Both the position numbers and the translations under genes were made by a program. 64,000 nt of DNA from Tubulanus polymorphus (taxonomy: Eukaryota > Nemertea > Palaeonemertea > Tubulaniformes > Tubulanidae), in NCBI RefSeq assembly GCF_964204645.1, contig NC_134030.1, positions 10,414,278 to 10,478,277 on the forward strand, given 5' to 3'. The notes beneath the pieces were generated by a model, which saw only the letters and a list, made by a program, of their open reading frames with translations, did no database searches and was not told where the DNA came from. Shown here one piece after another: positions 1 to 64,000 of the stretch. The first letter of the stretch is position 1, and every line of letters begins with the position of its first letter.

Positions 1-130
1 GAATTGTTAATCCGAGTGCTCTTTATTAAGTAAATACAATTAAGAAAATATTGGAATTTCAATTGAAAAACTCGTTAACCTTTTCTGTACCTCATTTCCA
101 AACCTGAAATTGTGTATATTAATTACTAGG

Positions 131-345
131 GCAGGCTGTATACAACGTGAACTGGAAAGCTCAATAACTGAAAATAAAACCCAGCTTGACTTAGATCAGT
201 TGATTTTTGTAACCCCCCCTCCACCATTTCTGACCAAAAGTTTTTCAACTAATCTGTTATTCTGTGTGTGTTCGGTCGTTTCCTGCTGAATGTCACAATT
301 TAGATACCAGACAAAAGGGTTAATTCTTTAGATACGAAATGTTTC
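131..345 (+). repeat. Dispersed direct repeat, paired with 2975-3185
   Basis: The stretch around GATCAGTTGATTTTTGTAAC, AACTAATCTGTTATTCTGTG and CACAATTTAGATACCAGACA recurs in the same orientation at about 2975-3185 with scattered mismatches. The two copies bracket the first partial gene's last exon. No coding frame is present. Class unknown. Confidence 0.6.
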
Positions 346-446
346 GAATCACTTATTGTGAACCTGGTTCTGGCAATTATTAGTTATTGCGGTATATTCG
401 TGAGTGTTGCTGGCAGTGCTAGAAAATACAATTGAATGATATAATC

Positions 447-825
447 AGAATTCCACATTAAAGACGAAGAAATTAAGTCGGAAAAGGTTTCCTTAGGCTG
501 GTAGTTTATTTGACATTTCGACTATAAACTTATAGTGATCTTCAGGAATACTGAACAAGCTAAAGAAGTTACAGTCTAAAGCAGATTTGATAAATCTGCT
601 TTAGCTTGTGACTATGTCATACCATTCCTTAGTTTGTATCATTTTTTATTACCGGGGTACTTAAAATTACCAGTAAGTCTCTTTGTTCTGGATTGTTTCC
701 TAATTTCTCTTGTAACTCAGTATTCCCGGAGATGACTATAAGTATATAGTCGAAACGTCGAATAAAACTACTAGCTCAAAGAAACATTTTCCGACAAAAT
801 TTTTTCGTCTTTACTGTGGAATTCT
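447..825. repeat. Inverted-repeat (foldback) MITE, GTCGAAACGTCGAAT family
   Basis: The ends are near-mirror images: AGAATTCCACATTAAAGACG at the left and its counterpart in inverse at 800-825, followed inward on both sides by TCGGAAAA and a GACGTTTCGACTATA-type block at about 515 and 750. The interior has no reading frame. Related full or partial copies are at about 27355-27560, 29340-29450, 38046-38160, 52116-52460 and 58660-58910. It sits in the intron upstream of the 932-1099 exon. Confidence 0.75.
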
Positions 826-931
826 CATGTTATATTATCATCACTCTATAGTGTTTTACCAATGGTGTACAGTTGAAATTGAAGACTTTATCATCGATTT
901 TTGACTTTTTTCCCATTAATTTTAATTACAG

Positions 932-1099
932 GGCAAACAGCACGTTTTCATAGATGACGAAAACTACTTCCAGATCTTCCCGCGCACATTTTTCGACGAC
1001 GAATCAGCTGCGTCTATGAGTCATATTTCCGTGGAGAACGTAGTGTTCGGAAAGCTGTTAAATCATCAGATTCATCGAAGGTTCATTTACTTAAAATAG
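932..1099 (+). CDS. Last exon of an unrecognised gene (5' part outside window or not found)
   Basis: A 168 bp stretch follows a good acceptor (pyrimidine-rich tract, then TTTTAATTACAG, ending at 931). In frame 1 it reads 55 codons to a TAG at 1097-1099. The peptide begins GKQHVFIDDENYFQIFP and ends HRRFIYLK. It is rich in aromatic and acidic residues with no membrane segment. Codon use is balanced, unlike the AT-rich flanks. The exon has no ATG of its own before the conserved-looking part, so upstream exons must exist; I see none in 1-930, which holds an inverted-repeat element. I do not recognise the family. The phase is inferred only from the open frame. A possible polyadenylation signal AATAAA lies at 2769-2774, but an earlier site cannot be ruled out. 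Confidence 0.55.
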   Translation, partial: GKQHVFIDDENYFQIFPRTFFDDESAASMSHISVENVVFGKLLNHQIHRRFIYLK

Positions 1100-3324
1100 T
1101 TGTTACTCAAGGAAATGAAGAAGTTGATTATAAGATACAAATAATTGATAATAACTGGATTATCAGAGATGACAATTTTGTGATACTTTTATAAGCTAGA
1201 ATTATAACACAAATTTACATTACGTTTTTTGATGAGATGTTGTAGAATTTGCTTACTAGGTAGCTAGGATTTCTTTGGTTTTTTGCCGATGTTTTTGTGG
1301 TCACAGTCAATTTACAGTATTAAAAATGACAGGTGTTTGTTGTTACTACTGATCACTGGGTAACATTTTTGCTTTAGTAGAAAAATGTGCATTCGTATGT
1401 TTGGTCTTACGTACCTTGAACATTGCGGTACTATCCAATTACGAAAAGATTGTGGATATACCCTGCTTCTGTGTGGAGTACTGGAAATTAGTACTGGTAT
1501 TGGTTTGATTGCAAGCTTTCAAGTGGCCCAACTTTTCCCTGCTTCATTGGTGAAGAAGAAGGTCCGTTTTTCCTTCTTTTTCCAAAAGATGCCAGTCCAA
1601 AAGAGATAAATATCGCAAATCTTTTGGAATGCTTATGTTAGCGTGTTTCAGATCTCCATATCCTTGGTGCAAGTTCTTGTACTGTCACCTGGGAAGGCGA
1701 TGCCAATTCCTATTTTAGTGCAACATATTTTCATGGTGAAAGAGTACCAGAAAATGATAGCTGAAGATATAGGAACATTCCTGTAGCATGGATAAAACAT
1801 TATTTGTGAGAGAATTCCTCGTCATCATTTTCAGATTTTTGGCTAATAGCCATAGTTTGACCTTGCGCCAAGCCTGTCTGAAAGATGGGCATTGAACATT
1901 TGTTAGATCAGTTAGAATTGTTGCCAAGTAAACATGTTACACTTCAAGACAAGTCTAAAATATTGATATCCATAATTTATCATTTCAAGTTTAGTTGTTA
2001 GTTTATCTATATTCAGTCCAGCCATCTAACATCCCTACTTTAGCCCTACCAAAAGAAAATTTGATCCCTACTTTTTTCAAAGGGATCACTTGACAGCCTG
2101 CGATTGTAACTTGTATTTTGAGCTTTTAACTTTGTAACTATCATTTTGAGCTATGTTTTAATGCAGTGATATTATGTTTGGTCAAATGCGATGTTTATAT
2201 TGCCTTTTTAATGAATATTGAAAATCCTAGGGATATATGTATTCCTACGCTTAGATGTATAGTACAATTTTATCAAATAGAAATGTAGGCATTGGTTATA
2301 GTCTAGAGCTAGCTACGGGTCATAATGGGGGCCCTGAAATTCGTTACAATTTTTCCAATTCATTCGATTCATCACTCCTCTGGGTTAAGCAGAATATTGT
2401 TTAATGCAATTTTCATGTTTGTTGAAGAAATCTTTCATGTATAATATAGGCCTAATGGTTAACCGCAGAACAAACCGCTAAGTAGGTGGGCTGAAGGATA
2501 AATGTTGAAAAGCTTTTCCGACTAAAACAGAGCCTATACCAAAGTACCTGAAAATCTTCAGAATTTTCCTGTATAAAGTCGTACTTAAACATGAGTTAGT
2601 AGTGATTTATAATACTTTATGATTATCAATATGATATCTCTGGTTCTCATTTTGTACATATCATGCCTATGTATGTATGTATCTCGAGTAATGGTGGATA
2701 TTTTATACTAAGAATGAAATATTGTCTGTCATGTATTTATTAAATTATTTGTCACACTTCACAATGATAATAAATATTTAGGCTTATTGCTCCATATTTG
2801 AATTCTTTTCCTTTGTATTTTTTCCGGGTTTAAACCTAAACCTCCCGAAACCTATGAACTAAAACCCCTTAGGTCTTATGTTTAGGGGTCTTAGGTTTAA
2901 TGACACCCGTATTTTTCCTTTTACTTGACCAATCCCTCAGAGGTGAAACGCTTCAAACACAGTGATCCATTGAGGTAACAATGGCAACTGGAAAGGTCCA
3001 CAACAGATATAGAGCCCAGCTTGGGTTTGATCAGTTGATTTCTGTAACCCTCACAATTTCTGAAAAAAAGTTTTTCAATTAATCTGTTATTCTGTTCGTT
3101 TGTTTACCCTGCCGAATGACACAATTTAGTGACCAGACAAAAAGGGTTTTAATTTATCAAATAAGAACTGTTTCAAATATGATTACTTACCTGGTTCTAG
3201 ATCCCAGTGAAGTAGCTACCTGAAAATCTTCAAGATACCAACATATTTCTGTATAAAGTTGTGCTAGAACGTAGGTATATGTAAGTATGTGTATCTAGTA
3301 ATGGTGGATATTTTATGCTAACTA

Positions 3325-4580
3325 GGGGTCCAGGGACACCATGCCCACTTGGGAAGTGGTTTCAAATGCTCAACAATCTAACAATTTCAATATTCAACGT
3401 CCCCTGGTGACCATTTACAAAAACTCACCACAATCATAGAACATGTCAGCAGCTACGATTTTGTAATTGATTGTGATAACAAAATATGCCTCGTTACCAA
3501 TTTAATATGGAAATACTAAGTCATTCTACTATTCAACGCCCCCTGGTGACCATATTCAAAACCCAATGACCTTGAGACTCACCACAATCATAGAACATGT
3601 CATGAACTACAACTTTGCAATTGATCATGGTAACAAAATATGCCTAGGTACCAATATAATAAGGAAATACTAAGTCATTCTACTATTCAACGCCCCCTGG
3701 TGACCATATTCAAAACCCAATGACCTTGAGACTCACCACAATCATAGAACATGTCATGAACTACAACTTTGCAATTGATCATGGTAACAAAATATGCCTA
3801 GGTACCAATATAATAAGGAAATACTAAGTTATTCTACTATTCAACGCCCCCTGGTGACCATATAGAAAAACTTATGTCCTTAAAACTCGCAACAATCATA
3901 GATGATGTCATGAGCTACAACTTTCTAATTGATTGTGGTATCAAAATACGCTTAGGTATCAATATAATGTGGAAAAACTTTTTCCCACGTACGAATGAGT
4001 ACTGGTTACACCAAGATGGCCGCCAATTGCGTCATAGTTGGCTGATGAAAATTACCTGTCTCAGGTATAAAACATCCCTTTCCAAAGAACACCCATCACA
4101 AATTGTAATGAGAAATGGCAAACCAGTAGGAAGCTACAGGACTCAGAATTCGGGCCAAAATTAACATTTTTGGGCACTAAAAAGGTCATAGGACGGCCAT
4201 CTTGAGTCCGACCGACCCAATGTTTGTTATGTTGATGGGCCCTGGGGGGATTCACATATATCCGAAAGATCAAGGTAATTGATCAAAGTGTCTTCAAAAT
4301 TTCCCTCAAAAAGTTCAAAAATGTGTAAAAAGTGCTGATTTTGGCAAACAACAATGGCTGCCAGTCGGCCATCTTGATTCTGACAGGGCCAGTTTTTGGG
4401 CTGAAGATGTGTCTAGGGTAGATACATGTGTAACCCAAATATCAAGACGTTACCTTGAAGCGTCTTCAAAACTTCCCAAAATAACTGGATTCCGTCTACG
4501 GATGGACGGACGAACGGACGGACGACGGACGAAAAGTGAACGCAATAGCCCGCTGGGACTAAAGTCCCAAGTGGGCTAAA
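3325..4580. mobile_element. Composite non-autonomous element with internal 154 bp tandem repeat
   Basis: The left end carries CATGCCCACTTGGGAAG and the right end GTCCCAAGTGGGCTAAAA, which are inversely related. Internally, CGCCCCCTGGTGACCAT recurs at 3537, 3691 and 3845 (period 154, copies two and three almost identical), with a diverged copy at 3398. Near the right end is a run of GGACGGACG units (about 4500-4535). Related pieces lie at about 21120-21440 (same orientation, including a GTGGGCTAAAA-type end) and at 32810-32995 (reverse orientation). No transposase is seen. Confidence 0.7.
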
Positions 4581-5077
4581 AAGGAAATATCCTATTTACA
4601 TGTATTTGTTAAATTGCGTATTTGTCACTCCGCAATAACGATATGCTTATCAATAATATATAATATGCTTATTGCTCCATATTTGAAATCTTTTCCTTCG
4701 TATCCTTTTACTTGACAGTTACATATTGCTATCTCCCGAGGTGAAACCCTTTATCACAGTTACCTATGAACCATTTAGGTTTTTTTTACTGCCAAGTATA
4801 GTGATAATTTATGAAGGAAATGAATTGACCGAATCGAAACAAAAAAAGAAATACAGAACTCTTTTCACTTAATTTAGATCAAATATTTGGTCCATTTAAT
4901 CCCGAACCATGTAAACTATTATTTGTAATTCGGATTTTACTTAATTTGAAGACATCTGGGCGCAGTTCCTAGTCATCCAACTCAGTGAGTTATACTATAG
5001 GTATTTAACACCAATCACCATAAACTTGGTTCTAATAGTGGATGTGTACAAACGTGCCTTCAATATAACAAGTAACA

Positions 5078-5254
5078 CAGTATAAACTCGCTTAATTCAG
5101 ATCGATTTTATTCAGATTTTCACTCATTTTGGACTAAAATCTCAGTCCCCACTAGGTTATTTCTAATGAAATGAGAGCACATAATTCGGATTAGATTTAA
5201 TCCGGACAAAATTTTCCAGTCACAGGTGATCCGAATTAGGCGAGTTCTACTGTA
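5078..5254. mobile_element. pogo-like MITE
   Basis: The ends are CAGTATAAACTCGCTTAATT and the inverse, ATTAGGCGAGTTCTACTG, flanked by TA. This matches the CAGT-GAACCTCG-TTA style of pogo/Tc1-type terminal repeats (family knowledge). The interior is made of TCCGGAT/ATTCGGAT words and has no frame. Confidence 0.6.
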
Positions 5255-5454
5255 CATGTGTTAAGCCTATCATTCGAAAAACTTCCTCACTCAGTTCTTA
5301 TTAATTTGCCCTCTTCAATTTTCAGTGTCCTCTCTTTATTTCCATGCCCTTCGTGAGAATTTACTGCTATACTCAAAACCTTTAAAACAATTTCTTTATA
5401 CTTCATGGCTATTTTCCATTCTTAAGGCCTCTAATAACCGTGTGTGGACATAAT

Positions 5455-5591
5455 CAGGGCCATACAGTGGGAGGCAGTTGCCCCCCCCAAGAAATTTTGG
5501 AAAGTGCCCTGTTTGCAAAATTATTGTTATATAAAATAGAAGTCCTTTTTCAGATTCTTGCCCCAAAATTCAAATACTAGGTACGGCCCTG
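5455..5591. mobile_element. Short hAT-like MITE
   Basis: Terminal repeats are CAGGGCCATAC on the left and GTACGGCCCTG on the right, 137 bp apart. CAGGGCCGTAC is a typical hAT-type end. I could not confirm an 8 bp target duplication by eye. Confidence 0.5.
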
Positions 5592-6241
5592 TGATGGCAC
5601 AAGGGACACATGTACATACAGTGAACTGAATATGTTCATTAAAACCGATAGTTCGTAATATCCGGTATAAAATTCATCAAATTGTCTTACTATATTTGTT
5701 ACTGGTATATGCGATGAATCGTTGTATCCGAGTTCGTTGTATTGAGGTTCCACCTGTCAAGGGATTCGAACCCACTAAGCTAAAGCCATTCCCCGAACCC
5801 CTTGACCTCACGAGTCGTTGCTAGCCGACCAGAATCCGGTCGTACCAATCACAGCGCTTGTAACAAACGACATTAGCTTCTATTGGTTTTCCCGTTTTAA
5901 TTGACCAATTAGCGAACGTTTTACCGAAGTAGGAAGTATTTCGCAAATCGATATATGATGTCATGCGTAACGGTGCCAGTAATGAAATCACGCGTCATGA
6001 GGCCAGATGGGGCTGGTGGAAGCGAGTTCAGGAGCGATACCGGACCCTGGCAAGCGAGGATGATTGAATATAGAGTCAGACGAGAGAAATGAAACTTATT
6101 TATACGCATCGCTTCAACGCCAGTTTAGAAAGCTAAACTTTTTATTTTTCCATCATTCATTCAAAAAAAAAAAAATTACAGCAAGGTCAATTACATTTCA
6201 TTAAATTAATAATTACAAAAACCACATCTACGCTAGCTCGT

Positions 6242-6330
6242 TGAACCCGGGTTTCAATATACCCAGTTCCACGGTTCATGGTAAATGAACCCGGGTTTCA
6301 ATGTACCCAGTTCCACGGTTCATGGTAAAT
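6242..6330 (+). repeat. 44 bp tandem duplication
   Basis: The unit beginning TGAACCCGGGTTTCAAT recurs at 6286 with one or two mismatches. Confidence 0.85.
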
Positions 6331-6801
6331 TTCCAATAATTGTAGGGTTAAAATTAGTTATTCACTGAAAACTGTACTACCGTGGTTGTTACACGAAATA
6401 TCAGATTAGTAACATAAATAACTACTTGAAAATAACAAAGTTTAGTAACAACCGGTCGGCTTTTTTACGTTTTCGCGCGAACACCTGCTGCAAAGATCTA
6501 TGTACTCGTTGAGAACCGTCCAAATACATTTTGAGTAGTAGTCACGACGGACGGTGCAACAGCAGCGGCAGCAGGCAAGCAGAGATCTTCATACCGTCCA
6601 CGTATGTTAATTCGTCAGTCGACAACATCTGGCGACGAACAAGGTCAAATGCGTATTATTGATAGGCGCACGAGCAATTCGAAATCGAAACATTTTCTAC
6701 CAGTTGACGAAGAGACATCAGCGACGTCTAGATATACCGCTATATGTTTATATATACAAGAAGTGTCAATGGAGCACATGAACTAACGCGTGCGGTTATT
6801 C

Positions 6802-9800
6802 TCAAGGAAACCCGTCGAAGTCCTCGTCGGCGATTTCCTTAGCGCTTTCTAACTCTTGTTGCTCTCTTTCTCGCCGATCCTACAAGAAAAGAATTACGAT
6901 CGAAATTATCGACGGTTAGGTTTTTATACGAATTCCGGCGCTGTTGCACGCGGGTTAACTGTTCGATCTTTGATCAGTCATTCTACGAACACGCGGAATA
7001 ACGAAGTCCATTATAACGCCCGTGGTCGCTCTTAATGCTAAAAATCTTTCCGAGAACGCGAATATACACCAAATCTAACCGGAATCTTACCATAATCAAA
7101 TTTGTAACTTTTCTGATATTTCCCCGACTCTTCACCATATTTCCATGATAGAATTAGAAGTTATTCTAAGTGGGGCTCATTTCTTCTGAAAAGGTTCTTG
7201 TACAACTTGTACCACTCTTTGTACCGCCAGCAAGGATGAATACAAGACACCAGGACATCAAAATTCCCTAATTTTGCCCCAACTTTGAACGAGTCGAGAG
7301 TTCCCTGATTCCCGCAGGCAAAAAGTAAATCTGTATCTGTAAGATCGGCGAAATTTTCTGAGTCCCGATGGTGGTGTTATAACAGACTTCAGGTGTAATA
7401 CTAATTTGAATTTTTGATTCTTTCAACGACCTCCAGCTATTTAGCTAACAAATGGATGAAACCTTGAGGAAAATTGAAAAATATTCGCACTAATCGAAAA
7501 TTGCCATTTTAGTATACCGGTACTCAAATACGATAAACCTTTTCATCCAGATCAGATTCTTCTTAGCAAGGAAATTTCATTTAATACTTTTACAATCAAT
7601 TCAAACACGAACTGAGTTTTTATTAGTGCTATTAATCAAAAGTAATAAATAAGTTACTTTTATTAGAACGCAATGAACGGATGAAAAAATAATAGAGATT
7701 TTCGACGACGGCCTACCAAAATAAATCATACGCACCATCGATCTAGGTAAAGAATACATATTGAACTTTACGAAATGGCATAAAATTACTGATAGCGTTT
7801 CATGATAATAAAAAAATATATTTCACTGAATATTTCTAGATATTGATTAAGGAAAAGCCATTTAATGTCTTTTGGCCACATTACACGGTAGACATCGCTT
7901 GCGCAGTTTGCAACCTGGAACTGACCCTCACAGACATACTCTTCAACCATTATTCCAGTTTCTGATCATCCAAGCTTTCAGAAGTTCACCTCAACAAGAT
8001 ATTTTAGATTGAAAATGAACTTATGAATGAACTAAATGCACATTATATCATTTTTGTCACCACACTTTCAATTAGTGATCAAGACTTCACACTTCTGAAA
8101 GGTTTCAATTGTACTCTTCTACTCTTTTTTCTTTGCATTCATTTCGACCAAAATACGCTTTACCTATTTCAGGGTTCCAGTTGCTCAAAAGTTGGTTAAG
8201 AGTTAATCCTTTCAGTGCACCTACACCACAGTGGGATGTATAAATCGGTGGATTTCGCTAGTACACCGCATCTTGGTGCGTGGATGTTATCAGTAATTAG
8301 TTGGTTGTCATCTTTAATGAAAGATGGCAACGTCTGTCAAATGTATAGTGAAATATTAGTAACTAACGATACACTGCAACGCGATGTAGAAGCACCGAAA
8401 CGGTACGCATGTTATTCCCCACACTGCGGTGGAATTTCATAAAATTTTCAATCTCATACATCTCTGTCACTTTCAGTATCAATAAGTCAGCATTGTAAGG
8501 GTTAACCAGCGGATAAATACCATAGTGAAAATTGAATTTGCTTTGTTACGAGGTTATTTGTCCACCAGTTTAACTCCACTAACCAACTTTTGGGCAACCA
8601 GCCTCAGAACAGCGTAATCTGTTAACCAGACAGTAAGCCTGTAAAGAGTTTCTAAAGTTCTGGATTTGCCATCCCTAAACCAGAATGCATTTGATTGAAA
8701 CCTGGCTTAAATGTCAGAGGCGAATATCTGAATGAATGGGGTGGTTCCAGGTAGCAGCAGCTGAGCGGAATTGTTTGACATGCTTGTTTGTCGGACAGAA
8801 CACACTTTTTGTATACAAGAATATTTCAACAAATATCTGAGTGCATTAAGATTAACTGTATCAGCCATCTTTAAGTGAAGTGTCACATAGATTTTGGGAA
8901 TTTGCGACACTATGTTCTCATTTTAAAATATTGGGTGGTCGAGAAAATATGGTTGCGCGACATTATAAGGGAGAATAGATCGAAAATCATTCATTAGTTT
9001 TCCATTTCTCTTTCTTACCTCGGCTGATTCTAAATCCTTATTGTACGACTTCGGTGGAAACCTCATAGCCTGAAACAGAGACGATCGTCATAATTAGTTC
9101 ATTTACTACGAGCAAACTCAGTGGATCCTCACTTGCCACAAGTGGAATCGTTGATTGGTCCCCCATAATACGGTCAGATTGCACGGGTGGCCACTTTCCT
9201 CTCAAATCCCCTGATTTATTTATGTGATAACACGCAAAATTCCCTGAGTGAATCAGAGAAATTTTTCGGTTTAAAATGTAACAATTCATTCATTTTTCAA
9301 TGAGTCTCGAACTGGTAAAGTAACACGAATCAGGGATGATTCATTTATAACCGTATTTTCCGGCCAATAAGCCGACTCGGCCAATAAGCCGAGGGCAGTT
9401 TTTTAGCCTAAAATACATGGATTTCATAAAGCTTCGCCCAATAAGCCGAGGCCCTTCATCAGAGATTTTAATTCACTGATTTGTCAATTAGTTCGTCTTT
9501 GACGATTTAAGAGGCTGACAGTAGCGCCCGCCGATGTGTGAGAGTGCTGTGTATACTATCATCGCCGAGTGACTGTGCTATATATAGACTCACTCAGCTG
9601 ATTACTATACACACAGCCATACAAGCAGTACTCGGCTCACTGCTGATTTGCATATATACTAATGTATGAACTGACACGTGGTAGTACGATGAACTCGTGT
9701 GTTATATAAATGTATACCATTGCCGCTGTGCGGTGATGGAACAATCAAAGTAAAAATAAAATAGTTCAAAATAGATTATAATTGGTAGTAAATAATGACC

Positions 9801-12800
9801 TCAAATAAATATCGACCACTTTTCTTGATTTTGACGATCATTGAGAGCATATGAGTAGCATAGATCAGGAAGTGATTTTTTATGTCAGATCGTATCCGCC
9901 CAATAAGCCGATCACGATATTTTGGGTAAAAATCTAAGGCTAGAAAATCGGCTTATTGGCCAGAAAATACGGTACATACACATACAATTTGAATTTTTCA
10001 TCATTCCCCCCCATGTACCCCAAAATCAGTCATTTTTTATCACATTAAGCATTATAGCATGTAATTGCACTGACCCCTCCCCTTCCCCAAGTGTGTATGT
10101 AATAAATGAATGACCCCTCATCCGAATTGTCAAATTCCCCGAGTTTTCCTACATTTTTCTGGATTCTAGGACAAATGCCCCCCCCCCCGAATAAAATCCC
10201 TTTTGATTTGGATTAACACCACCTAAATACTTTACTTAGAAATTCATTTGCATATTATTGAATATAGATTTATAAGATATAGAATTACTGATGTTGTGTG
10301 CAGATCAAAAACTTTAAATCAGCCCTTGTGTAATCATAATTCACTTACCAAATTAAGTTAACTTAAACTTAATAAGTCCACTCATTAGTGCATTAGTTAA
10401 CGTTGGCGGATTTATTGGAATTCGTTTTAGAGTTTCTTTAGCCAATCAAAAACTTCAAAGCAGTCCTAATTAGTTAGAATTAGTTCACTTTGTCTAATTA
10501 ATTTGAAATAAATATCAGTGTTACTTTAAGATTAAAAAGATTTAATTTGGAGGGGCAATTGTCCGGGGGCAGTTGTCCGGGGGGGCAATTGTCCTGATCC
10601 CTTTTTTCTGATTCCCCCCCCGAGTATGGCAGGTTTTCCAGGTCAGCAGCCACACTGCGGTTGCACACGTTGAAACTTACTTTGACCGACTGATTATGTA
10701 TATCTAGACAGAATGTGATTCGCTGATGGAAGGCGGCCATCGGTTCACGCGTACTGTATATATCGATGTTCTCTTTTGACTGTACGTAGCCCTTCTCGTG
10801 GTCGATGGTAGCTTCGATCACTCCATCACGAATTGCCTGTAACAAAAACATAAACGAATGTTATCATCGTCCACTTCAAGGATTTGTACGTACGTAGTAA
10901 CAGGCGACGTGATCACACAAACATTTTCAATCAAGGCCAAACATTAACACGGGTGCCAAATGGCCGGTGCTGGTTTTATGACCAAAACCTAATTATAGCG
11001 AGGGTCAAATTATTGTGCATGAATTGCAACTGGTTCTTGAAGTGACTCACTGCGCTTTTTCATAGCATTTGTTTAGTATCGAGTGAGCAGTTTAATTAGT
11101 GGTCTAATTAGGCACGGGCTAAATTTTACTTTGGTCTGATCCGGCTATAGCATATCCTTGTCTTAAAATGAAACCAATAAAAATAATAATAAATAATAAT
11201 CAATCATAATTCACTGTATCTATCTACAGCTTTGGCACCACCTGACTTTTTTTTTCAGCCAACTGCATAAGTCTAGACATACGTGTCACCTACAAACCAC
11301 GCACCTTAGCTACGATGAATTCGGCATCTTCCGGACTATCCAGTTGTAATTTCTGAGCAATATCGGACAGAGAAATCCTTGAGTACGACAGATTGATCAT
11401 TCGGACGCCCGTTTTGATGACGTTATGGCGTAATCTGATGATCAACGTATATGTGTGCTCAGCCTGGAACTTCGCTCCGAATTTCTCCAACACTTCGTTG
11501 AACTTTGCCAAATTACCAGTGCGCACAGCTGAAAACATATAATCAAACGATTTTACCACATAGCCAATCATCACAAGAGGCACATTAGAGATTAATTTAT
11601 TTCTCTACTTGGGTGTTTAATAGTCATTGATAGATGATGTATTGAAAAGTTCATTCGATTTTGATTGAATTATAAGGAAGCATCCCTACAGATCAGTCGC
11701 TACTGGACATGAGGAGTTTTGATGGGAGAAAATTTCATATTTCAAGGAAGCTCCTGCATCACTTTTAAATCCCTATTATGATAGAATACACCTATATCGG
11801 TACTGTTTATATCGGTAAACCGCTTATTTGTTGGTTTTATATCCACATTTTTATCTTTGACGCGTTTAACAAGGTTTCTTCTTTAAGGTTACAAAAAGAT
11901 CCTGGTTCCAACTTTACTGATCTAGGCGTAGTCTAATGTACGACTTCCTAAGTATCTTTTTTCGATTTTCTAAAAATTGAACGAGTTTACAAGGAGCTTC
12001 CAACATTTTACTAAAATTAAGTTGAGTTTCAAGCAATTCAAGAGCATTTTCCATCTAGAAGGAGTTTTTATGGAATCAAGTAGTCCTATGGACCCTGTGT
12101 AGACGAAATTGAAGCGTGGGTAATGGTGTATCTACTAGTGCAACTAGCGGAAAACAGATTGCAACAGTAGCATTGCCGGTAGTCGTTTCATATTTCATTT
12201 TACTTTTTCAAACGAGTTCGGACATTTTTTTTGTCTACCTTGAGTAAGCTGGAAGTACGGAGCTAGCGTTTTCTTCAACGACGTCTGTCTGAATACGGAG
12301 CGTTCAGGAATTTCCCCCAGCAACAATTCGACGACGATGAGAACTTTCTGAACGGTTTGTTTGAATCCGACGGCCGTCTGCTGCGGCGCTTTCCTCATCG
12401 CCGTCAGTAAGTGTTTATGAGCCTCCGAGTACTCCAACTGCATAGCTTTGATTCTTCCTAGAATATGGAAATAACATCGATGATACACTATATCTTCATT
12501 ACCAGTACCCGTCACAGTGGCCACTTTCTGCTATTTACCGCCCCCTGTTTCCCTTTTTTTCATATATTTTCATCATTCATCATTTATGAAATTTGAGAAA
12601 TCATGGCTCTAAGTTTCAATTGAATTTGAGAAATCTGGCATCGTTGTCTAATGGACATTGTTGGCATTTTCGCCTTGCTACAGGCAAAATCCTTTATTGC
12701 GCTTATCGACTGCGGTGTCCTCATTAACACTTTCATTGTGTTTACACCATAGCGCGGTGTATAGATCAATGATGACCTTTGCTAGTACACCGCGTATTAA

Positions 12801-15800
12801 TCACAGTGTATTATTACTAATACATGTAGTTATTAGTTTCTATCTCCACTAAAAGATCACAGCACTGTAAAACGCAGTGAAATATTAGTACCTGACGATA
12901 CACCGCACTACGGTGTAGATGCACTATTATAGCGGTATGCCAGCTAATCAACACACTTAAAAATTTTCAAATTGTCTCCAGCAATTTTGGGTGTCAATTA
13001 GTCAGCACTGAGAGGGTTAAGTGAAAGTTCTTGTATATCAGACAGTACATAGGTCTTGTATATCCCGGTTTCTTACCTATGTAGTAAAGATATCTGGCCC
13101 AGTCGTTGTTCGACACGCTTTCCGGATACGTCGATTTCGAAATCAGCTTGTCGGCTTGATCGTACAGGTTGAAGTGTAGGTAGTTTCGCAACAGCAAATT
13201 CAGGATCATCGCTTGTCCCTCGAAGTCCGACCTCAACGTGCACGTGCGAAGTCGCGAGTGTAAAAAACTGCAACGAGAAAAGATGCGTATTTTAAAGACC
13301 TTGAGATTCAAAACCATTATTTTTGTTTATATAAAATAGATACTCATTGCGAGTTACCTAAGGAGGCCAGAAAATCTGGGACCAGTTGGTGAAAATATGT
13401 TTAAGAGTTGACCAGTGGATAGTTGATGGACAGTGAAAATTATATTTCATTGTTACTATGGTATTTATCCGCTGGCTATCTTTAACAAACATTTGAGCAA
13501 CTGGTCCCGGATCATTATAACTGATAGTAGTTACTTGTATTCAGTATGAAAAGAGTTAAAAATATCTAATATCTGATATGTTGTTGTACCCAAGTCCGTT
13601 ACAACAAGGAAAAAGCTTCTTTTCACCGCTGATCCTCAACCCAATGAAGTCATATATACTGAGTATACATTCCCAACGCTAATGAGTAATACAGAGCCAA
13701 GCTCTTCGCATTCAGTCCGTCCTAATGTTCAACCATAGTCTTTAACTCAACACATCAACTATCATCATATGCAGGAGTGAGGTATCACATGAGTTGATTT
13801 ATGTCTTGTATTTATGCACACAGTACTTTCAATAGAAAATAATTCTAACATATTATTTTCAGCATTGGAATAAAATGGTTTCTAATCTTTCCATTTTCAA
13901 TTGGAAAATATGACAATTAACGATTTATTGTGTCCAAAGTGTATTCAATCATTCCAATGGGGGTATCCAAGTGTTACTCATACAGATGTCGACCCCGAAA
14001 AAATCACACAATTTTCTAAGGCCAAAATCCAACTTTTACTCAAGCACGGCAGTTATTACTAAGTGTTATTTGAAAACTTTATTACTGATAGCCCTTTATC
14101 ACTGAGGTAAGATGTAGAAGGCATATATGGCCTTTACAGTCATACTTTTTGCATCAGTCCGTCCTAGTGTTCAATCATAAGTTTTTAACTCAACACATCA
14201 ACTGTCATCATATGCAAGAGTGACGAGGTATCGCATGAGGTGATTCATAAAATTGTAAATATTGTACGCGGTACTTTCAATAGAAAATGATTCAAATATT
14301 CTTTTAAGCGATGGAATAAAACGGTTTGATAATCTTTCCTTTTTATTCATTGGAAAATATGACAATTTACTGGAGTGTGCAAAGTAGGCCTATGTGGAGA
14401 CGATTAAAAAATCTAATTTAAAATTGGATGTCTTTTTAATCACTGGAATGAATTACATAGTTTAAAGTTGTCGGTTTACGGGGTATAAAGAATGGTCTAT
14501 CATGTGAACGTTATAAGTTTCTACCACCAACCACCCACCAGATAATAATCTCAGAATTTTCAGTAGTAAAATCGTTGCTTGCATCAGATAAGCTATGTAA
14601 GCAATTTTATTCATTGTGTTCTGGTGATACACTCCCATAAGAGGTGTCAATTTAAATCATCATTTGCAAGCGGAACAACAAAATTATTCTAATAAGGGTG
14701 TCTGAGTGTCGATAGCAGGGGCAGAACCAGGGGGATTTGTGAGACTTGTACAACTCTACTTGTACTTAAATTTTCTTAGTGCCTTTTTTCATTTTGTCAA
14801 CAAAGATTATTAATAACTATGCATTTCAGTGCAGTAGTGCCACTTTTATTGCCTTTTTGGACATGAAAATGCCTTTTTGGATATGACAAGTTCTTCTAAA
14901 CTGGCCCCTCAGTGGAGGAGTAAACCTATATTGCATTTTTGGACATGAAAGCTCCATTTGGGATGCGACAAGTCCTTCAAAATTTGCCTCAGGATCTGCC
15001 CCTGGAAAGATGCTGACCCGGAAAAAATCACCTGTTTTTTTTTCGGTCTAAAATTTGACTAACTTGCCTATAGTGTAAAGTGGTTATTTCAAAGTGTCAT
15101 TTGAAAGCTTTATCACTGATAGCACTTTATCACTGAAAGTAAGATGTAGAGGGCATATGGCCTTTACAACCACACTTTTAGCATCAGTCCGTCCTAGTGT
15201 TCAATCATAGTTTTTAACTCAACACATCAAATGTCATCATATGCAAGAGTGAAGTATCACATGAGGAGATCTATTGCAAATATTGTACGCAGAAAATGAT
15301 ACAAATATTCTTTTTTTTAACAATGGAATAAAATTGTTTTTAATCTTTCCCTTTTCCATTGGAAAATATGACAATTTATAATTCACTGTGTACAAAATAT
15401 GTACTGGTAATCAAACAATCCCAGTTAATTGGATGCTTTTTAATCACTGGAGTGAATTACATAATAATTTAAAGTTGTAGGTTTTCAGGGTATAAAGATT
15501 GGTCTATCGTGTGAACATTGAGTAGCTACCTTAAACCACCCACCAGAAGAGAATGTCAGAATTTTTCAGTAGTTAAATCATTACTTGCATCAGATAAGCT
15601 ATGTAAGCAATTTTATTCATAGTGTTCTGATGATACACTCCCATAAGAGGTGTCAATTCAAATCATCATTTGCAAGCGGAACAACGTTATTCATACCGTA
15701 TATTCAATCATTCTAATGGGGGTATCCGAGTGGGGACTTGGGACCAGGGGGACTTGTGAGGCTTGTACAAGTCAATCAATTTTTTCAAGTGCCCTTTTTT

Positions 15801-18800
15801 ATTTTGCCAACGAAGAAAATAGTGCATTTCAGTGCGATAGTTCCCCTGCTATTGCCTTAATGGACATAAAGGTCACATTTGGGATGTGACAAGTCCTTTG
15901 AAATTCGCCCCTGGATAGACATCGACCCCCAAAAAATCACCAATTTTTTTCGGTCCAAAATTAGACTTTACCTGAGCATACAGTAGTTATTTCAAAGAAT
16001 CATTTGAAAACTTTATCACCGATAGCACTTTATCACTGAAAGTATGATGTAGAGGGCGCATGGCCTTTACAGCCACAATTTTTGCATCAGTCCGTCCTAG
16101 TGTTCAATCATAGTTTTTAACTCAACACATCAACTGTCATCATTTGCAAGAGTGACGAGGTATCGCATGAGGTATGCAATACTTTCAATAGAAAATGATT
16201 CAAATATGGTTTTTAATCTTTCCTTTTTCCATAGGAAAATATCACGATTTACTGAGTCCAAAGTATGCACTGGAAATTTAATGATCCCAATCGATTGGAT
16301 ACCTTTAATCACTGGAATGAATTACATAGTTTAAAGTCGTAGGTTTAGAGGGTATAAAGAGTGGTCTATCATATGAACGTCGAGTACCCCAACCACCGAC
16401 CGAAAAAGAATTGCAGAATTTTCAGTAGTTAAATCATTTCTTGCATCAGATAAGCTATGTAAGCTATTTTATTCATTGTGTTCTGATGATACACTACCAT
16501 AAGAGGTGTCAATTCAAATCATCATTTGCAAGCGGAACAACAAGGACACCAAACATTTTTGGGTGCCCTTTTCTCTTGTCAACAAAGATAGTCAGTTCAT
16601 TTCAGTGGGGGAGTATGCCTTATGTTTTTCTTGTGGACACAAAAGTGCCCTTTTGGGATGTGACAAGTCCTGCAAAATTTGTCCCGGAATTCGCCCCTGG
16701 ATAGATGTCAACCCTAAAAAAAGTCACCTGATTTTTTTCGGTTCAAAATTTGACTCTTACATGAGTATATATGGTAGTTATTTCAAAGTATCATTTGAAA
16801 ACTGTATCACTGAAGTAAGATGTAGGCTGCATTTGGCCTTAACATCCACACTTTTTGCATCAGTCCGTCCTAGTGTTCAATCATAGTTTCTAACTCAACA
16901 CATCAAATGTCATCATATGCAAGAGTGAGGTACCATATGAGGGATTTATATATTGTTTATACTGTATGAGTATTAACTTGGTTCTTGGTGTAATGATGCA
17001 CGGTATCATTACACGATATAAGAACTAGTAAAACTCCATAATCAAGAACAAAAACGAGATTTGTAGATAGTCCTTGGTATACGCAAGCAAGACTCCAATA
17101 TAGAGATAGATAGTCATATCAATTTCAACAATTTGGTCGAATATAATTTTTAACTACTAACAGCCGTTATCTTGCAAACTGTGAGCCCTTTATTACTGAG
17201 GTAAGATGTGGAAGGCATGTGTGGCCTTTACAGTCATACTTTTTGCATCAGTCCGTCCTAGTGTTCAATCATAGTTTTTGACTCAACACTTCAACTGTCA
17301 TCATATGCAAGAGTGAAGTATCATATGAGGTGATTTATAATGTAAATATTTTATTCCATACTTTCAATAGAAAATGATTATTAATTCTTTTTAGCAATGG
17401 AATGAAATGATTCAAATATTCTTTTCACCGATGGAAAATTTGACAATTTACTGTGTCCAAAGTAAGTACCAGTAATTAAACAATCCCATTCAATTAAATC
17501 ACTAAAGCGAATTAAGGTACATCATTGTAGGTTTACAGCGTATAAACAGTGGTCTACCATGTAAACATTGTGTGGCCACCCCCAACCACCCACCAGGAAA
17601 GAATCTCAGAATTTTCATTAGCAAAATCATTGCTTGCATCAGATAAGCTATGTAAGCAATTTTATTCATTGTGTTCTGATGATACACTCCCATAAGAGGT
17701 GTCAATTCAAATTCATCATTTGCAAGCAGAACAACATTATTCCTGTATTCAATTATTCTAATGGGGGTATCCAAGTGTTGATAGCAGGGGCAGAACCAGG
17801 GGGATTTGTGAGAGGAGTTAGTACAAGTACATCAATTTTTTTCAAGTGCCCTTTTTTCATTTTGTCAACAAAGATATTTGTACACTTCAGTGTGATAGTA
17901 CCCCTGTCATTGCCTTTTTGGATATCAAAGTGTCTAGGTATATGACAAGTTCACCAAAACTGGCCCTCAGTGTAGGAGTAATGTAAACCTAATATTGCCT
18001 TTTTGGACATCAAAGTTCCATTTGGGATGTGATAGGTCCTTTGAAATGTGCCCCTGGTTCAGTCCCAGGATAGATGTTGACACCAAAAAAATCACACAAT
18101 TTCTTTGGACCAAAATTTGCCTCTTACATGAGTTATTTTGAAGTATGATTTGAAAACTTTATCACTGATAGCACTTTATCACTGAAGTAAGATGTAGAGG
18201 GCATATGGCCTTTACAACCACACTTTTAGCATCAGTCCGTCCTAGTGTTCAATCATAGTTTTTGACTCAACACATCAAATGTCATCATATGCAAGAGTGA
18301 GGTATCACATGAGGGATTTATCATTTATATATTGTTTACACTGTATGAGTATTTACTTGGTTCTTGGTGTAATGATGCACGGTGTCTACACCATTCAAGA
18401 ACTAGTAAAACTGCGTAATCAAGAACAAAAACGAGATAGTCCTTGGTATACGAAAGCAAGAAGTTTATTGTACCAAATTATGTATCGTTCGTCACACTCG
18501 TGAAAATTCCAATATAGCCTATAGATAGATAGTCATATCAATTTCAACAACTTGCGTCGAATATAATTTTCAACTAACAGTCGATATCGTGCAAACTGTG
18601 AGCTAAGGTCTCACCTAAACCGAGCCAAAATCTCCCCTCCCAGTCAGTGCCTGGGGTTTTATATCCCTCAGCACTCGACTGGTCACCTGACTATAATTCC
18701 AAATCTGATTGGCTAACTTTTAGAATGATATCATAGTTTTGCCAGATGCCTAACAACCTCCGAAATTGAGGTCCTGCCATTTCTGATGTAAACAGATCTA

Positions 18801-21800
18801 AATACTATTATTATCTAAATAATGATTTTCTTTGTTTTCTTTTAATTTACCTACTCGACTACCTGTTGCAGTATAGTGATATTATGGTTTGGTCGAAACA
18901 ATGGCCACGAACTGAATGTCCTCTTCTATAAATCAATTTCTCTAAAATGGAATTCATTGTTAATGTTTACGCCTGACCAAACCGCAAGCTAAATTCTAAG
19001 GATTTAAAGTTAGGGGAACATCTCATTCTGCCGTCAATTGTTTACTAATGCCAAATTAATAACTCGTCATGTAGCCTTAGATATCCATTGTTTTAATATC
19101 TTCAAACATCTTCAATTTTATCGAATGTCAGATTTTTTATCATGACACTTGGGAACGATTATAAAATATTATTTTTAGCAATAGAATAAAGTGGGTTTTA
19201 ATCTCTTCCGTTTCCATCGGAAAATATGTCAATTTACTGTGTAAATAAGTAAGTACCGCTGATTAAATTATCGCATTTAATTGGATGCCTTTAATCACTG
19301 GAGTGAATTACAAAGTGGTAGGTTTACAGGGTAAAAAGAATGGCCTATCTTATGAACGTTAAGTAGCGACCCTCTATCACCGACCAGAAGGGAATCTAAG
19401 AGTTTTCAGTACTCAAATCATTGCTTGCATCAGATAAGCTATGTAAGCAATTTTATTCATTGCGTTATGATTATACACTCCCATAAGAGGTGTCAATTCA
19501 AATCATCATTTGCAAGCGGAACAACATTATTCCGGCTGTATTCAATCATTCTAATAAGGGGATCATAATGTTGATAGCAGGGGCAGAACCAGGGGTACCA
19601 GTGAGACTTGTGAGACTTATACAAGTCCACCAAATAATTTCGAGCGCTCTGTTTTATTTTGTCAACAAAAATAAATGGTTAATTTTAGTGCGAGAGTATA
19701 CCTTGTATTGCCTTTCAGGGCATGAAAGCGCCTTTTTCGGATGTGGCATATGGCCTTTACAGCCACAATTTTTGCATCAGTCCGTCCTAGTGTTCAATCA
19801 TAGTTTTTTACTCAACACATCAACTGTCATCATATGCAAGAGTGAGGTGAGGTAAGATACAATATTCAGTACTAGAAAATGATTATAAGTATCTACAAAT
19901 TACTGTGGCCAAAGTAAGTACTACTAGTTTAAACAAGCATTCAATCCCATTTAATTGGATGCCTTTAAACAATTATACAATCCCATTTAATTGGATCCCA
20001 TTTAATCACTGGAGTGAATTGCATATAGGCCTAGTTTAAAGTTGTAGGTTTAGAGGATATAAAGAGTGGTTTATCATGTGGACGTTAAAAGTTGCTACCC
20101 CCAACCACCAACCATATAAGATAGGGCCTACACAGAATTTTCAAAACTAAAATCATTGCTTGCATCAGATAAGCTATGTAAGCAATTTTATTCATTGGTT
20201 CTGATGATACACTCCCATAAGAGGTGTGAATTCAAATCATCATTTGCAAGCAGAACAACCTACTGCATGTATTCTATCATTCTAATGGGGGCATCCGAGT
20301 TTTGATAGCAGGGGCAGAGCCAGAGCCAGGGGGAGTTATTAGACTCACACAACTCCATAAACTTTTTTTAGTGCCCCTTTTCATTTTGTCAACAAAGATA
20401 ATGATGCATCTTAGCGTGATAGTTCCCCTGTTATTGCCCTTGTGGACATGAAAGTGCCCTTTTGGGATGTGACAACCCCGGCATCCACCCCATGGATAGA
20501 TGTCGACCCCAAAAAATCACCCAATCTTTTTCCGGTCCCAATATGACACTACACGAGTCTCAAAGTATCATTTGAAAATTTTATCACTGATAGCCCTTTA
20601 TCACTGAAGTAAGATGTAGAAGGCATATATGGCCTTTACAACCACACTTTTTGCATCAGTCCGTCCTAGTGTTCAATCATAGTTTTTAACTCAACACATC
20701 AAATGTCATCATATGCAAGAGTGAGGTATCACATCAGAAAAATGATTCAAATATTATTTTCACCCATGGAATAAAATGGTTTTTAATCTTTCTTTTTTCC
20801 ATTGGCAAATATGACAATTCATTGTCCAAAGTAAGTACCGGTAATTAAACAATCCCAAGCATCTACCAGAAAAGAATCTCAGAATTTTTAGTAGTAAAAT
20901 CATTGCTTGCATCAGATAAGCATGTAAGCAATTTTATTCATTGTGTCCCGATGATACACTCCCATAAGAGGTGTCAATTCAAATCATCATTTACAAGCGA
21001 CCTGTTGATAGTTTACTCAAAAAACCTTTTTCCACTTCAAATGAAGACTGATGACTCTTTAAGATGGCAGTCCATTGTGCGTCAGTTGACTATCTGATAG
21101 AGCAATCCGTCTGATATGTTATGGGAGATCGAAATAATTGAGAGGCATCTTCAAAATTTTCCTTTAAAACTTCAAAAATGTGTAAAATGTACTGATCTTG
21201 GCGATGATCAACGGCTGCCGGTTGGACATCCTGATTCTGATCACGGGGCCAGTTTTCGGGCTGAAGATGTGTCTAGGGTAGTTGAATGTACATACCAAAA
21301 TATCACGAAAATCCCTCCCTCAAAGCATCTTCAAACACTTCCGAAAATAAATGGATTCCATCTACACACGAACAGCCGATGACGGACAGAAACTGAACAC
21401 AATATAACACGCTGGTACTTAAGACCCGAGTGGGCTAAAAAGGCATCTAAAACGTCAATATTCTACACGTTTGTTCTTTACATCGTAATGAGCTATCGCA
21501 GCTAGATTGACGACTCACCTCCGTATCTTGTCGAGTTGGTTCGTCAATTCGTGCGCTCGGAAGTAATAGAAATACGCCTTCGCCGCGATCATGTCCAGCG
21601 ACCGACGATTCTGAGCGAGGACTTTCTCCATCAACAGATTCGCGCACGTTACAGCCTTCAAAAACAGAAACAAAGCTTCTTCTTTTACACCCGATGCAGT
21701 AGCTTCACAAGGAAATATTTCCGTACAGGGTGGCTATATTTGACCTGCTTTGACCCAGACTATTCCCGGACACGCACGGCTAACTTCGGTTATCAGAGTT

Positions 21801-23935
21801 AGTCGACTAGTCGTACATGTACTTAATGAAACCGAATGTCAGTTAGTCGGAACTATAGTCCTGAAATAGTCGACCACGCGGTTGAGCACGGTTGCAGTAG
21901 TTTGGACCTATTTCCAAAATGGCCGACGATGTGAAATATCTTACGACCAAATTATAGCGCGTTCGGTTATTAGTTCCGACAACAAGTCCACTAGCGAATA
22001 GAACTGAAGTTCGCCCTTGTTGTTCTTTGACTTTCCCTCTGACTGATTTGCTAAGAATTCAACCAATCAACTCAATCCAATACGAAAAAGACATGGACGG
22101 AAACTGTTTGATTTTACGCATTATCTTGTAGCAACCTCATCTGATTTTTTGGTTATTTTACAAAATTCACCGACTTGAAAAAAATATCTACATTTTCTGT
22201 TAGTGAAGGAGTTTTCAAGGAATCAAGTGGTAGGAAGCCGGTTATAACCAACACCGAAGGAAGAACGCAGTATGGTAAAACTCGAATACTTACATCGGCG
22301 TAACGTTCAGTGTCGACGAGATGAATCAATAAGAGCAGATGCATGTAGATTTCAATCTCCGGCAACGTCGAAAGACTCTTAGCCGAGCGCAGACGCAGCG
22401 GGGTCTCCGTTCCATCGGTCTCCATCGGCTAGAAAATACAACAACAGACGAGTGTCGTGAGAACTTAATCGGAACATTTTCTAGCTAGCTTAGGTGCCTT
22501 AACCCTTTCAGTGCGTCTACACCGCAGTGCGGTGTATAAATCAGTGATAGATTTTGCTAGTACACCGCACTGCGGTGTATTGATGTAATTAGTAATTATC
22601 TCTTGAAAATGGCAGCACCTGTCAAACATAGTGAAATACTAGTAACTAACAATACACCGAACCGCGGTGTAGACGCACTATAGTGATATTCCCGTTATTC
22701 AACACACTAGGGTTGAATTTTTAAATTTTTCAAATTATCTCCAGCACTATAGGGTATTAATTAGTCAGCACAGATAGGGTTAAGGCCACATGCCCAATAA
22801 ATTGTACTTTTCATTATTAATAAACCAAACGCTACTTTTGTATTAAATAATGAGATCTGACTGTGTGATGGAAAATTACTAATGAGCTCTAAATTAGTCG
22901 TTTATTTATTCTTCACTTTGTTTACGTAGTTCACTTCCAACCCGCAGTTGGCGCTATTTTGGACGGTATCTCTGTGGTAAACACAAGCACGTGTGTTCTC
23001 TAAGTAGCCTACATAAAATTGATAAAATCAAAGACAACATCATTTGTTCGCTTTAATGATGGATATATAGTACGCCCAATAATATATGTTTATCATGTCA
23101 TATATGATGGCAACAACACATGGAAGATTTTTTGAATTAATTTATTCTAAACTATTATAATAGTTTAGAATTCAAAAATCTTCCAAGAGGATAAAATGCC
23201 TTTTGAAATGTCTACTGAAATGACTGGAAAACTGTCAGCGTTCAACAGAGATGGCATCAGAAACACGCACCTGCACACAGAAACAATAACGTGCTGAAAT
23301 TGCTGATTTAAAAGTCTTAATACTCAGAAGCCTGAACTTAAATTCAAATCAGGAGCATATTCATAATTTGTGAACGTATTACTTTATAGAATAACTTTCA
23401 CACGATATTCTATTCATTGGGCATGTGCTCTTTTAATTTAAAGAGGTACTAAATAATAGTTATAAACCGAAGTAGCATCCTATTACCTCATCGAGGTAGC
23501 TGAGTAAAACTTCTTTTTGCGCCGACGAACTACTCGGCAAATATCCATTGATGCATTTTCTCAGGATCGTGTGGTTGAGTTTCTTCCGCAGGGACGCTAA
23601 ACCTCGTAAGGCGCGCGTAACGAAACGCGGCTCTTTCGTCGACACGGTTTTTTCGATGTGTTTTACATGTTCCTTGACATCTGAAAATTTCATAAATCAT
23701 TTGAGACCGAAAAATCATTAAAAAAATCATCTCTTGTAACTGAGTTAAACGGTATAAACACAGACTATCATCGAGCATTTGATGATTCGACATTTTTCGA
23801 TTGGAAAATCGTCTATAATGTAATTTGCAGCCCACCTTCGATAGTCAACAATTCCGTGTCGACTTTAGACTCTTCTTTCGGTTTTTCGGCGTCTTTTTTA
23901 GTGTCTTTTTTCTCTTTTTTGGCCGTAGTAGACAT
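6802..23935 (-). CDS. PSMD3: 26S proteasome non-ATPase regulatory subunit 3 (Rpn3), complete
   Basis: This is a subunit of the 19S lid that helps hold the lid together through its PCI domain. Coding exons in transcript order (minus strand): 23935-23836, 23680-23487, 22428-22294, 21655-21519, 13267-13077, 12457-12239, 11528-11305, 10836-10681, 9069-9019, 6879-6802. All junctions are GT-AG and all phases close, giving 494 aa (human about 534). Residues 5-28 are a Lys/Glu/Asp-rich leader. Family landmarks include [14 protein letters not shown] (about 31-44), [136 protein letters not shown] and a C-terminus ending DFDGFP. The PCI domain covers roughly 245-430. The ATG lies in GCGATGTCT with a stop-rich region upstream. 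Introns are 155-2139 bp except intron 4 (13268-21518, 8251 bp), a repeat array. The short N-terminus is the main difference from vertebrates. Confidence 0.97.
8171..8608. mobile_element. MITE carrying a nested TTAA-flanked MITE
   Basis: The outer element has ends CCAGTTGCTCAAAAGTTGGT (8178) and the inverse, ACCAACTTTTGGGCAACCAG (8582-8601). Between AAGAGTTAA (8198-8206) and TTAACCAGCGG (8502-8512) sits a second element (8207-8501), whose ends CCTTTCAGTGCAC and TGTAAGG match the TTAA MITE at 22499-22783. The TTAA is duplicated on both sides of the inner element. It lies in PSMD3 intron 9. Confidence 0.8.
9350..9973. mobile_element. 624 bp inverted-repeat element with AATAAGCCGA sub-repeats
   Basis: The left end ACCGTATTTTCCGGCCAATA and the right end TTGGCCAGAAAATACGGT are inverse copies. 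CCAATAAGCCGA recurs at about 9364, 9380, 9429 and 9899, with its complement near 9948. There is no coding frame longer than chance. It sits in PSMD3 intron 8. Superfamily not assigned. Confidence 0.75.
10909..11152. repeat. Dispersed element, copy of 48682-48994
   Basis: It starts GTGATCACACAAAC, then GGTGCCAAATGGCC, GAATTGCAACTGGTTC, GTATCGAGTGAGCAG and TAATTAGGCACGGGC. The same words occur in the same order at 48682-48994, where both inverted ends (TAAGCCGCGATCGCAC and GTGATCACGGCTATTA) survive. This copy is truncated. A further right-end fragment is at about 31058-31115. In PSMD3 intron 7. Confidence 0.7.
12724..13020. mobile_element. TTAA-flanked (piggyBac-like) MITE, copy 2
   Basis: TTAACACTTTCATTGTG on the left and GCACTGAGAGGGTTAA on the right, with degraded copies of the 19 bp palindrome at about 12744, 12785 and 12898. 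It shares its internal order with 22499-22783. In PSMD3 intron 5. Confidence 0.75.
13368..13509. mobile_element. Host MITE without nested insertion (empty site)
   Basis: Ends GGGACCAGTTGGTGAAAAT and the inverse, CATTTGAGCAACTGGTCCC, about 44 bp of imperfect terminal repeat, with TTAAGAGTTGACCAGTGGAT uninterrupted at 13401-13420. It is the same element as the outer one at 8171-8608. A fragment also lies at about 46385-46444. Confidence 0.75.
13680..20990 (-). repeat. Degenerate tandem array (complex satellite) filling PSMD3 intron 4
   Basis: One long unit recurs with indels. The block GCATCAGTCCGTCCTAGTG starts near 14151, 15181, 16084, 16857, 17245, 18229, 19774 and 20653, plus a diverged copy near 13709. 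The block CTTGCATCAGATAAGC starts near 14578, 15584, 16440, 17633, 19423, 20158 and 20906. Spacing varies from about 390 to 1550 bp, so units have been deleted or expanded. Within several units lies an hAT-like inverted pair, for example CAGGGGCAGAACCAGG at 14716 and ATCTGCCCCTGG at 14993. Two units (16968-17185 and 18341-18600) share an extra segment beginning TTGGTTCTTGGTGTAATGAT. Short frames in it (for example 16506-16886) are repeats of one another and not genes. Strand is arbitrary. Confidence 0.85.
21780..22020 (+). mobile_element. MITE, inverted copy of 62755-63095
   Basis: CCGAATGTCAGTTAGTCGGA and the 10 bases after it (21832-21861) are the exact reverse complement of 62960-62989. 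Flanking blocks also match inversely, such as GAGCACGGTTG and GCGCGTTCGGTTATTAGTTCCG. The ends AACTTCGGTTATC and CTGAAGTTCGCCC form an imperfect terminal repeat. In PSMD3 intron 3. Confidence 0.8.
22499..22783. mobile_element. TTAA-flanked (piggyBac-like) MITE with three 19 bp palindromes, best copy
   Basis: TTAACCCTTTCAGTGC on the left and GCACAGATAGGGTTAA on the right, 285 bp including both TTAA. It contains the palindromes TACACCGCAGTGCGGTGTA (22518-22536), TACACCGCACTGCGGTGTA (22561-22579) and a third with two arm mismatches (22653-22671). TTAA target sites with CCC/GGG ends are the hallmark of piggyBac-type transposons (established); no transposase is present. In PSMD3 intron 2. Confidence 0.8.
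22786..23431. mobile_element. Inverted-repeat element with internal foldback
   Basis: CACATGCCCAATAAA at the left end and TTCATTGGGCATGTG at the right end are inverse copies. In the middle, 23122-23184 folds on itself, with a perfect 22 bp palindrome CTAAACTATTATAATAGTTTAG-type core inside GGAAGATTTTT/AAAAATCTTCC arms. It abuts the TTAA MITE at 22783. Confidence 0.65.
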
Positions 23936-24208
23936 CGCAACCGGCATCGCGTAAATATGCTAAGTCACACTACAGATCAAATATGGCTGCCGTTGCGTAA
24001 ATTCAATTCAAATTGATTTATTCGTTCAATAATCATCGATGGAGGCGGATAAAAAATAATTAGACAATTAACTAGATTATCCCGACGATGAACTAGAGGA
24101 CTAGACTAAAGCATTTCTGCCGCGGGGTTTCGCTTCTTTGACGCGCTGTCGCGCGTGGAATGTGCTCGGAGCCATCCATCCAACGGCGTCATTCAATCGC
24201 CGAGCAAG
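23936..24208. promoter_or_regulatory. Shared head-to-head promoter of PSMD3 and amphiphysin
   Basis: 273 bp separate the two start codons. The right half (24115-24205) is distinctly CpG-rich (CCGCGGGGTTTCGC, GACGCGCTGTCGCGCG) in an AT-rich window, and no TATA box is visible, as expected for housekeeping bidirectional promoters. CAAGATGGCGG at 24205-24215 overlaps the amphiphysin ATG and matches the YY1 consensus AAGATGGCGGC except its last base. Confidence 0.65.
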
Positions 24209-27200
24209 ATGGCGGAGAGCAAGGGAGGTATCTTCGCGAAGACCTTACAAAAACAGTTCGTCCGAACGAAACACAAGGTAATCGTCTTAAGGATTAACTT
24301 TAGATGCATCTTTACACCATGCACCTAGTGATCGGTGATATTTTATGTACGTGTCTTTCTTATAAATACTTCAAAATCTCGCTTAAACGTTCATTTCGGA
24401 GGGCTGGTCTTTATTTACTTCCGGGTTTGTGTCATTCAATGAAATTTTATTGACTAGAATTTCGACTTGTATTCTTTGTCAGGCACGGATAATTTTAAAG
24501 TAGAAGAGTTAAGTTGTCAACTGTTAACTCTTTGCATGCAAATTATGTCTGAACTGTATCCTGTTGTTTGTGTAATCATTGACCGTCCTAATTGGCATTT
24601 CAAGATATGCTTGAAAGGGGTCTGCACTGGATTACCCATTTGCCCTCTCAATTTCAGTAAGCGAGCGTGCTCTTGTGTTGAATTTCTAAACTTTCCATCC
24701 ATTGTTGCCATCTCAATTTCTAGTTGTTTTGGTGTATTGTGTCTTTGCTGAAACTCATCCAGTTGTCTGTGGTAACTGTATTCATAGCTCTGGCTGTATA
24801 TAAGGTTCGACAAATAAAGTTGTTGCTTGTTCAATGTTTTCCCTTGTGGAGGAATTTGATTTCTTCTCCGCTCGTTTATAATCAAAAAGACCTGAGTGAT
24901 GGGTAACCTTTTCGTCAGAGTTGTTCGTGATATAAAGAAAATCGCCATTTTGATGCGAAGTACAGTCAAACCTGCTTAATCTGGATCAGTTTAATTCGGA
25001 TTTTGATCTATGCTTCATTAGCCTTTCTTTTTCATCTACTCATAGTCTGATTTTATTTTGAAAAAAATTGAAGGGCAAAGGAAAAAATATGAAATTGAGA
25101 AATGTATTTTCGATTAATCCAGGAATTAATGCCAGTGCCAGTGGTAAAAATGCTAGAATAAAAAATCATACCATGGATAATGCCATAGGTAAAAATGCCA
25201 GCAGGAAATAGATGATTTTGCAAACATGGACTTTATGAACATTGGACATGATATTCTCATTTACACTAGATTTTGAATATTGAATGTGAAGTATAACATA
25301 TTTCTAGGTAATTGAAATTGAGAAGTGAATCTGTGATTTGTAAAAAAAAAGTAAAAACCTAGGCAATTAGAACATGAGAATATATAAACATAGTACATGG
25401 TCTTATTTATTCTAGATGACATCTAGATTATCTACATTATTGGAAATTAGAAAATGAATGCACAGTTTAGATATAACATATTTTTAGATCAATGAATTTC
25501 CTGTTGTAATTCATAAAGATTAAATGATTCAATGAATAGTTTATCAGAAGATTTTTATTAGCTAGTTCGTTGCAATCTATCATGTCCAATCAACGATGAA
25601 ATGAATAGTTCATTATTATGGTTTGGAATACCAGTTTTTTTTAAATGATGAATCGAATCAAAAGTTTCGTCGAAAGCATTAGATTAAAATCGTGGATTTG
25701 CTGTTATTATTTTGAATACGAATAAACAGATACAGTGCATATTTCCCTCTGGCATTTTTACTGTAAACCCTTTTCTATTACTGGTGTTTTTAAAATGGAA
25801 AGGGATCCAGAGGAAAATAGAAATTAGTTTATTCAAATATTTCCCGCGTAGAATATCTGAAGGACTGCAAAAACATTAAAACGGGGACGAAATTTGTGTT
25901 GAATTGAATTCAACCGAGGAAGACGCAAGACTTCGTGCGAATCGTGAGATCAGAAATTAAGACAGAAATTATTATCAACAGCAACAAAATCTGGGTTTTT
26001 TTTTTGTTATACTAAACTATCATAAAAACATGACGGGAGGGGTAAAGTTGAATTCATAGCCCTATGTCGATGTTTATGGCAGAATCCCAGGCGGCGATCA
26101 AGTAATTAGAAAAAAATCCTAAATATGAAGTACCATGTTTAATCTAGATTTATCAAAAATTCAAATTCAAAATGACTTTATTGATCCTTAATGTGACAGA
26201 ACATTATTGGTGAATGTCATGGATTTCATCATTCCTGGATGTGCTCTCAATTAAGCGGGTTTGACTGTAGTTGTGTTGTTAACTTTCCATTTTATATTTT
26301 TACCGTATTCTTAATCGTTAAGTTTATGTTGATATTCTCGACTGTCTCAATCAGGTTTCAGGGTTTGACCTAAGGAATAAACGCCACTTGCCCGTATGAC
26401 AAGCATATCGGAAATTTCGCTTGTCCCCTCAGTAATCGGTTTGCCCTTATACATCGGCAGTCAAAATTGGTGGCACAATCATCTGTTGTATTGGGTGGGA
26501 AAAGAGCTTTGAGAAATAGGCCTTTTGCACTAGCCCAGTGGACGAGTGATGATGATAACCTACTAATTGCCCTAATGAGAATATGCTTGTCGCGGGCAAT
26601 CGGACAAGTGCTTAGATCGGACCCTGTGTTATCAGTTGGACTTCACTTGAAAAAAGTATGAAATTCATGTAGTTTTGTTTCATTTACTCTAACTTTATTT
26701 GGGCATTTTTATGCTGCGGAACTCAACGGGACTGCAGGGTTCCGGATAAACAGTAATATTTAGAAATATCCGATGAATTTCTGGATGTTACAACAACAAA
26801 AAACTATTTACTTGATGCATCACTCAGTGATTCATTCGGTTGTCGATTGTTATTTTGCCCTAAAAAATCAAGTTTCAAATTCGAAATTGTGTCTTGTATT
26901 ACAATTACGTTGATGTTATAAGGTCTTGGTCACTGTGCCACTCGAAAAGCAAATGATGCACTTTATGGGGAACAGAGTTTTGTGGACAGGGGCCTATACA
27001 GAATATAATTTACAAAATTTATCTACAATATTTTCTTTGTCTTTAATAGCCTGTGCGTATTAATTATTATATGTGCTAAGCCAAGCAGGTTTATAGGCTT
27101 ACTGGTTTTAACATTACTCAAAACAGGTCTATATGAAATGGTCATTCATTCAGAATTCCAGATCTTGACGTCGAAAAATATGTCTTGGAAAATTGTTTGC

Positions 27201-30200
27201 ACATGATCTGTCATATCGTTGGCGGTTCCTGATGATTTCTCAAGTACCGGTACATTTCACTACATTAAACCATTGATTAAACACTACATCCTTGTTGTAT
27301 TGATGAAAATGTTGAGATGCCCACAATGATAACAAAAATTAAATGATATAAAGTTCTAGTAGGCTAGTTTATTTAACGTTTCGACTATACATATAGTCGT
27401 CTTCAATGGAATATTTCGAACTTTAGTATCTATTTTTTTCATTATCATTGTGGGATTAACCATTGGTGAAACACTATATTCCGTGTGGTAACGATGTGTT
27501 GCAGAGAATCCCACACTAATAAAACGAGAAAGATGAAGTCCGAAAAGTTTCCTTAAACCTAATAGTTTAATATGTAATAGATGAAATCTAAGTGACGGAC
27601 GCTTCGTCACAGCTTGATTCAATTTTTCATAGTAAGAAATGATAGCGATTGGGGAAAACAACCTCTAGTACGGGGTAACGAAGTCGAAAACACTCAAAAT
27701 ATTGTCAGTGACAAGGAGCACACTTAAATGCTGTTAATGAAACTGGAAAGAGAATCAACTCCAATATTCCATATTGAAATTGTACTGTAGTTGAACCCAA
27801 AGCAATGAATTAATGAAGAAATTAAATCAACTTAGTCAAAACTTGGAAAATTTAAAATTAATGCTCGAGTTAAGGGGTGGGAAGAAAGAAGATGAAACTG
27901 TAACTCTGTAACTGTAAGTTTTGATTCATTTCTGAAATTTGGGCTTGATATATTATAAGCCCAAATTTCAGAAATGAATCAAACCTCATAATTCTTTAAT
28001 CTTATATTATAAGATCAAATGAAATTTAATATTTTAATTTTTGCGAGAAAAAAATTTCTCATAAATCAGGTCTCGGTACCACTGTCTGCTAAAAAGATTA
28101 TTCTTTCGATTTGGATAAAGTGTCATTTTTTAATGGTTTAAAACTCTTTGTGAAACCATAATGTAACCAATGACATTTCGGTGGGAACTGAGAGGGGTTT
28201 TTGCAATATTGAAGAATTTTGACCTGGTAGTTAATTTAGAAATTAGCTCCATTTGGAAATAAAAGGAAGATGAGAGAAGATTACAACGTATTTCTTAATT
28301 ACCTTCAAAAAGAAAAAAAATCGAATACGCGTTGAAACGCACAAATCGGAAAATTATTTTCTGCTAGAAAAAACTCGAATTAGCAGGAAATGCGAATGTC
28401 AGTACAATAATTGATTTCTCTTGCGAAAAATATACATTTCTTTCTAATCCGCCTGGAATACGGTTCAAAATAAGCAGTGCACGCAGCCAGCGGTTCCGAA
28501 TTCCTTATTTGGTGAAGAAGGGGCGGAGACTAATGTTTTTGCCGACCGCGATGTTGCTGCTGCTCGAGAGCGAGACTACGCCGTGCCGATCCGCCGCCGC
28601 GCTGGCCGAGAAATTTTACGACTCTAACGCGACTCTCACCGCAGTTCTTAGGGTCGTTACTTTTGATTAAAAAAGTGTATTTCAGTGCTGCCGCTGAGAA
28701 TGACAGCTGCGCGCGCGAGAGCGTAATTCTCCGGGATTCGAACCGCGTGGCACCGGGCCGCGGCCGCGTTTTGTTATTATGAATTCGCCCCTGTTGCTAA
28801 GGGAATTTCAGCTATTTTCAACTGGATCGATCAACGCGGTTCATTGTTAAACTATTCATCAACCCAATCTTGTTCGAAATTTCATGAAATAAATACATTC
28901 TGAAATAACCCGATCCATAAGTTACCGTATTTTAGTTAGTGGAATGCCGGATTTTAGCGTGACGTAATTCTACTTCCGATTTCCCCATGAACTTCAAACC
29001 GGACGTCAAGTGACGTCATTTTTTTCTGACTTTGTCAGCTAGTCAGAATCGGTTAAGAAGACACTTCGTAGTACCCACATATACGCGTTTACCAAAGGGA
29101 CGTCCTCCGGGCGCCTTAGGCGCCCGGCGTCTGTCTATTAATTCGATGTTTTCACTACAGTCAATCCCCAATATACTGCCCTCCCACATAATGCCAAGTT
29201 TTCTCGATGTACATCTCTATACAAATACATTGTAAAACACCCCCGATATAATGCCGTACTCTCTATACCGCCAAAATTGTTCTGTACCCATGTGGGTGGT
29301 ATATCGGGGTTGGCTGTATATCCTAATTTCTGTACATGACTATTAAGACGACTGAACTATGACTATTAGGTTATAGTCGAAACGTCGAATCGATAAGTTA
29401 TTAGCTTTAAGGAAACTTATCGAACTTTATCCGTCTCGTTTTGTCAGTGTAGGATTCTCTTTACATTTCACTACAGTATAATAGGGACTCGGCAAACAAT
29501 CTGATGACTTCATCGCTGTACAATGACTACAAGGTTTTCATTTCATTGTCGGTTACCACGTTATTACTTGATCATGCTTTTATCTAATCGAGGCAGCATT
29601 TCCTACTCGGGTCATGAATTAGAATGTAGAATTTCCTATCGCGTTCAGTTTTGAAGCCTGCAGCTTTCTATAATAGGTGTTGAGGTCGACCCTTTTTCGA
29701 TTTCCAGTCGACGAGGATGATGATTTGGTTTTTGTTTTTCAGGTACTGCAAAATCTTGGAAAAGCTGAGAAAACGAAAGACGACCATTTTGACATATATA
29801 CCAACAATTTTCACCATCAACAGGTAAGCTGAAACTGTTACAGGGCGGTCACTTACCTGGATATCGGGGAAAGGTCGGGGAACTTTTTTTCTTTACAAAA
29901 GTGGGAGAATTTTGTAAAAGCCTGGCACGGACGTGTAACTTTTTCAAGCAATCAAGCGTGATGGTCAAAATTGCTCGTTGTCGAACAAAAAATTGCTCGC
30001 CTGTAGAAACAGGAGACTGAAATAGCTTGTTGAATGGATTTGTTCCTGGCCGATATCAGCCCGATCGCCCAATACCAAATCTAGGTTTCTTTCATTGACT
30101 TGTCGGGGGATCTGAGGACTTCTCTCTAAGCTATGGCAACAATAAATCTATAAATGTGTTTATAAAAATGTATCGAAATAGATTGGGGCCAGAAAAAAAG

Positions 30201-33200
30201 GCACTCAGAACATTTTAGGGGGGAGGGTGCAATAAGTGGTCAGAGCCGCTTGAATTTTCCAATTGCAGCATGGCGCAACTGAAAATTGTCGGTCTGCTAG
30301 GGTTAGGGAGGGCATATAGATAGAGGTAACTGCAGGAAGGGTTGTTGACATTCGGCTGGCGGCGGGCATTCAGCTGAATCCGGGGACGTGATTGAATTAA
30401 GCGATATTTATTGGCACGGACTAATCTTCGTATCTGTTAATACGAAATGTGTTACAATCGAATTTAACAACCGTCCTTGTTCTATATCATCGCGTCATCT
30501 ATATTTGTGTTAATGGCCAACTGTGCACATTCCATTGCCAGATACCGATTTCAGTTGCCTCTCTCCCTCCCCCCTCTCTCTCTGTCATTCTTGTTTGTGT
30601 GTCTGCGCTTCAAGTGGACGAATAAATCGATGAAACGAAACCAATAAAATCCACTCGGTTGACTTTTTATCCGCCACGTGTGCCAATTATAATCGTTCAA
30701 TTCCTATTGATAGCGGAACAATTTTTTTCCTTCGAGGGTCAAATACCGAAATTATATACGGACGTATGTGACTTATATGTACACGAGTGTGCGGATGTTT
30801 TCATTAACGAATGTTATTCGCATTTTTAGGATGCGCGCACTGTAAGAATCAGGGGCGCCGCACTTTGCGTTTTGTTTAACGATCAATTTTTTTCTATCGA
30901 CTTTGAGTAAAAGTTGGCGGCTCATACTTAAGTCGAAGTTAAGGGTTTACGGAGACGTTCCATTAAAGGTATTAGAAATAGAAATTTTTGTCGGCCGCTC
31001 TTAACTTATGCAGTGGTCAATGACAATGCGGTATTCCTCCAGTCAGGAGCCAATCAGTGATCCGTGCCAATTCGGCCCGGGCCTAATCATATTCTCTGTC
31101 TGATCGCGGCTTATGTTGTTAATCAATAAGCTGGGAATGAAAGCAGAGCTGCCAACTGTTCCTGATTTTCAGTATTTGTTACTATTTTGTAATGAGAAAT
31201 GCTGATTTGATTTGTTTGATGCACATACAGAAATATGAAAGGTGTTACTGAGGGTATCACTGCTGATGACCGATTAATTTGAACATTTCTTTCATATTTC
31301 GATGAAATATAACTGAAAAAATTCGATTTGTTACTGATAGCGCTTGATAGAGGATGGCGGCCCAGTGAAAGGGTTGATAGTGATAATAATTTATTCTCAT
31401 TCAACTAATTTACAAAATAAGGGTATTTTCACGATTCGGAATAGGAGATGTTAAACGAGGTTTTGAACACTGCTGCAACGTAGTAGGTGACTTAATAGGT
31501 CATAGAAAATAGTCTCAGTCGCTTACAAACACGCATACGGTTTTCCAGCGTAACAACAATGCCCAGTTGTAACGCCATTGATATTGCTGGTTGCATAAAC
31601 ATTTGATTTAGGTGAATGAAACCAATTTAGCGCGTGTATAAATTAGCTTTTGGAATGCGAGCGCGCGTTTAAGGCTGTATAATTCGTTAATCGGTGACTA
31701 GCAGCGGGAATCGACGAGCGGTCCGGTCTAATATATTATTAAGATAAAGTTTATCCGACGCGCTAGTTATACTGATGAGGCATTCGATTGAATATTGTAC
31801 GTCATTGAATACGTAACCTGTCTCAATTAACCAAGAATTTTGATTCAATTTCTTCGTTGTTTTAGATTTAGCCTACTGGGGCTTTTCTGTGAACGACGTC
31901 CATATTGTTGTCAACTTATGGCTTGTTTCAATTACTTGGAGTACGGATTTTTTCCAAGAAATAAATGGGAGGGCTATGGGAAAAATTGTTGTTAAAACTA
32001 AAAAGTTTTTTACAATCAGCGTTTCAATGAAAATCTGTTTATCATTGAGTATTTTTCACATAAAACCTCTGAAGGACTGCAGAAGAAAATAAAAAAAGAG
32101 TGAAAAGTGTCAATTTTACTACTTTTCGTCGACAAATGCAGAATAACTTTCTGGACTAGATCCAATCACTACGCAAAGTAACCGATTTACTGCATTTGAT
32201 ATGTTTTCAGACATTAAACATCTTTAGGTTTGCCCTGCAATACATGTAATGCTGCTCATCATGGCAAAAGTAAATGCAATGTCTCTAATCTTCTATAGGC
32301 CTATATAATTTTGCCTCCCAGGAGAATTTTGGAAAAATGAACATAGACACAGACAGTTTTTCAATTGCCATTCGAGGGGGTATCATATTGTTTGTAAATA
32401 TATGAAATATTCAGAGTCCATCATATTGATTGTAAATATATGAAATGTTCAGAGTCTACTGTTCATGAGAGAAATCCCACAATAACGAAGCCTAGATTGA
32501 AAAATTGAAATTATATATGAGGAGCGACGTTTCGGCTAACAACTGTTAGCCATCATCAGGCATACTGATCGCTCCTCAAATATAATCATTCTGATATAGA
32601 ATTTTTCAATCTTGGCTTCGCTTTTGTGGGATTTCTCTCGTCATCATCATACACAGATATTGTGTATCTTCTCATCTAGTCTACTGTTCATGTTTTGCTA
32701 CCTCCCGGTACAAGTTGACTGATGTACCTTTTTGTTTGTTTTATGTTTATTGCTAATGAAAATCTTGAATTTCTACTGGACCCTAAGCTGATATGAATTG
32801 CACCCTCATAGAACATATAACAACGATAATCAGTTGCAAAATTCTAGCTCATGACAAGTTCTATGATTGCGGTGAGTTTCAAGCTAACTGATTGCACCGA
32901 GGGATGTTGAATATTGAAATGATCAGATTGACAGGCATTTCGCCAAGTTGGCATGGCGTCCCTGGACCCCTAGATTTTTGTGGTTTTGACCTTTTAATCA
33001 TCAATCATCATCAATTTTAATCGACATACAGCGAATTCCAACTCTTCCGAGTTGCCGAGTCAACTTAGTCAACCGAGTCACCACCCTAAATGGCCCAGGT
33101 TCCTAACCACTCCTTAAAAACTTCTAAACGGAAAATGCGTTTTGCTTGAAACTCCATGAGCAAAACGTCAGATACTCCTTTAAAACTCCGTCATTTTGAA

Positions 33201-36200
33201 GAAAAAGGCAATTAACGATTTTCTAAGTTTTATGCCTAATTTGGTACGGGTGGAACCGTTTAGGCAGTTACTGGATTAGAAACCGCGTGTAGTAATGTAA
33301 AAGATGAATATTTGCTTACAAAACCACCGAATTAATGGTTTACCGAGATCAAAAGTACTGATTAATGAGGAGCCTACGGAAATTGGCATGAAAATGATGC
33401 AGACGCTTCCTTGAAATATATGAAATTTTCTCCTTGGTAAACTCCTTTAAAACTCCTTATATCCAGGAATGACTGACCTGTAGGGATTCTGTGGCAATAG
33501 CTGTTCTAGGGGATGAATGTACAGGGGAACATGAAATTGATTGATACCCTATAACTCGGTAGATTAACGATTTATCATTGGTTGTATTTTCAGAGTCAGG
33601 CGACTAGATTAACGAAGGAATTAAAGAACTATATACAATGTGTAAAAGGTTTGTGTGTTTTATTGATAATTGATGTTGCAGATTGTATTATAAGGCAGTT
33701 GTTGAACGAAATTGCAGGAAAAAGAAGCAAATTTTTCACCCCAAATAGGCTAGAAGCTGGGAAATTGCTCGTCCTTGGTCTAATTTCCAAATTTTTCTGG
33801 CGAAAACTGAAGCTCCAAACATTTCCACCTTAACAAAAAATTACACTTGCATGAAAATCAAAGCCTAAAAGACACGGCTGGCTTCAGGCCTGTGTTACCA
33901 CCTAGACTACTAGTAGGATCGATAATTCTGAATTTGGTTTTTGTTTTTCCATAGCTGTCTCCATCGCAAGTAAAAGTTTATCAGAAGTTATCGAGGAAGT
34001 CTACGAACCGGACTGGACGGAGCATGCCGAGGTGCGAGAACTCGTTGAAGTAAGTACTGCTGAGGGAAATCCAGATATCCAGATATGGCATGCATACATA
34101 CTCAGGGATTTACAGAACCCTTGCGCTGCATATAATGAGCTGGGCTTGTCACAAAATTAATACATTTTTGATTCGATGTGCCCAAAACATTTGTGTGATG
34201 CCGCTGAGGATTCGAATTTGAAAGAAATGATGCCGACATCTTTAAGTCTTTTACTTGAAGTTGGCGATGACACTTGATTTCAAAAACAGGACCTGGTATA
34301 GATTCATATGCAGATTATTCCAAATGCCATTACTGGGTAATCAATTATTTGATGTATGATTTTGATGAACATGTTCACTGCCAGGACAAGTTATCGTGTT
34401 GTACAGACAACATTACCATTAATTCCAGCTTCCTGAGATCGGGCAGTGGCCAAAGCGCAACTAAAAGTCATCTTGCAGCTGGACCAGATAAGATATGATT
34501 ATTGGAGCTGCCCAGTATATTTCAAAAATGAAAATTTTGCGTATTGTAACAATTGGGCATTGGCAAAGGAGAGCGCAGTAGAAGATTTGCGATTGGCAGC
34601 AAACGTGTCAATGGTTCAAATCTAATGAAAAATCCTTTTCGCTTTTCTGATGTGCTGTCTGATGTTTTTTCGTTCATTACGCATTTCAGTCTCAGGACTT
34701 ACTGTGGGCAGATTACGTCAATAAGTTGACGGAGCAGGTACTCGGTCCGTTGTCAGTATACATGGCGCAGTTTCCCGATATGAAAACGAAGATCGCGAAA
34801 CGCAGTCGCAAACTGGTCGACTACGACAATTCCAAACACCACCTCGAACACGTTAAAAGCGCCAAGAAGAAAGACGACGCTAAGATAAGTAAGGTTGGTT
34901 GAGGAAGAGTTTAGCGAGTAACGAATTAGCTTAGAACCCGACCCTAGCTCCCTCAACGACGCGTACCCCTGACGCTGTACCGCCAGCTGAAAATCTATAT
35001 GGTTCATACCCTGAAAAAAATCGTCTCAAAATAACACCGCCGACAATTTTGTTTCATACGGCCAACGCTACCAGGCTGGGGGTGGATCCAGGGGGTGTGC
35101 GACTCCCTTTTTCCAGCTGAGGGACCTTGGTATTTTCTCCCCAAAAAAAGAAAATGTTGAAATCAAGAGCATATTTCATTCCTAATTTCAATCGGGAATC
35201 AAAATTTTCTGGGGTAGGACCCCTCTGACCGCCTGCTTACCTTATGGCGCTTTTGTGTAAGTAATGACCCGATATTCCATGTGCGCCCCCTTTTCTCAAA
35301 AGCTACGTAGATCCGCCCCTGTAAGCCGCCCACTGTTTTCCGATTCATTATCGTCGGAATTCTAACCACCATTGAAAACGTGTTTCTGAATGTGCTGATT
35401 TGAATGTTTTATTCCCCTGTAGGCTGCTGATGAATTGAAAGATTCGAAAGACATATTCGAACAATTGAATGACGAGTTACATCAAGAATTGCCATCTTTG
35501 TACGATAGCAGAGTGCAAGTGTATTCCTCGACGTTACTACAGCTTTACAGCAGCGGAGCTACTTTTAACTCGGAAATCGGAAAGGTGTGTATTCGCCCGT
35601 TTTAAAGCATTGTGATCGATGTCGATTTATTATCATGTCAATATATTTATGATGAATTGATACATTGTATACAATAGACATTATGAAACAATAGACTCTG
35701 CTCATCGACTAAACTTGGATAACCGTTTAACTCATATGTTTCTTGATATATTTCCTTGAAATAATATACAAAAACCAGTATAACATCTACATATCTCAAA
35801 TATCACTCAAATTTTCAGTCTGACTTGAGTGGAGTGTACTATTGTACTATACCTAGCCTGTCTTAACCCCTCAACAGTTTTGAATGAGAATTAGTTCATC
35901 TTCAGTGAAATTTCAAGTCGGTTGTTAGGCTTCTGAATCTGAAAAATTATCAGAGTCATTGAATAGATATATGATTCGCTTTCTCACTGAGTTTGTGGTA
36001 TAGATTACATTAAGAATTGATTTACTAATGAGAAAAGTTGACACAAATTTGACTGAAATGTAGAAGAAATTGAAGGGCGGTCACCCGCAGTGAGCAAGCG
36101 ATCCTGGTGGATCATCGCGTAATCCTCGCTTGTCACTGTTAGCGTTGCCGGTATCCCATTGAATTCTGGCCACTTCGACCTTGTCAGTTAAACAGATTTA

Positions 36201-39200
36201 AACGGATTTTACCGTAAATCTATCATCTACTATATTTACCAACAGGTGGAGCTACAATTATCGGATACAATGCAGGAACTGGAGCGCGAGTTCAACGCCG
36301 GTGAATTTCGAACGTCGCCGAGTCACAGTCAGTTGAACGATTCCGAAAAGCGTTCGTCGATTGCCTCGTCGGAAGGAGGTTCGTCGCACACGCACAGCCC
36401 CGTACTTATTAAAGCGTCGCCGAAACACAACTCGATTATCAACGAGGAGACGAAAAAATCGGAAAATAAATCAGAAGGTTAGTTTGCAGAAGATCGGATG
36501 GATTCTAGGACGCCCCTCGCACAATTCCCCTTGTTTACTATTGGAGTTGATAAGTAATCATGAAATAATTGTGCATTTAGCAAAGCGTTTGCATAAACAA
36601 TCTGCGAAAGGATTTCCAAAGTACAGTGAACTATTAAGTAACAGTTTTTGTAATTTGCCTTCATGCTTATCTGTACTGTATCTGTCTTGCGGCATGCCTG
36701 GGATCTCTGTTCATAAGCCTATGGAAAATTGGGTCTATGCCCAGTGCAGGAAATAGACCCACAAAAACGAGACCGATTTGTCGATTATGGGTTTGCGCAG
36801 GCGTTTTCCGCAGGTGCACACTGTGAAACAAGAAACACCAAAATGAACCTACAGCGCCACTTGTCTTGTGATTGGAAAAGTATTAGTTTCATCACATGAT
36901 CCCCGCATGTTGTCCCTGATTGGTTATTGAATTATAGCATTTCTTGTGTAGCTATTCTGACCATAGCACACGGCAATCAAGCAAATGTCTCTTGATGAAA
37001 TCATATTGGTTTTGCCGAAAAGTATTTCGGTAAACCATGTTTGATGTTTCTTTGGAACGTGCACTGTTGTGAAAGAAGCCAGAAAAGAATTTCACCGGTC
37101 ACCCTTGTTTAATGTCTTGTGGCGTGCGCTAGGTTTTAAGCTAGCCCTCTTTTATCACTACCTATATGCGGGGCTTGACTGTATCTAGAATTATGTAATT
37201 CAGAAAGATATTTATCATTCTCTCTAGTATCATGTCAACAACTCGGCAGGGACTCGAAACTGATGGCATCGAGACTGCCATACGGCAGAAAACCCTACGC
37301 ATGCAGCTAAGATGATGTCATTGTTACCCAATCAAGAAATCCCGTTTCATTTTAGCCCGGGTTTTCCATTTAGAGTTTATCTGTGAAATTTGATCCGGCG
37401 ATTATACAACGAGCAATCTTTTGTTGCTGCACATTTACACGCGGTTAACCTGTGCCTGTACCTGCGCAATTGGTCCAGTGTGGCAGGGTTTCATACCATG
37501 TCATCGTGTTCGAATACCTGCCGATGTTGGAATTATTGCTGCTTACATAACTGTTTCGAAGCCTTCCTTCATTACTTAACTAGCCTTTACTCAATCGAAC
37601 TGCGTATGCTTCTTCTTGCGAACATGATTCAAAAGGTGTTTGACATTTTTCAAAACCATAGAGGCTGACGTGACACATATGACGTCATTATTTGTTTGAC
37701 CATCGTAAATATGATGACGCCAAATGTACAAAAAAAAAGCATGATAAAAATGGGGATTTAGAAACTTTGGGTATCTGTCATTCAAATGTCCACATGAGGC
37801 CGATGAATAAGATGACAACAGATATATCCCTGAAACAAATTAACCAGAACTCTCATTCCAGACCTCAATGGTCACCCATTCCAGACCTCTATGGTCAATC
37901 ATTGTTATTACACATAACGAATCGGGCAGCAGCACGAGCTAATGCTAAAAAAATCATGTATGAAACATTCTCTCCAGAACAAGCAATGAGATACAAGCAG
38001 ATACCAGGGGCCATTTGCTCAAAAGTCAGTTAAAGATAGTATCAAGAGAATCTCACAATAATGAAGAAAAATAAAGTCCGAAAATGTTTTGTCAACTTTT
38101 CGACTATATCCTTAGACCTACCGGTAATAGGCCTAGTTATCTTCAGTATTCCTGTAGATATTGAAGGTATTCCTGGAGTTGGCTACCATTTTCAGTACAG
38201 AATTACTTTCGCCACTTAAGAAGTCTCGTATTTCGCTACCATGCTGAATAAGCCCCGAATAAGCCTTTAATAATTCAACCGTGTGACCATTTAATATTGT
38301 TCTAAAATCAATGCCACGTAAGCCCATGAAAGGAGGATTGGAGTAAGTTATTGAAAAAAGTGATAATCGATAATGTTATTTTTTTGGAATTGTAGAAAAA
38401 GAAGATGTAGAAAATCATACGACGGAAGAAACGGCTGTCGAGGAGGAAAGCAGATACGAACCGATCGAGGTGACAAATTCTCCTGTGAAAAAAGTAAGCT
38501 AACGAACCTCAGCATGTTGCGGAGTGTGAACGCATCATCTCTACTTCAATATGTATAATTTATGGGTATAAATCCAGCAGCCAATACACTCGCAGTCAGT
38601 TTCACAGTTCTTCGATAAACAATTTAGTTGTTTTTCAATTAGATTTGAGCTTGGTTTTGATTGTGATCCAAAACTGAAAATTCATTGGAGAGATATAAGA
38701 TTCACTTTCTCCCTCGCTGAAAATTCATTTGCTAATGACAAAAATTGATTCAAATTCGATTGAAATACACAGTTGAACCTCGTTTACACGATTCTGTTCA
38801 AGACAAGACCTGTTTATTACGATGATTTCTAGCACGTCCTGGCTAAGATATTTATATCGATCAAGATTTGGATAATACGAAACCCGTTCTATACCATGAT
38901 TTCACTTTTGCCAACAAATTTCGTATTAACGAGATTCCGCTGTAGAAGAATTTGTAGCCCAGTTACCGGGGGCATAACTGCATAACTGCATAACTTAGTG
39001 CTAACTGTGGTTAGGCAGAAATCGCTGTTAGCTAACCGTTGTCTTCGTGCGGCCTCTTATTTTAAGTTGGTTAGCCTAACCATGGATAAGCCACTAACGA
39101 CGGTTAGGCTAACTTGGTTTTCCTGCGCCCACCCCTAGTGAATCATATCGCTCGCCACGGTAGTGTTGCCGGTGCCCCCATTTGACACTCGAGTTTGATT

Positions 39201-42200
39201 ACTGATAGTTCATTTTCAATCGGTTTGACTTCGTAGTCAAATCTCAAGTTGGTTTGACTTCGTAGTCAAATCACAAGTCGCAACTGTGGACCTGGCTCCT
39301 GATTGATGAGAATGTAAAATCATACATTTTCTTTAAATTTTGTGATCATATAAGCGCGAACATTGCGAAATTTCTTCGTCTGTTTCGTGCTACATACGTC
39401 AGGGACCGCTCATATCGGATCTGACCAACCAAGGAGGATGCGTTGAAATAATTTGTATGATTTTAGAGGCTCAAAAATACCGCTCGCTGACGAGTATTTA
39501 CCCTTTCACTGTGTATACCCCGCTATGCTATGTATAATCCATCCACACTATATTGCATCTACCCTGCAGTCCGTGTAATTGTTGAAATTAGTTGGAATCT
39601 CTATTGAAAGACGGCAGCACCTGTAAAACATTGCAAAATCATATCAACTAATGATGCGCGACACTACCAGGTAGACACGATACAATGGTATGCCTCGTTT
39701 CCCGAATTTGTTTGGCAGTATCGGTTGGTTAACTGCCAACGGTTAAGGGTTTTCGACTTGAGCGGAGTCTACTGTATTGGGGGGTGATTTTATCCTATCG
39801 ATTTGTAAAGATCGTCGTTTTTCACCATTCCATATTCCTCTTGTATCTATTCCTGCATTGTTATCCTCTCCGAATTTGTAACAGCACCTGTTTTTCTGGC
39901 CTTGTTTTATCGACGGGTTGATGATGTTTTCATTGGAGAAACGAAAGAAATATCTGAGATATGTCAATTTATTGACCTTAAACAATTAAATGTCATTTTA
40001 ATACGTTATTGGAAAATTGATATTATAAGGGATTCGGTTAGTTATCAACATAGTAGTTCCCGTCGATAAAACTGGGCCCAGGTGTAAGCAAGTACAGTAA
40101 ACCATGTTTGAGTCTGACGTTTTGGATCCGGGAGATCTTTTCAACTTCGAAAAATTCAGATTTTGATATCATCTAAGCTGCGCACACGCAGGCTAGTGCG
40201 GAATGGTTTGTCTCGATGCCATCAGGTTTCGAATCCCTGCCAGGCATTGATGCTACTCTGTGAGAGTTCATTTCGATCAGACGAACGCACGGTTTACCGT
40301 ATTACCGCATGTTTCCCGTTTCTGCGGTGTCGGTGGCTCTCTTCCTCGTGTCGTGAAAAAAACTTATGCATGCTTTCGGCGATAATCGTTTGTTTCAGTC
40401 GACGTTTTATTTCCAGGTGGAGCCACCGAAAGTCGACGGCTACGACAACGTGTCGATGCCCGGTCCGCCGCGACCGGACGACGCTCCACCAAAGCCGCCT
40501 CCGCCGTCGACGCCGACGTCGGCAAAAGCGCCGGCGAAGGTTGAAGATGATAATGAGGAGGACGAAAAAGAGAAATCCGTTTACGTCGTCGACGAGGATT
40601 CGAGCGCCGTCTATCAAGTCCCGACGAGCAACGAGCCGACGGAAGACCTACCGGAAGGTGCTTTGTACAAGGTGATAGCCACTCACCCGTACGCGGCCGT
40701 TGACCCCGATGAGCTGAATCTAGAGAAAGGCGACATTGTCATTGTAATCAAATTCGAAAATGAAGAAGAACAGGTAGGGCATGATATTACGTACTCATTT
40801 ACGCATATTCATTTATTCTTTAAATCTACGGTGAACAGGGTGGCCACTGACCTGGAAAACTTGAAGAATAGGAACATCTAGAAATAATCGGGAACAAAAC
40901 GATTCTGGGAATTCAAGAAATTTTAGCAAAAACCTGGAAAACTCAGGGAATTTGGATAGAATTACAACAAGTTATAATATATTGATACATAAATGAGTAA
41001 TGATGTATTAACATTAATGTTGTAATAATACACCGGGAAAAAGCTTAAAGCTCGAATTCCTTCATTACTCTCACACAAAATCACCCACTTACGCAGAGAA
41101 TAGCAAGTATAACAAAGAAGTAAAGAGTGATAAGATTTTCCAAGCAAAAAACAAGATTCTGAAGGAGATATATATGATAATTGACACATTACTGTATCAC
41201 TAAATTTTTTATCAGTATCGAGACAAAAATTTTTTTTGTTAGATGATTTGAATGCTATATTCCATTATCAAGTCGAGAGTAAGGGGTGTGTAGGTCGTAT
41301 TGTTGCCGGGTGTTATACTGGTGAATAGCCGTATTATTAGTAAATAAGTTGTCAAAGGATTTGGAAGGGTATTTTTGTCATAGGCCTATAGATACATGAG
41401 TTTGGCCTTTTGGTGATGTCTTCTAACTTAAGTATATTACTTGACTCTTGGTAACAGCCCTAATGGCCTTTTTCTGAAGTTGAAATGGACTATTAATATT
41501 TGTAGGATAATTACTTCCCCATACAATGTTACAATATTGTAAATAAGGAAAAACCATTGGGTAATACAGTTTAATCAATACATGATTTGGCAAGAAGAAT
41601 AATAATTTGCGGATGATGACAACACTTTTAGAAATTATTTTTGGCAATTGATTGTATATGGGTTTTCCAGTTTAGATCCTCATCTACCTGTACCCCAAGA
41701 AATTTAGACGATTTTACTTGGAAGATTCTGCTATTGTCCATAAATAATCTAAAATTAGGTTTTTTTCTAGCTCTACTAATGACTATATAACTAGTCTTCG
41801 AAATGTTTAATGGTAATCTATTACATACAAAGTAATCTGAGAGACTTTTAGTTTCATTATTAACAATATCCTGCAATAGAATTGGATTATGGCTGGAAAA
41901 AGTATTGGTATCATCAGCAAACAATAGATACTGAAAAATTTCAGATGCATTTACACATTCATTGATATGCAGAATAAAAAGCAGAGGACCCAAAATTTAT
42001 CCTTGAGATATTCCACAAGTAATATATTTGAAGTTAGAAGTTAGATTATTAAACTTGACTGATTGTGACCTCTGATACAGGTAACTTTTGAGCCAGCTCC
42101 CTGGCAGTCCTCTGATACCGTAATATTCCAGTTTTTTAGCAGGACTTGATGATCGATGGTATCAAACACTTTGGATAAGTCTAGGAAAATGCCAATGGCA

Positions 42201-44474
42201 GTTTCTTTTTTTCTAGTTTTGTAATTAGATTAGCATTCAATAAAGCCAGAGCCATGGCTGTTGAACGGCCCTAATGGAAGCCAAATGATAATTAGAAATT
42301 ACATGGCAATGGTCCATAAAGCTAACAGTACGATAACAAACTAATTTTTCTAAAATCTTTGCAAATGAAGGTAATACGGAAATAGGACGGTAATTGGAAA
42401 ATATTTTATTGTGACCACTTTTGAATATTGGTGACATCAACGCTCGTTTAAGAGAAGCTGGTACATTACCCAAAGAAAATCTAACTAAGGCTTATAGATA
42501 ATATCAATTATTAATTTATCCAGTTTAAAGCTTATTCCATCAACACCACAACTGCCCTAAGGCATGAAAATTTTCACGATATTTTCCATTTTTCTGCAAT
42601 GACGGGTGCTAGAAATAGGTCATACTCTGTGTACAGTTCTTTAGGTAGTAGATAAAGTGATTTTGGGATTGTGGAATATCTGCAGCTAATTTGGGTCCGA
42701 TTTCTGTAAAAAAAAGTATTAAAACCATTCGCTATATCTAGTGGATTATTCAAAACCATGTAATCGACAACAAACTTTTCAGGAAAATTTCTTTTTCTTA
42801 GCTTATATTGAATTTACTAATGATCACATCTTTTAGAATCGTTATGGACCAAAGAGAAATCTCGTGAGTAGTACATTTTTTTGTAGCTCTCGCGCATTCA
42901 GAAATTATGGTTCCGTATCTTTTAAAAGCCAGCTTTGCTGATTGGGTTTTTTCTTTTAAGTAGCTCTTATGAAGAGCTTCTTTTCGCTTTGCGGAAGTTA
43001 AAAGTCCTTTTGTTATCCAGGGGTTTTTTATGTCTTTGTACTTGGAAAATTTCCTTGTTACATATGGGAAACTATCAACTAAACGTTTCTCAAACAATGC
43101 TAGAAATTTAACATAGTGCAGATCGACAACTACAGAATCGATTAATGTCAGCTTCAATAAATGATTTGCATGAAACTAGTTTGAACATTATTTAACTAAT
43201 ATGAAAATTGGTAAGTGGCCGGAAACATCAGAGATCATTACACCTGATCTGGTTTTATCGGCTTGGGTTCAATTACAAAAAATATTGCCGATAAGTGCAG
43301 AAGTTGTTTCTGTTAAACCGGTTGGTCTATCTATAAGTGGATAAAATGAGTAACTGTATAAGTCAAGTAAATAGGTTTCGGTCGGAACATGATTATTTGA
43401 CTGAAGGAGATTGATATTGAAATCGGCCACCAAAAAGACTAGTATGGCTCCTAATTCGAGCCTGAATTGCCTTAAAGTCATTCTTAAAAAGTATTTAAAC
43501 AATGAGCAAGACCCTCGGGTATGGAAGAATGTGCCAATTAAAAATTTGTCTGAGCCATATGAGATTTCTATAAACGTATATTCAACTGATTTCATGTTTG
43601 GGATAGTAAGATCATCTCGAGTTTCATATTTCAAAATATCTTTAACGTAGCAGCCAATACCACCCCCTCTCTGACCCTCTATACTTGTAAGTATTGAGTT
43701 GTATCCACTTAAATTGTACAGAGTTGAATTGTCACTACTAGAAACTGTCCATGTTTCAGTTATTCCTATAATATCGGGGGGGGGGGGGCATAGCATAGTG
43801 ATTTAAGGTAAACTGTTAGGTGCACGTAATTCTTATTTATGCTTCTTATATTGACATGACATAGACATAAACTGTCTTTAGAAAGAGTGTTAAACTAATC
43901 ACTGGTACAATATGAGCATCTCTGCTCATTAGGTTCAGTTAATGCGTCTGCCATAATAGACTCTAGTTACGATATATATATCCTTATTTGTTATAATAGT
44001 TACCATTGAACATGGTGCTTTTTCAGTAGTAGTTATACCGGGTGGAAAACATAATTACTTTTCAATATGAGTATTTATAAATGATAAAATAAAGAACTTG
44101 TTTATCTGTATGTTACAGGAAAATATAGAAATAAAGTGAAACGTCAATGAGGGCAATGAGGGTATCAGTACGTGATTCGATGAGAAGTGAATTGTAACAT
44201 TTCCACATTTGTGTGTTAGAGTTAACTCTGAGTTTATGTTATTTCATTTTCAATGAGTTAACTCAGAGTCAAATCTGAACTCACAACTGAGGAACTGGAC
44301 ACAGGAGATTGTAAATGGGGCAGAAAGTGGCCACCCTGGTGAATAGAATCGTTCGCTTCGGACTTTATACGGTAACGTTTCTTTTCGTTACAGGACGACG
44401 GTTGGCAAATGGGCATCATCGAATCGACAGGGAGAAAAGGCGTTTTTCCGGAAAATTTCACGAAGAAAATATAG
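24209..44474 (+). CDS. Amph: Amphiphysin / BIN1-type BAR-SH3 protein, complete
   Basis: A membrane-bending protein that dimerises through an N-BAR domain and recruits proline-rich partners by SH3, acting in endocytosis or in muscle T-tubules. Exons: 24209-24277, 29743-29823, 33594-33648, 33955-34049, 34690-34893, 35423-35584, 36246-36477, 38396-38493, 40417-40773, 44394-44474; all GT-AG, phases close, 477 aa. Residues 1-23 form the amphipathic helix 0. The BAR domain runs to about 235, with EVIEEVYEPDWTE, SQDLLWADYVNKLTEQ, KIAKRSRKLVDYDNSKHH, KSAKKKDDAKISK and LHQELPSLYDSRV. Residues 245-400 are a disordered Ser/Glu linker with KPPPPSTPT. The SH3 domain (about 413-477) shows HPYAAVDPDELNLEKGD, DDGWQMG and GVFPENF. 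The 81 bp exon 2 matches the vertebrate layout. I see no clathrin or AP2 motif (LLDLD, DPF), as in fly amphiphysin, so a muscle/membrane-tubule role is at least as likely as an endocytic one. An alternative acceptor at 40398 would add six in-frame residues to exon 9. Confidence 0.96.
24961..26269. mobile_element. pogo-like inverted-repeat element, 1.3 kb, with nested repeat
   Basis: TACAGTCAAACCTGCTTAAT at the left and ATTAAGCGGGTTTGACTGTA at the right are inverse copies flanked by TA. Inside, GGTAAAAATGCCAG (about 25187) and CTGGCATTTTTAC (25751) form a second inverted pair. No transposase frame is visible. In amphiphysin intron 1. Confidence 0.7.
26391..26632 (+). repeat. Dispersed repeat, direct copy of 44755-44988
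   Basis: Shared words in order: GACAAGCATATC, TGTCCCCTCA, CATC-TTGTATTG-TGGGAAAA, GATGATAACCTACT, AATGAGAATATGCTTGTC and AGATCGGACCCT. The 64-codon frame here and the 85-codon frame in the second copy come from the repeat and are not supported as genes. Confidence 0.7.
27355..27560. repeat. Partial GTCGAAACGTCGAAT-family MITE
   Basis: AACGTTTCGACTATACATAT and TAGTCGTCTTCAA are followed by GAGAATCCCACACTAATAAA and GATGAAGTCCGAAAAG. These words match the 58660-58910 element but are rearranged. Confidence 0.55.
27920..27983. repeat. Perfect 27 bp hairpin, 10 nt loop
   Basis: The left arm 27920-27946 (TTTGATTCATTTCTGAAATT and seven more bases) pairs without mismatch with 27957-27983; the loop is GATATATTAT. 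It could be a small-RNA precursor or the core of a foldback element. It lies in amphiphysin intron 1. Confidence 0.85.
28470..28790. promoter_or_regulatory. CpG-dense patch in amphiphysin intron 1 (candidate internal promoter)
   Basis: The stretch is visibly rich in CpG (GCCGACCGCGATG, CCGATCCGCCGCCGCGC, GGGCCGCGGCCGCG) within AT-rich intron. It contains a 45-codon frame on the plus strand (28533-28670), not recognised. It could drive a shorter amphiphysin transcript or another RNA; sequence alone cannot tell. Confidence 0.4.
29156..29318. mobile_element. pogo-like MITE (CCCCGATATACCGCC type)
   Basis: TACAGTCAATCCCCAATATA at the left and TATATCGGGGTTGGCTGTA at the right are inverse. A relative is at 50004-50177. 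Confidence 0.65.
29340..29460. repeat. Half of a GTCGAAACGTCGAAT-family MITE
   Basis: Contains GGTTATAGTCGAAACGTCGA, then TTAGCTTTAAGGAAACTT and a CTCGTTTTGTCAGTGTAGGA end, as in the right half of 58660-58910. Confidence 0.65.
32467..32641. mobile_element. Foldback MITE with about 40 bp arms
   Basis: GAGAGAAATCCCACAATAAC at the left is mirrored by TTTTGTGGGATTTCTCTC at the right, and the similarity continues inward through AGCCTAGATTGAAAAATT. The interior has GACGTTTCGGCTAACAACTG and CCATCATCAGG. In amphiphysin intron 2. Confidence 0.8.
33130..33500. repeat. Dispersed repeat, inverted relative of 11640-12110
   Basis: Words such as CTTCCTTGAAATATATGAAA, TTTTCTCC and ACTGACCTGTAGGGATTCTG are the reverse complement of words in 11660-11760 (ATCCCTACAGATCAGTCGC, GGAGAAAATTTCATATTTCA). 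It stretches across non-coding intron 2. Confidence 0.55.
35075..35326. mobile_element. hAT-like element remnant (GGGGCGGATCTA ends)
   Basis: GGGGGTGGATCCAGGGGG at the left and TACGTAGATCCGCCCCTG at the right. Related pieces are at about 47415-47640 and 54065-54294, and inside the intron 4 array. CAGGGGCGGAtCcAG is a common hAT-type end (family knowledge). Confidence 0.55.
38770..38944. mobile_element. pogo-like MITE
   Basis: ACAGTTGAACCTCGTTTACA at the left and TATTAACGAGATTCCGCTGT at the right, with further inverted agreement inward (ACACGATT, GATTTC). In amphiphysin intron 8. Confidence 0.7.
39497..39746. mobile_element. TTAA-flanked (piggyBac-like) MITE, copy 4
   Basis: TTTACCCTTTCACTGTG at the left (the TTAA has decayed to TTTA) and CAACGGTTAA at the right. 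The palindromes have largely decayed (CCCCGCTATGCTATGTA). Same internal order as 22499-22783. In amphiphysin intron 8. Confidence 0.6.
41423..43796 (-). mobile_element. Decayed non-LTR retrotransposon (LINE, CR1/Jockey-like), antisense in amphiphysin intron 9
   Basis: Read on the minus strand from 43796 down, the broken frames line up as one LINE ORF2. First comes an endonuclease-like part (43796-43269) with DIIGITETW, GGGIGCYVKD, VADFNINLL and LIDRPTG. Then a linker (43157-42798) with KNPWITKGLL. Then a reverse transcriptase with SNYRPISVLPSFAKILEKL (about 42473-42237), a GPLLFILHIN block and the catalytic LLFADDT (41993-41628), and finally FLGVQVDEDLNWKTHI and an IVWGSNYPTN tail (41647-41423). 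Frameshifts and gaps between these pieces show it is dead. Family order is established for CR1/Jockey LINEs; the exact clade is inference. Confidence 0.88.
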
Positions 44475-44754
44475 TTGAAGAAGACGACGGCGTACACACG
44501 TTGCGGCTGTCTCTTCGGAGATGAAGCCAGTCCCTTGCCTCGACTGCTGAACATATGGTGCATGCAGCTTATACGTATACACGAACTGAGCGTGGTGGTG
44601 CAATCTGCTGCCTCTACATTATTCATCGGATATTACTGTTAATTCTTTTCAAGTCGTTCGTTGTTCATCTGAAATATTTAGCGATACGAAATGATGTCTC
44701 TCGTCTTTTAAGATCTGCACGCGGGGTCCGATCTAAGAAATGAAAGCCATTTGT

Positions 44755-44988
44755 CCAGGGGGCAAGCATATCTGATATTTCACTAGTGTCCCCTCATTAA
44801 TCTACTCGTCCTACACAGGCAGTCCAACTGGTGGTGAAATCATCCATTGTATTGATTGGGAAAAATGCTAGGAGGCGTAAAAATGCACTGGCACGGTGGA
44901 CCAGCGATAATGATAACCTACTTGCCCAAATGAGAATATACTTGTCCCGGGCAATCAGACAAGTGTTTAGATCGGACCCTTGTATGAT
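44755..44988 (+). repeat. Dispersed repeat, direct copy of 26391-26632
   Basis: Same word order as the first copy, including CATTGTATTGATTGGGAAAA and GATAATGATAACCTACTTGC. It lies about 280 bp past the amphiphysin stop, so it may be in the 3' UTR. Confidence 0.7.
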
Positions 44989-45071
44989 GAATGAAAGCGT
45001 ACCAGGGTATGCCTCATACTGTAGCCTAATGGACAACGATTTAACCTTTATTTTGGGCACAAGCATTTTTC

Positions 45072-45434
45072 CAGTGTACCTCGCTTAATCCGGATTAGTT
45101 TAATCCAGATATAAACGGGATTGTTTTGCAAAAGCCACAGTCGACCTGACAATCTATTCTAATCTGACAGTTTCGGAGTTTATCTAATAACGATGTAAAG
45201 TAATTTCAGAATATAGACGTTACTAAGGAAGGTTTTTTTTTAGAAGTTTATATGTTTGAATTACTGTATATCATTAACTCTGAAACTGTCATATTAGAAT
45301 AAATTGTTAAAAATTACAAAGTTCTCAACTGTGGGTTTCGCTAATTAACTTCAAATACTAAGATTTAGTCTACCAGTCATAAACCGGATTGAATTCATGG
45401 ACCATAAATTATCTGGATTTAGCCGGGTTTACTG
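45072..45434. mobile_element. pogo-like MITE
   Basis: CAGTGTACCTCGCTTAATCC at the left and GGATTTAGCCGGGTTTACTG at the right are inverse copies. The interior includes a second inverted pair around AATCTGACAGTTTCGGAGTT (about 45162) and AACTCTGAAACTGTCA (45276). Confidence 0.65.
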
Positions 45435-47104
45435 TTATACATGTACTTAAAATTTAAATGTACGACTTGATAAACTGAAAGTCATTGATAGCCATGTTTT
45501 CCATACAGAGACCTACTCGAAATACTTAAGTTCCTACTTTTTGGAGCCTTCGCGACGAGACACCAATCAACAATTTCAATAGCATCAGATTCTGAATTCT
45601 TACTTCATCTTTGAGGACAGAGTTTTTCTTTCAATACTCAAAGACGATGGGTTATTTTTTCATAGGTGCACTCATACTGCACTCACGTAGTAGTATGTAT
45701 GGTATGGGCATTGCCACGGACGAATTTGATGGAACTATAAGGCCAAACAGGCGTTTGTAGCCATCTCGCAAGAAAATTTTGAAGAATTCAGGCATAAAAA
45801 AGAAAAGAAAAAACATTTTCCGAGCTCATTTTCCGAGCATTATTTCCATTATTCCAATTATGGGATGAAATGAATGCATCATCGATAGCAAAAGCCTGGA
45901 ACTTTGGCATTTCTAAATCAGAGAAGGTCCTGCTGGTGTCGCTACTATGAACAGCTACGTGATATAGTGAAATTCTTAGTATTAAGTAAAACCAATCCTT
46001 TTCAGATTAACGGCAGAGCTCGGCGAATATTCCGTAATTATATTTGCGATTATCGGCTGCCCGATTAAGATCGTAGTCGGTTCTTTGCCGCTTAACTATA
46101 CGCTATTACTAAGGCGTAAATCATGCCCTTAATTCTCCCATTTTAGAGAGACTTGTACGCTCTGCCGTTTAGAGGGAACCGAATTGCCGATGATGATGAT
46201 GATGATCGCTGAAATTAAGCGCCGTTAATGGCTGTTATCGCATTATAATCTGCGCGTAGTAAAGGTTATTGACATCATCTCCTTGGTTAAGTTAAGGTTA
46301 ATTTGCCAAATAGAACGAACGGTAGACAACTGATGTGGTTTGACCACGCGAATGATGCTTGAAAAGATGATTGTTTGATTCTGTTAACTAGTGGATAGTT
46401 GATGAAGTGACAATTAAAAGTTCGTTGTTACTATGGTATTTATCCGTTTATGCAATAGACTCTTCCAAAGTAAAAAAAAAACTGATGAATAAGTGATATC
46501 AGTGAAAAAGCTTGCCCGAGAAGTTTTACGCATTGTTTTTGTAGAAAAGAAAATATTTCGGCTAGAAAATTGATACCTTGTTTCTCCTTTTCCGTTGAGC
46601 TTGGAGGTTGACCCAGCCGGCTGGCCGGCCACCCTGTACATGACCATTTTCTTGAAAATCATAATCAGGCTAGCCATAACAGACCCGGCAGTTAGATAGA
46701 CATCTGATATCCGATATACCCGATAGGTATGAATTGGATTATAAAATTCATTGCTGTTTACGAAATGAACCGTCCGATTAGGAGAAACGAGGTATCATTT
46801 CATTCTAGCCGTAGTGTTGGATTTCGTCGCTTGACTTGCCAACAGTTGGAAACTATGTAATGTTCAATTTCATGATACTGAAAGTTCATCATTAATGTAT
46901 CGATTTCTGATTTTCTCGTTGATTATTTGAGTCTCAACACTCGAAATCGATTTCTTGCCATATCGTTAGCGTTGCTGCACATGTTGACAGGTTTTTCGAG
47001 CTGGTCGGTTAAGATAATTACGAACAGGTTGCAGCCTTCTTTATATTGTAACATTTACTTAACTAGTCATATGTAACATTTCATTGATTATACAATACGT
47101 ACAG

Positions 47105-47420
47105 GAGCGTTCAAATAGAACATATGGTCGATTTTACCATTTCTAGACCACCCTCCCCCTTTTACAATCTTGGTACTTAATTCATTGACAAACCCCCCCC
47201 CCCCACCCGTATATATATTTTGAAAGACCACCCTCAACCAATGAATGGGCCATAATATGCTGCTTAAATTGTTGAGCTTTAAATGAAAAACGCTGAGTTA
47301 GTCGCTAGAATTTGATAGTGACGATGTGTCTATTATATAAAATCATGTAAATCTTAGAAATAGGATATTTAGAGTGGGATGATATTAGAATACTGTAATT
47401 AGATATTCTGTATCACAGGG
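47105..47420 (+). repeat. Dispersed repeat, inverted copy at 52860-53180
   Basis: GTCGATTTTACCATTTCTAG and GACCACCCTCCC here match the reverse complement of GGGAGGGTCTAAAAAACGGC at 53139-53158; AGTGGGATGATATTAG here matches CAATATCATCCCACT there. Class unknown. Confidence 0.65.
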
Positions 47421-48681
47421 GCAGATCTAGCTTTTTGGAAAAGAGGGCGCGCACTTCTTAATTGGGCCGGGTCTGAAAATTTTGAAAAATTAGATGCATT
47501 CTGAGCACTTTCCTGGTTGAAATTCGTAATGAAATATGTTCGCAATTTCACCATTCGCTAAATAAAAAGTCTTGGGTAGAAAATTCCAAGGTCACTCTGT
47601 CGAAAGAAGGGGGTACGTCTGGATCCACCGCTGTATCAGACAGTGTTTGTCTTAAACTGCCCTCCCACCATATGAAGTTGTACGTACTATATGAACGCTC
47701 CCTAACTAACATGTACCGGTATATATACAGTTGACCTCGCTTCATTCGGATCATGAAATCCGGTTTAAGAATCATATTGCATTTTGAGTATTTTCCCGGT
47801 TGAAATCAGGAACGAAATGTGCTCACGATTTCGCCATTTAATTTTTTTGGGGGGAGAAAATTTCAAAGTCACTCGAACGAAAAACCGTGAACTGCCGGCA
47901 TCCGCTCCCCTGTGGGCCAAGGGTGGTGGTAAAGTCACCCGATTGATACCAACATAAACTGATCCGCAACCGTAGTGGGTCTACTGTATATGTATATAAT
48001 ATATATGTATGTTTTCATATCATGCTCATATACTAGTTTATCATTTCTTAGATTAAAAACTGAATCAAATGAAAGATGAAAGTAGTTATTAGCGCGCACA
48101 CAATATTATACTAGTATTTCAGTATTTCGACAGCTATGTACTGTAAATGTGTAGAATATGCTCTATATTATTGGCAGTCGTTGCGCTTTCAGAAACGAGT
48201 TCACACGCAACATTTCGCGCATCGGCGATAGAATTGTTCGAATATATATATATATTGTTTTTGCGATGTATGAGGGTTTTCTGCGTGTATTCCATTCATC
48301 AGAACTGATGTTAATAATGGGACCAATATTATTATTATTATTTTTATCATTATTATTATTATGAAGTGATATATGAAATCCAAGCGTTATATTAATTCTA
48401 TATACGATCGTATGTGTCTGATAATCGTATTGTGTATGTTTTTATTCTGTTTTCGGTAAGGAACCCGCGCGCAATTTTCCATTCGAGGTTATGCGTTTAA
48501 AGAAACTCGATAATTCTGATTTTGTTCGTATTTTCGAATAATCAGAACTAGAAGTAGTTCATTCTGGTTGTATCATAAAGACACACACGGAATGTTTAGG
48601 CTGTTATTTACAAGATTTTTACTTTAGGCTGTTATTAACAAGATTTTTACTTTAGCAAGGACGGTTGGGATGATGGTCACA

Positions 48682-48994
48682 TAAGCCGCGATCGCACAAA
48701 CTTTTTTGGCCACTGTTCTCACGAGTGCCAAATGGGCCAGTGCCTGTTTGCCCCGGTCAAATTTGGCTCGACCAAAAACGAACCAAATTTAGCACGGGAC
48801 AAATGATTGCGTTTGAATTGCATTTGGTTCCGGAAATTACTCGCTTTGCTTTGTTTGAGCATTGTTCGGTATCGAGTCAGTGGTTTGTGTGTGAACGCAC
48901 TCTCTAATTAGGAACGGGCCAAATTTCAAATGAATCGGGCTTGATCCATGCCAATTTGGCCCGGGCCAAATCGTCTCCGTGTGATCACGGCTAT
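48682..48994. mobile_element. Inverted-repeat element TAAGCCGYGATC, full copy
   Basis: TAAGCCGCGATCGCACAAAC at the left and CGTGTGATCACGGCTATTA at the right. The interior repeats GGCCAAAT-type words. A truncated copy is at 10909-11152. Confidence 0.7.
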
Positions 48995-49857
48995 TAAGAA
49001 GAGTTAATTGGGTTTGAGTCCTTTTCCTTGTTTCAGATAGATAACATGGGCCAGACCTAACTTAAGTATAAGTATACAATGTCAAAGATATTGGACACGT
49101 GTTCCACAGTTGTGAGTTTGAGTTAACTCTTGAGTTAAGGTTAGTTCATTTTCAATGAGTTAACTCAAAACTCTTGACTCAAAACTGTGGAACTGGACCA
49201 TGTACAGTAAGAAATAACCATTTTCCTATATTTGGTATCTAGCATACTGGTCGTCGGAACTAACATTTGTGTCAGGCCCCTGTGAGGTACGATGCGGTTC
49301 GAGCGTTAAGCCATGAACCTGGCTTCATTTTGTGAAAGGCTTCCTCCCGATACAGATGAAGATAGTGATTAGTTAGTTTTTTTCGGTGCTAAATACGAGC
49401 GCGGATTTTTAGATTCCGTTAGTCGTAAAAATGCTTATTGTGATATTTACTTCGAGGGTGTGTCGCTCAGATTATCGTGTGCCCCGGACAAAATATTGAG
49501 GACTTTCTAACAGCGCCGTTGCTCCAGCTACGGCAAAATACGTTTGCCTCTGATGGGAAAAGACTTCGGTCGAGTCGGATCTTTCGGGCCCGTAAAAATG
49601 TGTCCGACTTGAGAGACATATCCGAGTTGGATGTTTAGTATATCCTATATCGTGTCACAAAAACAGTTTTAAAAAACATCCGATTATCAGAGCTGATCGA
49701 ATCCGACTCGGGCGGAGTCTACTCTGTTTGTGCTACGAGATCCTAGGCGAGTGGAGTCGACTGTTTTTGAAAATGAACTTATCTTGATCGGGAACCTGGA
49801 ACTTCGGGCCCTAACGATAGATATTAGATATGTGGCCAGGTTTCACTAGATCGTGAT

Positions 49858-50240
49858 TATAGTAGAACTTGCTTAATTCGGATTTTTCAATCCGGATTTT
49901 CATTTCGTTCTGATGAAATATTCAGTCCGTTTTACCTGGAAACTGGTTCCGAATTTTGAATACACTGTAATAGTTTACATGGTTCAACCATGTAGACTCT
50001 TAGAGTCAGCCCCCGATATACCGCCCACATCGGTGCAGAACGATTTTGGCGGTATAGAGAGTATGGCGGTATATTGGGGTGCTTTACTTTGTATTTGTAT
50101 TGATATGCACATTGAGAAAACCTGGCGGTAGGCGGGATGGCCGTAAATGGGAGGGCGATATATCGGGGTTGACTGTATTCATAATTCAGAAGAAATCTGG
50201 ACAGTCCCTAGTCATCCGAATAACGGTGAGTTCTACTGTA
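49858..50240. mobile_element. pogo-like MITE with a second pogo-like MITE nested inside
   Basis: Outer ends: TAGTAGAACTTGCTTAATTC and GGTGAGTTCTACTGTA (right end 50240). Inner element 50004-50177: AGTCAGCCCCCGATATACCG and ATATCGGGGTTGACTGTA, a relative of 29156-29318. Confidence 0.65.
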
Positions 50241-50374
50241 TTCCATATTTATCGCGTGTACGTTTCAAGTAGAGCCTCCGGGTTCTTACACAGGCCTTTT
50301 AATATGGTTTGGGATAATTTTGTTAATATACACGGCAATTCTTCATTCGCTCATAAGCGATATGAATGTGTGTG

Positions 50375-50501
<127 letters not shown>

Positions 50502-50781
50502 ACACGCGAACCTTTCTAACTCCAGCTGGCACGGGTATCGTTTATTATCAAGAAATTTGTGATGTTTCAATGATTTTGTTTTAGCGTGTTATTCATTAAA
50601 CTTTGCCGAATTTTATCCGAATGTAAAAAAAAGGAAAATGTCTTATATGCTCCGATATTAATGTGTACTTACTCATTCAGATGATTGAAAGTCCAATGTA
50701 TATTTTGCGACGGTCATCGTACATTTCATCTAGAAAACATTTTGTAAATATGTAACCTACATGTATATTCTTTCTACATAT

Positions 50782-50797
50782 TGTATTATTATTATTA

Positions 50798-50840
<43 letters not shown>

Positions 50841-50841
50841 C
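50782..50841. repeat. (ATT)n microsatellite
   Basis: About 20 ATT units with one ATC interruption. Confidence 0.95.
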
Positions 50842-52115
50842 GATATTATTATTGATATACAAGCAATAAATGAATATAAGCCACCCTTAAAATAATCAAT
50901 TTGTGTTGGTCGGTCTTTTCGTGCGTTTGACGGTAAGCGTATTAATTTTATCATCGGACGCGATCTCGGGAATTCTTTAAGTGGCGTTTTACCCATCAAG
51001 ACAGTTAGAGTCGGATTCCACGTGTTCCAGAAAAAGTCCAGGTGTGCCAGTTGCACAGTCGTGACTTAAGTCCAAAAGTGGTCTTAAATCTTAAGACCGG
51101 TCTTAAGTTGTTAGATTGGCTTTAGAACTAAGTTGGTCTTAAGTCTAAGCCATGACTGTGCAACCAGTCCCCAGCTAGTACTGGTGAGAGCGGATTACCC
51201 ATCGGCATACCAGAGATCATTTCGTCAGCAAAAATGGTAAAATAAAAAAAAAATTCTTTTTAGTCTGTGTTTTCATCACAATTTTTCCGAAAATAAAAAA
51301 TTGTGATAAGTCTATCTTGTTTTCAATCTTACGACTTGCAAATAATTAGGTTCATCTGAATGGTTAGGTTCTTGCGGAGTCCTTACGAAGTTTTGCATGG
51401 AAAATGCTCAAATAATAATAAAAAAGTGTTTCCTGTTCCCTTCCTTTTTAAAACGCTTATCACAGAAAAAGAATTATGTTTATTTTGCTTTTTCCCTTCG
51501 CTCTCCTTTCATTTCTTGAAAAAAAATCCATACTCCAAGAAATCTAAAGGGGCCTTATCAATGAGAAAATATCAAATCTGCTGCGGACAAACCCGAAGGC
51601 CCGTTTATAATTCCACAGTGAAAGGATCAAATAAGCTTAATCCCACTCTCAAATTCAAGTTGTTAAAAAGACCGGTTTCCGGATGCTGTGGTTTTATAAT
51701 GCCACGCAGTTAACGCGACGATGCGTATGCACCGCCCCTTTATAACACCTTGATGAAAATCTGCACGGTAGAGAATATGTTTGGCCTTGATGCCGGGATG
51801 TGAATTGCCGTTCCTATCATTAAACTGCCATTAAAGCGCGTATAATTTGATTAGATTGAGATCGCATGCTTTCCGAATCGAGAATGTTTCATTACACATA
51901 GCGACCGGATATACATCATACTGTACAGTACATTGGCTGTCGTTTCCATTTCAATGAATCAAAATCCTACTATTAAAAAGAAAATGACCTAATAATGTAA
52001 TAATGATCTTAACCCCTTAGTTTTTCCGAATGTCGAAGGCAGCCGACAAAATAAACCCCCCTCCCATGATTGTTCAGGCTTCATGGAAGAACGACCTTGA
52101 ACCTATATACAAGCA

Positions 52116-52460
52116 TCTCTGATTCTACATGTTCTAAGAACAAATTAGCAAGAAAATTCTCAACATTTTGTTAATTTAATGTTCATGAAGATGACTTTTA
52201 GGTTATAGTCGAAACGTCGAATCAATAATAACATCGGACTTCACCTTTCGTTTTATCAGTGTGGGATACTCTACTTTATATACATTTATCTCTGATTCTA
52301 CATGTTTTGAGAACAAATTAGCAAGAAATATCTCAACATTTTGTTAATTTAATATTCCTGAAGATGACTTTTAGGTTATAGTCGAAACGTCGAATGAATA
52401 AAAACATCAGCTATATAGGATATTTTTCGGACTTCCTTTCCGGACCTTTCGTTTTATCAG
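52116..52460 (+). repeat. Tandem duplication (about 172 bp) of a MITE half
   Basis: TCTCTGATTCTACATGTT at 52116 recurs near 52289, each copy followed by AACATTTTGTTAATTTAAT, GGTTATAGTCGAAACGTCGA and CGTTTTATCAGTGTGGGATA. It belongs to the GTCGAAACGTCGAAT family. Confidence 0.75.
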
Positions 52461-54682
52461 TGTGGGATACTCTACTTAATATACTTTTTATTTATATCTC
52501 TACTTCGATTTCCGTTTTCAAAATCAAACCCTCCTGTTTCGCTCTCGGCAGGTACACGACGATTAAACATAAAACGAAATCAATCAATCAAATCAAAAAG
52601 GGAGAAACGAAGAAATTTTATTCAGTTGCTCGCCTCATTATTCATTTGATCTATATCAGATTTCCACAGGAAACCCTAGCACCCACCGACTTCTAATAAA
52701 TCAGTAATTGTACCATATATGAATAGATTTCTAGAATACTTTTATGATGATATGAAATGGTTTATATTCACGTGAAATTTTTATATAATTAATGAATGAA
52801 TAAAAATACATTGGAAATGTGATAATATTAAATGTTCAAATTAATTTATCCGCCAATAAAGTATAATGAAAAATAGGGTCTCTTTAGAATGTACGTACTT
52901 AGTGGACGAGAGATATCCAACATTACGCCAAACAGTGATAATATTAGATTCCAGTTACCCAATATCATCCCACTCCAAGATTCACACGATTTTATATAAT
53001 CGAATCTTCGTCGCTAAAATCTAGCGACTATCTCAGCATTTTGCAATTGAAGGCAGATCAACAATTGATGCGGGAGGGGTCTTTCAAAATGTACGCACGG
53101 GGGTCAATAAAATATGTACAAGGTGGTACAAGTGGAGGGAGGGTCTAAAAAACGGCAAAATTGACCGTTACAACCAAAACGTCGAAAGGTTTTAACGTGC
53201 ATTAATACAACAAATTTACGATGACAAATGGATTTACACATCTTAGAAATAAGAGGTACATTTTTCGGACTACGTATTGACTACGTATTGAAAATTGTTA
53301 TTTCCTCGTCCATTAGTTTTTTTGGTGTTTGCAGTCAAACTCAGTTGTCATCTTAGCCGTTATCAATACATTGCTGACTATCCAAATGATGACTTAATTC
53401 ATACGTTTAGTATGTAACCCTGAAAATTCTTCGATTGGAAAAATAGATTGATTGTGATGATTTCTGTGCATTGCATCGACCTATCCAATAACGACAATAA
53501 CCGACTTCGACTGTTAATTCAAAACAAAACACGGTGCCCGTTTGGAAATTCCGGATGTTGTTTATGCTGCACATTTGAAACAATATCCCCGCCGAACTTC
53601 CACGAATGAAGACTTTCCGATGGTAGAAATGAAAATCGGTAGAAATGAAAATGGATATGACGTATATCATGCGATTTTTATACGCTATTTGGATTCTAAT
53701 GATAGGTGTTAATGTGCAATATGCCTTTTAACTCGCACAGATCTATAGCGTCGACTCTTGAACGACGCGCTGCTACACGCGTAGAGCTATTTTATTAAAA
53801 ATTTGACACTTTAACGACGACCTGAATTGTTTCCTGACATCTTAGCGACGATTCATCGATCAAAAGCCAATAAGAGCCGCCACATTGGTATCGATACACA
53901 GCGGCAAGTCGACCAGAAGTCATCAATTCATAGTTTCACTGCAAAATTCTAACCACGCGAATTTTTCTACCAGTTTTAATCAGTTTAATCAGAACTTTTC
54001 AGATCCTTTTACTGATCATTTTGGCTATTATAATAAATATAAATATATCATAATGATGCATTTCCGAGGGCATAAGTGGCGCACCCCCTTTTTCAATTTT
54101 CTACCGAAGACGTTTTTAGAGAAAATGTTGAAATTGTGAACATTACTTATTTCAACCAGGAAAGTGCTCAGAATGCATCCAATTTTTCAAAACATTCTGG
54201 AGGAGCAGACCCCGCCTCATTATGTAAGTAGTGACCTAAGTAGGTAGTGCGCGGCCCCTTTTCCGAAAAGCTAGATCCGCCCCTGTTAAAACGAAATCTC
54301 CCTTGCTTAAGTGTATAATGACATTTTACTTAGAAGAGATATTAAGCAAAATATGTCAGTCGTAGTAATTCAAACAACAAAATAGAAATCCGGTCGATTT
54401 TGAACACAGTTTGTGCCTTTTACAACAGCTGTGCAGAGGGAGGTTTGTACTAAAGCATTTCTGCATGAAAAGGTTTCAATGTTTACATAAGGGTTTCCCC
54501 AAATCCAACTGACGAAAACGAAAGTGGCTTTATACGATAAAAAACGAAGAATTAATTTCGTATGCACTATGGACGCGAAAGGTGAATGAAATATTGCTCA
54601 ATGAATTGATACGCGCGTGTCTATCTAATTCTTTCCATTCTTTCGTTAGTCTCTCGGACAAGAGACGTACAGAGGCAGAGGT

Positions 54683-54690
54683 TATATAAA
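54683..54690 (+). promoter_or_regulatory. TATA box of the apple-domain gene
   Basis: TATATAAA followed by GGCAGC, 44 bp before the ATG at 54734. This puts initiation near 54714 and leaves a 5' UTR of about 20 nt. Confidence 0.7.
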
Positions 54691-54733
54691 GGCAGCAGGA
54701 ACATATCGAACATCATAAAATAACAAATAAAAG

Positions 54734-57341
54734 ATGGTACTAATAGTCGGCTTCATTATAACAGGTACGTGGGACGCTAGAAATTATCTTGGTAGAATTC
54801 GCTCGAGAATGAGGTAATCTAATGATGATCTCGGTCAACGTATGGCCACCGCTGGTTCGTTAGGATATCTCTGCACATAATTTACAAATGACCCGCGCGT
54901 TCATACATCGGACATCGTTTACGGTCGTTTCTATTGGTTAGTAGTGACCTGTACAGATATTGCAGTGGCGTCACTTAATTCGATGGTTTGATACCACAGG
55001 TAGCGTTCAAAACGTACGTGCCTCTGCAAGGGGGTGGGGAGGGTAGATTTTGGTAAAAACGCAGTGCAGGGGGTAGTTACGTGCCTATGGGGTATAGATC
55101 GATCTGTATGTTTATGATTGATGAACTAAACTCAAAAGAAATGCGTATTTGTGTTATTCAAAAAATCAAAAAGTCAATAAAGATAAAATATTTTGCTTTA
55201 TTCTATATTGGGATCATTGTTTCATAACACATACCGGTATGCATTAAGTAAATATGAAGGGCGCTCCTGTACAGCCTTATGGCTCTAGGTGTGTCCTTCA
55301 CATCCAATGTATATTAGATCTAAATGTAAATCTGATGTTATCTGAAGTGAAATAAATTCTTCCATCTATTGTATTTTGTACCAACAGTTCATAACTTACT
55401 TGACGGGGTGGGATATTCGCATACCTATAAGAGGGGGTCAGGATTTCGATACAAAGGTGGTACATGGTTGACAGGTGGTTCAGAAAATCGGGAAATTTTG
55501 AAGTACGTACGTGCTTTTTTGAACGCTCTTACATTGGACTTCATTGACGACCAATATGAACACTGTGACGTCACAAGTTCAAATTGGATATATAGCCCAT
55601 CGTCGCAGAAATCCCCCAATTAAGCTGGAGCCTGTTTTCCATGTATAGATACCAATTCATTCCGAATAAGTTTTTCACCATTTTCTTACCATTTTCTTTT
55701 TAGTGGCATGTATTGAAGCGTCACATTGCCAGAAATGTCAATGGGAAGTCGTATCGAAGGGATATTTGACAGGTTTGAATGATGCATATTATGGCACCTC
55801 TTTGAATATGCCGCGGGAGCAATGCGAGCGGGTCTGCGTGCTGCAGACGAAGTAAGAATATCAATGAGATTTTGATTTCAGTCCAACAGTATCAATCTTA
55901 TCGTTAATGGTTTCGAAAAAATTATATATGGCGTGCCTTCCGGGGTAGCCACTGAACCGTGCGAAAGAATTTCAAACAGCTTACAGTCGATCACATCAAG
56001 TATTTTTGATCACATGTATATAGGCCTACCTTTGATTAAGTTTGGAGTCGAATCAGCTGTGGATCACAATATCCGTGATAAAACAATTAGTAAAATCCAA
56101 CAATATGAACTAAAATATTGATCTAAAAAGCTATTTGATATATATGAAATATTTCGGGTGGTTGCTATCACCCTTCTTCACGCTAATATGACTTGGAGTC
56201 ATCTAGCCAATCCAAGCAAGGGGTATCGGCTTTGGCACATTTTTAGTGGCGATCAGTTTAGCAATGAAGAAGAAAATAAGGATTATAGTTTGTTTTTGTT
56301 TACAATGGGTACAGCCACGTTTTTAGGAGTTGCGCTTTGCACTAGTTACTTAGACTTAGGAATAGTTAAGACATATTTGAGTGTCTAATACCGAATTCAC
56401 GTAAGGGCCTATACTGCTGACTAACAATTCTCGATGAAAAACCTCGGCCAGACATTACAATCCTTTCTAGTCCTGGCTTGTGTGATAGAATTTGTATTTC
56501 TTTACTGGTAGCTTTGAATGCAATTTCTTAACTGGTAAATCGTATATATCATTTTCAATCAGATTTGCCTGTCGATCGATGGATTTTCTGACGACGGTGC
56601 CGCACGCTTGTTACCTGAGCTCCCATAACCGTCACACAGCACCGACTAAGTATATCACTGACAAGCCCACGGATTGGGTATACGTCGAGAGACAGTGTCC
56701 AGGTCAGTATAATCTAAATCTGAAATTAAGCCCTTCGCTTATATTCACGTATCAGACTTTTACAGGAATGTAGGACATCCGGTCCTTTTCCTATACGTAA
56801 AATTTATATTTATACGTATTTTGTACTGCGTTAAATAATTTCAATAAACTAAACTATGATATAGGTTAGGAGTACCGTTAAGCAATACCTGTCTCGAGGT
56901 GGTACGTAGATAGATCAAAGCATTCCCAGTGGGCGTAGAATCTGTTCATGATATTTGTGGGATCTTGCTTTGGAAATTAACGAAAGCGCATGTAAAATAA
57001 CTCAAAATTAATAATAATATTATCATTCATATAACGTATATTTATCATTCTCATATAACGCAGGTGACTTGCGATCGTCATTTTACGATTTGGAACAGGG
57101 CAAAAATTTCGAGCAGTCCACTCGCCTTCTGAACACTGCAACGGTAGCGACCCCTAGCGAATGCGCAGTGCTATGCCTGGGTGAGCAGTACTGCCGTTCG
57201 TTCGACGTCAAACCAGCGGAAGTGGAACAGTTGTGTCACTTGTACGGGGATTACGCGACGAGTTTGTCGAATCTGCGCTCGACTATCGGCGGTTTTTACG
57301 GAAGCATGGACAAACGGTTGGAGGATTTCAATCGACCTTGA
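54734..57341 (+). CDS. Secreted protein with two PAN/apple domains, complete
   Basis: Exons 54734-54764, 55704-55851, 56563-56702, 57064-57341; all GT-AG, phases close, 198 aa. Residues 1-16 (MVLIVGFIITVACIEA) form a signal peptide split by intron 1, and no membrane segment follows, so it is predicted secreted. Domain 1 (about 22-105) has the six-cysteine apple pattern C22, C51, C55, C63, C76, C105, with REQCERVC, FACRSMDF and ACYLSS. Domain 2 (about 108-185) keeps only four cysteines (C140, C144, C150, C164) with SECAVLC, CRSFDV and LCHLYG, a reduced PAN form. PAN/apple domains bind proteins or glycans (family knowledge), and the actual ligand cannot be inferred. A compact TATA promoter suggests tissue-restricted or inducible expression, such as mucus, immune or matrix secretion; that is inference. 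Confidence 0.88.
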
Positions 57342-59830
57342 CATGTTTACATCATGGATATACTTCGAAAAAATGCTAGCTATCGCCCGAGAACACGCAC
57401 TATACGATATAACCCTAAAAATGAGTCCCACAACGCTTATATTGAGTTAACACCATTTATCTGTCCGGTTTAAATGGATATTTACTTTGAAGATCCTCAA
57501 CTACACGTTTTTTCAAGTACTTTTGGTTTGGCGTTAAAACATGCAATCGAGAAAAATAATCATACTCTCGTCGAGAATAATTTCGACGTCGCATAAAGGC
57601 TTCATAAAACTTCAACGGACTAAATAGCAGCAATTCCAGCTGGCTCTCCTCGATCGGATCGAGGAGGGGGATGTAAATGAATGATTACACCTTTCGGCGA
57701 TTTAGCGAGTTACAAAGACTAACAAATGGAAAAAACTACCGTCGTAAAGAGCTTTTAACTGTGAAGGACTGATGTTAACATAAATCTTAACAAAAACTGC
57801 TATTGTGCCCGATTGTGTCCAACATGGGACGCGCGGATAATGGAAATGACTTGAACGGGCCGGCACCCTGCCATCTAGCAAATTATTTCCGTGTGTGAAA
57901 TCCGATAGCTTTTGTCGGCCGACGTTTTGTGTTTAACAATGTCAAAACATCGCCGAGTGAGCTGATCATTAGGGGGTAGGAAACCCCGCGGTTAGCGAGA
58001 ATGGTAAAAAAGGGTGCACAGCCATCGAAGGGAAAACGTTCTTTAATGTAAGGCCAATCATCGTGGAAATGGTTGGTTGGGTTTGACAGCACGCAATCTG
58101 CCGACGGATCCCACTCGATTTTTTTCGACTTTGTCGTATCTTTAAATCTGATGAAACCTCTGGTATACTTTCGTCGAACGATTTCACTTTCATCGACAAA
58201 TCTATCGGTGGTTTTTAATCTTCAATTCGTATCTGACAAAAGTCACAAACGGACGGAGCTTTCGATTCGAATTATCGTCGACCCAATTATGGACTCCAGA
58301 CGCCAGGAATAAAAAGCACAAGAAAAACCCTCAATTATGAATATATGTTTGGTTTTATTTTATGTAGCAAAGCCGATGGTATAATAGAGAACACTTAAAA
58401 ATCATTCAAATAAAAATTATGATATGTCGATGACACATAACGCTTAAATCATTGAAGTAAAAATCATGATATATAATGGGACAATATTATCTTCTTTTGG
58501 AATATTTAAAAACTCGTTTGCATACGTGTTTCTATTGCAAAATATTTCTCGCATTTTCAAGATGGAATTTTTGCGACCTTCGCTGTCTGGAATCTTTGAC
58601 GTGTAGTCTTAGTCTTCAATAGTCTTCTTGTACATATGAAATACCGGAAAGCGATACACACTAACAAAACGAAATGAAGATGAAGTCCGAAAAATTTCCT
58701 TCAAGCTAATGATTTATTGATTCAGCGTTTCGACTATAACCTAATAGTCATCTTCAGGAAAACTGACACGTGTATATATATATATCTCATATTTTATATC
58801 ACTCACTATTTCCGAAGGTCACTATTAGGATAGAGTCGGAACATTGAATCAATAAATCATTAGCTTGAAGGAAATTTTCGGACTTCATCTTCATTTCGTT
58901 TTGTTAGTTCGGGATTCTCTATTATCGTTACATCACGGAATAGTGTTTCACCAATGGATACCGAAATGCAATACTATAATCGTTTAAAAAAATGTCTGCA
59001 GGTAATATCGACACGATATTCGGGTCGGGCGCGGATATCGACGCAACTCGCCGAGATGGCGTCGCCGCAACATCCCCTCTGATATATTATTCAGTCTGTC
59101 CTTTATACCTGTCGGGATCCTGAAAAAGCTCGGATGGCGCGTATGTTATTACACGCTGCGACATTGAAATGAAACGCGACGAAACCCCGCAACGTTTCAC
59201 CGAATATTGCCAGCTAATTCTATTGATGAAACGGCGTCTCAGCGAGCTTTACTTCACCGACTGCCATGTTTGCTGGCTAATCTCCTGTGCCTTTGCGTGG
59301 ACTCCAGTCGGCAAATTAGCAACATTTGCGGCTAATAGTCCAACATTATCCAAATACGCCCGCGGTTTTTAGGCGCGTTTAGCCGGTGCATGGCTAAGAT
59401 GCAAAATAGTCAAAGAGACGAATAAACGACGGAAAGACGCTTCCTGTCTGCTAGCCCGATTTCGAGAAAATACACGAATGACTCGGCGAATTCATTATCG
59501 CGCAACACGCTTCATTTATTCACACAAATATATAATATAATATCAACATAATATACACTAATAAATTCACATACGTAAAGTAATCTTAAATGTACAAGTA
59601 TGTGCAAGTCGAAAGTTAGAATCAGTCTATGATTTTTACAAGATTCATCCTTATACGCACGGGTAAAATAGTCATTTTTGTTGATTTTGAAAAAAATGTA
59701 ACCAAACGAAACAAACAACATTTTAGAAACAGTATCAGGTTCATCGTCACTCGAATTCGTCGCGCTTTTCTGCTTAGATATCGTTCATTCGATCAGAAAA
59801 AGTTCTTAAAAGGCTGATAATGGCGATTCA
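57342..59830. other. Intergenic region between the apple-domain gene and the Olig-like gene
   Basis: No gene supported. 58660-58910 is a foldback MITE. About 57480-57720 (with E-box CAGCTG at 57638) and 59030-59460 look unique, with balanced base composition, and could be enhancers of the bHLH gene. TTTATT at 59515-59520 (AATAAA on the minus strand) is a good candidate polyadenylation signal for the bHLH gene, about 310 bp past its stop. Confidence 0.5.
58660..58910. mobile_element. Foldback MITE, most complete GTCGAAACGTCGAAT-family copy
   Basis: ACTAACAAAACGAAATGAAG at the left is mirrored by TTCATTTCGTTTTGTTAG at the right, and pairing runs inward for roughly 90 bp through GATGAAGTCCGAAAAATTTC and GCTAATGATTTATTGATTC with few mismatches. 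Confidence 0.85.
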
Positions 59831-60466
59831 CTACAAACACGACTGCGCCGCGCAAACTGCGCACGGATACAGCGGACACGTATGTTGCAGCGGCGGCGAT
59901 CGCGCGTCGATCTGGCCGTGCTGGATGATGGGCGAGAGTTGCGACGGTTGCTGATGATGGCTGGCCGTCGTCAAAGCGGGCATCGACGGAACTGCCAGCG
60001 ACGGGGGCACGTCGAGCACGATTTCGCCGTGGTGCCGCGAGACCCGACTAGTCGACATAGTACCGGTTCCGATAACGCCGACGTTGGCGGCGAAATACGC
60101 CGGACAAACGTCTCGCACTACCTTTTTCATCTCGTCCAACGAGTGCGCTAGCATGAGAATGTAATTTTTCGCCAGTAGAAGAGTGGCGATTTTCGACAGT
60201 TTTCGCACCGAAGGCCCGTGAGCGTACGGCATGACTTCGCGTAGCTCGTCTAAAGCCGAGTTCAGATCGTGCATCCGTCTGCGCTCTCGACTGTTTATTT
60301 TCAATCGCAGCCGCTGCAATTCGTCCTCGCTCAAGCACTTCCCGGAGATGTCGGTCGATTTTCTAAAAGTTCGATCGGAACTGTCCTTACCGTCGTCCGA
60401 TGTCGTCTGCTGACCAGTCGGCGACGAATCCTCGCCGCTATCGAAATCATCTTTGATGTTAGACAT
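59831..60466 (-). CDS. Olig: Olig-family bHLH transcription factor, complete coding exon
   Basis: 211 aa in one exon. The first in-frame ATG is at 60466 ([13 protein letters not shown]); the frame stays open a little upstream but without an ATG. The N-terminus (1-48) is Ser/Asp-rich. The bHLH spans about 52-112: basic region [17 protein letters not shown], loop with PYAHGPS, helix 2 [38 protein letters not shown] and NYILML match Olig proteins better than the related Beta3/bHLHe22 group, which has NARER and HSPS. The C-terminus is Pro/His/Gln-rich and ends in a Cys motif CPLYPCAVC, like the conserved CPC-MC tail of vertebrate Oligs. The role is likely neural patterning and differentiation, by family. 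A donor-like CAG/GTAAAA at 60725-60724 on the minus strand hints at a 5' UTR exon upstream. Confidence 0.93.
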
Positions 60467-63464
60467 TTTTCGGAAGAATGCGCCGCAGTAAAAATAACTA
60501 TCCAAATCAGGTTTTTGTTATATTCCGGTGGCTTACGAAATAGTTAATATCCTAAGATATCCAGTTGCAATTAAGCGCACAGTTGAAAAACTATTACGCG
60601 ATGTTTTTTTGTGAAACCAGTTTCGTACGCTCAGAATACGTATCTTTCGAATATGAATCGAATATCTCTCCTTCGTAAGAAGATTCTTAAAGATCACGAA
60701 ATCAGTTAGTCATCGCGTTTTTACCTGTTTATCTAGTACACGGTTGGAGACGGATCCCGCTCAGCTTGAAGGCGTGTCGTCCCAACAGCGTCCGTTTGGA
60801 TAATGTCGACAACAACTCGGTTGTACGTCGTTGGAAGGGGCGTTACGGAGTCGTCGTATGGCCTCTTTTTACCCTTGCGAAACACTACGAAGTCATCGAT
60901 TTTATCAAGAGATCGCCGCCGGCTATGACCCGTTCGTATAGTGAACTCGACGCGAATGCCTTTCTGTTCTCTGTTCACGGTCGGGCCTTTTTTCTCATCT
61001 GCTCAAAATCTGTGCCTTTTGTCGTCGCGCGATAATGTCATCATCGAACATCGTGGAGCTCTTTTGTCCGTCAGGGCATCGTATTTATTTAGGCAATAAA
61101 TCACAGTATTTTAACGGTCATAGATTGTATCTTAATATGAACACTCGATTTAATGGTCTAATCATTTTTTGTCTGTTGCATTTGGTGGACTGCTCATAAT
61201 ACGGTCCAAAATCATTATACTTTTCACTCAAGCAAATGATACAGTCAAAGTTCTTCATAAAACCATCCTTTTTTATCCCACAAATTTGCTCAATCTCACC
61301 CGAAATCAATTGAAATGCCATCATTCATAACGCTAAATTCGATGTTACGCCATATTTCGCATCGGTATCAACGATGGCGTTATAAAGGACTTTATATGAT
61401 CCCAAAATAAGTGCTGTTCTGGATTCAATCAATTTGGCTGGTCAGAATCGTCCGACCAGATTTAGTTCAATACGCTGAGTATACAATGACTCTGTAGCGT
61501 GTCCGATTTAAGAAACAGGGATTTTTGCAAATATATTTTAGTGAAATAGACCGGCTGGAGTGGTTTATCGAGCAAGAAAGAGTTTATACCATCGTTCCTT
61601 ACGCTGGGCAAAAAGCGCTAACAATCTTGCTAGCTTCACCACAAGATATGCTGCATTGATTTGATATTCTAATCATTTCTAATCATCATCGCATTTCAGG
61701 ATTATATCTTGGCAGCTGAATTCTAGGGTTGGAGGTCTGGGGTCTCGAAAGCTCACCCCCGCTCATCGACGAAGGTCTGCCCTCAAGAAGATAATAGCAT
61801 CGATTTTTTCATTCATTGTTAGTACATTTTCATTCCATTTCGTTCAAAATATGCACATGCTTTCAAATTTACTTGATCCAAGGCCAAATTGCAGGAAAAG
61901 GAAGCAAGATCTTCACCCAAATATGCTAGAAATTGTGAAATCGCTCCGGATATTTTCTGCGGGAGCGCTCCGAGGATCTCCGACTTTGGCGTGAGTTTCA
62001 CTTATAGCCTATCTTCGCGAAAAGACATTGAAAAAGAAAAAATACACAGTAATAATGTACATTCATTTCAATTTATTTCAACTTGTTGTTCATGATATAG
62101 TATAACAGCTGATAACAGTATATATACTATACCATATACGTCTTCAGAAGTGCTGATCCATGGGAGAAATAATCATTCAAATCTAATTAATTCATTATGA
62201 ATGAAGGATAACGAACAAAATAATCGATTCGAGTAAATAACATATTAACGTTTAATAATCATATTCTGATTAATATTATATAAGTTTGAAGCTAAAACTT
62301 TAAATAACAATTAACATCATCTTCATCTTCATCTAACAAACTTCTTACCAGACGTGCGAATTAACAACTGTTTTGTTTAAAGTGTAAAGTTTAGAGGCTT
62401 ACGTAGAAGTCTATAAGATTGAAACATCGTACAAACAAGCCTTCGGGTATACCGAATCGTACAATTCGTTAAAAATACCTGCAAGTCCTGAAAACGAGGA
62501 CCGCAAATCGGCGAATTTGGTCGTCATAACATCGACTTGAAAGAAGAACATAGTATCCGTGTTTCGATACGTTTATATATACAAAACCCGCAATTGTTAG
62601 TCAAATGCTAGTTAAATTCAGAAGATGTATATACATATACACAGTGTAGATTTCGAAATGAGATATTCCAAATTTTGATTTTCTTTTTCTAATTTGATCA
62701 AGAATTTTCTAACTGTGGGTTTTTGTGGAGATGACTAATAACGTGTTAGCCTTGGCAAACCTCGGTTTTCGCCGTTAGTCGACTAGCGATCGCGGAACTA
62801 ATATCCGAACGCGCTATAGTTCGGTCGTAACGCATTTCCCCTGTAAATTTTTCTATTATATAATGTAATTTTGAAATGCAAAATAAATTCATTCATTCAT
62901 TTCAGTTTCGGCCATCTTGGAACTAGGTCCGAACTATATACAGCGGCCGTGCTCAATCCGGACTATAGTTCCGACTAACTGACATTCGGATTCACCTACG
63001 GTCAGGCGACATCTTGAGATGATTACTCGTATGTTTCACTTACAGTTCGACTATTGTCGACTAACTCGGGCAACCGAAGTTCGCCCTTGATGAAAGGTAC
63101 ACGATATCCTCGATACCGTATATCCATCGTTCGCGTAGGTTGAGCCCTATTGGCCGCGGGGTCGATTCGTCGCTTTTCAGTGTTTTATCGAGCATACGTA
63201 AAAATGCAAATGACCGACATCGCTGCTAATCGATATAAGCGACCGGGTTTGCTGCGCAAGTATTACCGATCGCTATAGGCGTATAGTTCTCATTATCATA
63301 AATATCGATGTACATTTGCACGAGACTGGCGGTCGCGATTTTCGACTCGGCATCTATACGATTTTCCGACCGAATAGGTTTTACTACAGGAGGGACAAGT
63401 TCATTGGTTGCTACTCTTAATTCAACTCTATACCGACGACGGTTGACGGGATGCATTGTTTTTT
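60467..63464. other. Intergenic region upstream of the Olig-like gene and downstream of the last partial gene
   Basis: 60467-61100 is non-repetitive and fairly CpG-containing, and probably carries the bHLH 5' UTR and promoter; TAAATAAATA on the minus strand at 61083-61092 is a weak TATA candidate. 61885-61990 repeats 33712-33835 (GAAGCAA...TTCACCC-AAATA-GCTAGAA). 62755-63095 is a MITE. The remaining 61100-62750 shows nothing I can name. Confidence 0.5.
62755..63095 (-). mobile_element. MITE, inverted copy of 21780-22020 with an extra internal segment
   Basis: Aligned in reverse to 21780-22020, it shares GGAACTAAT-TCCGAACGCGC, GGCCAT-TTGGAA-TAGGTCC and the exact 30 bp 62960-62989. It carries about 60 extra bases (62837-62905) absent from the other copy. 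The ends AACCTCGGTTTTCGCCGTTA and GGGCAACCGAAGTTCG are inverse. Confidence 0.8.
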
Positions 63465-63590
63465 TCACACGCCCGTTTCTTTAACGCGGTTTCCTTGAAG
63501 ACGGATTTGTTCCAATTGTTCCCAGTTTCGTCTGTTCTGTAGCACGCCTTCCAACATCGGCTGGAAGTTTGCATCGAATTTTACGAGATT
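63465..63590 (-). CDS. Last exon of an unrecognised gene (continues beyond the right edge)
   Basis: On the minus strand, an acceptor CTTTTTAG (63598-63591) is followed by 41 codons to a TGA at 63467-63465. The peptide starts NLVKFDANFQPMLEGVLQNR and continues RNWEQLEQIRLQGNRVKETGV: charged, probably helical, no membrane segment. Base composition is coding-like compared with both flanks. I see no further exon in 63591-64000. Family not recognised; the phase is taken from the open frame. Confidence 0.55.
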   Translation of the reverse strand, partial: NLVKFDANFQPMLEGVLQNRRNWEQLEQIRLQGNRVKETGV

Positions 63591-63829
63591 CTAAAAAGAG
63601 AATCATACCAAATCTGTTACTCAATATACGGTGGAATAACGCAAATCAGCAATACTCCTATACTTAAGAATTTACATGTGTATCGTATAACCAAATCGTA
63701 TTCGATTCCGATTCGAATGCATATCCGTTATAAAGATAACACAGAGCTAGATCCCCAATTGAATTGAAAAGTTTGAAATTGGAAAAACTCTTATCATGAT
63801 TTTATGCGCTAGTCGATGTGAAATTCATG

Positions 63830-64000
63830 TCATCAATATTGGCGTTTCAAAATAACAATAACAATTGTGAATTTTGGCGTTCTTTTTTAATCGAATGAAT
63901 CGATTTGATAACTCATTATAATCTTGATAGTTATTTTTGAGAGGATGTGCACTACGTCATCAATATTGGCGTTCTAAATTAACAATTAGGGATTGTGAAC
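63830..64000 (+). repeat. Direct repeat pair
   Basis: GTCATCAATATTGGCGTT at about 63830 recurs at about 63956, each followed by a related AT-rich AACAAT-GTGAA tail. The second copy runs off the window. Confidence 0.7.

Follow-up and report, generated by a model that had tools for sequence, protein, structure and literature searches.

A TTAA-flanked, probably piggyBac-type MITE nested in an older palindromic MITE in Tubulanus polymorphus

Small non-autonomous transposons may land inside one another, and the nested arrangement described here is almost certainly the result of a non-autonomous piggyBac MITE moving into a TTAA of an older palindromic MITE and duplicating that TTAA. It lies within a 64,000-nucleotide stretch of the Tubulanus polymorphus genome, hereafter the window, to whose positions all coordinates refer unless otherwise given. 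The inner element is 295 bp long (8207–8501), has TTAA on each side, and splits a near-palindromic MITE spanning 8173–8604. Read from left to right, a host stretch ending in AAGAG is followed by TTAA (8203–8206), by the inner sequence, which begins TCCTTTCAGTGC and ends GCATTGTAAGGG, by a second TTAA (8502–8505), and from 8506 by host sequence beginning CCAGCGG. The two TTAA copies represent the left and right halves of the target duplication. The left part of the host, including its terminal inverted repeat, occupies 8173–8202 and the right part 8506–8604; outside them stand CAG at 8170–8172, a possible target duplication of the host that was placed by hand and fits the family’s preference for CWG flanks, and CAG at 8605–8607, which agrees with the same preference. 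The inner element lies on the plus strand, while the host parts, the TTAA copies and the flanking CAG triplets carry no strand assignment. The host limits were read by hand; a script put the left limit one base inward of this reading. The original prediction had described a host element interrupted by a foreign sequence, and direct reading of 8171–8608 confirms the interruption as it was quoted.

The boundaries of the inner element were examined by searching the 267.8-Mb genome with 8171–8608 as the query and scoring 40 of 1895 first-look candidates. The segment from query position 33 to 335 (TTAA to TTAA) is the exact extent of 16 of the 40 scored non-self matches, and 33 of the 40 fall within 5 bases of it on both sides. 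The left end of the family was found at 2141 places with a 27-base pattern allowing at most 3 mismatches, against 0 for the reversed control. A consensus built from 38 copies measures 296 bp when its TTAAs are counted, and its 12-bp inverted repeats, CCCTTTCAGTGC, are perfect, with 12/12 bases paired. The ends of the consensus also contain a number of short palindromes of the TACACCGCASTGCGGTGTA type.

TTAA flanks are a property of the family. They occur at both ends of 31 of the 38 copies in the consensus set, from which alignments short of both ends were excluded (L017, a second partial copy in L030, and a partial copy in L026). An overlapping set was drawn from the fetched DNA and comprises 45 distinct copies of nearly full length, each with 100 bases of flank; 37 of them have TTAA at both ends. 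This bears out the earlier claim of insertion at TTAA with duplication of TTAA; the stricter expectation that every inner copy would be so flanked held for those 37 and failed for the other 8, which lack a perfect pair. Among the 7 exceptions in the 38-copy set, the variant ends are TAAA (three times), GACA and TCGA on the left and TTGA (twice), CTAA and TTTT on the right, and 6 of these 9 variant ends are one base from TTAA. Within the window, all three full inner copies have TTAA at both ends: the nested one and two further plus-strand copies at 12724–13020 (81.9% identity to the consensus) and 22499–22783 (94.4%). An inner-family fragment was also seen at 39574–39699.

Regarding the age of the insertion, the nested copy is about 81% identical to the consensus, close to the value of the copy at 12724–13020, with the copy at 22499–22783 at 94%. 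It has no close relative in the genome, its best match reaching 77%. The insertion looks old. Because the copies chosen for the consensus were those scoring best against the window copy, the latter may also be a member of an old separate subfamily. Two local accumulations were observed elsewhere. Locus L026 holds three inner copies inside about 1.2 kb, and at G000:C11:8909867-8937541 an inner-element end joined to TTAAAGATTGGATA recurs in eight identical matches on a single strand at intervals of about 3–7 kb, an array that is an inner copy carried along within a larger repeated unit.

The order of the two insertions follows from host copies that lack the inner element. The host is a near-palindromic MITE, one subfamily of which has a consensus of 127 bp with ends GGGCCAGTTGCTCAAAAGTTGGTTA, and its arm occurs at 695 places genome-wide (30-base arm pattern, at most 2 mismatches). 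The proof of the empty site had originally been placed in the copy at 13401, which reads GTTTAAGAGTTGACCAGTGG. That minus-strand copy (13379–13507) is indeed uninterrupted, and the segment 13378–13511 folds much better than shuffled versions of it (z −6.9), but the copy reads a decayed TTGA rather than TTAA at the exact site, and its best alignment to the window host runs along the opposite palindrome arm and reads ATAG. We therefore retain it as support and not as the proof. The minus-strand fragment at 46383–46446 has GTTAACTAG at the corresponding place, and the fragment quoted near 46388 reads GTTAACTAGTGG. At 38008–38038 there is also a piece, 31 bp long, of one host-family end. Better empty sites, with TTAA, are found at L047 and L048 (GTTAACCAG), L061 (GAGTTAACCAG) and L064 (AGAGTTAACC); a single-TTAA empty site is present for the window copy in L047, L048 and L061. 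With such empty host copies, the predicted order, host MITE first and inner element second, is upheld.

How the host copies were sampled affects how their counts are to be read. The 90 fetched host loci represent 84 places (6 being repeat places), and they lean towards empty copies insofar as the query was an entire uninterrupted copy for 30 of them and a pattern through one arm’s site for another 30. An earlier tally of 70/70 uninterrupted host loci was discarded as biased to empty copies, given that 60 of the 70 came from site-spanning queries and passage through the other arm was possible. No such lean affects the right-part host query (8502–8608, 107 bases), which does not span the site; it found 39 other places, and the 35 examined are among the 90 loci (5 shared with other queries). 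In all 35, the host runs uninterrupted through the window site on at least one arm, where it reads TTAA in 16, ATAA in 14, CTAA in 4 and T-AA in 1. Since the host is palindromic, an alignment may simply follow the arm that escaped insertion, and inner matches beside the host were therefore also sought. These occur in 5 of the 90 loci and adjoin host sequence in L186 alone. This count weighs on the reading that the composite is one element, in which the inner sequence would belong permanently to the interior of a longer host family. The window and L186 do show the two sequences joined, as such an element would have it, but the single adjoining copy in L186 sits at another TTAA and is inverted, and inner copies occur at many unrelated TTAA sites. 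A fixed composite is accordingly rejected as having a negligible probability, and the outcome named beforehand as refuting the nesting, inner sequence fixed in host copies everywhere, is not observed.

The class of the inner element requires more than its target site. In the original prediction, TTAA duplication was taken as the piggyBac-type signature. The assignment stands, but through the ends of the element: TTAA alone is no proof, because Kolobok also targets TTAA according to PMC6004289, and it is the CCCT end that separates the two. The inner-family ends are CCCT and match the description in PMC2872659 of inverted repeats, 12–19 bp long, that terminate in CC[C/T]T. A Kolobok-type MITE would share the TTAA target, as Kolobok and T2-MITE do, but PMC6004289 gives Kolobok ends as RR/AGGRR, unlike CCCT, and several sampled piggyBac elements of this same genome also end in CCCT. 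On its terminal sequence, the Kolobok reading is rejected as very improbable.

The genome also carries piggyBac transposase genes. At least 120 genome matches to the piggyBac transposase profile (PF13843, DDE_Tnp_1_7) were found, many in stop-free frames. Among 30 sampled genes, 11 have paired TTAA and inverted ends with at most 4/14 mismatches, and a twelfth has an end pair with longer flanks, plus two more copies of its family; the other 18 had no end pair at the threshold of 4/14 mismatches. Three autonomous piggyBac elements (G000:C1:14325823, C3:14189089 and C8:9236568) have TTAA flanks and inverted ends like those of the MITE, with 2/2, 2/3 and 2/2 mismatches to its 12-base end, respectively, although the ends are not identical. 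The nearest autonomous ends (CACTTTCACTGC, CCCTTTCGCTGC and CCCTTACTGTGC) match the MITE end at 10/12 bases. No autonomous element with exact CCCTTTCAGTGC ends was present among the 30 sampled genes, whose 12 end pairs all differ. A search with an end pattern designed to skip intact MITE ends gave 87 places, the nearest listed transposase being 70 kb away; distances were measured to transposase start points on the 12 large contigs apart from contig 6, on which the pattern has no place. The MITE interior was found in the flanks of the sampled piggyBac genes only at L118, as a MITE copy beyond the element’s end. The mover would be one of the genome’s piggyBac transposases or one since lost. In the proposed mechanism, a piggyBac transposase encoded at another locus would act on the inverted repeats of the inner element, which would then insert at a TTAA already part of the older palindromic MITE, and the insertion would duplicate that TTAA.

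The host family has received the inner element more than once. In L186 (G000:C10:2451400-2452250), an inner copy at 73–368 with TTAA at both ends is inverted relative to that of the window; the host sequence TTAAAGATAACCAGCGG follows it directly, and a decayed host end, its left end set by eye, precedes it. The insertion site is a neighbouring TTAA, a few bases nearer the host’s end than that of the window, and L186 is thus the second case of the inner element inserting in this host family. We also searched the joined flanks of each of the 45 inner copies against the fetched DNA for uninterrupted paralogues. Besides those of the window, two joined flanks matched such paralogues in other palindromic repeats. 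For L035 the empty paralogues are L047 with TTAA and L107 with TAAA, and for L109, whose inner copy has TAAA on one side, the paralogue is L065 with TTAG. A comparison of L065 with L106 as an empty site of the host MITE itself had gaps at the junction and was left unused.

Such recurrence raises the question of whether TTAA-rich palindromic MITEs are favoured landing pads of the inner family rather than chance targets. Shared use of one host family in the window and L186 speaks for this, as do the positions of the L035 and L109 copies in other palindromic repeats. Junction patterns add three candidates in which the two junctions share a strand and fall at the first host TTAA (C3:21274111-21274395, C5:19122672-19122977 and C8:499472-499780) and a less certain fourth (C10:11021792-11022086), with a rough chance expectation of 0.8–1.2 insertions for the 695 strict host arms. 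However, the junction patterns admit a wider, uncounted set of host copies than those 695 arms, so that we claim repeated use and no preference. Moreover, the estimates of TTAA density differ (140 versus 223 bases per TTAA), the inner copy number is a lower bound, and no clear excess is seen. Landing pads in this sense are unlikely. A related proposition is somewhat more doubtful still: the family would dock preferentially in short palindromic MITEs that have TTAA close to their ends, and one class of small transposons would in this way accumulate inside another.

As for the host itself, its ends and flanks suggest a likeness to NuwaI, a group within the PHIS superfamily which, according to PMC4482050, is characterized by GGG ends and CWG target duplications. 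A member would also be expected to have a partner that encodes a DDE transposase and a Myb/SANT protein. The host consensus, GGGCCAGTTGCTC, likewise starts with GGG (the window copy starts with GGTTCCAG), and CWG flanks are shared. Exact three-base flank matches were found in 17 of 40 host copies, 16 of them CWG, a level reached by 15 of 2000 shuffles. The central W of CWG is equal in 20 of 29 copies (shuffle p 0.048) or, in another of these overlapping sets, in 20 of 31 (16.1 expected, p 0.11). A full duplication should give nearly all equal, and 20 of 31 falls short of what a simple duplication of 3 bp would produce. Many host-family copies in L047–L116 have CWG in both flanks, as does the host copy in the window.

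Comparable events have been described in corals. According to PMC2872659, coral piggyBac MITEs (the CMITE families and CMITE-IN) carry CCCTTT at their ends and are flanked by duplicated TTAA, alleles that have or lack the insert are known, and one insertion lies at the TTAA of another small element. The left end of CMITE family VI, CCCTTTCACTGCCA, is of the CCCTTT type like that of the inner MITE, a likeness by description; the coral elements given in the same source are about 100 bp long with a conserved internal region, whereas the inner MITE is about 295 bp. A MITE nested in another MITE is ordinary animal genome history, and the process is well known. What the present locus contributes is good evidence of a target duplication, together with two insertions whose order is clear, and both can help in annotating the genome’s repeats.
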